64,000 bases of DNA from Candidatus Cloacimonetes bacterium HGW-Cloacimonetes-2. GTDB lineage: Bacteria > Cloacimonadota > Cloacimonadia > Cloacimonadales > Cloacimonadaceae. Below the pieces are notes generated by a model, which saw nothing but the letters and a program-made list of their open reading frames with translations, ran no database searches and was not told the origin of the DNA. The DNA is taken from the NCBI GenBank assembly GCA_002842035.1, contig PHBP01000006.1:1-64000 (forward strand), written 5' to 3'. Positions 1 to 64,000 of the stretch are shown piece by piece (position 1 is the stretch's first letter; every line of letters begins with the position of its first letter). Made by a program: the position numbers and the translations under genes.

Positions 1-48
1 TGCTATTCTCCGCTTTCTCTGTGGTAAAAGAACCTTCTTGCTTTGATT

Positions 49-173
49 CTCCTTGGTGAGTCCTCCCCCTTTGAACCCACTGGCAAAACTCTGCCACTGC
101 TCTGGCGATCCCCTTGTCGTCACTAGGGAATCACTAGGGAATCACAAGAGGATCTCCAGAGAATTCAAGCAGG
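49..173 (+). repeat. Dispersed intergenic repeat, family 1, copy A
   Basis: First of five copies (others at 13018, 31327, 42078 in reverse, 60662). It begins CTCCTTG, contains a CCCCTTTGAACCC block, then a core from CTCTGG at 100 to CCAGAG at 161 that is an imperfect inverted repeat. Inside are degenerate tandem 11-bp units of the type ACTAGGGAATC. It ends ATTCAAGCAGG. It lies downstream of the minus-strand gene that ends at 187 and codes for nothing obvious. Confidence 0.8.
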
Positions 174-186
174 AAGAAACAGCAGG

Positions 187-1605
187 CTAAAGTTTGAGAA
201 AGCGTCGGCTCTCAGAACCGTGAAAAAGATAGTAAATCCCTGCCGGGAGGGCAGATAGATCGAGGTTGCCGTCAGCTCTTTGTGCGGGATACTCGCTTAC
301 GAGCTGTCCACGCAGATTGTAAATCCGGATCGTTTGAGAGCCCATAGGTTTAGCGGCATCATCCCCAAACGAGTAGGAGAGCATCCCGGCAGTCGGATTG
401 GGATAGATCTTTAGGCGGGCAGCAGGAGCCAGTTCATCCGCATTGGAGACCGGATTTTGAAAGGAATACTCATAAGTCTCACCGCTTACGCTATAGATAA
501 AATTAGCATAGTCCCAGTTTTGAGGAGCCGGAAAAGGCTGGCTGATGAATTCCACAGGCTGCTCAAAACCTTGCAGATTAAGCGGATAGACGAAGTATGC
601 ATTTCCTGCGTAATGCACAAATATATCGCTGGGTGGATTGAGGTCCGCATCCTGGTAGGTGATCCTGAGCGTCAGCATCCCGCCCTCCCAAGCCGATTGC
701 GGATTAGAGATCACCGGAACCGATTCGTTTACAGGATTGAGTCTTTTGGGCAGCAGCAGGATATTAGCCCCGGAGGTGGTATCAGAGGTCTGGTTGCCAC
801 CGGTCAGCGAGATGCGGCTGGTAATTGCCTGGCTGCCGATCAAGGGATAATCCGGATCAAACCAGGAGTTAAATTCCGGCACGGCAGTGAGATCAGCCAA
901 GTTACAGGAGAGGGTCAGCACACCATTGGCACTATCGATACTGCTCTCTATATCACCGATACGCACCAGATCCGAGACTCCTGTGCCGGTGATCTTGTAA
1001 AGACCGGGGCTGATCACACCGGGCACATCGACGGTGTACATCAGGCCAAAGACGGTGGGGTTTTGTCCTGGATCGGCATTTGGATCAGCCAATACTGCCA
1101 TATAGGAGTAAAACGTTATGCCACTGCCTGTTGGGAAGCTGGTGGCATTGTTTTTGATCGAATAATAGAGCTTGGTATCACTAAAGGCGACCTTGGTGCC
1201 GAGGATATCCAGATGATTGAGGTTGAAAGCGTGATCTGCCTGAGGATCGCTCTCCACAGGGATAAACTTGCTGTGGGAAGGCGCTATAGTCGTGTCGTCA
1301 AAGTAAATCGGATTGACCATAATGGAGGGATTGCTGCGCTTTAGACCGACATACCCATGCGTACTGTGATCCATCGGGGCAATGCTCCAACCGTCGATTC
1401 CCAGATACGGATCCGCGGGGGTCTGGGTGGGGATACCCTCGGAATTTATATAGTAAAAGATCAGTTCGCCGTTGTTGTTGGTGAGCAGATGCCCGGCAGG
1501 AGTAGGGCCGGAAGTGAGACTGCTGTAAAACTTGGTCCAGTCCTGGGCACCAAGCATTCCTATGGTACACAATAAGATAAGGATTAAGATTATCGGGTGT
1601 TTCAT
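187..1605 (-). CDS. Secreted protein with C-terminal sorting domain
   Basis: Exported protein of 472 residues. It starts with a signal peptide (MKHPIILILILLCTIGMLGAQ) and ends in a Por/FlgD-type sorting domain over roughly the last 80 residues (YPNPTAGMLSYSF, IYNLRGQLV, LPAGIYYL), the kind recognised by type IX secretion in the FCB group. The middle (about residues 140-270) matches the middle of the protein at 18940-20427: TKLY, SFPT, MYT, GVISPGLYK, CNLADLT and PEF blocks occur in the same order, so the two are paralogues. No enzymatic motif is visible. It is the last gene of a minus-strand series, 8 bp after the barrel gene. Surface or secreted location is inferred from the sorting domain. 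Confidence 0.75.
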   Translation of the reverse strand: MKHPIILILILLCTIGMLGAQDWTKFYSSLTSGPTPAGHLLTNNNGELIFYYINSEGIPTQTPADPYLGIDGWSIAPMDHSTHGYVGLKRSNPSIMVNPIYFDDTTIAPSHSKFIPVESDPQADHAFNLNHLDILGTKVAFSDTKLYYSIKNNATSFPTGSGITFYSYMAVLADPNADPGQNPTVFGLMYTVDVPGVISPGLYKITGTGVSDLVRIGDIESSIDSANGVLTLSCNLADLTAVPEFNSWFDPDYPLIGSQAITSRISLTGGNQTSDTTSGANILLLPKRLNPVNESVPVISNPQSAWEGGMLTLRITYQDADLNPPSDIFVHYAGNAYFVYPLNLQGFEQPVEFISQPFPAPQNWDYANFIYSVSGETYEYSFQNPVSNADELAPAARLKIYPNPTAGMLSYSFGDDAAKPMGSQTIRIYNLRGQLVSEYPAQRADGNLDLSALPAGIYYLFHGSESRRFLKL

Positions 1606-1613
1606 ATAGCCTC

Positions 1614-2318
1614 CTAAAACTTGATTGAGAGTATGGCAGAATAGGTCTGGTTGCGCAGTTCTACCTGCTCAGACAGGGAAAAGGTGGGAAGCTGCAGATA
1701 GTCCCAGCCCAGGGTAAAACGCAGCTCCAATGAGGCTTCCATAGCTCCTTTGTAGATCAGGGCAGAGCCATAGACAAAGCTGTAATCAAAGATATTGATT
1801 CCGGGAAGATCGCTCTGTTCGGAGATTGGGATGACATCATAATCGTCGCCATTGGGAATATAGATGGTTCCATCAAGCCTGTGTGCACCGTGCAGCTTGA
1901 GACTCATCGCGGTGCCTGTGATAGCCTGCATTTGCAGCTTGCCATAGCTGACTGTATTGATCTTGAGGAGTACCGGGAATTCCAGGTAATCCAGATCGTA
2001 TTCAACGTTCATCCGGGCGGGTTTGGCAAGTGTTTCTCCCTCCATCGCAAGGATTTGAATGTCTTCCCGGGAGCCTTTCATCGAATAGAGCAGCTCATAA
2101 CCGAGGGTGAGATTGGGCAGGATCTGCATATCCAGGTAGGCTCCGGCAATGGCTCCGGCACGCATTCTGGCTTTTACTTTGTATTCATTGTCTTGGGGCA
2201 TAGGGGCGTAGTGTTGGGCAAGATTTGCCCCTGCCTTGAGACCCCAGTGAAAGGTGGTGCTTTGGGCGCTCAGGATACCTGCACAGAGGATGAAAAGGGC
2301 TGTCAGATAGCTTTTCAT
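1614..2318 (-). CDS. Outer-membrane beta-barrel protein (PorT-like)
   Basis: 234 residues with a cleavable signal peptide ending at ILSAQS. The opening HWGLKAGANLAQHY is the typical first strand of the small outer-membrane barrel (PorT/OmpA-beta-barrel) families of FCB bacteria. Alternating aromatic/polar strands follow (LTLGYELLYSMKGS, LDYLEFPVLLKI, ASLELRFTLGWDYLQL), and the protein ends on a short strand with terminal F (SAILSIKF), as outer-membrane barrels usually do. It probably sits in the outer membrane; ligand or transport role unknown. It lies 23 bp after plsC and 8 bp before the secreted-protein gene on the same strand, so co-transcription is likely. Confidence 0.7.
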   Translation of the reverse strand: MKSYLTALFILCAGILSAQSTTFHWGLKAGANLAQHYAPMPQDNEYKVKARMRAGAIAGAYLDMQILPNLTLGYELLYSMKGSREDIQILAMEGETLAKPARMNVEYDLDYLEFPVLLKINTVSYGKLQMQAITGTAMSLKLHGAHRLDGTIYIPNGDDYDVIPISEQSDLPGINIFDYSFVYGSALIYKGAMEASLELRFTLGWDYLQLPTFSLSEQVELRNQTYSAILSIKF

Positions 2319-2341
2319 CGGGATAATACTCTCCTAAAACA

Positions 2342-3064
2342 TTAGAGCAAAGCTAGTTTGCTTTCTATATCGGAATGGAGTTTTTGGATCAGGGCGTCTT
2401 TGTCTTTGTAGATATCATCTTCGGGGTAAATGGGCGGCATAAAGCAGAGCTTGATCTTGGCGCTGTGAAACTTGCCATCGATCTCGTGAACCTGCCAAGT
2501 GCCTTTGATAGCAAAGGGGAGGATGATCGCACCAGCCATCTGGGGCAGCTTGAGGCTGCCGGGCTTGAAAGCGCCCATGGTGTCGCTTTTGGCGCGGGTG
2601 CCTTCCGGGAAGAGCACGATCGGATTGCCTGCTTTCATCACGGCAGCGCTTTCCTGAAAGGATTTCATCGCTTCTCGGGCATTCTTGCGGTTGATAAACA
2701 CGCAGGGAAGTTGCTGCATCCACTGGCTCAGGATAGGGATCTTGCGCAGTTCCTGCTTGGCAATGAAACCGGCGGGAATGCCTGCCCAGCCCAGAAGAGT
2801 CGGGATATCGAAAAGGGATTGATGATTGCCGACCAGACAGAGATTGCGCTCCGCGGGAACGTGTTCCAAACCGCTTACCTCCACCCGACTGCCGGTCGAA
2901 AGCACGGTCACTCTGCCCCAAAAGCGTACCCAGTGGTAGATCAGGCGGCGTCCGACTTTGTAAGGAATAAACCAGCGGATAATATAATGGATGCAAAGCG
3001 CTACCATACAGAGCAGCATGAAAAGCACGTAAAAGACTTTCCAGAGGAAAGATAGCATCAGCAC
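2342..3064 (-). CDS. plsC: 1-acyl-sn-glycerol-3-phosphate acyltransferase
   Basis: 240 residues, the usual length for PlsC-type acyltransferases, which acylate lysophosphatidate at the inner membrane to give phosphatidate for phospholipid synthesis. Visible motifs are NHQSLFDIP (the HX4D catalytic motif), FINRKN (motif II), FPEGTRAKS (motif III, glycerol-phosphate binding) and a proline-containing motif IV region (GAIILPFAIKGTW). A hydrophobic N-terminal anchor covers about residues 3-30. The gene starts 4 bp after the deacetylase stop codon, so it belongs to the lon-side minus-strand operon. Confidence 0.88.
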   Translation of the reverse strand: MLMLSFLWKVFYVLFMLLCMVALCIHYIIRWFIPYKVGRRLIYHWVRFWGRVTVLSTGSRVEVSGLEHVPAERNLCLVGNHQSLFDIPTLLGWAGIPAGFIAKQELRKIPILSQWMQQLPCVFINRKNAREAMKSFQESAAVMKAGNPIVLFPEGTRAKSDTMGAFKPGSLKLPQMAGAIILPFAIKGTWQVHEIDGKFHSAKIKLCFMPPIYPEDDIYKDKDALIQKLHSDIESKLALL

Positions 3065-3068
3065 TCCT

Positions 3069-4514
3069 TTAATAGCTCAGATTGACCCATTCTTCATAGA
3101 CCTTGTGCAGGGAGCTTACCCAGCCACGTTTCTTGAGAGCGTATTTGATGGTATTCCAGTAGAGCCAGCCCCAGAGGGGATAATCCACAGGATCAAAGGT
3201 GGTATTGTGCCAGAGCAGCGAGAGATGTGATTGGTACTTTTCTGCCAGGTCAATCAGACGATGCAGCGAACGACTGGCACGGATCAGGGAGAGATTCATC
3301 GCCTTTTTGGAGTATAGCGTGGTATCCATCACGATCAGGGGGATCTCAAGCACGCGGAAAGGACGGTTCTCCTCAATATTAAAGGGATAAAAGGGAAATG
3401 AGATGCCTGCTCGGAAACCAAGATTCTCCCAATAACCCAGGGTTGAATCATAACGAATCCCGGCATTCTCCAGGATGGTAAAGCTCTTTTGATAGTCAAA
3501 ATGCAGGTAGTGAGTGCGGTATCCCTGAGGATCAAAGCCTATGGCACGCAGATTTGCCAGCTCCTCCTCCAGTCGCACTGGATCAAAGGCAGATTGCGGA
3601 GAGCCGTGCAAGCCGATCTCCAGTTGACCGAGGTTGTCCAGGATCTGCTCCCTGGCTACCACATCAAAGAGGTAGTTCTGACGGCTGTCTTCAAAGTCTC
3701 CTCTGGCAAGCAGAAACCAAGTGGCGCTTACACCGCTTTCAGCTTCGTCCCGGGCAATATTCTTTACTATGCGCCAGGGATTGTGGATCAGATTCTTGTG
3801 CAAACCGTGAGCCAGAATCTTGTAGGCAGCAGAGAGCGGACGCTTGGGGAAGGTACGCAGGTTGTACTTCAGGTTACTCGCCTTCTGCTCCTTGCTCCAG
3901 TAATCCCAGTAGTCTATATCGTGGGAAAGAGAAACCACAAAACGCTTGTTCTCCGCCCAGGAGATATCCCTGATAAATTCGGGACAGAATTGCTGCAGGG
4001 TGTAGAGCAGGATCTGGGCATAGACATCCACGACCGGGACTTCTGTGAAATCCCAGCGGTATTGCAGAGATTGACGATAGTCCACTCTGCCGGAGCGTGG
4101 TCCGTGAGCCCCCAGGATGTATTCGTGCCAGCAGGTCAGAAAGTAGAAACCACTGCCGACGATATCCTTGCGGATGGTGCAATGATCCTCAGCCAAGGCA
4201 AAGATAGAGCCGCCTTTGGAGAAGAGAAAGGGGATCTTTTCACCCTTGAACTTGCAGAAATTGACCCGCTCAAGAGGGTAAAGCTCCCGCTCTTCAAAGA
4301 AAGCAGGAGTCTGAGCATCCATAATGATCTTGATGGGCACATTGATCGGAATATCCGGGCCATAATAGAGATGAGCCCCCTCATAATAAGCTCCATAGCT
4401 AAAGGTGGGGCTCAGCCTCAGGATATAGCAGTAGGTACGCAATACAAATTCTGCCTTTGGGATGTACCTCTGAGGCAGATTGAGCAGGATCCGGATATTG
4501 GGATAGCGTTCCAT
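3069..4514 (-). CDS. Polysaccharide deacetylase-like protein
   Basis: 481 residues. The C-terminal half carries NodB/polysaccharide-deacetylase signatures: SLSHDIDYWDY (metal-binding Asp-Asp motif), GLHGSPQSA (HxxxS/T-type metal ligand), YRTHYLHFD (the R motif) and LLWHNTTF (catalytic His region). The N-terminal ~180 residues resemble the DUF7033-type domain often fused to such deacetylases. The likely role is N- or O-deacetylation of a cell-surface polysaccharide; the substrate cannot be told. There is no signal peptide, so a cytoplasmic or membrane-associated location is possible. Its ATG overlaps the lon stop codon by one base (TGATG), which suggests translational coupling. Confidence 0.7.
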   Translation of the reverse strand: MERYPNIRILLNLPQRYIPKAEFVLRTYCYILRLSPTFSYGAYYEGAHLYYGPDIPINVPIKIIMDAQTPAFFEERELYPLERVNFCKFKGEKIPFLFSKGGSIFALAEDHCTIRKDIVGSGFYFLTCWHEYILGAHGPRSGRVDYRQSLQYRWDFTEVPVVDVYAQILLYTLQQFCPEFIRDISWAENKRFVVSLSHDIDYWDYWSKEQKASNLKYNLRTFPKRPLSAAYKILAHGLHKNLIHNPWRIVKNIARDEAESGVSATWFLLARGDFEDSRQNYLFDVVAREQILDNLGQLEIGLHGSPQSAFDPVRLEEELANLRAIGFDPQGYRTHYLHFDYQKSFTILENAGIRYDSTLGYWENLGFRAGISFPFYPFNIEENRPFRVLEIPLIVMDTTLYSKKAMNLSLIRASRSLHRLIDLAEKYQSHLSLLWHNTTFDPVDYPLWGWLYWNTIKYALKKRGWVSSLHKVYEEWVNLSY

Positions 4515-6871
4515 CAGCGGCTGCTTTTCTTTCTCTTGGGGGCAGGCTTGTTTTCGGTAATCAACAGCTTATCCAGCACCTCGGAGATCTTTGAGACAAA
4601 GCTGATCTGCATCCCCTGAAGGATATCAGCAGGAAAGTCCGCCAGAGTCTCTTCGTTTTCTTTGGGCAGGATCACCTGGGTGATGCCGGCACGCTTGGCC
4701 GAAAGCAGCTTTTCTTTTACTCCGCCGATCGGAAGGACTTCCCCGTGCAGGGTGATCTCCCCGGTCATAGCTATATCGTGACGCACCTTGCGCTGTCTAA
4801 AGAGCGATGCCAAAGCGGTCGCCAGGGTAACACCCGCGGAAGGTCCATCTTTGGGGACGGCTCCGGAGGGGAAGTGAATATGCACGTCGTAAGCACCGAA
4901 GTCCTTGGTGTTGATACCATAAGCGCTGTGATTAGCCTTGAGATAGCTGATAGCAATCTTGGCAGATTCCTTCATCACCTCGCCCAGCAGACCAGTAAGC
5001 ACAATCATTCCTTTGCCGGGCATCCGGATAGCTTCGCAAAAGAGGATTTCTCCGCCATAAGAAGTCCAGGCCAGGCCTGTGGCTACACCTATCTCCGGCT
5101 TGCGATTGGCAAGCTCCAGGGAAAACTTCCGTGGCCCCAGATAGGTCTTGATATCTTCTGCTTTGATCAGATAGCTCTTGGTCTCCCCCGCTGCCACTTC
5201 CTTGGCAATCTTGCGGAAGATAGAGCCAAATCGACGCTGCAAATTGCGCACACCCGCCTCGCGGACATAGTATCTGATCAGCTCTTGCAGAGCGGATTTG
5301 TGAAACTTTATATTGTGTTCAGAGAGCCCGTTTTCGTCCTGTTCCTTGGGAATCAGGTAGCTCTTGGCGATCTCGATCTTGTCATTCTCGAGGTAGCTGG
5401 TAAATTCGATGATCTCCATCCTGTCCCTCAGCGGTGGCGGGATGGTATCCAGCGAGTTTGCCGTCGTGATAAACATCACCTCGGAGAGATCAAACGGCAG
5501 ATTGACATAGTTATCGACAAAGCTGTTGTTTTGCTCGGGATCGAGTACTTCCAGCAGTGCGGAGGCAGGATCACCACGGAAATCTCTGCCCAGCTTGTCA
5601 ATCTCATCCAGCATAAAGACCGGATTGGCAGTACCTTGGCGCTTGATTTCGCTGATGATCTTGCCGGGCATAGCGCCGATATAAGTCCTGCGATGCCCGC
5701 GAATCTCCGCCTCATCGTGGATACCGCCCAAAGACATCCGGATGAACTTGCGGTTCAGAGCTCTGGCAACGGACTTTCCGATCGAGGTCTTTCCTGTACC
5801 GGGAGGCCCAACAAAGCAGAGGATAGGCCCGCGCAGATGCCCCTTTAGCTTCTTCACCGCAATGTACTCCAGGATACGTTCCTTGGGCTTTTCCAGGCCA
5901 TAATGGTCGTTGCGGAGGATGCGCTCGATCTTGTTCAGATCCAGGCGATCCTTGCTCATTGTATTCCAAGGGATATTGACCAGCCAATCCAGATAGTTCC
6001 TTAGCACAGCATATTCGCTGGCTGCCGGCTGCATTGTCGAGAGGCGTTCCAGCTCCTCGAGAGCCACTTCCCTTACATACTCGGGAAGCTGCTTTTCCTC
6101 GATCAGTTCGCGCCATTTCTGGATCTCGCGGGAGACTTCATCGGTCTCACCCAGTTCCCTGCGTATGGCATCCATCTGCTCACGCAGGTAATACTTACGC
6201 TGATCCTCGCTCATCTCGAGCTGGATATTGTTGCGGATATGATTTTCCACCCGCATCTGCTTGATCAGCTCTGCGAGGCAGTTATTCAGGTACATAAAGC
6301 GTTTGTTGAGATCGATCAGTTCGAGTATCTTCTGGCGATCTTCCAGTTGCAGCTCGATATTGCCGGCAATGATATCTGCAACGCGTCCGGCTTGCTTGAT
6401 ATTGCTGAGCCCGCTGATCATTTCACGATTTAGCAGGCTGCTTTCGGTGGCGATTTTATCCAGGAGCTCCAGCGCGATATTCCTCAGCGCGTGAATCTCC
6501 GTATCTTCACTTGTAAGCTCGGGGATGCTTTCCACATCCACCATCATAAATGGCTCTCTCTGCGTGATTTTCTGCAGACGGATACGTGATGATCCTTGTA
6601 GCAGCAGGCTGATCGTGCCGTCCTGATTTCTGAGCATCCTGAGGATGGTCACGGCGGTACCGATCTCGTGCAATCCGCTGTCACTGGGCTTTTCCTTGTC
6701 TTTATCCAGGAAGAAAGCCAAGGTCTTGTCGTTGGTGAGAGCGTGATCTATCACCAGCTTGGATTCTTCATCCGAGACCACCAGCGGCATCAGCAGAAAC
6801 GGAAACATTACCACTCCGGACATATGCAGGACTGGCAAGGTTCTGGGTATTCTACTGTTTTGATTTTCCAT
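4514..6871 (-). CDS. lon: ATP-dependent protease Lon
   Basis: 785 residues, full length for bacterial LonA, the cytosolic ATP-dependent protease that removes misfolded and short-lived regulatory proteins. Domain order: N-terminal LON substrate-binding domain (about 12-205), coiled-coil linker, AAA+ module with Walker A GPPGTGKT at 355-362 and Walker B VFMLDEIDK, then the protease domain with the Ser-Lys dyad: Ser678 in DGPSAGVT and Lys721 in GGVKEKLL. The tail is basic (KRKKSSR). Upstream on the minus strand is AGGAGTGCTTA just before the ATG: a Shine-Dalgarno, not a full CIRCE heat-shock operator. It is the first gene of the minus-strand series lon-deacetylase-plsC-barrel. Confidence 0.97.
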   Translation of the reverse strand: MENQNSRIPRTLPVLHMSGVVMFPFLLMPLVVSDEESKLVIDHALTNDKTLAFFLDKDKEKPSDSGLHEIGTAVTILRMLRNQDGTISLLLQGSSRIRLQKITQREPFMMVDVESIPELTSEDTEIHALRNIALELLDKIATESSLLNREMISGLSNIKQAGRVADIIAGNIELQLEDRQKILELIDLNKRFMYLNNCLAELIKQMRVENHIRNNIQLEMSEDQRKYYLREQMDAIRRELGETDEVSREIQKWRELIEEKQLPEYVREVALEELERLSTMQPAASEYAVLRNYLDWLVNIPWNTMSKDRLDLNKIERILRNDHYGLEKPKERILEYIAVKKLKGHLRGPILCFVGPPGTGKTSIGKSVARALNRKFIRMSLGGIHDEAEIRGHRRTYIGAMPGKIISEIKRQGTANPVFMLDEIDKLGRDFRGDPASALLEVLDPEQNNSFVDNYVNLPFDLSEVMFITTANSLDTIPPPLRDRMEIIEFTSYLENDKIEIAKSYLIPKEQDENGLSEHNIKFHKSALQELIRYYVREAGVRNLQRRFGSIFRKIAKEVAAGETKSYLIKAEDIKTYLGPRKFSLELANRKPEIGVATGLAWTSYGGEILFCEAIRMPGKGMIVLTGLLGEVMKESAKIAISYLKANHSAYGINTKDFGAYDVHIHFPSGAVPKDGPSAGVTLATALASLFRQRKVRHDIAMTGEITLHGEVLPIGGVKEKLLSAKRAGITQVILPKENEETLADFPADILQGMQISFVSKISEVLDKLLITENKPAPKRKKSSR

Positions 6872-7248
6872 TAAGCACTCCTAGTAATCTTTTCTTCCTT
6901 AAAATATAAGCGATTCCCGGGGGCAAGCAAAGCCCCACTGCCTCAAGAAACTGAAATGCCATCTTTTTGGCAAGGGAAATCTATTGAATATGCCGGGTAT
7001 CTTTTGTCCAGCAATGCAGATAGCTATTACTCAGATCTGGTCTAATGCCTTATTGCCTCTGCTTCAATGGATGCTTGCTGCCTGCTTGTAGCCTGCTTGA
7101 ATCCTGCATGAACAGGCAGGAAGCAACTGATCTGCAATGCTTTACGAGATGTTCACTGAAGGAGGGGGTCTAAGCCTGTAGAGCTACAATAACTTGGAGA
7201 ACAGACTGCTCTGCCCGGGGTAATAGTACTAAGGCTTATGGATCTTTC
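6872..7248. other. Gene-free gap between lon and the TrmH gene
   Basis: 377 bp with no supported gene. It must hold the lon promoter (minus strand, near 6900-7000) and the end of the methyltransferase transcript. A small GGGGC/GCCCC hairpin lies at 6920-6936. The CCTGCTTG-rich stretch at 7078-7130 is locally repetitive. A 33-codon plus-strand ORF starting near 6990 has no ribosome site and is not called. Confidence 0.5.
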
Positions 7249-7986
7249 TTAGTTACTTACGAAGATCCGATGTGCCAATAGAGCCGTGGCAATCGCGGCA
7301 TTGAGAGATTCCATGCTGCTTTGCATCTCGATGCGGATGCTTATTCCTGCCTTGTCCCGCAGTTCCCTGGTAATCCCATGTGCTTCTGAACCAATCAGAT
7401 AGATTGAGTTGCCCTGTGGCGCATGGAAGTCCTTTAGCCCGATCTCTCCATCCATATCGAGAGCGATCAGGGAAGCGGTCTGTTCCAGGAGCAGCTTATG
7501 ATTCATCGTGCGGAAAGGCACCCAGTAAACGCTGCCCAGGGAAGCCCGGATTACCTTGGGATTGGAGATTTCCACACAGTTTTCGGAGAGCAAAATGGAG
7601 CTGATCCCAAAGGCAGCGGCGATGCGGAAGATTGTGCCCATATTGCCGGGATCGCTGATCCCATCGAGGTACAAAGCCCTCTGTAGTGACGCCTCCCGGG
7701 GACGTGGCAAGGGAAAAAGTGCGGCAATCCCCTGTGCGTGATTGGTCTCGCAAATGCGCTCCATATCGCCTCTTAGCAAACGATAGCAAGGTACAGATTG
7801 CAGATTGGAAGGAGCTTGCTGCTCGCCCTCGAGATAGAGCTCCAACGGCATAATGTTGTTCGATGCCAGTTGATCGAGGATTCGAGCACCTTCTACGATG
7901 ACCTGACCCTTTTCAAGACGCTCCTGTTTACGGCTTAGTTTTGCCAGGCTCTTGATGCGCTCCCGGCTGATAGATTGGATCTTCAT
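7249..7986 (-). CDS. TrmH/SpoU family RNA 2'-O-methyltransferase
   Basis: About 245 residues. The N-terminal part (KQERLEKGQVIVEGARIL) is the substrate-binding domain of 23S rRNA/tRNA 2'-O-ribose methyltransferases. The C-terminal SpoU domain shows motif 1 (LDGISDPGNMGTIFRIAAAFG), motif 2 (IYLIGSEAHGI) and motif 3 (IRIEMQSSMESLNAAIA, equivalent to the SLNVSVA motif), which form the trefoil-knot S-adenosylmethionine site. The exact RNA target (RlmB-like or tRNA) cannot be assigned. Start is uncertain: ATG at 7986 is chosen, but a TTG at 7995 sits closer to the GGGAG. The DnaA-box cluster begins 44 bp upstream. Confidence 0.88.
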   Translation of the reverse strand: MKIQSISRERIKSLAKLSRKQERLEKGQVIVEGARILDQLASNNIMPLELYLEGEQQAPSNLQSVPCYRLLRGDMERICETNHAQGIAALFPLPRPREASLQRALYLDGISDPGNMGTIFRIAAAFGISSILLSENCVEISNPKVIRASLGSVYWVPFRTMNHKLLLEQTASLIALDMDGEIGLKDFHAPQGNSIYLIGSEAHGITRELRDKAGISIRIEMQSSMESLNAAIATALLAHRIFVSN

Positions 7987-8029
7987 ATCTTGCAATAACT
8001 CCCGCTATTTCTACACAAATCCTGCGGAC

Positions 8030-8157
8030 TTATCCACAGGCATTCCGAATTTATCCACAATGCTAAGTGGATTGTTAAATAGTTACTTAGCAACTTATCC
8101 ACAGATAATCCCGAATTTATCCACAAGTTATCCACATACTCGCCGGACTTATCCACA
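8030..8157 (+). other. Cluster of six DnaA boxes (candidate oriC or DnaA locus)
   Basis: Six exact copies of the 9-bp DnaA box TTATCCACA, all in the same direction, start at 8030, 8051, 8095, 8117, 8128 and 8149. Spacings are 21, 44, 22, 11 and 21 bp, that is, close to whole helical turns. Between boxes 2 and 3 is an AT-rich stretch flanked by a 7-bp inverted repeat, GCTAAGT (8062-8068) and ACTTAGC (8085-8091), a possible unwinding region. The last box abuts the stop codon of the protease gene. Genes left of this point run minus; from 11.2 kb most run plus, as expected around an origin. No dnaA, dnaN or gyrase gene is in the window, so a DnaA-titration or regulatory site is the alternative. 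Confidence 0.7.
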
Positions 8158-9855
8158 TCACTGTAAAACCAGCCTGGTGGAGATCTGCTGGGAGCCTCTT
8201 GATAGCTTTACAAAGTAGTGTCCGCTTGCCCAGGCGGAGAGCAGGTCGGGTTCTAATAGAAATGCTCCGGTGCGGGATGCCGGGAAGCTCCGGCTCAATA
8301 CCACTTGTCCCCTCAGGTTGTAGAGCTTGAGCTCCTGAATTTGGGTTGAATCCGAGTCCCAATCCCAGATCAGTTTGATCCCGGTATCGGCCTTGGCAGG
8401 AACAGGATAGGCGAGGATGGAAGCGCGAGTAGGTTCGTAAGTATAGCTTAAATCGCTGGCTTCAGAGAGGTTGCCTGATTGATCGAGACTGAATACCCGG
8501 ACAGTTCCGGAGCCTTTGCAGGGGATGATCGTCTGCAATTGCTCAAAGGGGTCCGATGGGTATATATAGTGAAAAGTGATTGCATTAGATTGAAAAAGAC
8601 GTATCTGATAGGTGATGGGATCGGGATCGGCAACCGGGGAAAAGCTGATTCTAAGCTGTCCGGGGAGCGGCTCAATCTGCAGATTTGCAGGGGCGGCAGG
8701 GGGATCTGTATCCTCGCCAAAGGAGAGGTTTAACAGAGTGAGCCAGCTGGTAGAGGCAAAATCCAGCTTGCGGTAGATGCGCCAGGCAGCATCGAAATTG
8801 TAACGAATATCGGGGAACCAAATCGTTGCAGAGCCCAAGTCCCCGGGATACAGAGGAGCTGATTTGGCGATGACTGCAGTGTCCCACAGGCTCGACAGAA
8901 TGTCAAGTTGCAGATAGTGTAAATTGGGGTATTCCGCTCTGACTTTTTGAATGAACTCGCCAATGTCTATCTCTGCCAGCCCGGTATTCATCGAATAGCA
9001 GTACTGGCGAATCTGCATCAACTCCTCCGCCATACCGCGCCAATTTCCGCAGAACGACCCCCAGAACAGGTTAAACTCCCACAGATGAGTGGTTTGGATT
9101 ACCGAGCAGGTAGTCGGAAAGCCCTGGCTGGAGGGGTTTTGGCTACCGCCTGCCAGATAGGAATTTGTATAAAGCTCCGGGATTTGATCCAGAATCTGAT
9201 AAAGGGGCTGATCAAACAGGGGTAAGATATCTTCGTAAGGGAAGCCTTTGACCGGCACAAGGTCTTGGGATCCAATCACGTAGTCGGCAAAGCCCAGGGT
9301 CTCGGTCAAGACTTCGATGGTCTGCATACTGCAGGCGTCCATTAGCAGGATGTCAAAGCCTGTGTGCCCTGCCAGAGCGGCTTTGAGGTGTCCCGATGAG
9401 ACACTCATTACCTCCTGGGCGGAGTCATCTGTACAGATGTACTTTGTCTTTAGATCTTTGTACCAACTGTCCCCGTGCGACCAAATCACCAGCATCTGCC
9501 GTTCAGCCGGATACTGGTTCTTGCCCCAGGCGATAAAGCTGCGTAAAGTGTTGTAATCGCCGCTGTTGATAGTACCCAGATTTGCCAATTGAGTAGAGAC
9601 GATCTGCTCTGTCTGATCCTGCCCCAAGCGCCAGCGTCTGCCTCCGGATAGGGAGTGTTCAGCCGGCAGATCAGTCTGTAGATAGACTCTCACACCCGGT
9701 GGTAAATCTACAGATTCCATAGAGTTAAAGTCCTGCACTGCGTTTTGGGCGAGGTTGTTGTCCGCCGCCATATAGACCAGGATATTCCAGCTATCTGCCA
9801 GTAGGCAGGCGCAGAACAGGGCGCTCAAAACGAGGAGCAGGACTTTCTTGCTCAT
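8158..9855 (-). CDS. Clostripain-family (C11) cysteine protease with sorting domain
   Basis: 565 residues. After a signal peptide (KVLLLVLSALFCACLLADS) comes a clostripain-like C11 peptidase domain with NILVYMAADNNL near the start, catalytic His127 in VIWSHGDSW and catalytic Cys175 in LLMDACSM. About residues 385-480 look like a fibronectin-III/Ig-type beta domain (PPAAPANLQIEPLPG). The last ~80 residues form a Por/FlgD-type sorting domain (YPVPAKADTG, LYNLRGQVV, ASGHYFVKL). Likely a secreted or cell-surface endopeptidase helping to feed on proteins; C11 enzymes usually cut after Arg/Lys, but specificity here is inferred. The gene stands alone between the DnaA-box cluster and a degenerate repeat at its 5' side. 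Confidence 0.85.
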   Translation of the reverse strand: MSKKVLLLVLSALFCACLLADSWNILVYMAADNNLAQNAVQDFNSMESVDLPPGVRVYLQTDLPAEHSLSGGRRWRLGQDQTEQIVSTQLANLGTINSGDYNTLRSFIAWGKNQYPAERQMLVIWSHGDSWYKDLKTKYICTDDSAQEVMSVSSGHLKAALAGHTGFDILLMDACSMQTIEVLTETLGFADYVIGSQDLVPVKGFPYEDILPLFDQPLYQILDQIPELYTNSYLAGGSQNPSSQGFPTTCSVIQTTHLWEFNLFWGSFCGNWRGMAEELMQIRQYCYSMNTGLAEIDIGEFIQKVRAEYPNLHYLQLDILSSLWDTAVIAKSAPLYPGDLGSATIWFPDIRYNFDAAWRIYRKLDFASTSWLTLLNLSFGEDTDPPAAPANLQIEPLPGQLRISFSPVADPDPITYQIRLFQSNAITFHYIYPSDPFEQLQTIIPCKGSGTVRVFSLDQSGNLSEASDLSYTYEPTRASILAYPVPAKADTGIKLIWDWDSDSTQIQELKLYNLRGQVVLSRSFPASRTGAFLLEPDLLSAWASGHYFVKLSRGSQQISTRLVLQ

Positions 9856-9860
9856 ATCTC

Positions 9861-9903
9861 TAAGTCACTTGTTCACTTATTAACTCGTTCACTTATTCAC
9901 TCA
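9861..9903. repeat. Degenerate TTCACTTATT/TTAACTC simple repeat
   Basis: Short tandem-like stretch between butyrate kinase and the C11 protease gene, with repeated CACTTGTT, CACTTATT and AACTCG words. Similar material occurs at 42421-42470 and, in the other orientation (TTAG/TTAA words), at 60104-60187. It looks like a genome-wide intergenic simple repeat and has no visible function. Confidence 0.5.
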
Positions 9904-9905
9904 AG

Positions 9906-10985
9906 TTAGTAAGGATAGTCTTTGGCTTCCTCTTCACCTTTGAGCACGCGGACGCCTCCCTGAGAGAGGGCTTCCATCTCTTTTTCGCCTGGATAGAGCA
10001 CGAAAGGCGCGATAAATCCGGCTCGTTTCTGGATGGAATCCACGATTGAGTGATTGTAAACCAAGCCTCCGGAGAGGAAGATCACATCGACCTTGCCCTC
10101 AAGCACAGCCGCGCTGGCACCAATCTCTTTGGCTACTTGATAGCACATAGCGTCTTGGATCTTGGCTGCATATTGATCTCCGGCATTGATACGCTTGTTG
10201 ATCTCGATTCCGCTGTCTGTGCCCAAATAAGCCATCAGACCGGCGGTCTTGGTGAGGTAACTGGTGAGCTTTTTCTTGTCCCACTCACCCGAAAAAGCCA
10301 TATCGAGCAGGTCTCCGATAGGGAGTGCCCCGGCTCTTTGAGGAGAGAAGGGTCCCATCCCGAGCAGAGCGTTATTAACATCTACGACTCTGCCTTGCTT
10401 GATCGCAGCGACCGAAATACCTCCGCCCATGTGCACGCCGATTGTATTGATCTGATCAAAGCTCTTGCCCTGTTCTGCAGCTACCAGACGGTGGAGATAG
10501 CGGATATTAAGCGCGTGAAAAAGCGACTTGCGTTCGATCTCGGGAATACCGGAGATACGGGCAATATCATCGAATTCATCCACAACCACGGGATCAACGA
10601 TAAAAGCAGGGATAGAAAGCTCGTCTGCAATGGCTTTGGCGATAAAAGAGCCCAGATTGGAGGCGTGAATCCTGCCCCAGAGATTGGGATCTTTGAGATC
10701 GCGCAGCATATTCTGGGATATCTTCCAGGTACCACCCGGAACAGAGCGCAAGAGCCCGCCGCGACCAACCGCCGCGTGCAGGGTATTGGGTTCGACACCG
10801 TTTTCGCGCATTGCTTCCAGCACCAGGTTCTTGCGAAACTCGTACTGCTCAATGATGCCGCCAAAGGGTTCCAATTCTGCCGGATCGTGGCGCAGAGTCT
10901 TCTCAAAGACAGGATTGATATCGTCGTAAACCGCTATTTTCGTAGAGGTTGAGCCCGGGTTAATGGCTAATACTCGATAGATCAT
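9906..10985 (-). CDS. buk: Butyrate kinase
   Basis: 359 residues, the normal length for butyrate kinase of the acetokinase family. It converts butyryl phosphate plus ADP to butyrate plus ATP (or the reverse), the energy-conserving last step of butyrate fermentation; branched-chain acyl phosphates are also used by the family. Seen: N-terminal phosphate-binding LAINPGSTSTKIAVYDD, the VHMGGGISVAA motif, and the C-terminal VIFLSGGLVYN nucleotide-binding motif. The Shine-Dalgarno is AAGGAG, 5 bp before ATG. No phosphotransbutyrylase is adjacent. Transcribed alone, divergently from the gene at 11245. Confidence 0.95.
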   Translation of the reverse strand: MIYRVLAINPGSTSTKIAVYDDINPVFEKTLRHDPAELEPFGGIIEQYEFRKNLVLEAMRENGVEPNTLHAAVGRGGLLRSVPGGTWKISQNMLRDLKDPNLWGRIHASNLGSFIAKAIADELSIPAFIVDPVVVDEFDDIARISGIPEIERKSLFHALNIRYLHRLVAAEQGKSFDQINTIGVHMGGGISVAAIKQGRVVDVNNALLGMGPFSPQRAGALPIGDLLDMAFSGEWDKKKLTSYLTKTAGLMAYLGTDSGIEINKRINAGDQYAAKIQDAMCYQVAKEIGASAAVLEGKVDVIFLSGGLVYNHSIVDSIQKRAGFIAPFVLYPGEKEMEALSQGGVRVLKGEEEAKDYPY

Positions 10986-11017
10986 GGGGTCTCCTTACTG
11001 TAATTTTTTTATATTTT

Positions 11018-11048
11018 TCAATAGCTCAGGGAGGGCTGGATTTGTCAA
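11018..11048 (-). promoter_or_regulatory. Possible promoter of butyrate kinase
   Basis: On the minus strand a perfect TTGACA (-35) lies at 11048-11043 and a TATTGA (-10-like) at 11023-11018, spacing 19 bp. This is a weak but plausible housekeeping promoter, followed by an A/T-rich leader and the AAGGAG ribosome site. Only the -35 box is convincing. Confidence 0.35.
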
Positions 11049-11244
11049 TCAGATTTCGATAGCATCTTTGCTCTCAGCCACGGTAAATTGCAACAGCGCT
11101 GCAAGCAAAGCCGCTACAAGGTTGTCCTATAGCCCTCTGAAGTCCTCTTTATGAGGCCAAGTGACTCCATATTCAGCACATTAACGGCAAAAAGGGAACA
11201 CTTATTGCATTGTTAATAATAGATCATACCGTCGTGGAGGAGAT

Positions 11245-12555
11245 ATGAACAAGGTCAATGAGATAGCACTGATGGCGCTGATTGCACTCCTGCCGCTACT
11301 TTTGCAGGCAGAGATGAGGCTGGACAAGCGCGCAACTCACAGGGTTGATTACATCTATGAATACAATGATTACTTTTACTACACGAGATATGTGGATGAA
11401 GAAGCCAGCTATCTGCCCGGGGAGCCGGAAGTATTGGAAACACTCATCCGCAAAGACCGGCTGATTGATTGGGATGGCTCGGATAGTGGCTGGGTAACGC
11501 TTGACCCCTATCAGTATAATCCTCAGGTATCTTACAACCAGACCGGCAGGCAAGTTCACTATCATCTGATGCCACAGAATCGGCACAGAGTCGAGCAGTA
11601 CGACCAGCAGGGACGCTTACTGAGCCTGTGTAAATACTATTATCAGGATGACAACACTGTTTACAGCATCTCCCGCAATTACTTCAGCGGTGATTCGACC
11701 GATCCCGACAGCGTAGTCACCGCAAACTACACACTCTGGCCACCCGAGCACCGCTTTCAGAGAATCATAAACAGCTATGATGCCAATGGCATAAAGCTCT
11801 CATCAACGACTTTTGTGTCTGCTGATTCCACTCAATGGAATCCCTACAGACGCAGTGAATTTTTCACCAGCCAGTCAAGCTTGCCCGCCGGTTTCAAATA
11901 CAGGCTGGAGCACCCCCTCTTTGACCTCACATCAGCCGGCATGCACAGCAGCTCATTCCTCGTAAACATCTCCGGGCTTTATGGCAGAGCGATGGTGGAT
12001 TCTGTCCGGGTGGAGTACTATGAGAACGGGGAGTGGTCGCTGGAGGAGCTTCACCTCTACCAATACCTCCACAATGATGCGATTTGGGCAGTGCATATCA
12101 CGATGTTTGATCTGGACTACATGGAGGTCCCCGATTACTTCCCCGGGGCTTACAATCTCAGTTTTAGTCCGGAAGGATATTTTACAGGATTGTACTGGAG
12201 CGTCGACGATGGCTTTGGTCCGCCTACCTATGGCGAGATCAGTTATAGCTGGGAAGCTCCGGTATCCACCGCTGATCCTCACAATCCCGCCCCTATAGTG
12301 GCGAATCTGTTGGCTTTCCCCAATCCCTTCAATCCTACCGCCCATTTGCAGCTAAGCCTGCTGCAAAGCTCACGAGTAAAGCTGGCAATCTACAACCTGA
12401 GAGGTCAATTGATCTGTATCCTTAGAGACGGCAGAATGGATGCCGGAGAACACCTGATCCCCTGGGATGCCGCAGGACTTGCCTCAGGAATCTATTTTGC
12501 CATAGCAGAGACGGAATATGGTAAGATAAGGCAGAGAATTGTATTGGCAAAGTAG
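11245..12555 (+). CDS. Secreted protein with C-terminal sorting domain
   Basis: 436 residues. A signal peptide (LMALIALLPLLLQAEM) is followed by ~330 residues rich in Tyr, Asp and Trp without a recognisable enzyme motif; the pattern of short YxY/DxxG segments (YDQQGRLLSLCKYYYQDD, YDANGIKLSS) recalls YD-type repeats found in surface proteins. The C-terminus is a clear Por/FlgD sorting domain (FPNPFNPTAHLQL, IYNLRGQLI, ASGIYFAIAE). The ribosome site is a strong GGAGGAG. Function unknown; probably surface-exposed or secreted. It is the first plus-strand gene after the minus-strand block. Confidence 0.72.
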   Translation: MNKVNEIALMALIALLPLLLQAEMRLDKRATHRVDYIYEYNDYFYYTRYVDEEASYLPGEPEVLETLIRKDRLIDWDGSDSGWVTLDPYQYNPQVSYNQTGRQVHYHLMPQNRHRVEQYDQQGRLLSLCKYYYQDDNTVYSISRNYFSGDSTDPDSVVTANYTLWPPEHRFQRIINSYDANGIKLSSTTFVSADSTQWNPYRRSEFFTSQSSLPAGFKYRLEHPLFDLTSAGMHSSSFLVNISGLYGRAMVDSVRVEYYENGEWSLEELHLYQYLHNDAIWAVHITMFDLDYMEVPDYFPGAYNLSFSPEGYFTGLYWSVDDGFGPPTYGEISYSWEAPVSTADPHNPAPIVANLLAFPNPFNPTAHLQLSLLQSSRVKLAIYNLRGQLICILRDGRMDAGEHLIPWDAAGLASGIYFAIAETEYGKIRQRIVLAK

Positions 12556-12682
12556 ATAAGCTGGTGTAGTATCGTACCACCCAGCCGATTTACACTCCCT
12601 CTATCCTGCGACCGGGTTCCTCGCCAAACAAACCTTTGGTAGGGTGGGGGTCCGTGAGATACTGGACTATGTTACCCGTGTA

Positions 12683-12711
12683 CCTGGGGTTCCGCTACAC
12701 TTCACCCCAGG
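12683..12711. repeat. CCTGGGGT/ACCCCAGG hairpin in intergenic remnant
   Basis: Perfect 8-bp stem: CCTGGGGT at 12683-12690 and ACCCCAGG at 12704-12711. The surrounding 12560-12790 contains no gene; a second short palindromic patch (CCAGGGCTAG, CCTGGC) follows near 12738. There is no T-run, so it is not an obvious terminator of the gene ending at 12555. Probably part of a decayed repeat. Confidence 0.45.
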
Positions 12712-12870
12712 CTATAGAATTTCGCCCTTCCAGGGCTAGCCAGTACTGCGTCCTGGCAGTTAGTAGTTAGAGAGATAGCGCTGCACATTGGTCAAAGGTT
12801 GTTTCTACGAAGTATGCACAGAAAAGCACACCACTCCACCACTTCCCGACTGCTTGTAACGCTGTCCACC

Positions 12871-12928
12871 CCGTCATTCCTGCGAAGGCAGGAATCCACT
12901 CAATCAAACTGCGCGCAGCGCATTCCGA
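12871..12928 (+). repeat. Family 2 repeat (ATTCCTGC/GCAGGAAT), short-loop copy
   Basis: CCGTCATTCCTGC, GAAG loop, then GCAGGAATCCACTCAATC and GCGCGCAGCGCATTC. The arms ATTCCTGC and GCAGGAAT are a perfect 8-bp inverted repeat with a 4-base loop. Related copies with much longer, hairpin-bearing loops lie at 42241-42338 (reverse) and 60231-60330. It is followed 90 bp later by a family 1 repeat, the same order as at 60 kb. Confidence 0.75.
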
Positions 12929-13017
12929 TTGCTTCTGTTCAATGTTTTCTGTTCACTGCTCACAGCGCCCAGCGCCCAGCGCTCTCTCTGTGGTAAATTA
13001 ATCTCCTTCCTGTTTTA

Positions 13018-13142
13018 CTCCTTGTTAGATCCTCCCCCTTTGAACCCACCGGTAAAAGACAGGCACTGCTCTGGAGATCCCCTTGTCGCCACAAGGGGAT
13101 CACAAGGGGATCACAAGGGGATCACTAGATAATCCAAGCAGG
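13018..13142 (+). repeat. Dispersed intergenic repeat, family 1, copy B
   Basis: The cleanest copy. Core: GATCCCCTTGT (13076-13086), loop CGCC, then three exact tandem 11-bp units ACAAGGGGATC (13091-13123). The 5' arm is perfectly complementary to each unit, so three alternative hairpins are possible. It ends AATCCAAGCAGG next to the terminator of the DUF1292 gene. Confidence 0.85.
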
Positions 13143-13145
13143 AAT

Positions 13146-13176
13146 AAAAAAAAGAGCCACTCCAAAGAGCGGCTCT
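13146..13176 (-). terminator. Rho-independent terminator of the DUF1292 gene
   Basis: Read on the minus strand: stem AGAGCC (13176-13171), partly paired inner region, GGCTCT (13158-13153), then a run of eight T residues (A run at 13146-13153 on the plus strand). It lies 20 bp after the stop codon at 13197. Confidence 0.8.
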
Positions 13177-13196
13177 GTATAAGCTAAAGAGATTGC

Positions 13197-13532
13197 TTAG
13201 TTCTCTTCTTCCTCGTCTTCTTCGTCGTCCATTTCGGAGGAGAAGATCTTGTCAAATTCATCTGCCACAGCATTGAAATCGTCGTCGTCTTCCACATAGC
13301 TAAGCTCTATGGAATCACCATCTTCGGTCATTTGGAAGATATCATACTCCATTGATCCGACTTCGGAGAGGGCGAGGAATTTCTTGCCCTTGAGTTCGAC
13401 CATACTGAGGATATTAAAATCGTGAGGACCGTCTTCCAGATCCAAGGTGATGACGTTGGATTCGCAATCGTCGCCGCAATCGCAGCCGTCGTGCTCTTCA
13501 CAGTTGCAGTTTTTGATCTCTTTATCTGTCAT
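13197..13532 (-). CDS. DUF1292 domain protein with Cys-rich N-terminus
   Basis: 111 residues from the ATG at 13532, which has AAAGGAG 7 bp upstream; the longer reading frame (to 13907) would overlap the divergent hutI promoter and is rejected. Residues 27-95 match the DUF1292 pattern (NVITLDLEDGPHDFNILSMVELKGKKFLAL, MEYDIFQMTEDGDSIEL), a small domain common in Firmicutes. Two additions are unusual: five cysteines within residues 9-23 (CNC, CDC, C), which could bind a metal, and a very acidic tail (DDEEDEEEEN). Function unknown. Monocistronic, with its own terminator. Confidence 0.8.
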   Translation of the reverse strand: MTDKEIKNCNCEEHDGCDCGDDCESNVITLDLEDGPHDFNILSMVELKGKKFLALSEVGSMEYDIFQMTEDGDSIELSYVEDDDDFNAVADEFDKIFSSEMDDEEDEEEEN

Positions 13533-13687
13533 TTTAAAGCTCCTTTGATTGTGTTTTGGACTAAGATTTCCAAAGAGAGCTTTTTGGCAAGATAAATTTT
13601 TGTTTATCAATGCTTTTCCCCCGGGAGTCCTGATCGCCAAGGAGCTCCGGAGTCCCCACTGTGGATAATAGAGTCCGGAGATATCTC

Positions 13688-13716
13688 TTGACGAAATACA
13701 AGCCCTTCTATATGAT
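13688..13716 (+). promoter_or_regulatory. Sigma-70-type promoter of hutI
   Basis: TTGACG (13688-13693), 17-bp spacer, TATGAT (13711-13716): five of six matches in each box. Transcription would begin near 13723, leaving about 23 bases before the TTG start at 13746. A perfect DnaA box on the minus strand (TGTGGATAA, 13670-13678) lies just upstream of the -35. Confidence 0.75.
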
Positions 13717-13745
13717 TGGAATACCGATATTTTTTGGGGGAAGCT

Positions 13746-14981
13746 TTGAAGCTCGATCTGATTATTCATAATAGCTCGTCGATAGTCACCTTTGAGGATG
13801 AACAGAGCCCAATGCCGCGTGTAAAGACGCTGGAGAATGGCGCTATCGGCATCAAAGACGGTATTATAATGGCAATCGGGACCAGCCGGGAAATCCTGGC
13901 AGAGCATAGCGGCGAATTGCTTGATGCCCGGGGTACGATGATCTTGCCGGGATTTGTGGATTCACATACCCATCCTGTCTTTGTGCATACCCGCGAGCAG
14001 GAATTTACAATGCGTCTGATGGGCAAGTCTTATGTGGAGATTTCCCAGGCGGGTGGTGGTATCCGCTCCACTTTGAGGACCAGCCGCGAAGCAGATGAAG
14101 AGACGCTCTACAATCTGGCTTACAAAAGGATCCGGCGAATGATCAGCCTCGGCACGACCAGCCTGGAAGCCAAAAGCGGCTATGGACTCAGCACCGAGAG
14201 CGAGCTGAAGCAAGTTTCTGTGATCGGACGCCTTGGAAAAGATCTTCCCATCGATATAATCCCTACTTTTATGGGTGCTCACGAGTATCCGGCAGAATAC
14301 AAGGACAATCACGAAGCCTACCTTAGGATACTCTGCGAAGAAATGATCCCGGCTGTGGCAGAGCAAGGCATAGCAGAATTTTGCGATATCTTTACCGAAG
14401 CGCATGTCTATAGCGTCGCAGAGAGCCGCAGAGTGCTTGCTACTGCCCGTGAATATGGGATGAAGCTCAAGATGCACGCCGATGAGATTGAAGCCATCGG
14501 GGGAGCAGAACTGGCGGCAGAGCTGGGCTGTATCTCCGCGGATCACCTCGGCGCAGCCAGCGATACAGGCATCCAAGCTCTTAAGGAGGCAGGTGTGGTG
14601 GCGTGCTTACTGCCCGCGACCCTGTTTTCACTACGTGCCAAGAGTTATGCCCGTGCCCGTGATATGATCCGTCAGGGGCTAACGGTTGCCATTGCCACGG
14701 ATTACAATCCTGGAAGTTGCAATTGCGATAGTATGCCATTTGCAATGACGCTTGCCTGCTTGCAGATGGCTATGACGCCTGCGGAAGCGCTTGCTGCTGC
14801 TACGATTAACGCAGCCAAAGCCATCGACAGGGCAGATCAGACCGGCTCCATCGCCCTGGGCAAACAGGCAGATCTGGTAATCTGGGACATCCCCAGCATA
14901 GATTTTATACCTTACCACTTTGGTAGCTCGCATATAGTACGCGTAATCAAAAAGGGACACACCATCCACCTGCAGGACTGA
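13746..14981 (+). CDS. hutI: Imidazolonepropionase
   Basis: 411 residues from a TTG at 13746, preceded by GGGGGA; an earlier in-frame TTG at 13716 overlaps the -10 promoter box and cannot be the start. The amidohydrolase hydrolyses 4-imidazolone-5-propionate to N-formimino-L-glutamate, the third step of histidine degradation, in the cytosol. Seen: metal-binding DSHTHPVF, substrate loop GGGIRSTLR, EAKSGYGLS, the KMHADE and SADHLG metal motifs, and ATDYNPGSCN near the C-terminus, all characteristic of HutI. Other hut genes (hutH, hutU, hutG/ftcD) are not in the window. The kinase-like gene starts 10 bp downstream. Confidence 0.95.
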   Translation: MKLDLIIHNSSSIVTFEDEQSPMPRVKTLENGAIGIKDGIIMAIGTSREILAEHSGELLDARGTMILPGFVDSHTHPVFVHTREQEFTMRLMGKSYVEISQAGGGIRSTLRTSREADEETLYNLAYKRIRRMISLGTTSLEAKSGYGLSTESELKQVSVIGRLGKDLPIDIIPTFMGAHEYPAEYKDNHEAYLRILCEEMIPAVAEQGIAEFCDIFTEAHVYSVAESRRVLATAREYGMKLKMHADEIEAIGGAELAAELGCISADHLGAASDTGIQALKEAGVVACLLPATLFSLRAKSYARARDMIRQGLTVAIATDYNPGSCNCDSMPFAMTLACLQMAMTPAEALAAATINAAKAIDRADQTGSIALGKQADLVIWDIPSIDFIPYHFGSSHIVRVIKKGHTIHLQD

Positions 14982-14991
14982 AAAGAAGCTT

Positions 14992-17145
14992 ATGGAAAAG
15001 GGAACCAATGCCTTCGTAATCCTTGAAACTATCCAGAGAGGCAAACGCTATCTGATTTATCTGGCAAAGAATTACTTTACAGGCGACAAGGTTGTCATCA
15101 AGACTATCGAGCCGAAGTATTACGATCGGGACGAACAGCTCGAGATTCTGATGAACGAAGCAGATACCGGCCTCAAACTGAACCATCCTTCCATCATCAA
15201 AGCCTTGAGCTCCTTTGAAGAAGACCGCAATCTCTACTATGTGATGGACTATTTCGAATCCATCAGTCTGGAGCAAAAACTGGCGTCGCTGGGTTCGGTG
15301 CTCGCATCCCGTCCCCCGGTTGACAGTTCGCTTTTGATGATGCAGAAAATGCTCTCCGGTCTGGAATACGCTCACAGCCTGGGAATATATCACCTCAATC
15401 TGAATCCCTCCAATATCCTGCTGAGTGCAGATAATGATATCCGCATCATCGGATTTGGCAAATCCCCGCTTACCTGGCTAAGGGTAGATCTAGAACCGCA
15501 GGGCAAGCATCCGGTGATCTATATCTCACCGGAACAATACCGTGGCGAAAAGGCAGGGGTAGCCAGCGATATCTACTCTTTTGGCGTGGTGGCTTATGAG
15601 TTGCTGACGGGGAAACTTCCCTGGAGCCTAAGCCCCAAAGACAACCATCTGAAGCAGAAAGAATCCAGCTTTCAACGTCCCGTGCTGGATCCCGAAATGC
15701 TGGGCAGTCCGATCCCTCACTGGCTGCTCACCATCCTCAATAAATGCCTGATGTTGGAGCCATCCCTGCGCTTTGCATCAATTAGCGAATTGCGCCAGGC
15801 CATCAGCGAAGAACACGAATTGAAGTATCTATCCGTGCTCACCAAAATCCCTGCCAGCCAGCCGGTAGTACCGGAGCCGATCGCCGAAGAAATCCCGGAA
15901 CCAATTGTCGAGCCAGAGCCGATCGCAGAAGAAATCCCGGAACCAATTGTCGAGCCGGAGCAAGTCTATATTCCTGAACCGGAGCCAGTTATAGAAGCTC
16001 TTCACGAGCCTGTAGCTGATCCTGAAGCTGAATCAATAGCAGAGCCGACTACTGAGCCAATTCAGGATGCTGTAGAGATACCTGAGCCGATATACATCCC
16101 CAAGCTGGAGCCGGTTGATACCACTGAGCCTGTTCCAGAGCCAGCGCCTGCACCCAAGCCGGAGCCTGCCACTCCGCTTCCCCGGGAAGAGAAGATATAC
16201 GAAGCGTGGTCACGTCCGCCCTCCGGACCCAGAGCTCCCGAGGCAGAAAATCCGGAGGAACTTCGTAAGACCGGACGTCTTTTCAGGCTCTTAATTACAG
16301 CCTCTCTCTTGGTAGTGCTCTACTTTGTAGGCAAGAATGTGATCTTTAAGCCCAAGCCCCGCTTTGAGTCCCTGCGCAAGGAGAGTGAAGAAGCCAAAGC
16401 TCTCGACAACCTGAATATCAACAAGCCCATCGATATGGTAATGGTTCAGGCAGATACTATAACGCTGGGAGCAATCGCTCCCGGTGGTGAAGCTGATGAG
16501 TATCCTGCTCTCAGGGTCTTTGTGCCATCCTTTTACATCAGCCGTTTCGAAGTGAGCCAGGATGAATGGATGATGGTCTTTCCGCAGAATCCCTCAACCG
16601 AAAAGGGCAATAAACTGCCTGTGCACAACGTTAACTTCTACGATATTGTGGATTGGTGCAACGAAAAGAGCCTGATGGATGGTTATCGTCCTTGTTATGA
16701 GTATTTTGACAATGACCTCAGCTGTGATTTCAGCGCTGATGGCTACCGGCTGCCCACCGAAGCTGAATGGGAATATGCCGCCCGGGGAGGTTCTGCTAAA
16801 GATCAGTATCTGTATAGCGGATCGGACGACGCAGACGAGATCGCCTGGCATTCGGGCAATAGCTCTGCCCGGGTGAGAGCGAGCGGTGCCAAGCTGGAAA
16901 ACGGCCTGGGTATCTTCGATATGAGCGGAAACGTAGCCGAATGGGTCTGGAACTGGTATGCCCCCTATAGCTACCAGATCAAGAATACTTTTGAGGGGCC
17001 TACGAATGGCACAGATCGGGGCGTGCGCGGTGGTAGCTGGTTTGAACCCCAATCTCAGCTTAGGATCTCAAATCGTAGCTTCCAAAAACCCTTTGTACAA
17101 AAGCCTTATATCGGCTTCCGGGTGGTAAGGACAGTGGTGGACTAG
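14992..17145 (+). CDS. Membrane pseudokinase fused to FGE/sulfatase-modifying fold
   Basis: 717 residues. Residues 10-280 have the protein-kinase fold: Lys37 in VVIKTI, Glu56 in helix C, SPEQY, DIYSFGVVAYELLTG. The catalytic Asp of HRD is Asn (HLNLNPSN, 134-141) and the DFG Asp is Gly (GFG, 154-156), so it is predicted to be inactive. A Glu/Pro-rich linker (about 285-420) includes two 42-bp tandem repeats coding for EPIAEEIPEPIVEP. One membrane segment follows (about 430-450). Residues 480-717 form an FGE-sulfatase (SUMF1-like) domain: RLPTEAEWEYAARGG, GNVAEWVWNWY, RGVRGGSW, IGFRVVR. The catalytic FGE cysteines are absent. The kinase part should be cytoplasmic and the FGE part periplasmic, as in a signalling receptor; the signal is unknown. 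Confidence 0.85.
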   Translation: MEKGTNAFVILETIQRGKRYLIYLAKNYFTGDKVVIKTIEPKYYDRDEQLEILMNEADTGLKLNHPSIIKALSSFEEDRNLYYVMDYFESISLEQKLASLGSVLASRPPVDSSLLMMQKMLSGLEYAHSLGIYHLNLNPSNILLSADNDIRIIGFGKSPLTWLRVDLEPQGKHPVIYISPEQYRGEKAGVASDIYSFGVVAYELLTGKLPWSLSPKDNHLKQKESSFQRPVLDPEMLGSPIPHWLLTILNKCLMLEPSLRFASISELRQAISEEHELKYLSVLTKIPASQPVVPEPIAEEIPEPIVEPEPIAEEIPEPIVEPEQVYIPEPEPVIEALHEPVADPEAESIAEPTTEPIQDAVEIPEPIYIPKLEPVDTTEPVPEPAPAPKPEPATPLPREEKIYEAWSRPPSGPRAPEAENPEELRKTGRLFRLLITASLLVVLYFVGKNVIFKPKPRFESLRKESEEAKALDNLNINKPIDMVMVQADTITLGAIAPGGEADEYPALRVFVPSFYISRFEVSQDEWMMVFPQNPSTEKGNKLPVHNVNFYDIVDWCNEKSLMDGYRPCYEYFDNDLSCDFSADGYRLPTEAEWEYAARGGSAKDQYLYSGSDDADEIAWHSGNSSARVRASGAKLENGLGIFDMSGNVAEWVWNWYAPYSYQIKNTFEGPTNGTDRGVRGGSWFEPQSQLRISNRSFQKPFVQKPYIGFRVVRTVVD
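15874..15957 (+). repeat. Two 42-bp tandem repeats in the pseudokinase linker
   Basis: Units 15874-15915 and 15916-15957 are nearly identical and encode the same 14 residues (EPIAEEIPEPIVEP). The linker beyond them keeps a looser Glu-Pro periodicity, so it probably grew by in-frame duplication. Confidence 0.8.
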
Positions 17146-17340
17146 GGCAGAATCCTGATTATTGTGTAGGCAACAAGCATATAGAGTAGGTGAATTAGTG
17201 ATTATTATTTGTCCATTAGACTTTTGCAGCAATGCCTTAGTTCTGAATCTTCGGAGTATTGATTCGTTATACATAAAAATAGATTGACAGAATACTAAGC
17301 TCAGTAAATGCTTCGTCAAACTTCGAAGAGGATATTGGAT

Positions 17341-17952
17341 ATGAATGCACTACAATTGTTTAAGGGACTCGCTGATGAATCACGTTTACAGATACTGGCG
17401 ATCCTAAAACGAAATCCAGCTTGCGTAGAAGATTTGGCAGAAAGGCTATCTCTGGCAGAATCTACAGTCTCTGCGCACTTGAAAAAGCTCCAGGCAGCGG
17501 GCTTGGTTTATAGCCGTAAACAGCAGTATTATAGCGTTTACTACCTGAAAGAGGAAGTCTTGCAGCAGAAGCTGGACGATTTGGTGCCATCAGAACAGGC
17601 TGCGCCTCAGGATGCCCGCTCCATCCTGCGTGAAAAAGTGCTGAAAGCCTACTTTAAGGATGGAGTCTGTTTCCGTTTGCCTGTGCAGAACAAAAAGCGC
17701 TGGATCGTCTATGAAGAAGTCATCCGCTTGATAGAATCTGGCCGCGAATATGGCGAGAAAGAGCTAAACGCTTTGATCACGAGGATTCACGAGGATTACT
17801 GCCTGATCCGCCGGGAATTGGTGGAAGAAGGAGTCCTGGAGCGCTCAGCCGGCATCTACCGGTTAGTGGATAGATATTGGGAAAATCCCGGCTTTTATCA
17901 GAAGATCTGGCTGGGAGGCTACCGGAATGCGGAAACGGGTAGCAAGGACTGA
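17341..17952 (+). CDS. ArsR-type regulator with DUF2087 domain
   Basis: 203 residues from ATG 17341 (AGAGGA about 9 bp upstream; an earlier in-frame start at 17308 lacks a ribosome site). The N-terminal 80 residues are an ArsR-type winged helix (LFKGLADESRLQILAIL, TVSAHLKKLQAAGLV). The C-terminal part matches DUF2087 (KAYFKDGVCFRLPVQNKKR, YGEKELNALITRIHEDY, IRRELVEEGVLERSAGIYR), a domain usually fused to ArsR/MarR heads. No cysteine pair typical of metal-sensing ArsR proteins is visible, so the inducer is unknown. It stands alone in a 920-bp stretch between the pseudokinase and DUF1838 genes. Confidence 0.88.
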   Translation: MNALQLFKGLADESRLQILAILKRNPACVEDLAERLSLAESTVSAHLKKLQAAGLVYSRKQQYYSVYYLKEEVLQQKLDDLVPSEQAAPQDARSILREKVLKAYFKDGVCFRLPVQNKKRWIVYEEVIRLIESGREYGEKELNALITRIHEDYCLIRRELVEEGVLERSAGIYRLVDRYWENPGFYQKIWLGGYRNAETGSKD

Positions 17953-17995
17953 TTGTCTCCATTTACTGTAGTTTAACCATAGGATCAATTCCTGC

Positions 17996-18024
17996 TTGAC
18001 ATATAAACTGGATTGAAATAGATA
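17996..18024 (+). promoter_or_regulatory. Possible promoter of the DUF1838 gene
   Basis: Perfect TTGACA at 17996-18001, 17-bp spacer, TAGATA at 18019-18024 (a better-looking TATACT at 18023-18028 has a 21-bp spacing). It lies 45 bp before the ATG at 18069. Moderate support from the -35 only. Confidence 0.45.
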
Positions 18025-18068
18025 TACTTGTAAACTGGGATTATTCCAAGTGAAAGAAGGATACTATT

Positions 18069-18932
18069 ATGATGCTGAGACTGATAATTACGATTGTAGC
18101 GCTCTTGATCCTGCTTCCGGGCTATCTGGAAGCACAGACGAGCCCGATGGAGCATCTTGAAAACTTTATGCGCGTGAGGGGTGATTCCTCAGGCGAAGAA
18201 GTAGTGTACCACTGGACCGGGACAGTTTACAGCTTTGTGCCGGGGCAGCGCAAGCGAGAAATTTTTGCCTTTGAGGGTTTTAACATCGCAAAAACAATAC
18301 CGGCAGAAAACGGATTTCAGCTCCTCACCCGTGAGGCTGCCTTCTTTTTGGATCCTCAATCCGGCGAAATTCTCAGCACCTGGCGCAATCCTTTTACGGA
18401 TGCAACTGTCGATGTAGTACAGATTTGGAATGATCCGGTAAATCAGGATCTGACCTTTGATCAGGAATACCTGCCATATATCAGCCGAATTTTGCCGGTC
18501 GAAGATTTGGGCGATCAACTGGCATATTATATGGACATTTTCCCCTTTTACGATTCTCCTCTTACCCGTAGAGACTATGGAGATTTTTCTCAGAGCGATA
18601 CCTATCAGGCGGCTGAGTTTTTCCAGTTCTTTGTCGACAAAAGCGATCTGGCAAATGAAGAGCTTACGACTGTGCCGACTACTATCAGTTGGACAAGGAT
18701 CAGCCCCTGGATGCCTTTTATGAGGATGGGTGATCGTCCCGGCAACCTGGTCTTTGTTTGCCGGGGCAGAAAGCTGGATGGTGGTTTTAAGGCACTTCCG
18801 GCAAAGATCAAAGACTATGTGATGGCAAATGGTCCGCAGTTTTCTGAGGCTCCCACGGAGTTTTTGAGTCCAAACGAGACGAGCTGGACCTATTTCAAGA
18901 AGCTGGTCGATGGTGGCCAGATTCAAAAGTGA
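18069..18932 (+). CDS. Exported DUF1838-family protein
   Basis: 287 residues with a signal peptide (LIITIVALLILLPGYLEAQ). The body matches my memory of DUF1838: FEGFNIAKTIP, AAFFLDPQSGEILSTWRNPFT and VVQIWNDPVNQDL, the last reproducing the family's WxNPxT...NDPVN pattern. The family's activity is not known to me. GAAAGAAGG precedes the ATG. The following sorting-domain gene starts 7 bp later, so the two are probably co-expressed and both act outside the cytoplasm. Confidence 0.65.
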   Translation: MMLRLIITIVALLILLPGYLEAQTSPMEHLENFMRVRGDSSGEEVVYHWTGTVYSFVPGQRKREIFAFEGFNIAKTIPAENGFQLLTREAAFFLDPQSGEILSTWRNPFTDATVDVVQIWNDPVNQDLTFDQEYLPYISRILPVEDLGDQLAYYMDIFPFYDSPLTRRDYGDFSQSDTYQAAEFFQFFVDKSDLANEELTTVPTTISWTRISPWMPFMRMGDRPGNLVFVCRGRKLDGGFKALPAKIKDYVMANGPQFSEAPTEFLSPNETSWTYFKKLVDGGQIQK

Positions 18933-18939
18933 GGTGTGT

Positions 18940-20427
18940 ATGAAGAGATTTGTTTTGATGCTTGCTATCTTTGGGATAGCGATCCTGGGAGCGCAGGAAC
19001 TGAGCCCCTTTGGCAATCTGAGACATAGTGCCGCTGATGCCGAAGGCAACCTGCATATACGATTTGACGCACTTACTACGGAATTTACGGATTACGAGAT
19101 ATACTTCCGCAGTGGTGCATCCTGGCTACCCGGCAGTTTTGAGCCTCTGCAAGATGGGATATACGAAGCCTTGGTGCCTTATCAATATGGGGACAATCTG
19201 GAATATCGGCTGCGCACTCAAATGGCTTATGGTCCGGAGATAATGTCCTATCTGCATCCTGCCTATCTGGCGACTGATCAATTTCCTCCGGCTGCCATCG
19301 ACCTGGCACTAACAGGAACGGACGTAAGTGGGGATTCTCTGATGATTTATGCGCCGGCATTGGATTTGACGGATGCGATGGTTGCTTCCACCGAAACCAA
19401 GCTATACCGGGCAATGCGCAATCAAAGCGGGACCTTCCCTACTTTTATCAATCTCACGACCTACAATGTATATCTATCCGTGATCTTCAATCCGGAAGCA
19501 ATCGCTGATTCAGTTGCTTATGCGATGGTCTATACCACAAACATTATGGGCTTGATCTCGTCCGGGCTCTACAAGCTGGGGATGGGCGAGGGCAATATCC
19601 CGAGCTTTGAGAGGCTGGGCAATATCCAATCGCAAGTGCAAAATGGAACGCTCTATTTGGCGTGCAATTGGGCAGATCTGACCAGTGATCCGGAATTTGG
19701 AGCCTGGCCAAACCTGAGCAAGAGCCTGATCTGCGTGGATATGACTATGCAGATTTCAGTGGATCTGGGATCGATGGAGCCCAGCTTTAATCTGGGAGAT
19801 AATGGAGTAACGGGCGTGGTGGAATTTCGCAAGCTGGCATATAATGTAGCTCAAAATACTTTGCCGGAGCTTGAGATCGTATCTTACGAGCCTGATATCG
19901 ATCGCATCAGCCTGCTCTATAGCGATAGCGATGGAGATTTTCCCCTGGAAGCCATAGTCGCGGTCTCAGATGGTGGTGGTGGATTTATCTATATGGATAT
20001 GATCCCGATCTACAATCCGGATGGCACGATCAGTTTTAATGAACTGGGCAATCCGCATCAGATGATTTTTAGATGTACGGATAATTTTATAGATTACGTA
20101 GTAGCAGATGCTTGGGTCTCCAATAATGATCAGTTGATCCCGGCTCCCGGTAAGCTAAGCTGTTTTATAGCCAATCCGTTATCCGCCTCAAGCAGCGATA
20201 CAAGGCTGAGAATTCTCGGCTTGGAAAAGGCAGCAGTTCGGGTTAGTTTGTATAATGTACGTGGGCAAAAACTGGGCACGATCAGTGAGTTTATTGCAGA
20301 CGGTTCGGATAAGGAATTGATCTGGAATATAGCCGGGCAATTCCCAAATCTCTGCCGAGGAATTTACTTCCTTAAGGTAAGCAATGGCTCACGCAGTATG
20401 AGCAAAAAGATAATCATAACGAGGTAA
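18940..20427 (+). CDS. Secreted protein with C-terminal sorting domain (paralogue of 187-1605)
   Basis: 495 residues from ATG 18940 (GAGGTG upstream). Signal peptide RFVLMLAIFGIAILGAQ. Residues ~140-280 are paralogous to the protein at 187-1605 (ETKLYRAM, GTFPTF, MVYTTNIMGLISSGLYKLG, LACNWADLTSDPEFGAW). The C-terminal ~85 residues form a Por/FlgD-type sorting domain (VSLYNVRGQKL, CRGIYFLKVSNGS), although the usual YPNP opening is degenerate (FIANPLS). No catalytic motif. It ends 3 bp before obg and follows the DUF1838 gene closely, so an operon of DUF1838, this gene, obg and dprA is plausible. Confidence 0.75.
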   Translation: MKRFVLMLAIFGIAILGAQELSPFGNLRHSAADAEGNLHIRFDALTTEFTDYEIYFRSGASWLPGSFEPLQDGIYEALVPYQYGDNLEYRLRTQMAYGPEIMSYLHPAYLATDQFPPAAIDLALTGTDVSGDSLMIYAPALDLTDAMVASTETKLYRAMRNQSGTFPTFINLTTYNVYLSVIFNPEAIADSVAYAMVYTTNIMGLISSGLYKLGMGEGNIPSFERLGNIQSQVQNGTLYLACNWADLTSDPEFGAWPNLSKSLICVDMTMQISVDLGSMEPSFNLGDNGVTGVVEFRKLAYNVAQNTLPELEIVSYEPDIDRISLLYSDSDGDFPLEAIVAVSDGGGGFIYMDMIPIYNPDGTISFNELGNPHQMIFRCTDNFIDYVVADAWVSNNDQLIPAPGKLSCFIANPLSASSSDTRLRILGLEKAAVRVSLYNVRGQKLGTISEFIADGSDKELIWNIAGQFPNLCRGIYFLKVSNGSRSMSKKIIITR

Positions 20428-20430
20428 TAT

Positions 20431-21441
20431 TTGTTTATAGATCAAGCATCAATTCGAATCAAAGCCGGTAACGGTGGTGATGGAGTAATCAGTTTTCGCA
20501 GGGAAAAGTTCATCCCAAAGGGTGGACCGGATGGCGGAGATGGCGGTAGGGGCGGAGATATAATCGCTCTGGGTGATGAAAACGTAAACACCCTTTTGGA
20601 TTACAGGTATCAAAGGCTGATCAAAGCCGATAACGGCAAGCAAGGCGGTGGTGCCAGAAAGACCGGTGCATCGGGTGATCCGGCTGTGCTGAGGCTGCCT
20701 TTGGGCACTGAGATTTTTGAAGTAAAAGAGGATGGCAAGCGGGTCAAGCTGGCAGACGTGACCAAACACGGCGAAGAAATAGTGATAGCCAAAGGCGGTG
20801 GCGGTGGTAAAGGCAATATCAACTTTACCAATTCCGTCAATCAAGCACCCAGAAAGGCTACTCCGGGAAAGCTAACTCACGAGATTCAGCTTGAGCTGGT
20901 GCTAAAACTGATGGCTGATGTGGGCCTGGTAGGTTTTCCCAATGCCGGTAAATCCACTCTGCTCAGCGTGCTTTCCTCGGCACGTCCCAAGATTGCCAAT
21001 TATGAATTCACTACCTTGGAACCGATGTTGGGCGTCGTCAAAGTGGGCGAATACCAGTCCTTTGTGATGGCGGATATTCCCGGGATCATCGAAGGCGCAC
21101 ATATGGGCAAGGGCTTGGGATTGCAGTTTTTGAAGCACATCCAGCGCACCAGCGTACTGCTCTTTTTGATCGATGTGCATACGGAGAATCCGATCGATGC
21201 ATACCGAACTCTCAGGGCAGAGCTGCATCTTTATGATACATTTATGGATAAAAAGCCCTATCTGATCGCTGTGAGCAAGATAGATACCCTTACCGAGGAA
21301 GAGCAGGAGACACTTTTGCCGGAGCTCAAAGAGCTATTCAGGCGCGAACTGGGTGAAGAAGTAGTGGCTATATCAGCAATTGGACAGCAGAATATCGACG
21401 AACTGAAGTACAGGCTCTATAGGATACTCAAGGAAGGATGA
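20431..21441 (+). CDS. obg: GTPase Obg/CgtA
   Basis: 336 residues, starting at TTG (20431) after GAGGT. Essential ribosome-associated GTPase that helps 50S assembly and links growth to stress. The Gly-rich N-terminal Obg fold is clear (GNGGDGVISFRREKF, GGPDGGDGGRGGD, KGGGGGKGN), followed by the G domain: G1 GFPNAGKST, G2 TTLEP, G3 DIPGIIEGAH, G4 SKID, G5 SAIG. The species-variable C-terminal extension of some Obg proteins is absent. Its end overlaps dprA by 4 bases. Confidence 0.97.
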   Translation: MFIDQASIRIKAGNGGDGVISFRREKFIPKGGPDGGDGGRGGDIIALGDENVNTLLDYRYQRLIKADNGKQGGGARKTGASGDPAVLRLPLGTEIFEVKEDGKRVKLADVTKHGEEIVIAKGGGGGKGNINFTNSVNQAPRKATPGKLTHEIQLELVLKLMADVGLVGFPNAGKSTLLSVLSSARPKIANYEFTTLEPMLGVVKVGEYQSFVMADIPGIIEGAHMGKGLGLQFLKHIQRTSVLLFLIDVHTENPIDAYRTLRAELHLYDTFMDKKPYLIAVSKIDTLTEEEQETLLPELKELFRRELGEEVVAISAIGQQNIDELKYRLYRILKEG

Positions 21442-22532
21442 ATACAAACAAGCTGAAAGCCTGGCTCTGCCTGAAACAGGCACCGGGCTTGGGACAGAAA
21501 ACCGCTCAAAAGCTCCTGGCTGAGTTTCCGGACCCTACGGATTATGTGGGTAGATCGGATCATCCGGTATATGAACTGCCTTGGCTGCAAGTCAGCACCA
21601 AGGATGCTTTGCGCAGGGGTGAAGAGATCAAGGGCTTTGCAGGGATAGTGAAGCATTGCGAACGCTATGAGATAGGAATTACCTGCCTCACAGACGAAGA
21701 TTATCCGGCAGCATTATCCAGCATCTATACACCACCAATCGTCCTGTATTACCGGGGTGACCTCAAGACCTGCGAGAAGCTGCCGATTTTGGCAGTTGTT
21801 GGTACCAGAAAACCCAGTTCTTATGGCCAGGAGATGGCAAGGAAGCTGCTTGCTCCGCTATGTGAACGAGGCGTTACCATTATCAGCGGGTTGGCGATGG
21901 GTATCGATACTGTGGCGCATCGGGTGGCACTGGGCAATGGTGCAAAGACTATCGGTGTATTGGCAGGCGGCTTGGAATCGATCTATCCGCCGATGAACCT
22001 CAATCTTGCCAATGAGATCGTGGCAAATGGACTGCTCTTATCCGAGTATGAACCAGGCTCCAAGATGGAGAAATGGAACTTTCCGGCACGGAACAGGATC
22101 ATCTCTGCTTTGGCTCCTGCAGTCTTTATCGTGGAAGGCTCGATTACCAGCGGTGCATTACTGACCGGGAAATTTGCCCTCGAACAAGGCAGAGACGTTT
22201 GTGCATTGCCCGGCAATATAAACAACATCAACGCCCAAGGACCGAACTATATGATCAAGAGTGGGGCTCGTGCTGTTACTTGTCCCGAAGACCTGATGGA
22301 TCTATTGGATATCGAGGAGACTGATGATTTGCAGACCGAGATCTTCCCGCAGCTTAGTCCTGAGGAAGAGACGATCTGGCTTCGCCTGAGAGAATCCAGC
22401 AGTGAGCTGTCTTTTGATGAGTTGATGCTGGGCAGTGGGCATAATTTTGGCAGGCTGTCTGTGATCCTGCTCAATCTGGAGCTGAAGGGTTTGATCAGCA
22501 AAGCCGGCAATGGCGGATACATCTCAAACTGA
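21438..22532 (+). CDS. dprA: DNA-processing protein DprA
   Basis: 364 residues. DprA binds incoming single-stranded DNA and loads RecA during natural transformation. Seen: N-terminal helix-hairpin-helix-like segment (APGLGQKTAQKLL), the Rossmann-type DprA/LOG domain (AVVGTRKPSSYGQEMA, ISGLAMGIDTVAHRVAL, VLAGGLESIYPPMN, FPARNRIISALAPAVFIVEG, ALPGNINNINAQG), and a C-terminal winged-helix (ELMLGSGHNFGRLSVILLNLELKGLI). ATGA overlap with obg indicates coupling. Confidence 0.95.
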   Translation: MNTNKLKAWLCLKQAPGLGQKTAQKLLAEFPDPTDYVGRSDHPVYELPWLQVSTKDALRRGEEIKGFAGIVKHCERYEIGITCLTDEDYPAALSSIYTPPIVLYYRGDLKTCEKLPILAVVGTRKPSSYGQEMARKLLAPLCERGVTIISGLAMGIDTVAHRVALGNGAKTIGVLAGGLESIYPPMNLNLANEIVANGLLLSEYEPGSKMEKWNFPARNRIISALAPAVFIVEGSITSGALLTGKFALEQGRDVCALPGNINNINAQGPNYMIKSGARAVTCPEDLMDLLDIEETDDLQTEIFPQLSPEEETIWLRLRESSSELSFDELMLGSGHNFGRLSVILLNLELKGLISKAGNGGYISN

Positions 22533-22539
22533 GGTAACT

Positions 22540-22968
22540 ATGGATAATATCGAGTACAAAGTAGTCAAGACCGCGGACCCCGGGCGTATATTAGAGCTCT
22601 ACCGGCTGGCAGGCTGGTGGGAGATGGATGAGAATCCCGAGTACCTGAAGACGGTGGAAGGTATCATCAGTAATAGCTTTTGCTTTGTGATAGCGGTGCT
22701 GAATCACGAGATTATTGGGATGGGCAGGGCTATCTGCGATGGATTTAGCGATGCCTATATTCAGGATGTAACGGTCGAGAGCAGCTCTCGGGGAAGGGGC
22801 ATAGGCAAAGGCATCATCAGATGTCTGATAGAGTTTTTAACTACAAACAAGATTCAATGGATAGGATTGATCAGTGAGCCGGGATATGAGCGCTTTTACC
22901 AGAGCCTGGGCTTTGATGTGATGCCCGGCTATACTCCCTTCCTGCTGGATCAATCAAAACTTAGGTGA
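22540..22968 (+). CDS. GNAT-family N-acetyltransferase
   Basis: 142 residues from ATG 22540, with GAGGTA 5 bp upstream, directly after the dprA stop. The acetyl-CoA-binding motif A is present (VTVESSSRGRGIGKGIIRCLIEF), with a downstream IGLISEPGYERFYQSLGF motif B typical of GNAT enzymes. The substrate cannot be told from sequence; small-molecule or protein N-acetylation is possible. It is followed by a DUF2156 gene that also adopts a GNAT-like fold, so the two may work on related acyl transfers. Confidence 0.85.
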   Translation: MDNIEYKVVKTADPGRILELYRLAGWWEMDENPEYLKTVEGIISNSFCFVIAVLNHEIIGMGRAICDGFSDAYIQDVTVESSSRGRGIGKGIIRCLIEFLTTNKIQWIGLISEPGYERFYQSLGFDVMPGYTPFLLDQSKLR

Positions 22969-22974
22969 TTATTG

Positions 22975-23856
22975 ATGTTCAATCTGGAATCTCTTACTGA
23001 AAAGCATATCCCTTTACTAAAGGATTACATAGCAAGTTTCCCCCGGGAATCCTGCGATTATACAGTGGCAAATCTACTTACCTGGGGCAAGATCTACGAC
23101 AATCAGGTAGGTGTTTACAAGGAGCAACTGCTCCTGCTCAATCCCAAGTATCAATACCTGCTCTTCCCGATGGGCGAAGATACCAAGGTCGATTATCTGG
23201 TAGAGATCGTAAAGCACTGCCGCAAGGATTATCCCCAGTGTGAGTTGATCCTGGTGCCGGAAGATTATATCCTGCTCAATCCGGATATCCACGAAGCATT
23301 TACTTTGCAAGATGACCGCGATTGGGCTGATTACGTGCATTCTGTAGAGCGCTTGATCGAGCTGAAAGGCAAGAAACTGGCAAAGAAGAAGAATCTCATC
23401 TCGCAGTTTATCCGTCTTTATCCTGATTACCATATCGTGCCTATCGACAAATCCAAGAAGGACGTAATAATTACCTTTACACAGAAATGGAAGCGTGAAC
23501 GCGATATCGAAGGATCCTTTTTGGATAGTGAATACAAGGCCATCATCAATACGATGGATATGTGGGACGATCTACCTTGCGAAGGAATCATCGTCTGCCA
23601 CGAGAAACAGATCTATGCTTACTCCATCTTTAGCCCGCTCAGCGAGGATATGGTGGCTGTGCATTACGAGAAGTTTGATCCCGATAAGAAGGGCAGCGCT
23701 CAGCTGATTAATTGGGAGACTGCCAAACATCTTCACAACCGTTATAAATGGATAAACCGGGAGCAAGACCTTGGTCTCCCCGGCCTCAGGCAAGCCAAGA
23801 TGTCTTATGATCCGGATTTCTTGGTCAAATTCATCACTACCCAGCTCAAAATCTAA
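22975..23856 (+). CDS. DUF2156 (LPG_synthase C-terminal-like) protein
   Basis: 293 residues. The sequence pattern (FNLESLTEKHIPLLKDYI near the start, YDYTVANLLTWGKIYD, LLLNPKYQYLLFPMG, KKLAKKKNLISQFIRLYPDYHI, AYSIFSPLSEDMVAVHYEKFDP, NWETAKHL) matches DUF2156, the domain related to the aminoacyl-tRNA-dependent lipid-lysyltransferase C-terminal half, with two GNAT-like folds. It has no membrane part, so it is not a full MprF. Function unknown. Start ATG 22975 preferred over the TTG one codon earlier. Six bp after the GNAT gene. Confidence 0.75.
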   Translation: MFNLESLTEKHIPLLKDYIASFPRESCDYTVANLLTWGKIYDNQVGVYKEQLLLLNPKYQYLLFPMGEDTKVDYLVEIVKHCRKDYPQCELILVPEDYILLNPDIHEAFTLQDDRDWADYVHSVERLIELKGKKLAKKKNLISQFIRLYPDYHIVPIDKSKKDVIITFTQKWKRERDIEGSFLDSEYKAIINTMDMWDDLPCEGIIVCHEKQIYAYSIFSPLSEDMVAVHYEKFDPDKKGSAQLINWETAKHLHNRYKWINREQDLGLPGLRQAKMSYDPDFLVKFITTQLKI

Positions 23857-23864
23857 GAGGAATT

Positions 23865-24551
23865 ATGATGAAAGCTCAGGTAAACATACTCCTACTGGCA
23901 GTCTTGGCACTGCTGACTCTCTCTGCTTGCGAATCAGGAGCAGAGCTAAAGGTTTTCAACCGCACCAGCTTCCCCGTTTTTGTGAGGATGGAAGGCACTT
24001 CCGAAGTAGCAATTCCAGCTGGCGGAGAACATAGCTTTGATGTGGAAACCGAGACCCAAAGCTTCCTGACCGGAACAATCAGGGAAGCAAAGAGCGTCTG
24101 GGCAACCGGCGAGACCTACCGGATTTATGATAGATTCACAAATACCTGGACCGATAGCACCGAGGTCATCTTTGAACCCGGAAAAACCACCAAAATCTAT
24201 ATGGATCCAAACCGCGCCAGCATCAAGATCCTCAACAGCTGCCCCCGCACCATACGTAATATCGACATATTCAGGCACGACTTCGTAATCCCGACCAGGA
24301 TAGCCACTATGGAAAATCTTGGTCCAAACCAGATGCGCTACATTACAGTAAATTACTCCATCCCGGTTGATTCTTCCGTCCAACCCTGGACTCCCACACC
24401 CAGTACAAATTACTATTACTACGCTATCATTTATTTTTCCGATTCAGAGTACTACACTTACGGGGGAGAAAACACTATCCTCTACAAGGATCAGCAGTAC
24501 CTGATCACCCACGTAGATATCGAAAAATCTCCAAAGGAGCATACTAAATGA
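23865..24551 (+). CDS. Lipoprotein of unknown function
   Basis: 228 residues with a lipoprotein signal: hydrophobic segment then lipobox LSAC (Cys near residue 26). The mature part is a short beta-rich domain (LKVFNRTSFPVFVRMEG, IKILNSCPRTIRNIDIF), resembling two tandem Ig-like repeats, with a Tyr-rich stretch near the end (NYYYYAIIYF). GAGGAAT precedes the ATG. Its stop codon overlaps the M16 protease start (ATGA), so it may be a membrane-anchored partner of that protease. Partner role is inferred only from coupling. Confidence 0.65.
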   Translation: MMKAQVNILLLAVLALLTLSACESGAELKVFNRTSFPVFVRMEGTSEVAIPAGGEHSFDVETETQSFLTGTIREAKSVWATGETYRIYDRFTNTWTDSTEVIFEPGKTTKIYMDPNRASIKILNSCPRTIRNIDIFRHDFVIPTRIATMENLGPNQMRYITVNYSIPVDSSVQPWTPTPSTNYYYYAIIYFSDSEYYTYGGENTILYKDQQYLITHVDIEKSPKEHTK

Positions 24552-27364
24552 ACTTAAAGGGTTTGTTAATCCTTGCAATACTGATAGTGGCAAGCCTGGC
24601 CTATGCCACAATTGACCCCTCTTTAGCGCAATATCCATTGCCCCAGGATCCAGCCGTTGTAAGCGGGAGACTGCCAAACGGTCTGAAATATTTCGTCCAA
24701 CAAAATTCTGTCCCCGCTGGCAAGGTAGAGCTTCGCCTGATGGTAAACGCAGGCTCTATCTGTGAAGACGACGATCAACGCGGTCTTGCTCACTTTACTG
24801 AGCATATGCTTTTCAATGGTACTCGCAGCTTCCCCAAATCAGAGATGATAGACTTCCTGAATTCAGTCGGAATGGGTTATATGAACGGTCTCAACGGGAT
24901 GACGAGTTACGACTACACCGTCTATATGTTCAGCCTTCCCACCCGGGATCAAGAGGTCTTACAACGTGGATTCCTGCTACTATCAGAGATGGCACACGCA
25001 GCCAATTTTGATCCTATAGAATTGGAGAAAGAGCGCGGTGTGATCATCGAAGAGTGGCGTATGGGTCAAAATGCCGATAGCAGAGTGCGCGAACGTACCA
25101 ATGAGATCAATTTCCAGGGCAGCAGATACACAGAGCGCAGCCCGATCGGAACTTATGATGTCCTCAGCACCTTTACCCGCGAGCAGATCCTGCGCTTTTA
25201 CAACGACTGGTACAGGCCCGACCTTCAGACCGTCGTAGTAGTGGGAGATATCAGTCCTGAGGCAGCAGTTGAGCTGATCACTGATTACTTTGGGGTCATA
25301 CCTGCCCGGGAAAATCCCCGTGAGAGAATGATCTATCCCGTTCCCGGTCACGACGAGCCTCGCAGCGTGATCGCCACTGATCCTGAGCTCAATCAAAGCA
25401 CTGTCCAGGTAAACTGGAAACGCGATCCCTACAGCACTCAAACTCTGGGAGATTACTACGCGGACATCCGCCGTAATCTCTTTTATGATATGATCAATAG
25501 CCGCCTGGGAGAGATCAATCGCCAGGCAAGCCCGCCTTTCCTCGCCGCTTATGCCTATGAATACGCGATCATACAGCCTTTGACACAAGTAAGCCTGATT
25601 GCTATGATTGGCGACAATCAGGCAGAGACTGCTCTCTTTACCCTCTTGACCGAGGTCGAACGTATCCGTCAATATGGATTTACCCTGCCGGAGCTTCAGC
25701 GGGCAAAGCAGAGCCTGGTTCGCCGTTATGAGAATGCCTTGGCAGAACAGGCTACCCGTGAATCCGGACGTATTACCTGGAACTTTATGGCTCCTGCTTT
25801 CAATGGAGATGCTATCCTCAGTCCGGAGCAAGAATACGCCCTTGCCAGCACTCTGATCCCCGAAGTAAGCTTGGAAGAATGCAACCAAATGATCAACCAG
25901 ATGATCGGCAGCCGCAACCAAGTGATCTCCGTACAAGCTGTGCAAAAAGCCAATGTAGCTTATCCCAATCCCGAGGCACTGCTGGCTCTGGCAAACCGGA
26001 TGGAAGGAACCGAACTCACCCCTTATGAGGACAACAGCAGCGATGAGCCCATCCTGGCTGAAATCCCCGCGCCCGGCACGATCACAGAAGAGATCAGCTA
26101 TCCCGGCTCCGGGATCAAGCGCTGGAAACTATCCAATGGCATCACCATCTACCTCAAAAAGACCGATTTTCGTGCTGATGAAATCCGCGTGATCGCCACC
26201 AGCCCCGGAGGTTACTCCCAAATCTCTGAGAATGATCTGGTCTCAGCCAGAATGCTTAATTCCTACCTCAGCGAAGCCGGTATCGGCAATCTTGACCCGG
26301 TGCAATTGGAACGCACCCTCTCCGGACATATCGTCTCGCTCGATACAGAGCTTGGTCGCTACAGCGAAGGCTTTTCCGGAAGCTGTTCTCCCAACGATCT
26401 GGAGACTTTCTTCCAGTTGATCTACCAATACAGCCGTGCTCCCCGCTGGAATCAGGACAACCTGAGCTCCGTGATCAACCGCAATATCCCAATCTTTGAG
26501 AATCGCTCGCTCGATCCTGAGACAGCTTTCTTTGATACCCTCTGGGTAGTCTCCAAGACTATCAGTCCCTACAACCGCAATCTGTATGCCAGCGACCTGC
26601 CCGGGGTAAATCTCGATGCTCTTTCCCGCATCCACGCTGACCGCTTTGGCGATTTCAGCGATTTCAATTTCTTCATTATCGGCAATTTTGACGAAGCTGC
26701 TTTAAGAAATCTCAGCACTATCTACCTCGCCAATCTGCCTGCAGCCAGACGCGCAGATATCATCCCGGATCTGGGTATTCGCCCTGTGATGGGACATATG
26801 GATGTAATCTTTGAGAAAGGCGGAGCAGACAAGAGCTATGTAGGTTTGATCACCAACGGCCTCAATACGACCAATCCCGATGATAATGCCCAGCGTGAAG
26901 CTATGCTGATGGTGCTCAATGAAAAACTCCGTGAAAACATCCGCGAGGAACGCAGCGGTGTTTACTTTGTCCAAGCCGTGCTCTCCACCGAGAAGTATCC
27001 CTATCCCTACTACACTCTGCAGACCATAATGTCCTGCTCCGCGGATCGTGTGGATGAACTCTCGGATGCCATCATCGCCACTATGGACAGCCTCAAAGCA
27101 GGTCTATTTGACGACAAGTACGTGGATACCGCCCGTGTAACCCTGCTGCAGAGCCATACCCAATCCATCCGTCAAAACCGCTATTGGCTCAGCAATATGG
27201 TCACCAGTGTCCGCAATGGACGCCCCATCGACCAGTTCCTGGATAATCCCCGTAGGTACCAAAGCATCAGCAAGCAAAGCATCATCGCTTCCGCCCGCAA
27301 GTATCTTGCCACAGATCAATCCCTGATCAAGCTGGTGATGATGCCCGCCAGAAGCAACCAGTAA
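24548..27364 (+). CDS. M16 zinc metallopeptidase (insulinase family), periplasmic
   Basis: 938 residues, two pitrilysin-type halves in one chain. A signal peptide (LLILAILIVASLAYA) precedes the active N-terminal half, which holds the inverted zinc motif HFTEH at residues 82-86 and the downstream Glu ligand region (LEKERGVIIEEWR). The second half starts near residue 520 (RWKLSNGITIYLKKTDF) and lacks the zinc motif, as usual. M16 enzymes cut peptides enclosed in a large chamber; here it probably degrades peptides in the periplasm. Coupled to the lipoprotein gene by a 4-base overlap and followed by a strong terminator. Confidence 0.93.
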   Translation: MNLKGLLILAILIVASLAYATIDPSLAQYPLPQDPAVVSGRLPNGLKYFVQQNSVPAGKVELRLMVNAGSICEDDDQRGLAHFTEHMLFNGTRSFPKSEMIDFLNSVGMGYMNGLNGMTSYDYTVYMFSLPTRDQEVLQRGFLLLSEMAHAANFDPIELEKERGVIIEEWRMGQNADSRVRERTNEINFQGSRYTERSPIGTYDVLSTFTREQILRFYNDWYRPDLQTVVVVGDISPEAAVELITDYFGVIPARENPRERMIYPVPGHDEPRSVIATDPELNQSTVQVNWKRDPYSTQTLGDYYADIRRNLFYDMINSRLGEINRQASPPFLAAYAYEYAIIQPLTQVSLIAMIGDNQAETALFTLLTEVERIRQYGFTLPELQRAKQSLVRRYENALAEQATRESGRITWNFMAPAFNGDAILSPEQEYALASTLIPEVSLEECNQMINQMIGSRNQVISVQAVQKANVAYPNPEALLALANRMEGTELTPYEDNSSDEPILAEIPAPGTITEEISYPGSGIKRWKLSNGITIYLKKTDFRADEIRVIATSPGGYSQISENDLVSARMLNSYLSEAGIGNLDPVQLERTLSGHIVSLDTELGRYSEGFSGSCSPNDLETFFQLIYQYSRAPRWNQDNLSSVINRNIPIFENRSLDPETAFFDTLWVVSKTISPYNRNLYASDLPGVNLDALSRIHADRFGDFSDFNFFIIGNFDEAALRNLSTIYLANLPAARRADIIPDLGIRPVMGHMDVIFEKGGADKSYVGLITNGLNTTNPDDNAQREAMLMVLNEKLRENIREERSGVYFVQAVLSTEKYPYPYYTLQTIMSCSADRVDELSDAIIATMDSLKAGLFDDKYVDTARVTLLQSHTQSIRQNRYWLSNMVTSVRNGRPIDQFLDNPRRYQSISKQSIIASARKYLATDQSLIKLVMMPARSNQ

Positions 27365-27390
27365 TCTACATACAGCAAAGATATATTGTA

Positions 27391-27417
27391 AAGCCGGGAG
27401 CCTATCCCGGCTTTTTT
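27391..27417 (+). terminator. Terminator after the M16 protease gene
   Basis: Perfect 9-bp stem AAGCCGGGA (27391-27399) and TCCCGGCTT (27405-27413), loop GCCTA, followed by a T run to 27417. It ends 27 bp after the stop codon. Confidence 0.92.
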
Positions 27418-27500
27418 GTGTAGAGGCTATGCATAGCAGAATAGACACTATTGACACCGAGCCTGACTACTAAGCTTCAGGTCGCTTGACACTACCAAAG

Positions 27501-27527
27501 AAAAAGCACCGCTCGTAAAAGCGGTGC
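27501..27527 (-). terminator. Terminator of the regulator-peptide-tldDE unit
   Basis: On the minus strand: GCACCGCT/AGCGGTGC 8-bp stem (27527-27506) with a 6-base loop, then TTTTTCTTT. It lies about 90 bp after the tldE stop at 27617. Confidence 0.88.
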
Positions 27528-27616
27528 CTTGTTCAGGAGGTGCGGACCAATGACCCGCATTTTATTCATTCGGATCAGAGCAGGTAGTTGGACTCGCCTG
27601 ATCCGGAGCTAGGGTC

Positions 27617-28897
27617 TTAGAAGGATGTCTTGTCCACAAAGTTGAAGGCATCGATCAACATCGGAGGTATCTTGGCATAGCCTTCTACTCCAACGCTTTC
27701 ACCCATTGCCAGGATGCGACGCGTCACTTCGTGAGGAATCTCGTTCCATCTCAGGTTGTTGACCGCGTGCTTGATCTTGCCCTTCTCGAAGTAGAGCACA
27801 CCATCACGCGTCATACCGGTAAGTTCACCACGCTTCATATCAACGACCCTGATATACCAGAATCTGTTGATAATCAGTCCCTTGGGCACGAGCTTCATCA
27901 TCTCGGCTTCTGTAGTTCCTTCACCAGGAACATAGATATTGTATAGCTGTGAAGGCTTGGCTTTCTTTTCCTGAGCCCAGTATCTGTTGGTCGGCATAGT
28001 AAGCAGCTTACCCTTGTTCACCCAGGTAATTTCCTCGGAAGGCAGACCGTCTGATACAAACGGCGGTGCGATCAGATCCTTGTCCTTGAGGGTTGACATC
28101 AGCGAAAACTTCTTGCCAAAGAAGTTCTTACCAAGCTGATCAGTAAAGGGTGTAAAGCCTTCATCTGCCTGACGGCGATTCATAAACCAGCTCATAAAGC
28201 TGATTAGCTCGATCAATGCTTCCGGACGGATGATCACCGGGATGCGCTGTGGCTCAAAGGGCTTTTGCTGTACCAGGCTATCCATCTGAGAGGAGAGCCG
28301 ATCGAGCTCGTTCTTGAGCTTGAACTTTGCATAGTCCTTGTGGTTAAAGGACACCTTGGTCTCGGCTTCGCCTTTCTTCATCGTCATAGAGTGGCCAAAT
28401 TCGCTAAAAGATGAATCTGCATATAGGCCTTTTTTGGTGGCGATGATACTGCGCTGGATATGCTTTTCGGTCATACCGGAGACTCTGGCATCCTGCTTCT
28501 CGGCGTGAGCGATCGACTTGCGCACAATCTCCACCATCTCGGCAGGCTCCAATTTGGCAGTTGCTTCGATCAGATTGACCGGCTTGGGATAGACTTGCTT
28601 GCCCAAAGTCGGCATATACTCAGGATCAGGCTGATTGGAGATAGCAGTATTCTGAGCAGTGGCAATCAGATCCTTGAGCGAGTTCTCATCGAGTTGATTC
28701 GTCCTGGCTTTACCGGTCTTGTTATCATAGGCCACTTCCAGGCTAAGCTGCAGATTATCCCCGGCAATGTGCTGGGTGATGGTATTCTGGGCAAAGCGGG
28801 TCTCGTGGCTGTCTTTGGTCCAGATCGAGATGCTGTAATCATCTGCCTTGCAGTTCTTTTCTATATAGCGAAGTGCTTTTTCGATGTTCTTGCTCAT
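27617..28897 (-). CDS. tldE: TldE/PmbA subunit of the TldD-TldE protease
   Basis: 426 residues from ATG 28897 (GGGAGG about 6 bp upstream). Belongs to the TldD/PmbA family; TldE is the non-catalytic partner that shapes the active site of TldD. No HExxxH motif is present, which fits TldE. Family features seen: N-terminal DYSISIWTKDSHETRFAQNTI, central GLPSEEITWVNKGKLLT, C-terminal IRVVDMKRGELTGMTRDGVLYFEKGKI. In enterobacteria TldDE trims unfolded peptides and cleaves the leader of microcin B17. It overlaps the tldD stop by four bases. Confidence 0.9.
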   Translation of the reverse strand: MSKNIEKALRYIEKNCKADDYSISIWTKDSHETRFAQNTITQHIAGDNLQLSLEVAYDNKTGKARTNQLDENSLKDLIATAQNTAISNQPDPEYMPTLGKQVYPKPVNLIEATAKLEPAEMVEIVRKSIAHAEKQDARVSGMTEKHIQRSIIATKKGLYADSSFSEFGHSMTMKKGEAETKVSFNHKDYAKFKLKNELDRLSSQMDSLVQQKPFEPQRIPVIIRPEALIELISFMSWFMNRRQADEGFTPFTDQLGKNFFGKKFSLMSTLKDKDLIAPPFVSDGLPSEEITWVNKGKLLTMPTNRYWAQEKKAKPSQLYNIYVPGEGTTEAEMMKLVPKGLIINRFWYIRVVDMKRGELTGMTRDGVLYFEKGKIKHAVNNLRWNEIPHEVTRRILAMGESVGVEGYAKIPPMLIDAFNFVDKTSF

Positions 28898-30336
28898 TGG
28901 GAACCTCCCACTCTGATATTGCGGAATCTGGCAGGAGCCGATCCATGCGTCATCCTGGCTGTTTGCGAAGGCTGACCCTTGCCGCAATTTACTACTCCAA
29001 AGGGTTGCCAAAAGCGTTCATCACAGATCGCATCGCAGCTATTCCAAAACTCCGGATTGTTCGATTTGTAGAGCACTTTCTTCAAGGGCCGGCTCAGCTT
29101 GCCATTCTTGATCTCCCAAAACAGATCCCCACCAAATTGGAAATTGACCCTGTGCTGATCGATCGAGAAGCTCCCGCGTCCTTGAATATATACTCCATCT
29201 TCCGTATCGGCAATCAGTTCTGCCGGTGTAAGCGGCTTGGTACCGGGCAATAGATAGAGATTGGGTATGCGGTTGATCGGCTGATCATAATAGTAGGTAG
29301 CGCGATTGCAACCGCGGGAGTGATTCAAGCCTATCTCCATCGCTGTGTCGCGGGTGCTGCCGTATTCATTCAGGATACCATCTTTGATGATATGCCACTT
29401 CTGTCCAGGCACGCCATCATCATCAAATCCCGCAGTTGCCAAGCCTTGCGGCAAGGTGTTATCACCTACGAAATTGACGATCTCGCTGCCATAACGGTAG
29501 TTCTTCAGCTTTTCTGGTGTGGCAAAGGAGATCCCGGCAAAATCTGCCTCCCAGCCCAAAACGCGATCGAGCTCGGTGGGATGTCCAACACTCTCGTGCA
29601 TCGTAAGCCCCAGATGATTGGGATCGAGGATCAGGGTGCGACGCTTTTCTTCGCCCAAAGTCCCTGCCTTGACCTTCATCAAAGCTTCTTCGGCTATCTG
29701 GGGAGCTTTACCCAGGAGGTCCAGCTCTTCAATCCATTCCCAGCCGACTGCTCTACCGCCCTCGTCAAAGGTACGGCTCTGGCTGTCGCCATCCAGCACT
29801 GCAGTAGCGGTAATCAGAGGATTGATAAACTGAGTGGTGATATCCAGCTTGCTGCCCAGGGTCGAGGCAAAGAGCTTCTCATCCTTGTTCATCAGGATGT
29901 AAAAGACTGCCTGGCGGATACCTTCATAGTTTTTGATGGTCTTGTTCACTTCCATCATCAGCTCGATCTTTTCGTTCATCGGGATATCGAAAGGATCAAT
30001 CTCGACGGGAGTCCTGTAGGTCGCAATGTAGCTGCGTTCGGGAGCCAAATGCAGGCCTGCGCCCTTGCGGGCACGAGCGCTGAGCTTGGCGATCTCAAAG
30101 GCGCGGGTAACGGTTGCAGCCAATGATTTTTCATTGAATTGATTGGAGTGGGCAAAGCCCCAGACTCCGTCCTTAAACACGCGGATTCCATAACCGTGCA
30201 AGACGTTACTGGATGTGTTTTTCAGGCTCAGATTCTGCAGATAGATCATCTGCGTGGTGGTCTTCTGAATCCTGATATCGGCATAATCCGCACCGAGGGA
30301 AAGTGCCTTGTTCATTGCGAGATCGAGATAGTCCAT
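28894..30336 (-). CDS. tldD: TldD metalloprotease subunit
   Basis: 480 residues. The zinc motif HESVGH is at 247-252, preceded by LDPNHLGLTM; the third ligand Cys expected near the C-terminus falls in a cysteine-containing region (VVNCGKGQPSQ). Other family blocks: DYADIRIQ, YGIRVFKDGVWGFA, GQKWHIIKDGILNEYGSTRD. Cytosolic heterodimer with TldE that processively cuts unfolded peptides. GGGAGAT precedes the ATG. A 99-bp gap with a long hairpin separates it from the 35-residue peptide gene upstream. Confidence 0.93.
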   Translation of the reverse strand: MDYLDLAMNKALSLGADYADIRIQKTTTQMIYLQNLSLKNTSSNVLHGYGIRVFKDGVWGFAHSNQFNEKSLAATVTRAFEIAKLSARARKGAGLHLAPERSYIATYRTPVEIDPFDIPMNEKIELMMEVNKTIKNYEGIRQAVFYILMNKDEKLFASTLGSKLDITTQFINPLITATAVLDGDSQSRTFDEGGRAVGWEWIEELDLLGKAPQIAEEALMKVKAGTLGEEKRRTLILDPNHLGLTMHESVGHPTELDRVLGWEADFAGISFATPEKLKNYRYGSEIVNFVGDNTLPQGLATAGFDDDGVPGQKWHIIKDGILNEYGSTRDTAMEIGLNHSRGCNRATYYYDQPINRIPNLYLLPGTKPLTPAELIADTEDGVYIQGRGSFSIDQHRVNFQFGGDLFWEIKNGKLSRPLKKVLYKSNNPEFWNSCDAICDERFWQPFGVVNCGKGQPSQTARMTHGSAPARFRNIRVGGSQ

Positions 30337-30372
30337 ATCATCTCCCGTTATTTATTGTTTCAAAAATATACT

Positions 30373-30410
30373 CCAGCCCCAGTTAGTCTGAAAAGACTCT
30401 CCGGGGCTGG
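30373..30410 (-). promoter_or_regulatory. Attenuator-like hairpin between the peptide gene and tldD
   Basis: Outer stem CCAGCCCC (30373-30380) with GGGGCTGG (30403-30410), inner stem AGTCT (30385-30389) with AGACT (30394-30398). On the transcript, an A/U-rich stretch ending in five U follows after a few bases (UAUAUUUUU). It may act as a partial terminator or stabilise the 3' end of the upstream mRNA, giving more regulator and peptide than TldDE. Confidence 0.65.
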
Positions 30411-30435
30411 TGATCCTTGTAGCACATCATTTTAG

Positions 30436-30543
30436 TTACTTGAGGGCTTGCATTACGGCGGAAGGGACTACGGGGTTTCCATAAGCGAGGCCGTTGCGTT
30501 GGCTCAGCCATTGGCTCAGGACGGTCGATTTTGTGTTTTTCAT
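30436..30543 (-). CDS. 35-residue peptide upstream of tldD
   Basis: Short ORF of 35 codons from ATG 30543 with an excellent GGAGG 5-6 bp upstream. It is 11 bp after the regulator stop, on the same strand. The peptide is hydrophilic at the start (MKNTKSTVLSQWLSQRNG) and ends GNPVVPSAVMQALK. It has no signal peptide, no membrane segment and no cysteine. The position, between a winged-helix regulator and the TldD/TldE peptide protease, makes it a candidate TldDE substrate or signalling peptide, but that is inference. Alternative: a leader peptide or chance ORF; the ribosome site speaks against chance. Confidence 0.55.
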   Translation of the reverse strand: MKNTKSTVLSQWLSQRNGLAYGNPVVPSAVMQALK

Positions 30544-30554
30544 TGGTTCCTCCA

Positions 30555-31040
30555 TTACACTTGTTGGTTTAGGATGTCGATGGGAGGTATCGTAATATCC
30601 CATCTGTGATTGGTGGGCAAAAACCATAGCACGCGTGCCGCGCTTTGCTCGGCAGGGAGCTTGCTCTGGCTGCTCTCTTTGGGATGCTCATCTTCGGAAA
30701 TGCCAAATAGCATCCTTAAATTTATCTGTGAGGGCAGAGCGGAAAGGACAGCCTTGCCCCAGGCGAGGTATGCCTGCCTGCCTTCGTCGGTAAGCTCGAC
30801 TGTAGTATTGGGCTTTTTACCGATCCAGGACTTGGTAAGGCGAATGTATCCACTCTGTTCCAATTTGCCGAGGTGCGAGGATAGATTGCCCCAGCTCAGC
30901 TCGGTAAGCTCGGAAAGCTGTACACAATCGATTCTATCCAGATCGTTGAGAGCTTTTACGATCATCAGTCGTGCCGGATTGTGGATCGCTATGTCCAGCG
31001 CCGCGATGTTCATTAGCTGATTATGCAGCATTTGGCTCAT
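30555..31040 (-). CDS. Winged-helix transcriptional regulator
   Basis: 161 residues, start ATG 31040 with GAGGAG about 6 bp upstream. Residues 15-100 form a winged-helix domain of the HTH_34/MarR-like type (ALDIAIHNPARLMIVKAL, ELSWGNLSSHLGKLEQSGYIRL, GKKPNTTVELTDEGRQAYLAW). The remaining 55 residues (with KESSQSKLPAEQSAARVLWFLPTNHRWDI) do not match anything I know. It is first in the unit regulator-peptide-tldD-tldE and probably binds the inverted repeat overlapping its own promoter. Confidence 0.85.
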   Translation of the reverse strand: MSQMLHNQLMNIAALDIAIHNPARLMIVKALNDLDRIDCVQLSELTELSWGNLSSHLGKLEQSGYIRLTKSWIGKKPNTTVELTDEGRQAYLAWGKAVLSALPSQINLRMLFGISEDEHPKESSQSKLPAEQSAARVLWFLPTNHRWDITIPPIDILNQQV

Positions 31041-31110
31041 CTTTATCTCCTCATTTTTTATCAGTTCTTGTTTTCATTCGCATCAGCATTTCTATCTGAT
31101 GCACACACAG

Positions 31111-31142
31111 AGCACTTTGCAAAACAAAGTACTTTCTGTCAA
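31111..31142 (-). promoter_or_regulatory. Promoter with operator-like inverted repeat before the regulator
   Basis: Minus-strand TTGACA (31142-31137), 17-bp spacer, CAAAGT (31119-31114) as a weak -10. The inverted repeat AGCACTTTG (31111-31119), five-base gap, CAAAGTACT (31125-31133) matches 8 of 9 positions and covers the -10 and spacer, the usual place for a self-repressing winged-helix regulator. Confidence 0.6.
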
Positions 31143-31326
31143 GAAGTTTTTTTTAGTATTTTGTATATTTGTCGGTAAAGCTCTATCACGATGCATTTTG
31201 CGTATGCACTACGATCAGGATATAGCAGCAGAAACTGAGGCACTGCGAGCATTCCGTTTCTACCTGTCACACACGTTGCCCGATTCGCTGGCGCTCCGAG
31301 CTCAAGAATACTCCTTTATCTTTTTA

Positions 31327-31464
31327 CTCCTTGTAAAAAATACCTCCCCTTTGAACTCCCTCGCAAAAGCCGTGCACTGCTCTGGTGATCCCCTTGTCGC
31401 CACTAGGGGATCACTAGGGGATCACTAGGGGATCACTAGGGGATCTCTAAAGAATTCAAAGAAC
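31327..31464 (+). repeat. Dispersed intergenic repeat, family 1, copy C
   Basis: The copy with most internal units: four exact tandem ACTAGGGGATC units at 31402-31445, after GATCCCCTTGTCGCC. The remaining gap 31041-31586 otherwise holds only the two promoters. A 109-codon ORF running through it (31099-31428) is repeat-derived and not called. Confidence 0.85.
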
Positions 31465-31494
31465 AAGAAAGGGCATTCACCCAGAAATCAATCC

Positions 31495-31523
31495 CTGACA
31501 ACAAGATGACTAAAATCTATAAA
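31495..31523 (+). promoter_or_regulatory. Promoter of the hydrogenase operon
   Basis: CTGACA (31495-31500), 17-bp spacer, TATAAA (31518-31523), each five of six to consensus. Start of transcription would be near 31530, giving a ~57-base leader before the DRTGG gene at 31587. A second TTGACG at 31528-31533 has no good -10. Confidence 0.65.
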
Positions 31524-31586
31524 TTCCTTGACGTTCTATCGCTCTCCAGAATCCTGTGTTTTAATGAAAAAAAACAGGTGAGTTCA

Positions 31587-31934
31587 ATGACCTTACGCGA
31601 AATCGCAAGTCTTTTGGAAGCTGAATTATTAACTGCTGAGGCAGATTTGGACCGGCAGGTGCCCTGCGCATTTGCATCAGATTTGATCAGCGACATCCTG
31701 ATGTGCACAAAGGAGCCGACCCTGCTTTTGACCGGGCTGGCAAACACTCAGGTGATCCGCTTATCCGATATGATCGATATATCGGGAATTGTCTTTGTGA
31801 GAGGCAAACAGCCGTCCCAGGAACTGATAGAAATGGCTTTGGAGAGAGGACTTCCCCTGCTCCGAACAAAGATGACGATGTACCGCTCCAGCGGTCTCTT
31901 ATACAACGCCGGCTTGCGCAGTTGCAAGATCTAA
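31587..31934 (+). CDS. DRTGG-domain protein (first of two)
   Basis: 115 residues from ATG 31587 with AGGTGA upstream; the longer frame from 31506 would begin inside the promoter region. The sequence (MTLREIASLLEAELLT, CAFASDLISDILMC, LLLTGLANTQVIRLSDMID, GIVFVRGKQPSQELIEMA) is the DRTGG fold, recurrent in [FeFe]-hydrogenase clusters of Thermotogae and clostridia. Its biochemical role is unknown; it is thought to take part in sensing. First gene of the plus-strand hydrogenase operon. Confidence 0.8.
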   Translation: MTLREIASLLEAELLTAEADLDRQVPCAFASDLISDILMCTKEPTLLLTGLANTQVIRLSDMIDISGIVFVRGKQPSQELIEMALERGLPLLRTKMTMYRSSGLLYNAGLRSCKI

Positions 31935-31946
31935 AGCGACCTACAA

Positions 31947-32438
31947 ATGGCTGAATACTGGAATATCGATCCCGCCAGGCAATCACTGGTGGATGAATTC
32001 TTTGCCCAAAAACCTGAGCCGGAAGTCTCCCTGGATTTTAATATCCCGGAGAAGGACTTTAATAATGCCGGCAAAGGCAGTGCCGAGGTCAAAAATCTCC
32101 TGAAACGCCTGGGCATAGATCCCGAAATCCTGCGCAGAATCGCCGTTGCCTCCTATGAAGCGGAAATCAACGTCGCGGCTCACTCCGTGGGCGGTAAAAT
32201 GATCTCAAATATCTACGACGATCTGATCCACATCCGTTTTGAGGATCACGGCCCCGGGATAGCGGATATTGAACAGGCAATGATTCCCGGCTTTTCCACA
32301 GCGGATGACTTGGTGCGCGAAATGGGATTTGGCGCGGGTCTGGGCCTGCCCAATATCAAAAAGAACTCCGATATGCTGCATATAGATTCGGAGCGCGGGA
32401 AAAACACCGTATTGGAACTAATTGTGTTCTTCTCCTAG
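31947..32438 (+). CDS. Anti-sigma/RsbW-like ATP-binding protein
   Basis: 163 residues with a GHKL ATPase fold: N box ASYEAEINVAAHS, G1 box DHGPGI, G2 box GFGAGLGLPNIKK. There is no DHp phospho-acceptor domain, so it is not a complete histidine kinase but resembles serine-kinase anti-sigma factors (RsbW type). The N-terminal 40 residues (SLVDEFFAQKPEPEVSLDF) are unassigned. Commonly found between DRTGG and sensory hydrogenase genes; likely a regulatory kinase of the H2 metabolism operon (inference). Confidence 0.8.
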   Translation: MAEYWNIDPARQSLVDEFFAQKPEPEVSLDFNIPEKDFNNAGKGSAEVKNLLKRLGIDPEILRRIAVASYEAEINVAAHSVGGKMISNIYDDLIHIRFEDHGPGIADIEQAMIPGFSTADDLVREMGFGAGLGLPNIKKNSDMLHIDSERGKNTVLELIVFFS

Positions 32439-32446
32439 ATAGAATT

Positions 32447-33730
32447 ATGGCGGAACAAGAAAGTAAATATTTCCATGCTATACAGATACTTCCGGACAAC
32501 TGCACCGGATGCACAGCCTGTGTAAGGGTCTGCCCTACCGAGGCAATCCGGGTGCGTGACCGTAAAGCTCAGATCGATCCCAATCGCTGTATAGACTGCG
32601 GCAATTGCGTCACGATCTGCCAGTTTCACGCTATCATCCCGCGATCTGATCCGCTCGAGATCATCAATCGCTTCAAGTACAAAGTGGCAATCGTATCCAG
32701 CTCCTATGCCGGCCAGTTTACCGAGGATATCAGTTACAGTGCGGCAAAACAAGCTCTTTATGCCCTCGGCTTTGATGAGGTCGCGGAAGAAGCTATGGTG
32801 ACGGATTTTATGATCAGCATGATTCGTGAGTATATCCGCTCCAATCGTGATAAACGGCCGATCCTCTCCTCCAATTGCCCCGCTGTGGTGCGCTTGATTC
32901 AGGTCAAGTATCCATCGCTCTTGCCAAATCTCTTTCACGAAGAAGCTCCCATGAGCATTCTGACCAGATTCCTGAGGGAAAAAATCGCCAAAGAACGCGA
33001 GCTCAAAGATGAAGAGCTGGGTATTTTCCTGATCGTGCCCTGCGTGGCTCACGTCACCGCCGTCCACCAGCCGGAGGGAGCTTACAAGCATTTGCAGGAC
33101 GGAGCCTTCTCGATCGGTATGATCTATGGAAAAGTGCGCGAGCATATCAAAAACGCGGTGAACAATCCCACCGAGGTGGAAACCTTTAGCAAAGGGCTTA
33201 CCTGGGCGCTATCCGGTGTGCAGGCAGAGCTGGTCGATACCGATGATATCCGGGCTTTATCGGTCAATGGTATCGAAAACGTAATGGATATCCTTTCCCG
33301 GGTGGAGGATCACTATCTCGATCAATACGATTATATCGTGCTGCGCAGTTGTACAAACGGCTGCGTGGGCGGTTGCCTCAATGTGGAAAATCCCTTTGTG
33401 GCAATGAGCCGGATCAAGAAGATGATCAAGGAAGCACCCAGCCGCGACTTTGACGAGAGTCCGCTCAAAGAGCTGCACGAGGCAGGTGAATTTGATGTAT
33501 CTCCGCTGGCTCCCCGCTCGATTATGGAGCTCGATAAGGATATCAAAAACGCCATCCAGAAGATGAAGAAGATCAACGAGTTTCTGATAATGCTGCCGGG
33601 ACTCAATTGCAGCGCCTGCGGCAGCCCGACCTGCTATGCTCTTGCCGAAGATATCGTGCAGGGCAAAGCAACCATAGACGACTGTGTGGTGCTACTCAAG
33701 CGTCACAATATCGAAGACGAAGAAGATTAA
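32447..33730 (+). CDS. Putative sensory [FeFe]-hydrogenase-like iron-sulfur protein
   Basis: 427 residues. Two [4Fe-4S] ferredoxin motifs open it (Cys19/22/25/29 and Cys48/51/54/58). The H-cluster-type domain follows with degenerate signatures: SSNCP (Cys144) for TSCCP, VPC (Cys199) for MPC, and CTNGCVGGC (Cys302/306/310) for the third motif. A C-terminal FeS domain (NCSACGSPTCYALAEDIVQG) ends the protein; no PAS domain. All four expected [4Fe-4S]H ligands can be placed, but the proton-relay Cys is Asn. Such proteins in A3 clusters are thought to sense H2 or redox state and pass the signal to the neighbouring ATPase/DRTGG proteins. Confidence 0.82.
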   Translation: MAEQESKYFHAIQILPDNCTGCTACVRVCPTEAIRVRDRKAQIDPNRCIDCGNCVTICQFHAIIPRSDPLEIINRFKYKVAIVSSSYAGQFTEDISYSAAKQALYALGFDEVAEEAMVTDFMISMIREYIRSNRDKRPILSSNCPAVVRLIQVKYPSLLPNLFHEEAPMSILTRFLREKIAKERELKDEELGIFLIVPCVAHVTAVHQPEGAYKHLQDGAFSIGMIYGKVREHIKNAVNNPTEVETFSKGLTWALSGVQAELVDTDDIRALSVNGIENVMDILSRVEDHYLDQYDYIVLRSCTNGCVGGCLNVENPFVAMSRIKKMIKEAPSRDFDESPLKELHEAGEFDVSPLAPRSIMELDKDIKNAIQKMKKINEFLIMLPGLNCSACGSPTCYALAEDIVQGKATIDDCVVLLKRHNIEDEED

Positions 33731-33747
33731 AGAATTAGGATAGGTTT

Positions 33748-34092
33748 ATGCCGATCAAATTGAAAGAATATCTCGAAGCAATCCAGGGACAAAGCCTCAC
33801 TCCGGCTATCAGTTGCGAAGGTGTAGAGCTTGTTGGAGCTTATGTCTCCGATATGCTCTCGGACGTGATGGGCAGCGGTAAAGAAGGCCTGGCCTGGATC
33901 ACCATTATGAAGCATTTGAATGTGATCGCGGTTGCCTCGATGACAGGCATCCCGGTGATTGTCTTTGCCAAAGGCAACGTGCCGGAAGCGGCTGTGATCG
34001 AAAAAGCCATCGAAGAGGAAATCTGCCTGGTGACCAGTCCACTGACCACCTTTGAACTGGCAGGCATCCTCTACAAACTGCTGGGACTCTGA
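33748..34092 (+). CDS. DRTGG-domain protein (second of two)
   Basis: 114 residues: MPIKLKEYLEAI, GAYVSDMLSDVMGSGKEGLAWITI, VAVASMTGIPVIVFAKGN, ICLVTSPLTTFELAGILYKLL. Same fold as the protein at 31587-31934 but well diverged. Ribosome site AGGATAGG. It lies between the sensory hydrogenase-like gene and the PHP gene, the standard order for these clusters; role unknown. Confidence 0.78.
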   Translation: MPIKLKEYLEAIQGQSLTPAISCEGVELVGAYVSDMLSDVMGSGKEGLAWITIMKHLNVIAVASMTGIPVIVFAKGNVPEAAVIEKAIEEEICLVTSPLTTFELAGILYKLLGL

Positions 34093-34104
34093 TCAGTTCA
34101 AATA

Positions 34105-34842
34105 ATGCGATGCTTCAGGGCCGATCTACATATTCACTCTGTGCTTTCACCCTGCGGGGGCTTGGAAATGTCGCCCCGGGATCTGGTGAATAGAGCGATG
34201 GAGCTGAAGCTGGATTGGATAGCGATCACGGATCACAATAGTATGGCAAATTGCCCGGCATACGAGAAAGTTGCACTGGCAGCAGGCTTGGCTTTTAGCT
34301 GGGGTGTCGAGATTCAGACCTCCGAAGAAATCCATCTGCTGGCGTATTTTGACGATTCAGCAGCAGCGCAAGCCTTTGATATGGAGCTTTACAATTCACT
34401 ATTACCGCTTGAGAACGATGCGGAATTTTTTGGGGATCAAGTTGTTATTGACGAAAATGATGCGATCCTTAGAATGGAGAATCGTGCGCTGATAAATTCG
34501 TCCCTGTGGGACCTGAGCACAGCCTGCGAACAAGCAAGGGCTTTTGGTGCTTTTGTAATGCCGGCACACGTCGATGCCAAGGTCAATAGTGTCCTGAGTC
34601 AATTGGGTTTTATGCCCGAGGATCCGGTCTTTGAAGCTTTTGGTATTACCGCCCGGCTGGACATAGAGAAGTTTATTGGCCGCAATCCGTGGTTTAGCGG
34701 TAAGAGCTTGGTGCGTTCCAGTGATGCCCATTATCTCGATGATCTGGGTAGCGGAAGCTCCCTCGTATATGCGAATGAGCCAAGCGTAAACGAATTGCGC
34801 CTTGCGGCACTTGGCCTTGATAATAGAAAGATTGAAGTATAA
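34105..34842 (+). CDS. PHP-domain metal-dependent phosphoesterase
   Basis: 245 residues. Metal ligands of the PHP fold are visible: DLHIHSVLSPCG, ITDHNSMAN, GVEIQTSEEIHLLAYF, PAHVDAK, SSDAHYLDDLG. It is a stand-alone PHP protein related to the phosphoesterases encoded in [FeFe]-hydrogenase operons (as in Thermotoga). The substrate is unknown; a nucleotide or phosphoprotein removed as part of the regulatory branch is conceivable. Spacing 12 bp from the DRTGG gene. Confidence 0.85.
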   Translation: MRCFRADLHIHSVLSPCGGLEMSPRDLVNRAMELKLDWIAITDHNSMANCPAYEKVALAAGLAFSWGVEIQTSEEIHLLAYFDDSAAAQAFDMELYNSLLPLENDAEFFGDQVVIDENDAILRMENRALINSSLWDLSTACEQARAFGAFVMPAHVDAKVNSVLSQLGFMPEDPVFEAFGITARLDIEKFIGRNPWFSGKSLVRSSDAHYLDDLGSGSSLVYANEPSVNELRLAALGLDNRKIEV

Positions 34843-34863
34843 AAAAATAGACAAGGAGGAGAA

Positions 34864-35346
34864 ATGACTCCCTCGAACCAGTTTGACAACAAGCTCTTTG
34901 AGCAGCTGCACGCTGTGATCCAAGAGAAAAAGGATCTGCAGAATCCGGTGATCGAGATTCTGCGTATCGCCCAAGAGATCTTTGGCTATCTGCCAATCGA
35001 GGTCCAGGAATACATCGCCAAAGAGATGAACATCCCGGCCAGCAAGATCTATGGGATAGTTACTTTCTACAACTTCTTCTCGATGAAGCCACGCGGAAAG
35101 TACATCGTAAACGTTTGCACCGGAACAGCCTGCTTTGTAAAAGGCGCACCCAAGCTGATCCAGATGCTGAGCGAACACCTTGGCATCGAGATAGGCGGAA
35201 CCACTCCTGATAACAGATTCACCATGACGGCAGTCCGCTGCGTTGGCGCTTGCTCCTTGGCACCGGTCTTTGTGATCGGCGAAGAGGCCTTTGGGCGTGT
35301 CGATACCAAGGACAAACTCGTAGCCATCCTGGAAAGGTTTAAGTAA
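34864..35346 (+). CDS. NuoE/HydC-like [2Fe-2S] subunit, first copy
   Basis: 160 residues, NuoE (24-kDa) family with thioredoxin-like [2Fe-2S] domain. The four ligands are present as CTGTAC and CVGAC. Helical N-terminal part (VIEILRIAQEIFGYLPIEVQEYIAKEM). In the electron-bifurcating hydrogenase this subunit carries electrons next to the flavin subunit. AAGGAGG before the ATG is a near-ideal ribosome site. It starts the structural-gene half of the operon; a second copy lies at 38168-38623. Confidence 0.92.
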   Translation: MTPSNQFDNKLFEQLHAVIQEKKDLQNPVIEILRIAQEIFGYLPIEVQEYIAKEMNIPASKIYGIVTFYNFFSMKPRGKYIVNVCTGTACFVKGAPKLIQMLSEHLGIEIGGTTPDNRFTMTAVRCVGACSLAPVFVIGEEAFGRVDTKDKLVAILERFK

Positions 35347-35358
35347 ACGGTTAAGATT

Positions 35359-35928
35359 ATGCAAGATATCTCATTGCACCTTCTGGACGTTATCGAGAAT
35401 TCGGTTCGCGCCGGTGCAAAACAGATCAAAGTAAGGGTGATCCAAAACGGTCCGGATAACTATCTCCGGCTGATCATCGAGGATGACGGTTGCGGGATGG
35501 ATTCCCAGACTTTGGAGATGGCCCAGAATCCCTTTTACACCACCAAGGAAGAGCGTGAAAAGAAGGTCGGGCTGGGGATTCCTCTCTTCAAGCAAAACGC
35601 TGAAGCAAGCGGAGGAGCCTTCAAGATCGCAAGCGAACCGGGTTTTGGAACGGTTATGACAGTTGATTTCCAGCTTGATCATATCGACAGAATGCCGCTC
35701 GGCAACCTTAAAGACACGCTATTGGGAGCCGTTGTCGGCCATCCCGAAGTGGATTTTTATCTCAATCTGATCTATCAAAGCGGTTGCTGCAAACAGAGCT
35801 TCCTCTTTGATACGGCTGCTATCAAGGAAGAGCTGGGAGATATCCCGCTCACCTACCCCGATGTAATCGAATACATCGATCAATCACTATATGAAGGAAT
35901 ACTAAATACAAGGATGGAGGATGTCTGA
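35359..35928 (+). CDS. GHKL ATPase (histidine-kinase-like, no DHp)
   Basis: 189 residues. N box DVIENSVRAGA, G1 DDGCGM, F box PFYTTKE, G2 VGLGIPLFKQNA, GFGTVMTVDF: a complete GHKL ATP-binding domain, most like the CA domain of histidine kinases, followed by a ~70-residue tail. There is no dimerisation/phospho-His domain. In related clusters this gene always sits between nuoE- and ferredoxin-like genes; a regulatory role is inferred. It overlaps the next gene by one base (TGATG). Confidence 0.8.
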   Translation: MQDISLHLLDVIENSVRAGAKQIKVRVIQNGPDNYLRLIIEDDGCGMDSQTLEMAQNPFYTTKEEREKKVGLGIPLFKQNAEASGGAFKIASEPGFGTVMTVDFQLDHIDRMPLGNLKDTLLGAVVGHPEVDFYLNLIYQSGCCKQSFLFDTAAIKEELGDIPLTYPDVIEYIDQSLYEGILNTRMEDV

Positions 35929-36293
35929 TGAAAACACTGGCAGACCTTAAGAAAATTCGAGAAAAAGCCCAGGAAGAAATGAAGCTTCGTGGCGGAAACG
36001 TTCGTATGAAGATCGTGGTTGGGATGGGAACATCCGGTATCGCCATGGGAGCACGTGAAGTTATGAAGACTTTCCTGGAGGAAATCTCCAATCGCAGCCT
36101 GACTGATGTCTTAGTGACTCAAACAGGCGAAAAAGGGCTATCATCTATGGAACCTGTGGTTGATGTTATCGAAGATGGTAAAGACAAGATTACCTACGGT
36201 AATATGAGCCCGGAAAAAGTTAAGAAAGTAGTAGTCGAGCACATCGTTAATGGCAGAATCGTCTCCGAATACGTAGTCGCGACCGGCAACTGA
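35928..36293 (+). CDS. Ferredoxin-like (2Fe-2S) domain protein lacking all cysteines
   Basis: 121 residues, clearly the small thioredoxin-like ferredoxin of hydrogenase clusters (KTLADLKKIREKAQEEM, KIVVGMGTSGIAMGARE, VLVTQTGEKGL). As I remember the family, the ligands sit in GMGTCGIAAGA and TQTGCIGMC; here they read GMGTSGIAMGA and TQTGEKGLS, and the whole protein contains no cysteine. It therefore cannot hold a cluster with Cys ligands. The frame and surroundings are intact, so it looks like a conserved structural or adaptor remnant rather than a pseudogene. Confidence 0.8.
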   Translation: MKTLADLKKIREKAQEEMKLRGGNVRMKIVVGMGTSGIAMGAREVMKTFLEEISNRSLTDVLVTQTGEKGLSSMEPVVDVIEDGKDKITYGNMSPEKVKKVVVEHIVNGRIVSEYVVATGN

Positions 36294-36304
36294 GGGGGAT
36301 GAGA

Positions 36305-38158
36305 ATGTCACTCAAACGTATCGACCTGCTGATCTGCTGTGGTTCCGGTTGTGTTTCCGCCGGCGCTCTCAAGATCAAAGAAAGGTTTTTTGAAGTCCTT
36401 GCCGAAAAAGGACTCACAAACGAGATCAATATCATCGAAACCGGTTGTATGGGACCCTGTGACTACGGTCCTGTTATGGTCATCTATCCCGAAGGTATCT
36501 TCTACAAGAAAGTTACTCCGGAAGATGTAGATGAGATTGTCTCCGAACACCTCGAGAAAGGACGCCCCGTAAAGCGTCTGATGCTGCAAGAAGAGGAACA
36601 AACCATCGCAGCACACAAAGACGTTCCTTTCTATCAGAAACAGATCAAAGTAGCTCTCGAGAACTGCGGTTACATCGATCCCGAAAGCTTGGATGAGTAT
36701 ATTGCCACCGGCGGTTATGAAGCCCTTGGCAAAGCCCTCACCGAGATGAAACCTCTCGATGTAATCGAAGTGATGAAAGCCTCCGGCCTGCGTGGTCGTG
36801 GTGGCGGTGGATTCCCCACTCATATCAAGTGGAAGATGGTCCACGATGCCAAGGCAGATCAAAAGTACTACATCTGCAATGGCGACGAGGGTGATCCAGG
36901 TGCCTTTATGGACCGTTCCCTGCTGGAAGGTGATCCTCACAGGATCCTCGAAGGTATGATGATCGGTGCTTATGCTATGGGTGCCAGCAGAGGATTTCTT
37001 TACATACGTGCAGAATATCCTCTTGCTATCAAACGCATCAAGATGGCTATCGAGCAAGCTAAGGCTGTCGGCCTGATGGGCGATAATATCTTTGGCACAG
37101 ACTTTTGTTTTGATGCAGAAGTCCGCACAGGTGCCGGCGCTTTTGTCTGCGGTGAAGAGATGGCTCTGATCCACTCCATCGAAGGCAATCGCGGCAATCC
37201 TACACCCAAGCCTCCCTATCCCGCTGTCAGCGGTCTTTGGGGCAAACCTACGGTCGTGAACAATGTCGAGACACTGGGTAATATCCCCACCATCCTGCGC
37301 AAAGGTGCAGAGTGGTTTGCCTCGATGGGTTCTGAGACCTCCAAAGGCACCAAGGTCTTCGCTCTCACGGGTGATATCAGAAACACAGGTCTGGTGGAAG
37401 TTCCAATGGGTATCACCCTGCGAGAACTGATCTTTGACGTGGGTGGCGGTATGATTGACGGTCGCAAGTTCAAGGCTGTCCAATTGGGCGGACCTTCCGG
37501 CGGCTGCCTCACAGCAGAGCACCTTGATGTCCCCGTTGACTACGAGACTCTCAAAGAAAAGGGAGCAATGATGGGCTCCGGTGGCGTGATCGTAATGAAC
37601 GACCAGAAGTGTATGGTCAATGTCGCCAAGTTCTTTATGGATTTCTGCGTGGATGAATCCTGCGGAAAGTGCTCTCCCTGCCGTATTGGCTTGAAGCAGA
37701 TGTATGAGATTCTTGCCCGCATCACGGATGGTGAAGGCAGAGAAGGCGATATAGAAGAGCTGCAGCGCCTCGGCGAAGCCATCAGCCGTCTCTCGCTGTG
37801 CGGTCTGGGACAAACTGCTCCCAATCCCGTGCTCAGCACGATTCGTTACTTCCGTAATGAATACGAAGCCCACATTCGCGACAAAGCCTGTGCTACAAAA
37901 GTCTGCCAGCCTCTGATGCACTTTGACATAGACAAAGAGAAGTGTATCGGCTGCTCGCTCTGTGCACGCAAGTGCCCGACCCATTGCATCACAGGATCCC
38001 GCGAAGAAAAATATACCATCCACCAGTTGGATTGCGTTAAATGCGGCAATTGCCAGGACGTCTGCCCCGTGAAGGCTGTAAGCCGGATCCCGGGTATGCA
38101 CCCCGAAGTAATCGCTCAGAAGGAAGCTGATAAAAAACGTCTCCAAGCCGAAGATTAA
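36305..38158 (+). CDS. hydB: NuoF/HydB-like flavin subunit, first copy
   Basis: 617 residues from ATG 36305 (GGGGG 6 bp upstream; the ATG at 36299 is too close to it). Domain order: thioredoxin-like [2Fe-2S] with intact ligands (CCGSGC, CMGPC), the NuoF core with FMN/NAD binding (GLRGRGGGGFPTHIKW, CNGDEGDPGAFMDR, GAGAFVCGEEMALIHSIEG), N3-type [4Fe-4S] ligands (ESCGKCSPCRIG and the later C in SLCGLG) and two C-terminal [4Fe-4S] ferredoxin motifs (CIGCSLCARKCP, CVKCGNCQDVCP). It is the NAD(H)-reacting, probable bifurcating site of the hydrogenase complex. Confidence 0.93.
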   Translation: MSLKRIDLLICCGSGCVSAGALKIKERFFEVLAEKGLTNEINIIETGCMGPCDYGPVMVIYPEGIFYKKVTPEDVDEIVSEHLEKGRPVKRLMLQEEEQTIAAHKDVPFYQKQIKVALENCGYIDPESLDEYIATGGYEALGKALTEMKPLDVIEVMKASGLRGRGGGGFPTHIKWKMVHDAKADQKYYICNGDEGDPGAFMDRSLLEGDPHRILEGMMIGAYAMGASRGFLYIRAEYPLAIKRIKMAIEQAKAVGLMGDNIFGTDFCFDAEVRTGAGAFVCGEEMALIHSIEGNRGNPTPKPPYPAVSGLWGKPTVVNNVETLGNIPTILRKGAEWFASMGSETSKGTKVFALTGDIRNTGLVEVPMGITLRELIFDVGGGMIDGRKFKAVQLGGPSGGCLTAEHLDVPVDYETLKEKGAMMGSGGVIVMNDQKCMVNVAKFFMDFCVDESCGKCSPCRIGLKQMYEILARITDGEGREGDIEELQRLGEAISRLSLCGLGQTAPNPVLSTIRYFRNEYEAHIRDKACATKVCQPLMHFDIDKEKCIGCSLCARKCPTHCITGSREEKYTIHQLDCVKCGNCQDVCPVKAVSRIPGMHPEVIAQKEADKKRLQAED

Positions 38159-38167
38159 GGAGTACTG

Positions 38168-38623
38168 ATGTACAAAGAAATATGCAGTAAGTATGCGCCT
38201 ACAAAGGATAACCTGATCTACATCCTGCATGAGATTCAGGATACCCACCCGCAGCACTATATTTCTGAAGAAGCGGTCGAAGCCGTTTCTGAATACCTCA
38301 AGATACCCAGTAACCACATTTATGGTGTTTTGACATTTTACACGATGTACAGCACCAAGCCGCGTGGAAAAAACATCATTCGCCTCTGCGAATCACCACC
38401 TTGCTACATCAAGGGTTCAGACAATATTATGCGCAAGCTCAGGACTGAGCTTGGCGTAGAAGAAGGCGGAACCACCAAGGACGGTCTCTTCACCCTCGAG
38501 CTTTGCGCTTGCCTGGGTGTTTGCGGAAACGCCCCTGTAATGATGATCAATGACGATGTCTATGGCGATCTCACCGAAGAGAAAGTCGAAGAAATCCTCG
38601 AGAAAGTCCGGAGGAGGAAGTAA
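38168..38623 (+). CDS. NuoE/HydC-like [2Fe-2S] subunit, second copy
   Basis: 151 residues, NuoE family. Ligands CESPPC and CLGVC are present. It differs from the first copy (34864-35346) throughout, so the duplication is old. GGAGTACTG precedes the ATG; the stop overlaps the next start by one base. It pairs with the NuoF-like gene directly downstream, so the operon may build either two complexes or one with two NuoEF modules. Confidence 0.9.
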   Translation: MYKEICSKYAPTKDNLIYILHEIQDTHPQHYISEEAVEAVSEYLKIPSNHIYGVLTFYTMYSTKPRGKNIIRLCESPPCYIKGSDNIMRKLRTELGVEEGGTTKDGLFTLELCACLGVCGNAPVMMINDDVYGDLTEEKVEEILEKVRRRK

Positions 38624-40185
38624 TGAAGTTCTATCGTAATCACGTCCTCGTCGGAATCAGTGAGATGGCTCTCAATGCCGGAGTGGAAGATTTCCTCAAA
38701 GCATTGCGTCAGGAGCTTGCAAAGGCTGATCTCGCCGAAGAGATCAATATCCTGGAGACAGGTCCTCTTGGCTTCTTTGGCAAGGGCATCTGCATCACCG
38801 TCTATCCCGAAAACATCAACTACTCCGATCTCAAGATCGAAGACATTCCGGAGCTGGTCAATGAGCACTTCCTCAAAGGTCGTCCCGTAGCACGTCTGAT
38901 TCTTGAGACCGGTGCCAAATTCAGCCCCAAGTTCAATTATGAGACTCGTATCGTACTGCGCAATTCAGGCATCATCGATCCTGAAAGCATTGATGAATAC
39001 ATCGGTGCCGGCGGTTACGAAGCCTGGGAAAAGGCCCTCACTCAGATGCAACCGATGGACATTGTAAATGAAGTCAAAGCCTCCGGCCTGCGTGGTCGTG
39101 GTGGTGCAGGCTTTCCTGCCGGCGTAAAGTGGAGCTTTACCGCGCCACTGGAAGCCGAGCAGAAATACGTTGTTGTCAATGCTGACGAAGGCGAGCCGGG
39201 TACCTTCAAAGATCGTCTGATAATGGAAGGTGACCCGCATCAATTGCTCGAAGGCATAATGATCTGTGCCCGCGCGATCGGAGCCTCCAAAGCCTGGATC
39301 TATATCCGCGGCGAATACAAGCTCTGCATCGAACGTCTGCGCCACGCCATCAAGCAAGCCAAAGAATACGGCATCCTGGGCGAAAACATCTTTGACAGCG
39401 GTTTTGATCTGGATATCGATCTCAAGATCGGTGCCGGAGCCTATGTCTGCGGTGAAGAAACAGCCCTGATCGAATCCCTTGAAGGCAACCGCGGTAACCC
39501 CCGTTGGAAGCCGCCATTCCCGGGTGTGAAAGGCCTTTGGCAGTATCCGACCGTTGTAAACAACGTCGAGACTCTGGCAAACGTACCTTATATCATCAAG
39601 AACGGCGCTGATGCCTACAAGAAATTTGGCACTCCCGAATGCACCGGAACCAAGGTTTACACGATCCTTGGCGACGTCGCTCATCCCGGACTCTGCGAGA
39701 TCGATATGGGCACCACCCTGCGCACCATCATCAATGAATATGCCGGTGGTATGAAGAAAGGCTTCAAGTTCAAAGCAGCCCTTGTGGGCGGAGCAGCAGG
39801 CGTGATCCTGCCTGACCGTCTGCTCGATGTCAAGATGGACTTTGCCAGCCTCAATCAATACGCAGCTGTGCTCGGCAGCGGTGCCATCCTTGTGATGAAC
39901 GAGCATCAGAGCATCGTTGATATCCTCTGGAGCATCCTGCGTTTCTTCCGCCATGAATCCTGCGGAAAGTGTGCCCCTTGCCGCAACGGCACCCAGCAGC
40001 TCTACAAATTGATCACCAAGATCAAGAGTGGCAATGGCACAATGGATGACGTTGAACTGATGCAAAACATCGCTGAAACAATGCTGAATACCTCGTTCTG
40101 CGCCCTCGGTCAATCGCCCATAATGGCGATCCGCAGCGCTATCGAGAATTTCAAAGATGAATTCATCGAAATTACTAAGAAATAA
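38623..40185 (+). CDS. NuoF-like flavin subunit, second copy, Cys-less N-terminal domain
   Basis: 520 residues. The NuoF core is complete (GLRGRGGAGFPAGVKW, VNADEGEPGTFKDR, GAGAYVCGEETALIESLEG) and the N3 [4Fe-4S] ligands are present (ESCGKCAPCRNG, SFCALG). Unlike the first copy it has no C-terminal ferredoxin motifs, and its N-terminal thioredoxin-like domain has lost the [2Fe-2S] ligands: HVLVGISEMALNAG and ETGPLGFFGKG where the first copy has CCGSGC and CMGPC. It should therefore bind flavin, NAD(H) and one [4Fe-4S] only. Fused frame and length argue against sequencing error. Confidence 0.9.
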   Translation: MKFYRNHVLVGISEMALNAGVEDFLKALRQELAKADLAEEINILETGPLGFFGKGICITVYPENINYSDLKIEDIPELVNEHFLKGRPVARLILETGAKFSPKFNYETRIVLRNSGIIDPESIDEYIGAGGYEAWEKALTQMQPMDIVNEVKASGLRGRGGAGFPAGVKWSFTAPLEAEQKYVVVNADEGEPGTFKDRLIMEGDPHQLLEGIMICARAIGASKAWIYIRGEYKLCIERLRHAIKQAKEYGILGENIFDSGFDLDIDLKIGAGAYVCGEETALIESLEGNRGNPRWKPPFPGVKGLWQYPTVVNNVETLANVPYIIKNGADAYKKFGTPECTGTKVYTILGDVAHPGLCEIDMGTTLRTIINEYAGGMKKGFKFKAALVGGAAGVILPDRLLDVKMDFASLNQYAAVLGSGAILVMNEHQSIVDILWSILRFFRHESCGKCAPCRNGTQQLYKLITKIKSGNGTMDDVELMQNIAETMLNTSFCALGQSPIMAIRSAIENFKDEFIEITKK

Positions 40186-40207
40186 AAGAATAAAGAGGAT
40201 TTGAACT

Positions 40208-41992
40208 ATGGCTAAAACAGTCAATGTTTGGATTGATGGACACCATCTGGAAGTTCCCGATACAATGACCATCATCGAAGCCGCCGACAAATACGGTATC
40301 AATATTCCGCGTCTCTGCTACCATCCCGATCTTCCGCCTACTGCAAACTGCGGTGTCTGCGTGGTCGAGCTGGCAGGCAGCCCTACTCCCAAGCGCGCTT
40401 GCTGCACCCCCGTTTCCGAAGGAATGAAGATTTCATCCAATTCCAAGAAACTGCGTGCCTATCGCAAGACCCTTGTCGAGATGATCCTTTCCAACCACGA
40501 AGTCGTCTGCCCCACCTGCGCCGCAAACAATAAATGCGAGCTGCAGACTCTGGCAAACAACCTCGGAGTCGATCCGGACGCTCTGCCCAATATCCTGCAC
40601 AAGAAACCTGTGGATCTTTCCAGCCCTTCCATCATCCGCGACGTCAACAAGTGCATCGCCTGCGGTCGCTGCGTGACAGTCTGCAATGAAGTTCAGACCG
40701 TTAATGCCCTCACCTTCAGCGATCGTGGTATCGAAGCCCATATCGATACAGCCTTCTCAAACGGAATGGCAACCAGCCCCTGCGTCAATTGCGGTCAATG
40801 CACCGTTTATTGCCCCACCGGCGCCCTGCGTGAGAAGAGCGAGATCGACCAGGTCTGGGAAGCTATCCTGGATCCCGAAAAGCACGTCGTAGTACAGGAA
40901 GCCCCCGCAATCCGCGTCTCCCTGGCTGAAGAATTTGGTATGGAACTGGGCACCGTAACCGCAAAGAAGATGTATGCCGCTCTCAGAAAGATCGGTTTCG
41001 ATGCTATTATGGATACCAATTTCACCGCTGATCTCACCATTATGGAAGAAGGCACGGAATGCGTCGCCAAGCTCAAAGCCGGCGAAAAGCGTCCTTTGAT
41101 TACCTCCTGCTCCCCCGGTTGGATCAAATTTATGGAAACCTATTACCCCGATCTGGCAGATTGCGTCTCCACCGCCAAATCCCCGATGAGTATGTTTGGC
41201 GTCCTGGCAAAGACCTATTATGCCCAGGAACAGGGTATTGATCCTGCCAAGATCGTCTCCGTCGCAGTGATGCCCTGCACCGCCAAGAAGTTTGAGGCTC
41301 GTCGTCCCGAACTCCGCGACAGCGGTTATCAGGATACTGATTATGTGCTCACCACACGTGAATTCATCCGTATGATCAAAGAAGCCGGCATCGATTTCAA
41401 ATCCATCAAGGAAGAAGAAGCCGATGAAGGTATGAGCTTCTACACCGGCGCCGGCACCATCTTTGGAGCAACCGGCGGTGTGATGGAAGCAGCAATCCGT
41501 AGCGCCTACACCCTGGTCACAGGAGAAGAGCTCGAAGATATCGATATCGTCGGTGTCCGCGGTCTCCAAGGCGTCAAGGAAGCAACCGTCAACGTCCCCG
41601 GCTTTGGCGATCTGAGAGTAGCCGTTGCCCACGGTCTTGGCAATGCCCGCAAAGTTATGGATGCAGTGCGTGAAGGTCTCGCCACCAAAGGCGAATCACC
41701 CTGGCACTTCATCGAGATTATGGCTTGCCCCGGCGGATGCGTCGGCGGTGGCGGACAACCCTATGGCAACAGTATGGCAATGCGTGCCCGTCGCGGCGAA
41801 GGTCTTTATGAAGAAGACCGCAAGCTCACCTATCGCAAGAGCCATCACAATCCCGAAGTCAAGCGTATTTACGAACGCTTCCTGGGAGCCCCCAATAGCG
41901 AGCTTGCCCACAAGCTCCTTCATACCCACTACTTTGAACGCTCGGTCAGCACAGGTCAGGTAGTCAAAGAAGCCACACACAAACATCACTAA
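40208..41992 (+). CDS. hydA: [FeFe]-hydrogenase catalytic subunit HydA (group A3-like)
   Basis: 594 residues. N-terminal plant-type [2Fe-2S] (Cys37/48/51/65), His-ligated [4Fe-4S] (His97, Cys101/104/110), two ferredoxin-type [4Fe-4S] (Cys149/152/155/202 and 159/192/195/198), then the H-cluster domain: L1 TSCSPGW (299-305), L2 MPCTAKKFE (Cys357), L3 MACPGGCVGGGGQP (Cys507/511), and the small-subunit-like C-terminal part ending in HTHYFER. This is the H2-producing/oxidising subunit, cytosolic, expected to couple NADH and reduced ferredoxin oxidation with HydB/HydC. One residue of L1 is Ser302 where TSCCPGW is canonical. Maturation genes hydEFG are not in the window. Confidence 0.96.
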   Translation: MAKTVNVWIDGHHLEVPDTMTIIEAADKYGINIPRLCYHPDLPPTANCGVCVVELAGSPTPKRACCTPVSEGMKISSNSKKLRAYRKTLVEMILSNHEVVCPTCAANNKCELQTLANNLGVDPDALPNILHKKPVDLSSPSIIRDVNKCIACGRCVTVCNEVQTVNALTFSDRGIEAHIDTAFSNGMATSPCVNCGQCTVYCPTGALREKSEIDQVWEAILDPEKHVVVQEAPAIRVSLAEEFGMELGTVTAKKMYAALRKIGFDAIMDTNFTADLTIMEEGTECVAKLKAGEKRPLITSCSPGWIKFMETYYPDLADCVSTAKSPMSMFGVLAKTYYAQEQGIDPAKIVSVAVMPCTAKKFEARRPELRDSGYQDTDYVLTTREFIRMIKEAGIDFKSIKEEEADEGMSFYTGAGTIFGATGGVMEAAIRSAYTLVTGEELEDIDIVGVRGLQGVKEATVNVPGFGDLRVAVAHGLGNARKVMDAVREGLATKGESPWHFIEIMACPGGCVGGGGQPYGNSMAMRARRGEGLYEEDRKLTYRKSHHNPEVKRIYERFLGAPNSELAHKLLHTHYFERSVSTGQVVKEATHKHH

Positions 41993-42014
41993 AGGCTATT
42001 GCCTTGTAATATCC

Positions 42015-42047
42015 AGCCGGATTGCTCGATGCGATCCGGCTTTTTCT
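42015..42047 (+). terminator. Terminator of the hydrogenase operon
   Basis: AGCCGGAT (42015-42022), 11-base loop, ATCCGGCT (42034-42041), then TTTTCTTT. It lies 22 bp after the hydA stop. Confidence 0.9.
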
Positions 42048-42077
42048 TTGTCCGGTTTGATCGATTGCTCCTTGCTC

Positions 42078-42196
42078 CCTGCTTGAATCCACTGGAGATC
42101 CCCTAGTGATCCCCTAGTGATTCCCTTGTGGCGACAAGGGGATCTCCAGTGCAGTGCGAGAGATTTGCCAGAAGATTTAACGGGGAGGATTTAACA
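42078..42196 (-). repeat. Dispersed intergenic repeat, family 1, copy D (reverse)
   Basis: Read on the minus strand: CACTGGAGATCC, ACAAGGGAATC and two ACTAGGGGATC units, ending GATTCAAGCAGG. On the plus strand the 11-bp units are at 42097-42107, 42108-42118 and 42119-42129, with the opposite arm ACAAGGGGATC at 42134-42144. The TTTGAACCC block is more diverged than in the other copies. Confidence 0.75.
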
Positions 42197-42240
42197 CAGA
42201 GGAAGCGCTGGGCGCTACGCGCCGTGGGTAAGTGATGGAG

Positions 42241-42338
42241 TGGGGTGCTGCGAGCAGTTTGATTGAATGGATTCCTGCCTTTTCACCCCGCCAAACCACA
42301 AGTGGTTTGCCGAGGACCTCGGCCGCAGAAATGACGGT
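42241..42338 (-). repeat. Family 2 repeat with hairpin-bearing loop (reverse)
   Basis: Same ends as the copies at 12871 and 60231 (GATTCCTGCC near 42270-42279 and GCAGAAATGACGG at 42325-42337), but the loop contains two extra hairpins: CAAACCAC/GTGGTTTG (42292-42309) and CCGAGG/CCTCGG (42310-42322). A further half-arm, GCGCAGGAATGACG, follows at 42365. The rest of the 41993-42579 gap is simple-repeat sequence and the dnaE promoter region (TTGACA at 42524-42529). Confidence 0.65.
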
Positions 42339-42579
42339 AGGGGTCGAGTCTGGCGGAAGGGGTTGCGCAGGAATGACGTTCATTTTGAGCCTGATAGGGG
42401 ATCTACGCATATGGCGCAGCTTCACTATTAACTTATTCACTGTTTAACTCATTCACTTGTTAGTTTATAAACCGCGCGTAGCGCACGCTCCCACATAAAT
42501 CCGAAAAAGCATCGGAATCTCCCTTGACAGAATCAGGCGATTTGCAAAAATCAGACGGATGAGATAAGTGGAGTTTATG

Positions 42580-45500
42580 ATGTCTTTTGTGCACTTGCAT
42601 AACCATAGCCAATACAGTTTGCTGGATGGAGCCTGCCGGGTTGACCGGATGATCAAGCTCGCCCTGAGCTACGGCATGCCCGCCGTCGCTATCACGGATC
42701 ACGGCAATCTGTACGGCGCGATAGATTTTTACCGACAAGCCAAAAAAGCCGGGATCAAACCGATCGTCGGCATCGAAGCCTACATTATAAATGGCGATAT
42801 CTCCAGCGAAGAATCCAAAAATGAGACCCGTCACCACCTGATCCTACTGGCTCAGAACTACACGGGTTACAAGAACTTGATGAAGCTCTCGTCCAAGTCT
42901 TTCATAGATGGATTCTATTACAAGCCAAGAATATCGAAAGCATTGCTGGAGCAATACAGCGAGGGTATCATCTGCCTTTCCGCCTGTATCAAGGGTGAAA
43001 TCCCCTCTCTACTCCACAATGAACGTAGCAAACAGGCTCGCGAAACGATCGAATGGTATAGGAAAATCTTTGGTGAAAGATTCTTTCTGGAAATCCAGGA
43101 CCATGGGCTCGAGATAGAGCAAAAAGTGATGCCAAAGCTCATCGAGATTGCCAGAGAAATGAATGTACCGCTAGTGCTTACAAATGACTGCCACTATCTG
43201 CATCAGGAAGATTCTGAGGCTCACGATATCCTGCTTTGTATCCAAACCGGCAAGCAGTTCAACGATCCGGGCAGGATGCGTTACAATACCACACAGCTTT
43301 ACTTTAAGTCTCCGGACGAGATGCGCTCGCTCTTCCCGGAAGTGCCAGAGGCTTATGAGAATACCCTGAGAATAGCGGAGATGATCGATCTGGAGCTTAG
43401 ATACGACCAGTTCCTGCTCCCTGAAATCGAGACTCCGCCTCAGTATCAGAGTATGGCAGATTACCTGAAAGCTCTCTGTTATGAAGAAGCAGCCAGGCGT
43501 TACCCGGATTTTGGCGAAGAGATCAGGAATCGGATCGATTACGAACTGGGTGTGATCAACCGGATGGGCTTTGACGGTTACTTCCTGGTGGTCAAAGATT
43601 TGATCGACAATGCCCGCAAACAGGATGTGCCGGTCGGTCCCGGACGTGGATCCGCAGCGGGCAGTATCGTAGCATATCTGCTTGATATTACTCGGATTGA
43701 TCCGATCAAATACCGGCTCTTCTTTGAGCGTTTCCTCAACCCGGAGCGTATCGGTATGCCTGATATCGATATCGACTTTTGCGCCCAAGGCAGATCAAAA
43801 GTGATCGACTATGTGGTGCAAAGATATGGCAGACAGAGCGTTACGCAGATCATTACCTTCGGTACTTTGGGTGCCAAATCGGTGATCAAGGACGTAGCAA
43901 GGGTGCTATCCGTACCGGCATCCGAGGCGAATAACCTCACCAAGCTGATCTCACCCGGAGCCAAGAGCCTTGAAGATGCTTACAAAGTAAAAGGTGAATT
44001 TGCTGATGCGATCAATTCCAACGAGCTTTACCAAAGCATCTACAAGCACAGTTTGGTGCTGGAAGGATTGATCCGGCAGACCGGTATTCACGCTGCCGGA
44101 TTGGTGATCGCACCCGGCGACCTGACAGACTATGTACCCTTGGCTTGCAGCGTCCAGAAAGGCGGCGACAATGCCGTCCTGGTGCAGTATGAAGGCAAGT
44201 GGCTGGATGATCTCAAGATGCTCAAGATGGATATCCTGGGGCTGAAGACCCTCACCTTGATCAAAAAGACAGTTGATCTGGTAAAAGAAAGCCAAAATAT
44301 CGACATTGACATAGATAAGATCTCTCTGGACGACAAAAAGGTCTTCAAGCTGCTTTCTCAAGGCGAGACCAAGGGAGTCTTCCAGTTTGAATCGGATGGA
44401 ATGACCAAGTATCTGATGGACCTCAAGCCCAATATGTTTGAGGATCTGATCGCAATGGTCGCTCTCTTCAGGCCGGGTCCAATGCGCTTTATCGATACCT
44501 ATATCGCCCGTAAACACGGCAGGGAAAAGGTGCGTTACGAGCATCCGCTGGTCGAGAATGCCCTCAAGGAAACCTATGGCGTGACGGTCTATCAGGAACA
44601 GGTGATGTTGATCTCCCGGGAAATGGGCGGTCTCAGCGGAGCAGATGCGGATACCTTGCGTAAAGCAATGGGTAAAAAGCAGATGGACCTGATGAGCAAG
44701 TTTGAACTCAAGTTTTACGAAGGTGCCAAGGAACGTGGAGTAAGCGAGAGCGTATATCAGAAGATCTGGCGCGAGTGGCTGGACTTTGCGGAATATGCTT
44801 TCAACAAGAGTCACGCTACCTGTTACGCTCTGGTAGCTTATCAAACAGCTTGGCTCAAGGCGTATTTCCCGGTGGAATTTATGGCTGCTCTGCTCTCTCT
44901 TGAGGATGATCCCTCAGATATTCCGGGATTGATAGAAGTATGTAAGACTATGGGGATCAAGATTATCCCGCCCAATATCAACCGTAGTATGGGCGAGTTT
45001 TCCGTGCATGGCAAGGAAGTGCTCTTTGGACTAAGGGCTATCAAGAACTTCGGTGAAGCAGCGATGAACGCGATCATTGAAGACAGAGCTACCAGCGGAA
45101 GCTATAAAAACATCTATGAGTTTTGCTCGCGTCTTGATAGCAGCGCAGTAAACAAGACCACCTTGGAATGCCTAGTGGCTTCAGGAGCAATGGACGAGCT
45201 TGAGGGAAACCGGGCTCAGAAATGGGCTGTGATCGAGCATGCACTCAGCTTTAGCAGCGGAGAGCAGCGTGACCGCAAGAAGGGACAAACCTCGCTCTTT
45301 GATCTGATCACAACGGACGAAGAGGAGTTTTACCCGGCTCTGCCAATCGAAGAGCCTTGGACATATCTTTCACAACTCGAAAGGGAAAAGGAAGTGCTGG
45401 GCTTTTATATGAGCGGACATCCGCTCTATCAATACAAAGCACTGATCAAGCACCTCTCAAACTGCAATTCTCAGAATGGCAAAAACCGTAATGGGGATGA

Positions 45501-46017
45501 ACTAATCCTCGCAGGAATTGTTACAGCAATCACAAAAAAACGTGATAACAAAGGCAATCCTATTGCTTTTGTTGAGTTTGAAGATCTCAGCGGTAAGTTT
45601 GAAGTCCCGCTCTTTAATAAAGATTACAACCGCTTCTTGCAGACTATGCAGATCGGGCAGCTTTGCTTTGTCTTTGGCAATCGCAGCAACTATGGCGGCA
45701 ATGATGATGGGATGCTAAGAGTGATGCCAAACAATATCGTTAGTTTTGACGAACTGAATGGAATCCTCTTTGGTGAACTGAAATTAAAGCTGGATCTCTC
45801 CAAACTGGATGGTGATTTTATCAAGAGCCTGGAGAGACACTTAAGCAAACATAAGGGCGGATTCAAGCTCCAAACCACTGTCATCAGCAAGGATGAAAAC
45901 CGTTGGGTCCTCGAATCTAACAAGTGTGTCTTCCCCTCCAATGAACTGCTTAGTTGGTTGGAGCAATCCGGGATCGAATTCTCGGTAAGAGTGGGTAACA
46001 ATGGCAAAGCTACTTAG
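42580..46017 (+). CDS. dnaE: DNA polymerase III subunit alpha
   Basis: 1145 residues from ATG 42580 (GTGGAG, 6-base spacing; upstream GTG/ATG codons are less well placed). Replicative polymerase. Domain order: N-terminal PHP domain (FVHLHNHSQYSLLDGA, ITDHGN), C-family palm with the catalytic aspartates in MPDIDIDF (Asp395/397/399, approximate), fingers (GVTVYQEQVMLISREM), helix-hairpin-helix and OB region (LILAGIVTAITKKRDNKGNPIAFVEFED). Its last 17 bases overlap the first GWxTD gene. A TTGACA at 42524 is the only promoter hint. Confidence 0.95.
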   Translation: MSFVHLHNHSQYSLLDGACRVDRMIKLALSYGMPAVAITDHGNLYGAIDFYRQAKKAGIKPIVGIEAYIINGDISSEESKNETRHHLILLAQNYTGYKNLMKLSSKSFIDGFYYKPRISKALLEQYSEGIICLSACIKGEIPSLLHNERSKQARETIEWYRKIFGERFFLEIQDHGLEIEQKVMPKLIEIAREMNVPLVLTNDCHYLHQEDSEAHDILLCIQTGKQFNDPGRMRYNTTQLYFKSPDEMRSLFPEVPEAYENTLRIAEMIDLELRYDQFLLPEIETPPQYQSMADYLKALCYEEAARRYPDFGEEIRNRIDYELGVINRMGFDGYFLVVKDLIDNARKQDVPVGPGRGSAAGSIVAYLLDITRIDPIKYRLFFERFLNPERIGMPDIDIDFCAQGRSKVIDYVVQRYGRQSVTQIITFGTLGAKSVIKDVARVLSVPASEANNLTKLISPGAKSLEDAYKVKGEFADAINSNELYQSIYKHSLVLEGLIRQTGIHAAGLVIAPGDLTDYVPLACSVQKGGDNAVLVQYEGKWLDDLKMLKMDILGLKTLTLIKKTVDLVKESQNIDIDIDKISLDDKKVFKLLSQGETKGVFQFESDGMTKYLMDLKPNMFEDLIAMVALFRPGPMRFIDTYIARKHGREKVRYEHPLVENALKETYGVTVYQEQVMLISREMGGLSGADADTLRKAMGKKQMDLMSKFELKFYEGAKERGVSESVYQKIWREWLDFAEYAFNKSHATCYALVAYQTAWLKAYFPVEFMAALLSLEDDPSDIPGLIEVCKTMGIKIIPPNINRSMGEFSVHGKEVLFGLRAIKNFGEAAMNAIIEDRATSGSYKNIYEFCSRLDSSAVNKTTLECLVASGAMDELEGNRAQKWAVIEHALSFSSGEQRDRKKGQTSLFDLITTDEEEFYPALPIEEPWTYLSQLEREKEVLGFYMSGHPLYQYKALIKHLSNCNSQNGKNRNGDELILAGIVTAITKKRDNKGNPIAFVEFEDLSGKFEVPLFNKDYNRFLQTMQIGQLCFVFGNRSNYGGNDDGMLRVMPNNIVSFDELNGILFGELKLKLDLSKLDGDFIKSLERHLSKHKGGFKLQTTVISKDENRWVLESNKCVFPSNELLSWLEQSGIEFSVRVGNNGKAT

Positions 46018-47113
46018 CCTGATAATACTGGTAATGTGTTTCGGGGGTCTTTTTGCCCAGGAACTGATAGTGGAACAGGGCATCGAGGACACGCAGTTTT
46101 GGCTGTTGGTGCCCTACAACATCCTGGGATTCAGAGCTAACTCTGATGTCTCGGATTATCAGGTGACGGTCCAGATCAAGAATTCACGCCGCAGAGCTGT
46201 CTTTACTCATAACAGCAGTATCAGAATCCTCAAGCGTGATTGGCTGAAGGATACCGCTATCCCGGTAATATTTGAAAGCGATATGGAGCCGGGAAATTAC
46301 ACTGCTTCTATTAGAATTCGCAATCGCAGAATGGGCAGCAGTATCGAGCTGCAGAGGCAGTTTAAAATAGGCTCACAAGCAATTGAGCACGGAATGCCTT
46401 ACATAGTTGCGACCAGAGATAGCATCAGCTTTATTCCGCCCAGTATGAGCCGGATTGACGATCAGATCAGTTCGCTAAGGCTGAAGCAGCGCTTTGCAGT
46501 GGAAGTCGATAGCATCGGAGTCTTTGCCGATAGCACCAGCGCGATTATTACAAATCCCTCCAGTCCACTCAGTATAGAGATCTTGCCATTGATCAATCAG
46601 GCAGCAACCAATCAACTGAAATTCACTTTCTATGAAGCCAATATCCAATTTAGAATGGATGCATTCCTATATAGCCCCTGGTTTGCCTATCGCCAAAGAT
46701 ACACGCTACGCAAACAGCGCGACCAGATTCGCTATATTGCCACGCAGAATGAATGGCTGGTGCTGCGCAGGCTCAGAAACGACGATCTCGAAGAGGGCTT
46801 GGAGCAGTTTTGGACAATTCACGATCCCAGCCCGGGAACGCTACGCAATGAAGCCAGAGAACTCTTTTACCAGAGGGTACTTACCGCCGACGAACGCTAT
46901 ACTATCCATGCAAGATTGCAGGGTTGGGCATCTGATCGCGGTAGAATATATATAAAGTATGGCGAGCCGGACGAGATCAGCGCCGAGGTATTACCTCTGG
47001 ATAGCTATCCTTACATCGTCTGGCACTATTACAACCGTAACCTGCGCTTCATCTTCGATGATGTGGGCGGGTTTGGACAATACACTCTAAGGAATACCGA
47101 AGATGAATACTAA
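46001..47113 (+). CDS. GWxTD-domain protein, first of two
   Basis: 370 residues with a signal peptide (LLSLIILVMCFGGLFAQ). The C-terminal ~100 residues match the GWxTD domain found mainly in FCB phyla: LFYQRVLTADERY, LQGWASDRGRIYIKYGEPDEI (GWASD here), IVWHYYNRNLRFIFDD. The N-terminal half is beta-rich. Exported, function unknown. It overlaps dnaE by 17 bases and the second GWxTD gene by 11, so all three are probably expressed together. Confidence 0.82.
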   Translation: MAKLLSLIILVMCFGGLFAQELIVEQGIEDTQFWLLVPYNILGFRANSDVSDYQVTVQIKNSRRRAVFTHNSSIRILKRDWLKDTAIPVIFESDMEPGNYTASIRIRNRRMGSSIELQRQFKIGSQAIEHGMPYIVATRDSISFIPPSMSRIDDQISSLRLKQRFAVEVDSIGVFADSTSAIITNPSSPLSIEILPLINQAATNQLKFTFYEANIQFRMDAFLYSPWFAYRQRYTLRKQRDQIRYIATQNEWLVLRRLRNDDLEEGLEQFWTIHDPSPGTLRNEARELFYQRVLTADERYTIHARLQGWASDRGRIYIKYGEPDEISAEVLPLDSYPYIVWHYYNRNLRFIFDDVGGFGQYTLRNTEDEY

Positions 47114-48440
47114 GCACATACTACTCTGTCTGTTGGCATGCCTGGCTGGACAGCTACTGCTGGCGACCGGCGATCTCAATATGTTCATCGAAAAGCACAG
47201 GTTTCTAGCTGCAGATGATGAGACTATCCTATTGGTGGATTATCAGATACCATATCGCTCTCTCACCTTCATTGCTCAGCACGGCGGCTTCTTTGCAGAG
47301 CTAGGGGTAAGCGTAAGTATCGCAAATGCAGATTCAATTGTCTATTCGCAGGCAGTGACGGACAATATCGGGATCAGAAACAGGTTTGACGCTACTTCCA
47401 ACCGCAAGTTTTACCTGAATCGGCTGTCATATATATTGGAGCCCGGATCTTATACCCTAAGCTTCATCGCTACTGATCGTAATTCACAGAAGAGCTTTAG
47501 CTGGGAAGTGCCGGTACAGAGCCTGGACAATACCAGCCCGATCAGCGATCTGGAGCTCTCATCCGCAGTGGAAGCAGACAGCACGCAGTATCTCAGCAAG
47601 TTTAAACGTAACAACATCCTGTACCGTAGCGAACCCTCAATAATCTTTAACAAGAGCGAGACCGATTTTCTGCATCTGTTTTACGAGATTTACTCGCTTG
47701 CAGAGGAGCGCGAAAGCTCGGCATTCCTTACCATCAGCGTGGAGAGAGAGGATTCGCTGATAATGGATCTATCAAACGATATCACTCTCAGTAGGGATAT
47801 CGAGGCGATGACGATGCGCATACCAATCGGCGATCTACCAGCCGGAAGATACAACGGCTTCCTCAATATCCAAGTCGGCGAGAGATTGGAAGAGAGAAGA
47901 TTTGAGTTTGTTGTGATGGAGGACGTGGAACTCTATCAGGCAATTATGCCCAATCCGGATGATGAGGCCCGTTTGATGCGGTATTTTATTGGTAACCGCG
48001 TTCCAAATGATTGGAGCAATATGAGCCTGGAAGCCAAAAAGCGCTTTATCTCGAGCTTTTGGGATCAGATGGGCGCAGCCTATCAGAGCACAGTGCCGGC
48101 AATTATGGCAACCATTCGCGATAGAATAGATCACGCCAATCGACGCTTTACTCATTTCAATCCCGGCTGGACTACCGATATGGGACGTATTTACATCCGT
48201 TATGGCGCACCTGATGAGCTGGAATCCGATGAGAGTTCAGACGAGACCCGTTTCGTCAGAAAGGACTACCAGATCTGGAAGTATCGCACCAAAGCCAATG
48301 CTGTTTACCTCTTTGTGGATCACCTGATGAACGGTAACTACAGGTTGATCTATGTAAGTGGAGACGATATGGAAGTCACCAATCCGTCGTGGCAGAACTT
48401 TGTAGGAGATGATTTCGATACGACCAAGCTGCGAAACTGA
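47103..48440 (+). CDS. GWxTD-domain protein, second of two
   Basis: 445 residues, signal peptide ILLCLLACLAGQLLLATG. The GWxTD core is canonical: RFTHFNPGWTTDMGRIYIRYGAPDE, followed by YQIWKYRTKANAVYLFVD. The long N-terminal part shares its general plan with the first gene (beta-sandwich followed by GWxTD). A tandem pair overlapping by 11 bases suggests a heteromeric periplasmic or outer-membrane complex (inference). Confidence 0.83.
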   Translation: MNTKHILLCLLACLAGQLLLATGDLNMFIEKHRFLAADDETILLVDYQIPYRSLTFIAQHGGFFAELGVSVSIANADSIVYSQAVTDNIGIRNRFDATSNRKFYLNRLSYILEPGSYTLSFIATDRNSQKSFSWEVPVQSLDNTSPISDLELSSAVEADSTQYLSKFKRNNILYRSEPSIIFNKSETDFLHLFYEIYSLAEERESSAFLTISVEREDSLIMDLSNDITLSRDIEAMTMRIPIGDLPAGRYNGFLNIQVGERLEERRFEFVVMEDVELYQAIMPNPDDEARLMRYFIGNRVPNDWSNMSLEAKKRFISSFWDQMGAAYQSTVPAIMATIRDRIDHANRRFTHFNPGWTTDMGRIYIRYGAPDELESDESSDETRFVRKDYQIWKYRTKANAVYLFVDHLMNGNYRLIYVSGDDMEVTNPSWQNFVGDDFDTTKLRN

Positions 48441-48779
48441 TCCCCACAGACACAGTTTAACCAACCGGCGTGAGAATGAACTTGCACCGGTTTTTTATTG
48501 CCTTGCTATTGGAAAGACTTTGTGGCGGGATCAGGGCAGCAAAGTGGAGTTTATGAGGCTTTGTTGATTAAGTGAGTTGGGAGCAGACAGGGGTAGATTG
48601 AAGTTTTTTTGGGCTTGTACTGTTGTTCTTTATCAACAGATTTAATTGTCACAGAAGAATCAGCGAGACATAAGCTTGTGCTTGTTTTTGCTTGTTATGG
48701 GGCTACTTAGGGATTAAGCGTTTGTGGAATGTGGAATCTGTGGTGCTCGAGAGGGTCTGAGATATTCATTTTGTTGACG
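48441..48779. other. Gene-free gap after the GWxTD genes
   Basis: 339 bp between convergent transcripts (plus-strand GWxTD and minus-strand yraN). Apart from the terminator at 48463-48497 it shows only low-complexity G/T-rich sequence, without a repeat of the three families and without a supported ORF. Confidence 0.5.
48463..48497 (+). terminator. Terminator of the dnaE-GWxTD unit
   Basis: AACCGG (48463-48468), 18-base loop, CCGGTT (48487-48492), overlapping a run of six T (48491-48496). It lies 23 bp after the stop codon. Confidence 0.75.
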
Positions 48780-49166
48780 TTAGTCATCGCAAACGGGGAG
48801 AAAGGCGTCAATGAAGTGCTTGACAGAATAGTTGTCTTCTCTAGAGTTGTAGAAGACGACGATCACATCAAAGCGTGTTTGCAGATTGCCGAGCTCGGCA
48901 AATTGGTTAATATATTCGATAGCAGTGATGCTTATTTTTTTCTGTTTGGTGTAACCGACGTTTGCCAAAGCAGAGTTTATAGAGTGATAAGAACGGGTTT
49001 TGACTTCGACAAAGACAAGAGTATTCTCTGTCCTGGCGATGATGTCAATCTCGCCTGTTCGCCGGCGGAAGTTATTGGATAGTATCAGGTATCCATGTGA
49101 TGCCAGATAGGCTTGCGCAATCTTTTCCCCGGTCTTGAATAATGTATTAGGTATTGGTTTATCCAT
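48780..49166 (-). CDS. YraN/UPF0102 endonuclease-like protein
   Basis: 128 residues, the typical UPF0102 length. Core motif GEIDIIARTENTLVFVEVKTRS is the restriction-endonuclease-like E...D...ExK site shared by the family; FKTGEKIAQAYLASHGY precedes it. Exact biochemical function is still unsettled. Transcribed alone, divergent from the following operon. Confidence 0.92.
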   Translation of the reverse strand: MDKPIPNTLFKTGEKIAQAYLASHGYLILSNNFRRRTGEIDIIARTENTLVFVEVKTRSYHSINSALANVGYTKQKKISITAIEYINQFAELGNLQTRFDVIVVFYNSREDNYSVKHFIDAFLPVCDD

Positions 49167-49249
49167 AGCGCAAGAAAAACCTTGACGATTTAAAAGTCAA
49201 TGAGATTTTAGAAACACGATAATAACAACACCGAAAGGTGGAGGGAAGT

Positions 49250-50380
49250 ATGAAAAAAGTATTATTGAGCCTACTTGTTTTGGCAGCGGCAATTAGCTTT
49301 GTTGAAGCTGCGCCATTCCAAACCATGGGAATGCTGCGTACTCCGGATGCTTACATCCTGCCACATAAGGCAGCAGAATTTCAATTTGTGAATTACCTGC
49401 GACAAACCCGTGACACAGATCTTACTTATATTCCGTATGGAATGGTAAGTGGCGGGCTTCTTGACAGGGTCGAGCTGGGATTGTTTGCTGGAGATAACGT
49501 AATCTTTGGCAACATTAAGGTAAAACTCCTCCAAGAGACGCTCAAGATACCGCAGCTGTCTGTTGGTCTGGAGAATATCTTCTCTTCGATCCCGACAGAT
49601 TTCCATGATCTGCACAACGGAAGTTACTATGAGACCTCCGATGATGGATTTCCTCACCCCGACAGAGCGGACTATGAGGCATTTTCACCCTACGTGGTGA
49701 TGTCCAAACAAGCAGTCTTAGGTGGAGTGCACACGATGTTCAATATCGGTGTCGGAATGAACAGATTCGTCGGTCAGGTACATCGCTCCAGGTTGTTCTC
49801 CGGAAGCTTTGCCTCCTTTGAAGTATCCCCCGTTCGCAATTTCTCCATTTTGGGTGAATACGACGGTCGTGATTTCAATGGCGGGCTGAAGTACTCCATT
49901 GATAACTTCTCCTTCAAAGTCGGCTACCAAGCCATCGAAAACCTTTTCAAAGAATCCGAGGGTAACGGATACGAAAAAGACAGACGTTTCGCCCTGAGCA
50001 TTTCCTATCTCTTTGATAAGTATGCATCCGCTAAGAGACGTCCTGATATCGTAGAGCTTGCCCGCATTGCAGAAGGTCAAGACCTTGGCGATATCTATGC
50101 CGGCGATCAGACTACCGGAACTGAGGGCACAACCGGTATCGGTCCCGATACTACCACCGGTGGTGGAACTCAGATTACCACAGGTACAGATACAACAGGC
50201 CAGGATGTGGCTGTGACTACAGGCGGAACCACCGGTACTACCGGTACCAGAACGCCTACCCCGGAAATGCAGGACCTTGTGACAGAGCTTCAGAGACTCC
50301 AGGCAGAACGTGCCAGAGCTGAAAGCGCCCTCCAAGAACTGCGTGACTGGATCAATTCTCTCAGGCAGCCTAGCGAATAA
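49250..50380 (+). CDS. YjbH-like outer-membrane protein with Thr/Gly-rich tail
   Basis: 376 residues from ATG 49250 (GGAGGGAAG upstream). Signal peptide KKVLLSLLVLAAAISFVEA. Residues ~20-270 have YjbH-like beta-barrel motifs (TPDAYILPHKAAEFQFVNYL, LGEYDGRDFNGGLKYSIDN, RFALSISYLFDKYAS). A low-complexity Thr/Gly stretch (about 280-340) leads to a short C-terminal coiled coil (ELQRLQAERARAESALQELRDWI). Probably an outer-membrane component. First gene of the plus-strand envelope operon that ends at 59988; a strong hairpin separates it from the giant gene. Confidence 0.65.
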   Translation: MKKVLLSLLVLAAAISFVEAAPFQTMGMLRTPDAYILPHKAAEFQFVNYLRQTRDTDLTYIPYGMVSGGLLDRVELGLFAGDNVIFGNIKVKLLQETLKIPQLSVGLENIFSSIPTDFHDLHNGSYYETSDDGFPHPDRADYEAFSPYVVMSKQAVLGGVHTMFNIGVGMNRFVGQVHRSRLFSGSFASFEVSPVRNFSILGEYDGRDFNGGLKYSIDNFSFKVGYQAIENLFKESEGNGYEKDRRFALSISYLFDKYASAKRRPDIVELARIAEGQDLGDIYAGDQTTGTEGTTGIGPDTTTGGGTQITTGTDTTGQDVAVTTGGTTGTTGTRTPTPEMQDLVTELQRLQAERARAESALQELRDWINSLRQPSE

Positions 50381-50439
50381 GTAATTAGAAGTAATAGTGT
50401 GTAGGTTAGTGATTCATACTTCCTATGAATAAAGAGGAA

Positions 50440-50471
50440 GGTTCGGGGTGCAGGAAACTGCATCCTGAACC
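50440..50471 (+). other. Strong GAAA-capped hairpin between the YjbH-like and giant genes
   Basis: 14-bp stem 50440-50453 with 50458-50471, all paired if two G-U pairs are counted, capped by a GAAA tetraloop. There is no T run behind it, so it is more likely an mRNA-stability/processing element or a binding site than a Rho-independent terminator. Confidence 0.6.
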
Positions 50472-50521
50472 CTCTGTATTTCCGGTAACAGTCTAAGCAA
50501 ATACCAAAAGTGAGCTGGGAT

Positions 50522-53500
50522 ATGAAAAAGAATTTTAAAACGATAATCCTCATCGTTTATACGCTGTTGATCTTGTTGGGTTTAAATGCGCAAACGCGCA
50601 CCCAACTGACGCCTGATCAGCTCCGAGTGCAAATCCAAATCGAACGCGAAAGGTATATTCAGTCGATAGTTGAAATGACTGAAATGCTGCCCTCCCTCCA
50701 TCGGCAGGATCCCGCCTTGGCCACGGCCGCTGTAGAAAGATACTCCACAATGCTGGATGATCAACTCAGCCTGTCTCCGCAGTATCGGCCCTTCTCCCCC
50801 AAGGAAGTCGCGTATCTCAAGGGGCACCTAAGAGCTTATGAACAGAGTGAAGCGAATTTATATACTTACTACCAGGGCTTGATCGCCAATAGCGAGATTA
50901 TTGAAGATCAGCCTTCAATGTATTATATGCTGTATCTGATGCAGATGCAGCAAAACACTCCTGAATCCAGGAATCTTGCCAATCAGCTCCTGCAAACCCT
51001 GATGGATAATGCAGGCCAGGATAAATCACAGCTGGTTTACAACTTCTTGTGGTCTGATATGGCGGCATCCCGCGGTGACTCAACCGCCATCGCTGCCAAG
51101 CTCGAGAGCTTTAGACAGACCAGAAACAGGATCTCCGATGAAATCGTCCCTCGCAAGAGAGCTATTTCAGAGAGAATCCAGGCTATCCCCAGGGACAGCT
51201 TCTTTGCCAATCCCAACTCTCAACGCTCTGAACAGCTCAAGACCAGCATCAATGGGATCAAGAGCGACCTCAACATACTTTATACAGACTTGCTGGGACT
51301 GCCTGGTATCATCAAAAGCGATGAAATCCTGGAGCTGAGAGATCGCGAACAAGCCCTCTTGGATTCCCTCAAGACCAGCATCAATACCATGGGCACCAAT
51401 GTGTTCGTCGATGAGCGACTGGCTGCCGGGCGTGCAGTGGTCGATTCGCTCAACGTAAGCCACGAGTATTTTACTCGTTTGACCGAAGTTATTGATGAGG
51501 CTTTCAGCCGTACAGAACGGCAATATGGCAGTGAATATCAGGACTATCTTGATATTGAAGCCAAGATCCTCTTGGACCTGGTTGGCTCGGCTACTCTATA
51601 TGCTCACGGAGTAGAGATCATTGATCTGCAAGTTGCCAATCAGCCCAATATGGAAGCAACCAGAAAAGCAGAGATGCAGGCCAGAAGAACTGTTCTATTG
51701 AATGAATCCATCCGCCTGCTCGACGAATACGACCAAAGGTACACTCAGTTTACCCGGGACAACCCCTGGAAGTCTCATTACGACGTGGTAATCAGCAGCT
51801 ATCTTACCGCCTTGAGACAGAAGATCAGCTTGGAAACCGGTATCACTGAGTTTGAATATGCTCTGCAGGATCTTGAGCGCCGTAGAATGACTGTTGCGGG
51901 CTTGCCCTCAATGTTTGAAATGGTCTCCGGACCCATCACGGACAATATGGACGTCTTGGATTCCCAATACACTTTCCTCTCACTGCAGAGAGACTTTAGA
52001 TTGATCCAATATCGCGAAAGCAGACGTCTGGCCAATGTTGCCACCATGAGTTACGATGAAAATGCCGCCTTGGCAGCAGAGATCAATCGTTCCAAACAGG
52101 ATTATATAAACCGTGCCCAGGCATTTATCCAGCAGTATCCGGATTTCCAAGGTTTCATGCAGCCAACCGGAACCAATCTGGTATCCAATGCCGATCTCTA
52201 TTACAACATCGCAGAATTGCAATACCAGCTTGATCCGGCTAATCCTCAGACTGCACTGATGAATTACCGCCAGGTGCTGACGCTCGATCCTCAGTTCATC
52301 ATGGCAGACAAGGTCAAGTATAACATCGGATTCATCGAGCTGGTCACAACCAGCAACAACATGGATGCCAGAAGGGATACCTTCTTCGCGAACAATCCCA
52401 ATGCGATGAATTATGACGAGAGCCTGCGTTTCCGCACCTCAGATTTCAGTGGCGCGATAGCCGCTTTCCGCTCTGTCGTCGATGATTACAGCAATTCATC
52501 CTTGAAAGCAGAATCGATGCTGCATCTGGGCACAATCTACTTCCTGCTGGCAACGGACTCCACAAATCCCGAAACCAACTACAGGCTTGCCTTAAGCTAC
52601 CTTGATCCCCTGGTTGCAGATGTCAACAATAGCAAGCATTATGAAGCCCTGTATCAACGCGGTGTGATCCATATGAATTTTGGTGGCGATGCCGGGTATA
52701 GAGCTGCCATTAATGACTATACGAGTCTCCTGATGGGCGTCAAGACCGGTGCTGTTACTGATCCCTCTCTGGTACAGGACTATCAGGATGCTGCGGTTGA
52801 CAACATAGCTTTCGCGTTGATAGCGCTTGATGGCACTGATTTTGAAACTACTGCTCAGGGTGTCCAGCTTGAAGCCTTCCTGCAGAACTATGACGACGAA
52901 ACCATCATAGCCAGGATCTACGACAAAGCTGCTGCTCAAAAGAGCACAGAGCTCAATTCACCTCTGCATGCCAGAGACTTTTTAATGGCAAAGGTCAGAA
53001 GACTTCCCAATGCATTGACCAATCCCGCAGATGTGAACCAAACAGTTCTTCTTTACAATGATTATTACACCAGCCTTGATCCTGCTCGCCAGAGAATCGT
53101 AATGGATCCCCTTACCTATAGGTTTAACCAATACAGGATTATCATCGAGGATTATGGCAAGGATTCCGCCTGGTATCAAGCTAACCGCAGTAATGCAGCG
53201 ATTGCTACCCAATTGGCAGTTATAGATTCAGCTTATGTGGCTGTTGAAAAGAGACTGATCAATAACTTCGTATTGGCGATGGACAATGACAACCTCAACC
53301 ATTCAGAGAAGCAAGCCCAGTTCCAAGCCTATCAAGAACACGTGACCAAATGGGCAGCCTTCCAGGAGCTTCATACCGGCAGGCTTACAGCTCGCCAACA
53401 CGAGTGGGACAACAATCTTACCAATTTCAGCGCTCTTCTGGCGGAAAGCTCTGATTCTCCCACCGACTGGGCTGCTGCATATACGTATCTCACGAGCTTC

Positions 53501-56371
53501 AATGATCGTCCGGACACTACGACGGACTTCAGATATGAAGGTCTGGCTTTCACCTTTGCTCAAAACATCTTTGATGACCAGGTCGGCAAGTTTGAGGATC
53601 CGAACTACCGTCCAGCAGCCGGATTGCCTCAAACAGCGGATTCTCTCTATACCTTCTACCAAAATTCCGCTCTGAGATTTGTGGCAGCAGCGCTTAGTCC
53701 TACTAATGCAAATCCCCAGAATATCGCTTTGGCAAATCAGACAATGATCTCCGTAGGCGATATGAATGCTCAGCGAGGCAGAACTGCCGAAGCGAGAGTT
53801 TTCTACAGCCGTCTCCTGGAGCAGGAAGCCAATCTGGACAACGCCACAAAGCGTGATCTCTATATAAAGATGGCTGATCTTGCCGCAACTGACAGGCAGT
53901 ATCGCCAATCCGAAGAATGGTATCGTAAAGCCTTGGCTCTTGCGGTTGATAATCAGGATAGAGCTGCCATCCAAAACCAGATAGCTCTGCAGATTCAAAG
54001 CAGTTTCGAAGCTGCTGAAGCCGGTGGAGACTTCCTCACTGCTGCTCAGGAATACTTGCGTATGTCCGAGGAATACAAGACCAGCAATCCCCAGAGATAT
54101 CTAGGCTATCAAAACCAGGCTCAGGAAGCCTTCATCAAGGCTGGACGTCCTCAGAGCGCTATCGATATACTGATTAGATTGGCGGGCGACCGTACTGACA
54201 AAGCCGAAGTCTATGCTCTGCATTACAAAGCCTGGAGCTTGGCAGACAGCTTGATGAATGACGCTGCTCAGACCAAGCAGATTAAGGAAGGCTTTATTGC
54301 TCGCTTCCCAGCCAGCAATGAATCCTATACTCTGCAATTGCTGGAAATCGAAGCAATGAAAGCCAATCCTCAGACTCGTGCCGCCGCCGCAGAGCAGTAT
54401 ATGGCTCTCTATGAGAAAGCAAAAGCACGCACTATCGATACCGGTGATGATACTCCCGAAGAAATTTACCTTTGGGCTATTAATATCTATATACAGGAAG
54501 AGATGATACCGCAGAGAAATGCCAATTTCGAGCAATTCATCCAAACCTATCCAAACAGCAGCAGTACAATAGTCTTTATGCAGAGCCTGGCGGATTACCA
54601 TTGGGCTCAAGGCGACACCCTCACCTATGAGAGATACGCACGTGAAATCTATCGTAAGGATCGCACTCAGTCCTCCAGATACCAAAACATCGCAAACATC
54701 CGTCTCGGCAAGATTGCCTATGACTTTGATGCTGCAGTTATCAATAAGGATTGGGATCTTGCTTTTGCAAAGCGTGATGCTTTCGTAGCTCTGGAAAACT
54801 CCTACAAGCGTGAAGGCCTTACCTTCAATTCCCAGTCTGCTTACGACGCCTTTGCCCGCGCCAGGACAGAATATGACAGAATCCAAGCCAGAATTGCTTT
54901 CTTGAACCGTTACGACACCCAGCTAACCAATCTGGAACGTACCGGATTCGTCAGCAAGACTCCGGGCGCACTCATTACCTTCAATGCCAATACAACCTGG
55001 CGTAATCACCTGTTTGGAGGCCGTCCCAACCGCGTTCCCAACCTTCAGAATGCTGTGAATGCAGAAATCCAGAGGGTTGTGAACCTACTCAATTCGGCCA
55101 ATGATTACGATCTGGATAATACCAGGCGTCTGAGAGCCCTCGATCTGATCGGCAGAATCAACGAACATGCCAAGTATGCCATCGAAGCGACCGTAGATGC
55201 TTACTTTGCAACTGCCAATGAGTTTGCTCCTTACAAAAACCGCAACCAGATGAGCCAGGAAGAATACGACGAGCTCGTTACCAACCTGAGAGCTTTCGCA
55301 GCCCAATATACAAACGAGTATCTGAATTCTGCTTATAGTATGTATCTGCAGACCTACAATACTTACTATGCTGCAGGTTACAGGGATCGCTTCACGGCTA
55401 GAGCTCAAAGCAAGCTGGCAGAGTGGTCTGTCGAGCCTGATTACCAGGTCGATGAGAATATCCTTGGCCCCGGCTGGAACATCGCATTAGGTCAGGGCGG
55501 CAATATGAGCAATCAGACTACTGTCGTTACCACCCCTAACAATGTTCGCCTTGGCAAGATCACCATCCCCGCTGGTAACTCAGTTGTCCTCACAAAGACG
55601 ATCAATACCCGCATCCAGCCTGATTTCAGTATCGTGCAGATGATCTATCCTTTCGAAGCTGAAGTCAAGATCAATGGACAGGTTGTCGAAACTACTTTCA
55701 TCCCGGCTGATACTCTCACTACTGGCAATGCTATGACTACTCGTTATGCCCTGATGGTGGAAGGTGCCAAGTTTACCGATGGAGAAAACAGCGTAGAGCT
55801 GCGCTTCCCCAACGAATCCACCGAGCCTCTTCCCCTGATGGTGAATATGCAAGTCTTTACTTCGCGCCAGCGCCTGGCTGAAGCCGTACCGGTCGAGACA
55901 GTAAAGATCCTCAGCTCACCGCAGTGGTCAGTGATCAGAACTGCCCCCGGCACGGATCAGGAGCTACGCACTCCCGCAATTCCTGCCACTGCTTTTGGTA
56001 TTGAGAAAGCCAGGATCCTGGATATGGAACAAAGTCAAGCCGCTGCAATCTGGACTGCCGAAACTGCCGATACCAGAGCAGAATCCGTAGCCTTTGAATA
56101 CAGCTTTGATATAGCTACAATGTTCCGCGAAGGATACATTGATATGGTTGCTCCTATGAGTGCCAACGTTTACCTGAATGGTGTCGCAATTGCTACCGCC
56201 GAAGAGTTCTATTATGAAACAGCCGGCCCCGTCTATTATCCCAATCGTGTCAATATCGATGCACAGAATGTAGTCTCCGGCAGAAATACCCTGAGATTTG
56301 AGATTACCAATAGTTCTGATTTCAGAGGCTTTATGGCTGAGATCACGATCAAAAAGACTATTCAGGAGTAA
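50522..56371 (+). CDS. Giant secreted helical-repeat (TPR-like) protein
   Basis: 1949 residues from ATG 50522, with signal peptide KTIILIVYTLLILLGLNAQ. Most of the chain (about 30-1600) is alpha-helical with irregular TPR-like repeats (ADLYYNIAELQYQLDPANPQ; LKAESMLHLGTIYFLLATDS; RDLYIKMADLAATDRQYRQS). From about residue 1640 the character changes to beta-rich, sugar-binding-like domains (LGPGWNIALGQGG, EAEVKINGQVVET, VNIDAQNVVSGRNTLRFEITNSSDF). A periplasmic or outer-membrane scaffold is the natural reading, like the large TPR proteins of gliding/Glt-type machines. No homologue is recognised by name. Confidence 0.75.
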   Translation: MKKNFKTIILIVYTLLILLGLNAQTRTQLTPDQLRVQIQIERERYIQSIVEMTEMLPSLHRQDPALATAAVERYSTMLDDQLSLSPQYRPFSPKEVAYLKGHLRAYEQSEANLYTYYQGLIANSEIIEDQPSMYYMLYLMQMQQNTPESRNLANQLLQTLMDNAGQDKSQLVYNFLWSDMAASRGDSTAIAAKLESFRQTRNRISDEIVPRKRAISERIQAIPRDSFFANPNSQRSEQLKTSINGIKSDLNILYTDLLGLPGIIKSDEILELRDREQALLDSLKTSINTMGTNVFVDERLAAGRAVVDSLNVSHEYFTRLTEVIDEAFSRTERQYGSEYQDYLDIEAKILLDLVGSATLYAHGVEIIDLQVANQPNMEATRKAEMQARRTVLLNESIRLLDEYDQRYTQFTRDNPWKSHYDVVISSYLTALRQKISLETGITEFEYALQDLERRRMTVAGLPSMFEMVSGPITDNMDVLDSQYTFLSLQRDFRLIQYRESRRLANVATMSYDENAALAAEINRSKQDYINRAQAFIQQYPDFQGFMQPTGTNLVSNADLYYNIAELQYQLDPANPQTALMNYRQVLTLDPQFIMADKVKYNIGFIELVTTSNNMDARRDTFFANNPNAMNYDESLRFRTSDFSGAIAAFRSVVDDYSNSSLKAESMLHLGTIYFLLATDSTNPETNYRLALSYLDPLVADVNNSKHYEALYQRGVIHMNFGGDAGYRAAINDYTSLLMGVKTGAVTDPSLVQDYQDAAVDNIAFALIALDGTDFETTAQGVQLEAFLQNYDDETIIARIYDKAAAQKSTELNSPLHARDFLMAKVRRLPNALTNPADVNQTVLLYNDYYTSLDPARQRIVMDPLTYRFNQYRIIIEDYGKDSAWYQANRSNAAIATQLAVIDSAYVAVEKRLINNFVLAMDNDNLNHSEKQAQFQAYQEHVTKWAAFQELHTGRLTARQHEWDNNLTNFSALLAESSDSPTDWAAAYTYLTSFNDRPDTTTDFRYEGLAFTFAQNIFDDQVGKFEDPNYRPAAGLPQTADSLYTFYQNSALRFVAAALSPTNANPQNIALANQTMISVGDMNAQRGRTAEARVFYSRLLEQEANLDNATKRDLYIKMADLAATDRQYRQSEEWYRKALALAVDNQDRAAIQNQIALQIQSSFEAAEAGGDFLTAAQEYLRMSEEYKTSNPQRYLGYQNQAQEAFIKAGRPQSAIDILIRLAGDRTDKAEVYALHYKAWSLADSLMNDAAQTKQIKEGFIARFPASNESYTLQLLEIEAMKANPQTRAAAAEQYMALYEKAKARTIDTGDDTPEEIYLWAINIYIQEEMIPQRNANFEQFIQTYPNSSSTIVFMQSLADYHWAQGDTLTYERYAREIYRKDRTQSSRYQNIANIRLGKIAYDFDAAVINKDWDLAFAKRDAFVALENSYKREGLTFNSQSAYDAFARARTEYDRIQARIAFLNRYDTQLTNLERTGFVSKTPGALITFNANTTWRNHLFGGRPNRVPNLQNAVNAEIQRVVNLLNSANDYDLDNTRRLRALDLIGRINEHAKYAIEATVDAYFATANEFAPYKNRNQMSQEEYDELVTNLRAFAAQYTNEYLNSAYSMYLQTYNTYYAAGYRDRFTARAQSKLAEWSVEPDYQVDENILGPGWNIALGQGGNMSNQTTVVTTPNNVRLGKITIPAGNSVVLTKTINTRIQPDFSIVQMIYPFEAEVKINGQVVETTFIPADTLTTGNAMTTRYALMVEGAKFTDGENSVELRFPNESTEPLPLMVNMQVFTSRQRLAEAVPVETVKILSSPQWSVIRTAPGTDQELRTPAIPATAFGIEKARILDMEQSQAAAIWTAETADTRAESVAFEYSFDIATMFREGYIDMVAPMSANVYLNGVAIATAEEFYYETAGPVYYPNRVNIDAQNVVSGRNTLRFEITNSSDFRGFMAEITIKKTIQE

Positions 56372-56375
56372 TGAT

Positions 56376-56654
56376 ATGAGAAAGAGCCTACTATTACTGA
56401 TCCTGCTTCTTTTGGGCGTCTCTTATATGATGGCTCAGCAAGCGGATCCCAGAAGAGCCTTTGAAAACCTTAGAACAAGGGAAGGCCAGACCTTTGTAAC
56501 CAATGTCAAAGATCTGATTCCCTCTATCACAGTTGTTACGACCAAGACGAACACTGCCCCACCGGTTGGGATGTTCAGCTACAAGATGAATACGAATAAC
56601 ATCATTGAAAAAAGTACGTATCTAATAAAAAATTGGCGAAAGGAGTCAAAATGA
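56376..56654 (+). CDS. Small secreted protein before TolQ
   Basis: 92 residues from ATG 56376 with GGAGTAA upstream, 4 bp after the giant gene. Signal peptide (RKSLLLLILLLLGVSYMMAQQ); the mature ~70 residues are hydrophilic (RRAFENLRTREGQTFVTNVKDLIPSITVVTT). Stop overlaps the TolQ start (ATGA). Probably a periplasmic accessory part of the envelope machine; no family recognised. Confidence 0.65.
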   Translation: MRKSLLLLILLLLGVSYMMAQQADPRRAFENLRTREGQTFVTNVKDLIPSITVVTTKTNTAPPVGMFSYKMNTNNIIEKSTYLIKNWRKESK

Positions 56655-57469
56655 ACGCAAGGAATATCATTCTCGTCTTATTAGTCCTCATTTTCAGCCT
56701 CGGAATAGTATTTGCCCAGGTTGCTGAGGAACAAACTCAAGCTGCACCAGAAGCTCAGACCACGGTCGTGCAAGAGGATCCCGTAGCACCGACCGAAGCT
56801 AAAGCTATCACGATTACTCCCGGTGAAATCTTCAAAGACAGCGGTCTTTGGGGTTATTTCATTCTCTTAACCTTCATAATCGGTATTGTGTACGCAGTCG
56901 TGCGTTATATCCAGCTCTATGTCCGTGAGAAGATTGATGCCGGTAAGTTCTATCTGAAGCTTAAAGGCTACATCAAAAACGATCAGATCGAAGAAGCTAC
57001 AAAGATCTCCGAGAGCTTCAAGAATACCACCCTCGGCTTCATCTTCTGGAGCGGTCTGATGGTTTTCAAAGATGCCCGCAAGAGTGGAAAGAAAGGCGAA
57101 GAACTGTCCAGATCCGTGCAGAATGCTTTCGAAGAAGCCGTGCTGCAGACCGTTCACAAGCTCGACGCCGGTTTGTTCTGGTTTGACCTCCTTGCTCAGA
57201 TCTGTACCTACCTCGGACTTCTGGGAACAATCTGGGGACTTATCCAGGCCTTCAAAGCCCTCGATGTCGCCGCCGAAGCTGACAAGAACAAAGAGCTTAC
57301 CAGAGGTATCAAAACCGCTATCGGTACCACAGCTATGGGTCTGATCGGCGCTATCCCGCTTACTCTAATCAAGGGTGGACTGCTGGTCCGCGCTCAAAAC
57401 ATTATTAACGATATCGATGAATTCAGCGTTAAACTGATCAACCAAATCAATACCTCTATAAAGGAATAG
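56651..57469 (+). CDS. MotA/TolQ/ExbB proton channel protein
   Basis: 272 residues from ATG 56651. After an N-terminal signal-like segment (IILVLLVLIFSLGIVFA) and a Gln/Ala/Glu-rich periplasmic stretch come the three TolQ-type membrane helices: YFILLTFIIGIVYAVVRYIQ (about 77-97), WFDLLAQICTYLGLLGTIWGLI (about 177-200), and ALGTTAMGLIGAIPLTLIKGG (about 222-245). The GLLGTIWG and TALGTT segments are the family's conserved channel motifs. Inner-membrane stator that uses the proton gradient. Confidence 0.93.
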   Translation: MNARNIILVLLVLIFSLGIVFAQVAEEQTQAAPEAQTTVVQEDPVAPTEAKAITITPGEIFKDSGLWGYFILLTFIIGIVYAVVRYIQLYVREKIDAGKFYLKLKGYIKNDQIEEATKISESFKNTTLGFIFWSGLMVFKDARKSGKKGEELSRSVQNAFEEAVLQTVHKLDAGLFWFDLLAQICTYLGLLGTIWGLIQAFKALDVAAEADKNKELTRGIKTAIGTTAMGLIGAIPLTLIKGGLLVRAQNIINDIDEFSVKLINQINTSIKE

Positions 57470-57473
57470 TACT

Positions 57474-57998
57474 ATGGCATATCGTCCTTCTGCCGGAAGG
57501 AATCAGAAAGCCGCGACTGCACCAAAACAACCTGATTTGGTGCCGATCATGAACTTGTTCCTGGCGATAATACCTTTTCTGCTATTATTGCTGGTGATTA
57601 GTCAAGTGGCTCTGGTTGCCTTGAACTTCTCCTCCGCCGGAGGCGGTGGTGGAAACGGAAACACTGGCGGTGGTGGACAGAATATCAAAAAAGTACAGGT
57701 GATCATTATGGGTACTACTGATCCAGGCAAGGCTCTAACCAAGGGCTTTGAGATCAGGGAGCCGGGTGCTGATACCCAGTTGATACCTGCTATTAACGGT
57801 GATTTCAATTATGCTGGTCTGGATCGCGCCCTCAAAGGTATTCGCGCCAGAAATCCTGAACTTATTGATATTAATGTCCTGGTTTATCCTGAAGTGTTGT
57901 ACGGAGTCCTGATCAAAACCATCGACCTCTGTAAGACTAACCAGTATATCAACGTGCACTACGAAGTACCCAAAGTCCAATATTACGCTGGAGGTTAA
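57474..57998 (+). CDS. ExbD/TolR-like protein, first of two
   Basis: 174 residues. One N-terminal membrane helix with a preceding Asp (PDLVPIMNLFLAIIPFLLLLLV), the place of the proton-carrying Asp in ExbD/TolR, then a Gly/Asn-rich linker and a small periplasmic domain (KKVQVIIMGTTDPGKAL, LDRALKGIRARNP, INVLVYPEVLYGVLIKTIDLC) of the ExbD type. Works with the TolQ-type stator; the second ExbD-like gene follows after 2 bp. Confidence 0.8.
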   Translation: MAYRPSAGRNQKAATAPKQPDLVPIMNLFLAIIPFLLLLLVISQVALVALNFSSAGGGGGNGNTGGGGQNIKKVQVIIMGTTDPGKALTKGFEIREPGADTQLIPAINGDFNYAGLDRALKGIRARNPELIDINVLVYPEVLYGVLIKTIDLCKTNQYINVHYEVPKVQYYAGG

Positions 57999-58000
57999 AT

Positions 58001-58549
58001 ATGAGCATAATGCAAACTAGATACTCTGGCGGAAGCAAAGAAATTCGTCGTACACGTCGTAAATTTGACGATGCAGCCGGGCTGTCCATTACATCGCTGC
58101 TGGATGTCCTGACCATTATCCTGGTCTTCCTGATCAAAAACGTCTCTATGGAAGCCCAAAAGGTCAGCATCCCCGATAATATGTACTTTCCGACTACTAT
58201 TACAAACGAAAAGCTCATTGAGAACGCTGGTACTATGGTGGTAAAGATGTACCCCGATCAAATCCTGGTCGGTACAGAATCCATACCTTTTGGTACTCTG
58301 GAAGACATCCTCACCGATGAAGCCAAACGCCAGCACATCTTTGACTATCTACAGCTGGAAGCCAACAAGATTTGGGAGAGGGAAACCGACAACAAACCCT
58401 GTCTGCTGATTCAGGCTGACGAGCAGATTCCCTGCCAGTATGTCAGCGAGATGGTCAAAATCGGCACTCAATCCAGCTATCAGTATATTTATTTCTCGAC
58501 TCTTAATGATCCCGAGTGGTTCAATAATGCAGTCGCGAGTGGCCGGTAA
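58001..58549 (+). CDS. ExbD/TolR protein, second of two
   Basis: 182 residues. Basic N-terminus (EIRRTRRKF), then the canonical ExbD helix with Asp: SITSLLDVLTIILVFLIKN. The periplasmic part follows (QKVSIPDNMYFPTT, DQILVGTESIPFGTLED, CLLIQADEQIPCQYVSEMV). Together with the preceding gene it gives two distinct ExbD-type chains for one stator, as in several gliding/TonB-like systems. Confidence 0.88.
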   Translation: MSIMQTRYSGGSKEIRRTRRKFDDAAGLSITSLLDVLTIILVFLIKNVSMEAQKVSIPDNMYFPTTITNEKLIENAGTMVVKMYPDQILVGTESIPFGTLEDILTDEAKRQHIFDYLQLEANKIWERETDNKPCLLIQADEQIPCQYVSEMVKIGTQSSYQYIYFSTLNDPEWFNNAVASGR

Positions 58550-58560
58550 GGAGGTATGGA

Positions 58561-59988
58561 ATGGCTAAAACATTACTAAACCTCAAGCTTAATTACAAAG
58601 GTAAGCTGCTCGACATTGCCAAGTATGGCAGAGACTTCACAAACAAGCTCTTTATCGGATCAAACAAATACCTGTTTTGGCAGATTTTGGATCCCAAATT
58701 CCCGGATAAACATCTCTTTCTAACAGCCAGTGGAAACGACTTCGTCCTGAATCTCGTTCCCGGCAGCACAGTTCGCTGCACCAAGGGCGGTAAAGAGATG
58801 GATCAGGCAGCCTTGACCAGCGGTAACATACTCTCCGGCAATCAGCTCAAGCTGAGCCCGGATATGACCGGTACCGTAGTGCTCGGTCCCGATTGGGAAG
58901 TAGGATTTGAATTCAGCGAACCCTGGGTACGCGTACTCACCGAAGAAGAGCGCCAGATTGTAGCTCAATACTCACGTAGAGCGGAGCTTACCAGCCAGGA
59001 GCGGTTTAACCGCGGTTTGATGATCGCCATTACCCTCCTCACAGTGATCTTCCTCTTGATATACGACTTCCTGCTCAAACCGGAAGAAGTAAAGGTACAG
59101 GATATAGGTCAACGCCTCTCGCAGATTCAACAACAGGCTACCAGGATTATGCCGGAAGTGGAACAGACCACATCCAGCTTCTCCTCCGAAGAAGTTCCTC
59201 TTCCGGAAGCACCACCTGCTACCACTCAGGGCAGCCCCACAGGCGTCCGCGGTGGCACCGGTACTACAACCGGCTCTACTGCCAGCACCTTTGGTCTGGA
59301 AGGCTTTAGCGCTTCTGGAACCCAGAGACCCCTGCAGTTTGTAGCCGTTACCGGTTCTGAAACCTTCGTAGCTGCCGGTCGTGGCGGCGGAGGCGGCGGA
59401 GGCGGTGGTGGTGGAACAGGCCCCGGCGGCGGCGGAGCAGGTGCTCCCGGCTCCAGCTTTAGCGCTGGCGCAGTCCAGATTCAAGGTGCCGATCTCGGTG
59501 GCGTTGCCACTGTCGGTCCCAATGTTTCCGGCAGCAGCACCAGACCAACCGGCGGTGTCGCAGTTCTGACGGGTGACGCCAGCCGCGTAGCCCCGATTGG
59601 ACGTCCTGTAACCCAATCTGCCCAGGCTATCAGTATGAAAGCACAATTTGGCACGCAAGGCGTAGCAACTGTTTCCGAAGGTAATATCGGCAGTGCTCCC
59701 GAAGCCAGCCAAGGTACTTATAGCAATATCGCCAATCGTGTTGCCAGCCTCAAAGGCCGCATCACAACCATCTACATCGCAGAAAACAACCTGCGTCCGC
59801 AAGCCGGATCCGTTTCCGTCACACTCTATATCGGTGCTGACGGTAGCGTGAAAGCCGCAGACGTAGTTCCGCAGAGCGGAGATCTCACCACCGAATTCCT
59901 CCAGAAAGTCCAACAGAACGTGATGAGCTGGAGATTCAGCGTGTCGGAGATGGCTAAATACCGCTTTGTGATGCAATTCAGAAAGTAA
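58561..59988 (+). CDS. AgmX/PglI C-terminal domain (TonB-like) energy transducer
   Basis: 475 residues. A ~140-residue cytoplasmic N-terminal domain (YGRDFTNKLFIGSNKYLFWQI, SGNDFVLNLVPG; FHA/forkhead-like or novel) is followed by one membrane helix (GLMIAITLLTVIFLLIYDFLL, about 151-171), a long Pro/Gly-rich periplasmic stretch with poly-Gly runs (GGGGGGGGGG at about 275), and a C-terminal AgmX/TonB-type domain (GRITTIYIAENNLRPQAGSVSVTLYIGADGSVKAADVV). It can span the periplasm and pull on an outer-membrane partner using TolQ/ExbD energy. Ribosome site GGAGG. Last gene of the operon. Confidence 0.8.
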   Translation: MAKTLLNLKLNYKGKLLDIAKYGRDFTNKLFIGSNKYLFWQILDPKFPDKHLFLTASGNDFVLNLVPGSTVRCTKGGKEMDQAALTSGNILSGNQLKLSPDMTGTVVLGPDWEVGFEFSEPWVRVLTEEERQIVAQYSRRAELTSQERFNRGLMIAITLLTVIFLLIYDFLLKPEEVKVQDIGQRLSQIQQQATRIMPEVEQTTSSFSSEEVPLPEAPPATTQGSPTGVRGGTGTTTGSTASTFGLEGFSASGTQRPLQFVAVTGSETFVAAGRGGGGGGGGGGGTGPGGGGAGAPGSSFSAGAVQIQGADLGGVATVGPNVSGSSTRPTGGVAVLTGDASRVAPIGRPVTQSAQAISMKAQFGTQGVATVSEGNIGSAPEASQGTYSNIANRVASLKGRITTIYIAENNLRPQAGSVSVTLYIGADGSVKAADVVPQSGDLTTEFLQKVQQNVMSWRFSVSEMAKYRFVMQFRK

Positions 59989-60008
59989 CCAATTAATAGA
60001 TACTACAA

Positions 60009-60038
60009 AGCCCCGGTTGATGCCGGGGCTTTTCTTTT
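60009..60038 (+). terminator. Terminator of the envelope-machine operon
   Basis: AGCCCCGG (60009-60016), loop TTGATG, CCGGGGCT (60023-60030), then a T-rich tail TTTTCTTTTA. It lies 20 bp after the stop codon. The stem extends by two A-T pairs. Confidence 0.92.
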
Positions 60039-60103
60039 ATTAGTGACGAGTGAAGAGCGGGGCAAGGACTGCGGCCTTGCGCTTCGCGCTGTGCGCAGTG
60101 CGC

Positions 60104-60187
60104 AGTTAGAAGTTAGTAGTTAGACAGTTAGAGCTGCGCTGTGTGCTTCACACAGTTAATAGTTAATCAGTTAGAAAGTTAATAGTG
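60104..60187. repeat. AGTTAG/AGTTAA simple repeat
   Basis: Repeated AGTTAGAAG, AGTTAGTAG, AGTTAGACAG, AGTTAATAG and AGTTAGAAAG words with a GTGTGCTTCACACAG hairpin in the middle. The same word class appears inverted at 9861-9903 and 42421-42470. Intergenic simple sequence, unknown function. Confidence 0.5.
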
Positions 60188-60230
60188 GTTTGCTACGCAT
60201 TGTTCGAATATACCGCCATACCAATAGAAT

Positions 60231-60330
60231 CCGTCATTCCTGCGAACGAATCGGCAAAGCGCCAGCTTTGGGGACTCGTGAAGGCAGGAATCCATTCTAT
60301 CAACTGCGCGAAGCGCATTCTGTAACTTCT
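60231..60330 (+). repeat. Family 2 repeat with a different hairpin in its loop
   Basis: CCGTCATTCCTGCGAA at 60231 and AAGGCAGGAATCCATTC near 60281-60297, followed by AACTGCGCGAAGCGCATTC. The loop between the arms carries a nested palindrome, ACGAATC...GACTCGT around CAAAGC/GCTTTG, unlike those in the 42 kb copy. Confidence 0.7.
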
Positions 60331-60373
60331 GTTCACTGTTTTCTGATCGCTTCACCGCTCCCAGCGCTCCCCT

Positions 60374-60565
60374 GTTTTGACTTAAACAAATGCCTTTGCA
60401 TATTCTATCTGACAAACCAATCTAAGCGGCATTTGTTTGAGTTAAAACGAAAGCCCGTCGCATATTCCCCGGCTATCACTGGCTGCATTGTTTTAACTCA
60501 TAATTCTGCCGAGGATGACCAGCTTGTCAATTCAAGGATACCAAGGCAGAATTATAAGTCAAAAC
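60374..60565. repeat. 192-bp element with four complementary arm pairs (four-way junction)
   Basis: Four perfectly complementary pairs in nested order: A GTTTTGACTTA (60374-60384) with TAAGTCAAAAC (60555-60565); B AACAAATGCC (60385-60394) with GGCATTTGTT (60428-60437); C TGAGTTAAAAC (60438-60448) with GTTTTAACTCA (60490-60500); D TAATTCTGCC (60501-60510) with GGCAGAATTA (60545-60554). A closes the element, B, C and D form three hairpin arms with loops of 33, 41 and 34 bases. A and C differ at two positions, so two separate 21-bp hairpins with two mismatches each are the alternative fold. No ORF. Confidence 0.85.
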
Positions 60566-60566
60566 A

Positions 60567-60623
60567 TGTGGGTGCGTCATCCTGACGCACAGTCCTTCCG
60601 AGCGACAGGATGTCGCTCCCACA
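60567..60623. repeat. Double-hairpin element
   Basis: Two perfect 8-bp hairpins, GTGCGTCA/TGACGCAC (60572-60590, loop TCC) and GAGCGACA/TGTCGCTC (60600-60618, loop GGA), enclosed by TGTGG (60567-60571) and CCACA (60619-60623). It starts one base after the four-way-junction element. The layout resembles REP/BIME pairs. Confidence 0.8.
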
Positions 60624-60661
60624 CCTCCACTCCATCACTTAAACCCCTCCTTTCTCCTTTA

Positions 60662-60786
60662 CTCCTTGTTAGATACATCCCCTTTGAACCCCCAGGCAAA
60701 TCACTCGCATTGCACTGGAGATCCCCTTGTCGCCACAAGGGAATCACTAGGGGATCACTAGGGGATCACCAGTGGATTCAAGCAGA
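60662..60786 (+). repeat. Dispersed intergenic repeat, family 1, copy E
   Basis: CTCCTTGTTAGAT, CCCCTTTGAACCC, then GATCCCCTTGTCGCC and three units: ACAAGGGAATC (60735-60745), ACTAGGGGATC (60746-60756 and 60757-60767). Ends ACCAGTGGATTCAAGCAG. It borders the 3' end of priA. Confidence 0.85.
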
Positions 60787-60817
60787 GAGTTTGCAGATTT
60801 TGAGCAAAGGCTCATAG

Positions 60818-63190
60818 CTACATCAGCGACATCGGATCGATATCGATGGCAGAGCTGATCGCTTTTCCGTGGGGAAAACGGGATTCTACCTGTGCAAGCG
60901 CGTCTTTGAGAATTCCGGGGCTGCTTGCCTTGAGGATCAGATGGTATCTAAAGAGGTTGTTCAGACGGCTAAATGGAGCCGGAGCGGGTCCCAGGATCAA
61001 GAGTTGTCCGGCAGGGAACCGGAGTACAACATCGGATAAGACGCCGGAAAGGCGGTTCATTTCCTCCAATAAGACGGAGAGATCCTTTGCTTGATAGAGG
61101 ATACGTGCCAGGCGGTAAAATGGCGGGTAGTAAAGCCTTTTGCGGTAAGAAAGCTCTTCCGCGGCAAAGCCCGGGTAATCCTGCCGGGAGGCGTGCACGA
61201 TGGCATAGTGATCCGGATTATAGGTCTGAATAATCACTTCTCCGCTCTGCTCACCGCGTCCGGAGCGTCCCGCCACCTGGGTAAGTAGCTGGAAGGTGCG
61301 TTCTGCTGCCCGGAAGTCCGGCACATTCAGGCTGATATCGGCATTGACGATCCCCACCAGAGTCACGCCAGGGAAATCCAGCCCTTTTGAGATCATCTGC
61401 GTTCCCAAGAGGATGTCCACTTCTTTGCGTTTCATCCTGTCATACATAGTCTTATAGCGGTCTCTTTGGCGGGAGCTATCCGAATCCATCCGGAGCAATC
61501 TCGCATCGGGAAAGAGCAAGCTGAGAATCTGCTCCAGCTTCTGAGTGCCTGCAGCGCCGTAGGAAAAGCTGAATGATCCGCAGGATGGGCATTTACGCGG
61601 ACTGGGATAGACGTTTCCGCAGTAGTGGCAGTGCATTTCCTCGCGGTCTCGATGATAATACATCGAAATTTCGCAATTTGTGCATTTGATCAATTCGCCG
61701 CATTTTTGGCACTGCAAAAAGGAGGAGTAACCGCGTCTGTTTTGAAAGAGTATTACCTGCTGCTGTTTCTGAAGGCGTTGATCAATGGCATTCAACAGAA
61801 GAGGAGAGATCATACTGTCGCCTTCTTCATCGCAAAGATTGAGGATCTCGACTCGTGGTAGCTCATAGGACAAAGGTCTTTTGGAGAGAGTGTGCAGACG
61901 ATAGCGCTGGTTTTGGGCATTGTGCCAGGATTCCAGCGAAGGCGTGGCGCTGCCGAGGATCACCTGAGCCCCTTCGATTTGGGCTCTTACGATTGCCATA
62001 TCCCTGCCGTTGTAGCGGGGATTGCTATCCTGTTTATAGCTCTGCTCGTGCTCTTCATCAACTATGATCAATCCCAGCTTCCTGATGGGAGCAAGGATTG
62101 CGCTGCGTGCTCCGATCACCATCCGGCAGTCACCACTTTTGATGCGTTTCCACTGCTTTAGGCGTTCACGCTCCGTCAACTGGCTATGCATAATCGCCAA
62201 AGTATCACCAAAACTGGCAGAGAAACGATCCACCATCTGAGGTGTAAGCGCTATCTCCGGAATCAGGAAGATCACGCCCTTGTCTTGAGATAGATAATCG
62301 CGGATGATCTCGAGATAAACCTCCGTCTTACCGCTGCCGGTGATACCATACAGCAGGTTTGTATCAAAGCTGCCTGCCCGGGCACGGATATCTGTCACGG
62401 CAGTCATTTGCTCATCGTTGAGCACGATCTGTTTGGGGCTGTCGCTCTTCTCAAAAGGCATACCGCTGTGCTCTATCTTTTTGGGAAAGATCTCTATGAT
62501 GCCCTTCTTGACGAGAGCTTTCAGGCTGTAATAGCTGACTTCTGCTGCCAGTTCCGCCATTGGTACAGGATGCCCGGCAGCTTTGATGATGGCATAAGCT
62601 TGCAGTTGCTTGGCAGGCAATCCGCTTACTTCCTCATCCGGGGAAAGCAGACGTATGTAATTGACTGTCTTCTGCTTGTCTTTATGGGATAACGAGCGGA
62701 GCAGCTCGATCAAACCTTCCGCCTCTGCCTCTTCCGCCAGCTTATAGACATGGAGCTTGGGCTTTGCCTTGTGGAGTGATGAAAGACTCTGCGCGGTGCC
62801 ATCCGCCAGCAGTTGATAGAGCGGCTCAAAGCGTGGTGGAGCAGCCTGCTCGGAAATCCAGCGGCACTGCATCTGCAAATCGGGCTGCAACAAGCTGGGC
62901 AGGCAGGCAAAAAGCACCTTGCCCAAGGAGCACTTGTAATAATCTGCCATCCAGACAGCCAGTTTCCAGATACCGGGATTGATCAGAGCTGTGTCATCCA
63001 GCACCTCCTCGATCTCCAGATAACGGATGCCGGGCTTGGGATCCAGCTTGCTGGCGTCACCTGTGATGCCCAATTGTAGCTTGCGGTTAAAGCTCACCAC
63101 CACCCTCAGACCGGGAGACAGCTTCTCTGCCGAGCGATAGACAAAGCGCTCCGCGATGCTCAGGGGCAGATGGACGTAGTAATAATACAT
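60818..63190 (-). CDS. priA: Primosomal helicase PriA
   Basis: 790 residues. PriA recognises stalled replication forks and reloads DnaB. N-terminal 3'BD domain (YYYVHLPLSIAERFVYRSAEKL); helicase lobes with Walker A GITGSGKTE (282-290), DEEH box (378-381) and GSATPSLES; zinc-binding region with eight cysteines (494, 497, 503, 506, 521, 524, 534, 537); C-terminal helicase motifs VAGRSGRGEQSGEVIIQT. All key residues are present. Minus strand, with no visible partner; the lipoprotein gene precedes it by 70 bp on the same strand. Confidence 0.96.
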   Translation of the reverse strand: MYYYYVHLPLSIAERFVYRSAEKLSPGLRVVVSFNRKLQLGITGDASKLDPKPGIRYLEIEEVLDDTALINPGIWKLAVWMADYYKCSLGKVLFACLPSLLQPDLQMQCRWISEQAAPPRFEPLYQLLADGTAQSLSSLHKAKPKLHVYKLAEEAEAEGLIELLRSLSHKDKQKTVNYIRLLSPDEEVSGLPAKQLQAYAIIKAAGHPVPMAELAAEVSYYSLKALVKKGIIEIFPKKIEHSGMPFEKSDSPKQIVLNDEQMTAVTDIRARAGSFDTNLLYGITGSGKTEVYLEIIRDYLSQDKGVIFLIPEIALTPQMVDRFSASFGDTLAIMHSQLTERERLKQWKRIKSGDCRMVIGARSAILAPIRKLGLIIVDEEHEQSYKQDSNPRYNGRDMAIVRAQIEGAQVILGSATPSLESWHNAQNQRYRLHTLSKRPLSYELPRVEILNLCDEEGDSMISPLLLNAIDQRLQKQQQVILFQNRRGYSSFLQCQKCGELIKCTNCEISMYYHRDREEMHCHYCGNVYPSPRKCPSCGSFSFSYGAAGTQKLEQILSLLFPDARLLRMDSDSSRQRDRYKTMYDRMKRKEVDILLGTQMISKGLDFPGVTLVGIVNADISLNVPDFRAAERTFQLLTQVAGRSGRGEQSGEVIIQTYNPDHYAIVHASRQDYPGFAAEELSYRKRLYYPPFYRLARILYQAKDLSVLLEEMNRLSGVLSDVVLRFPAGQLLILGPAPAPFSRLNNLFRYHLILKASSPGILKDALAQVESRFPHGKAISSAIDIDPMSLM

Positions 63191-63260
63191 AAGCCCAGAT
63201 TCAGAATGCTGCCTTGCTTGTCAATGAAAACAGCATCCTTCGACCCTGTAGGAACCAGGC

Positions 63261-63959
63261 CTAATACTGCATGGACAAACCAATGTTGATTCTGGGTGTC
63301 CAGACCGGCTTGTCTTCTGTATTCAGATAGAAATCCATCCCAAATTCGGGGATAATGCTTAGTTTCTCGTCTCCTGCTTTGAGATTGATCCTGATGCCTC
63401 CGTGATAGATCCGTTCATTGATCTCTGCTTTGCGCATCGTAGAATTACCCTTGGCGATCAGGCTGGTAATCAGCTCAGGATTCCAGCGCTTGCTACCAAT
63501 TAGCTGCAACTCTGTTCCATAGGAGTCGTACTCATCGCTCACGTAATGCGTCTCTTCATATTTTCCCCCCAGGGCAACACCCCCGGGACCGGGATAGTTG
63601 GTGGCAGTGCCGCCTGCCAATATTGCCATCGAATAGCCGTCTAAGGTCTGAAAGAGCTGCTTTTTAACAGTCCCCTTGATCCCCCAGCTATGCGACAGGA
63701 GGTGTATTCTCCCGGCAAACTCGGTAGCGTTTCCCAGCCCAAAGGCCATTGATCCTGTCGTGACCCAGGGACTCTGAGTAGAACCAAATAAAGCACCATC
63801 TTCCTGATGCAACAAACCGGTAGGCCAGTTCAAGTTGAAACCGTTACCGGTTCCCATCAGGATCCTTACTTTACCCCGCTTGACCGTCTCCGCGGTCTCC
63901 AAAGAGGCAACATCCATAGTGGCACAAGCACCCAGTACTGCCATCAGGAGCAGCAGCAT
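63261..63959 (-). CDS. Lipoprotein/outer-membrane protein of unknown function
   Basis: 232 residues with a lipobox (LGAC, Cys at about 12) in a short hydrophobic start. The mature part has alternating strands typical of small beta-barrels (TGNGFNLNWPTGLL, TTGSMAFGLGNATEFAGRIHLL, LSIIPEFGMDFYL) and ends in the C-terminal aromatic expected of outer-membrane proteins (NIGLSMQY). GTAAAG before the ATG is a modest ribosome site. Probably anchored to the outer membrane by lipid and barrel; no family named. The gene is complete, 41 bp from the window end. Confidence 0.6.
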   Translation of the reverse strand: MLLLLMAVLGACATMDVASLETAETVKRGKVRILMGTGNGFNLNWPTGLLHQEDGALFGSTQSPWVTTGSMAFGLGNATEFAGRIHLLSHSWGIKGTVKKQLFQTLDGYSMAILAGGTATNYPGPGGVALGGKYEETHYVSDEYDSYGTELQLIGSKRWNPELITSLIAKGNSTMRKAEINERIYHGGIRINLKAGDEKLSIIPEFGMDFYLNTEDKPVWTPRINIGLSMQY

Positions 63960-64000
63960 GACTAACTTTACCTGTGGAATCCTTATTCCAAAACAATGCA

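Follow-up and report, generated by a model that had tools for sequence, protein, structure and literature searches.

The window analysed here, a stretch of 64,000 nucleotides from Candidatus Cloacimonetes bacterium HGW-Cloacimonetes-2, contains six exact TTATCCACA boxes on the plus strand, with starts at 8030, 8051, 8095, 8117, 8128 and 8149 and successive spacings of 21, 44, 22, 11 and 21 bp. Together they occupy the 162 bp separating two minus-strand genes, one for a SpoU-type methyltransferase and one for a C11 peptidase. Seven exact boxes were counted in the window where 0.53 were expected, and none of 100 shuffles reached seven. Both the coordinates of the array and the judgement that chance is negligible, made in a preliminary description of this DNA, are borne out by these figures. 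Genome-wide there are 59 exact boxes (14 contigs, 2.507 Mb), and a second dense cluster of nine exact boxes lies on contig C14 (C14:54632-56320). The features of the locus are as follows.

7249-7995, minus strand: SpoU-family RNA methyltransferase gene, the constant neighbour in the family (PF00588, 96 bits; synteny)
8030-8038, plus strand: DnaA box 1, or box A, corresponding in relatives to DARS box II; exact match, kept in 36 of 36 family loci
8051-8059, plus strand: DnaA box 2, 21 bp from box A, occupying the place of the relatives' inverted box; exact match, common to G001 only
8062-8091, no strand: inverted repeat with its centre at 8076.5, the window form of the IHF-like palindrome
8095-8103, plus strand: DnaA box 3, 22 bp ahead of box D; exact match, also in G001, G002, G008 and G009
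8117-8125, plus strand: DnaA box 4, or box D, first of a double box; exact match, kept in 36 of 36
8128-8136, plus strand: DnaA box 5, or box E, after a 2-bp gap from D; exact match, kept in 36 of 36
8149-8157, plus strand: DnaA box 6, 21 bp beyond E and abutting the peptidase stop codon; exact match, weak counterpart in G002
8158-9855, minus strand: C11 (clostripain-family) peptidase gene with a T9SS-type tail, absent from some relatives (PF03415; synteny)

Between boxes 2 and 3 we found the 7-bp inverted repeat reported earlier (GCTAAGT at 8062-8068, ACTTAGC at 8085-8091), and an IHF-like site at 8077-8089 scores 7/9 against WATCARNNNNTTR. The boxes had also been described as phased. This holds if the period is set to 10.8-11.0 bp (R up to 0.98, p ~0.0004 after a scan of periods 10.0-11.25) but not at 10.5 bp, where the fit is not significant (p=0.07); the boxes share one helical face only with a period near 10.9 bp. 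The switch in gene direction said to occur within 3 kb was located near 11.0-11.2 kb of the window.

Conservation and layout within the family

Loci in relatives were found by a search with the methyltransferase, after which the upstream DNA was read. The cluster is present in all 36 family members examined, and in 35 its neighbour is the same SpoU methyltransferase gene; in the 36th (G008) it lies at the contig start, and the contig ends short of that gene. A second SpoU-linked cluster in G001 (L091, G001:C71:15500-20500) was left out of the 36 as probable contamination, since this assembly is 6% contaminated and the core of the copy equals that of G064. Box A and the D-E pair, spaced 11 bp, are found in every one of the 36 loci, where A and D stand 86-89 bp apart, a range set in part by the method because the search for box A was confined to 84-90 bp ahead of the D-E pair; an unrestricted listing gives the same spacings. 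On its far side the cluster is bordered by the C11 peptidase gene, or by butyrate kinase where the peptidase is absent. In genus g5 (L086, L087, L088) an extra ORF of ~110-127 aa separates the cluster from the methyltransferase gene. One further genome, G029 (99% complete), has no methyltransferase match and a dnaA-linked double box only, reflecting either an assembly gap or a true loss. In other families, none of 13 loci carried the cluster at this SpoU gene.

In the usual order, a strong box A is followed by an inverted box, then an IHF-like palindrome and finally two tandem boxes at 11-bp spacing; a weak box lies on the other side of A. Offset scans placed the inverted box at +14 in 26 and at +15 in 7 of the 36 loci, for a total of 33, and the weak box at exactly -12 in 23, with 0-5 loci at other offsets. 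All seven loci of genus g3 (L022, L025, L028, L034, L040, L041, L047) have a head-to-head spacing of 15 rather than 14 bp, a lineage-specific change of 1 bp.

The palindrome consists of one IHF-consensus match per strand, back to back, centred 40.5 bp ahead of D, between the core and D-E. Mean scores are 6.19/9 for one match and 5.58/9 for the other, where shuffles reached at most 4.33, and none of 600 permuted consensuses scored as well (palindrome symmetry r=0.78), although the motif was spotted in the same columns later tested and independence of the genomes is assumed in these nulls. When each of 10 genera was represented by a single genome, the site still averaged 6.74/9, a value reached by none of 200 shuffled sets. 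The 7-bp inverted repeat of the window has a centre identical to that of the family palindrome. Of HU-like and IHF-beta-like proteins the genome encodes one each, neither reaching its curated cut-off, and a homodimer would suit a palindrome. The gene for the IHF-like protein is at C1:232476.

The window copy (G000) and that of G001 depart from this layout in that both are without the inverted and -12 boxes and have plus-strand boxes at +21 and D-22. Since G002, of the same genus, retains the inverted box, the simplest reading is loss in the G000/G001 line, which would make the window copy a derived array of same-direction boxes around a candidate bend site and bring it nearer to datA in form. 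The lost box might instead mark the locus as a decaying relic of the family element. However, all six boxes are perfect and five stand at identical spacing in G001 despite a methyltransferase that is 62% identical, and we regard decay as very improbable.

The dnaA region and the replication origin

The preliminary description had favoured a replication origin (oriC) at the cluster, a reading that its six strong boxes and AT-rich stretch would suit. The sole dnaA of this genome lies elsewhere, at C14:54808-56115, with DnaA boxes both upstream and downstream. On the upstream side, two tandem boxes at 11-bp spacing are accompanied by a GC-rich run and by TTAATAATTACTAATTAC, in a region which we take to be an unwinding region with DnaA-trio-like repeats. 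By these sequence features the C14 dnaA region is identified as a standard-looking origin, separate from the window cluster, where no unwinding region was seen and the linkage to dnaA usual for a replication start was not found. The relative G011 is assembled as a single contig (2,246,820 bp), on which dnaA occupies 16-1323 and the family cluster lies at ~447 kb.

A skew minimum at the cluster had been named as a check on the origin reading, and this was examined in G011 by sampling (40 samples of 20 kb). GC skew is weak in this group. Of the two split statistics applied, best arc and half split, only the second has a p value: its optimum begins at 2.02 Mb (permutation p=0.018). The low of this sampled, weak skew lies away from the cluster. 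Given the box-flanked, dnaA-linked origin on C14 and the ~447 kb that separate cluster and dnaA in G011, we reject oriC at the window cluster; an origin there, or a second one, is barely credible. The cluster is better described, from its sequence and family context, as a conserved and apparently non-origin DnaA-box locus.

The head-to-head pair in other families

Of 125 genomes of the phylum, 81 carry a head-to-head pair of boxes (at most two mismatches), most often as a single copy; the reversed control was near 0. In 20 loci of other families, selected by their match to the pair pattern, the pair lies inside the gene of a lamin-tail-like, T9SS-sorted protein and reads NLSTxxVDN. This secreted-protein gene sits between nnr-like and ComM-like genes (gene names assigned by eye). 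A further conserved box is found at +323 in these genes, often with a weak partner at +312. The pair-bearing loci L264-L283 and L304-L333 belong to other families of the order, and in G044 and G056 the pair is ~20-36 kb from dnaA. In the window's own family the secreted-protein gene is present and the pair is absent from it.

To remove the pattern selection, codons were compared in the 30 best loci found by protein search, all of one family (f9) and partly close relatives. The pair was encoded by TTA in 29, TCC in 29, GTG in 30 and AAC in 29 of these 30 genes, in which the usage of the same codons is 0.25, 0.14, 0.18 and 0.26, respectively. A T occupies the wobble base ahead of GTG in 30 of 30, and the Asn codon directly preceding the box is AAC in 14 and AAT in 16. 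Codons frozen to this degree (up to 30/30) indicate that DNA, and not protein alone, is under selection. Since a third box at 12 bp does not recur consistently in other families, the claim there is limited to the pair.

These loci also bear on the possibility that the cluster is a DnaA-regulated promoter of the SpoU methyltransferase gene, directly upstream of which it lies in most of the family. The pair of other families sits in an unrelated gene, a small ORF intervenes in genus g5, and a scan for promoters of the sigma-70 type, the one type covered, found none at the locus. Together these points make a promoter role quite unlikely.

Proposed function and comparison with DARS and datA

Starting from what is observed, namely the boxes, their conservation and spacing, the IHF-like palindrome and a separate, standard-looking origin, we propose that the cluster is a non-origin DnaA control locus, either a switch or a sink, with a probability of roughly 0.6. 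In favour are conservation in 36 of 36 loci, the inverted box in 33, the -12 box in 23, the IHF-like palindrome and the frozen codons of the pair; counting against it are the departure of the window copy from the DARS core, the post hoc nature of both the DARS likeness and the IHF motif, and an IHF-like protein below the curated IHF cut-off. The earlier alternative to an origin, a datA-like sink or DnaA-regulated region, thereby gains support in kind from family-wide conservation and layout. A passive cluster that titrates DnaA and leaves its nucleotide state unaffected would also account for many perfect boxes distant from oriC, and initiation-repressing chromosomal clusters exist in both B. 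subtilis and Streptomyces (PMC5742627). The fixed spacing, inverted box and IHF-like palindrome seen family-wide exceed what titration needs, however, and we consider it unlikely.

As a control locus, the cluster would work through two DnaA assemblies, one formed on the D-E double box and the other, across the palindrome, on box A with its adjoining boxes; an IHF-like protein may bend the palindrome and join the two by looping. Double boxes separated by 2-3 bp are those that E. coli DnaA prefers (PMC11317965). Since most relatives have the DARS layout, their core most likely would help to switch the nucleotide state of DnaA by exchange. In the window lineage, where the head-to-head box appears to have been lost and same-strand boxes gained, the copy would for this reason more likely hold or inactivate DnaA in the fashion of datA, perhaps through hydrolysis. 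Either activity could affect the timing of initiation.

In E. coli, DARS sites recharge DnaA by promoting the release of its ADP, and datA together with IHF stimulates hydrolysis of DnaA-bound ATP. In the E. coli MG1655 DARS1 and DARS2 cores, a plus-strand box is followed by a minus-strand box 14 bp on and another 12 bp further, as likewise described in PMC5742627. Relatives in the family show the same 14/12 spacing (head-to-head at 14 bp, third box 12 bp beyond), and on the other strand their inverted box, box A and -12 box correspond to DARS boxes I, II and III; boxes I-II were found in 33 of 36 loci (26 at 14 bp, 7 at 15 bp) and box III in 23. DARS1 and DARS2 also have an IHF-type site nearby, for which the family offers a candidate, the predicted palindrome at a conserved position, its motif chosen post hoc. 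Three E. coli loci were compared after the family layout had been seen, DARS1 and DARS2 matching the spacing and datA not, so the likeness was matched post hoc, on two spacings, and had not been predicted. Unlike DARS, the relatives have a palindromic IHF-like site and an extra double box beyond it, and the window copy lacks the head-to-head box, scoring 4/9 at the inverted position with no -12 box. In a public-genome scan for TTATCCACANNNNNTGTGGATAA, the matches listed, at least 80, were mostly from gamma- and beta-proteobacteria; a third box at 12 bp (at least 6/9, better of two sides) was present in 59 of 80 matches listed, whereas six control offsets given the same treatment yielded 0-4.

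DARS-like sequences have been described for proteobacteria (PMC10380432; PMC4245941); the literature searched contained no report of DARS-type loci outside Proteobacteria and no paper on DnaA boxes in Cloacimonas. The E. coli-like spacing in relatives is a hint that this little-studied phylum, too, has a control switch that is known from Proteobacteria. We suggest tentatively, at somewhat less than even odds, that Cloacimonadota carry about one DARS-type switch per genome, beside the SpoU gene or inside the secreted-protein coding sequence, rebuilt in the window lineage into a same-direction, datA-like array. If true, DARS-type DnaA switches exist outside Proteobacteria, and the occurrence of their spacing at two alternative places in so distant a phylum would imply that DnaA-switching DNA sites arose earlier, or evolve more readily, than has been supposed. 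Within the family, head-to-head and same-direction versions also occur naturally and would help to tell a recharging site from a sink.

The resemblance to datA, in which same-direction boxes surround an IHF site (PMC5742627), is one of form and concerns the window copy, whose boxes stand in one direction on both sides of the IHF-like site. It differs in scale, with 162 bp from box 2 to box 3 in E. coli datA and 87 bp from A to D in the window, and the relatives differ further in carrying an inverted box. The B. subtilis and Streptomyces clusters, likened here through the description in PMC5742627 rather than by sequence, are likewise DnaA boxes outside the origin.
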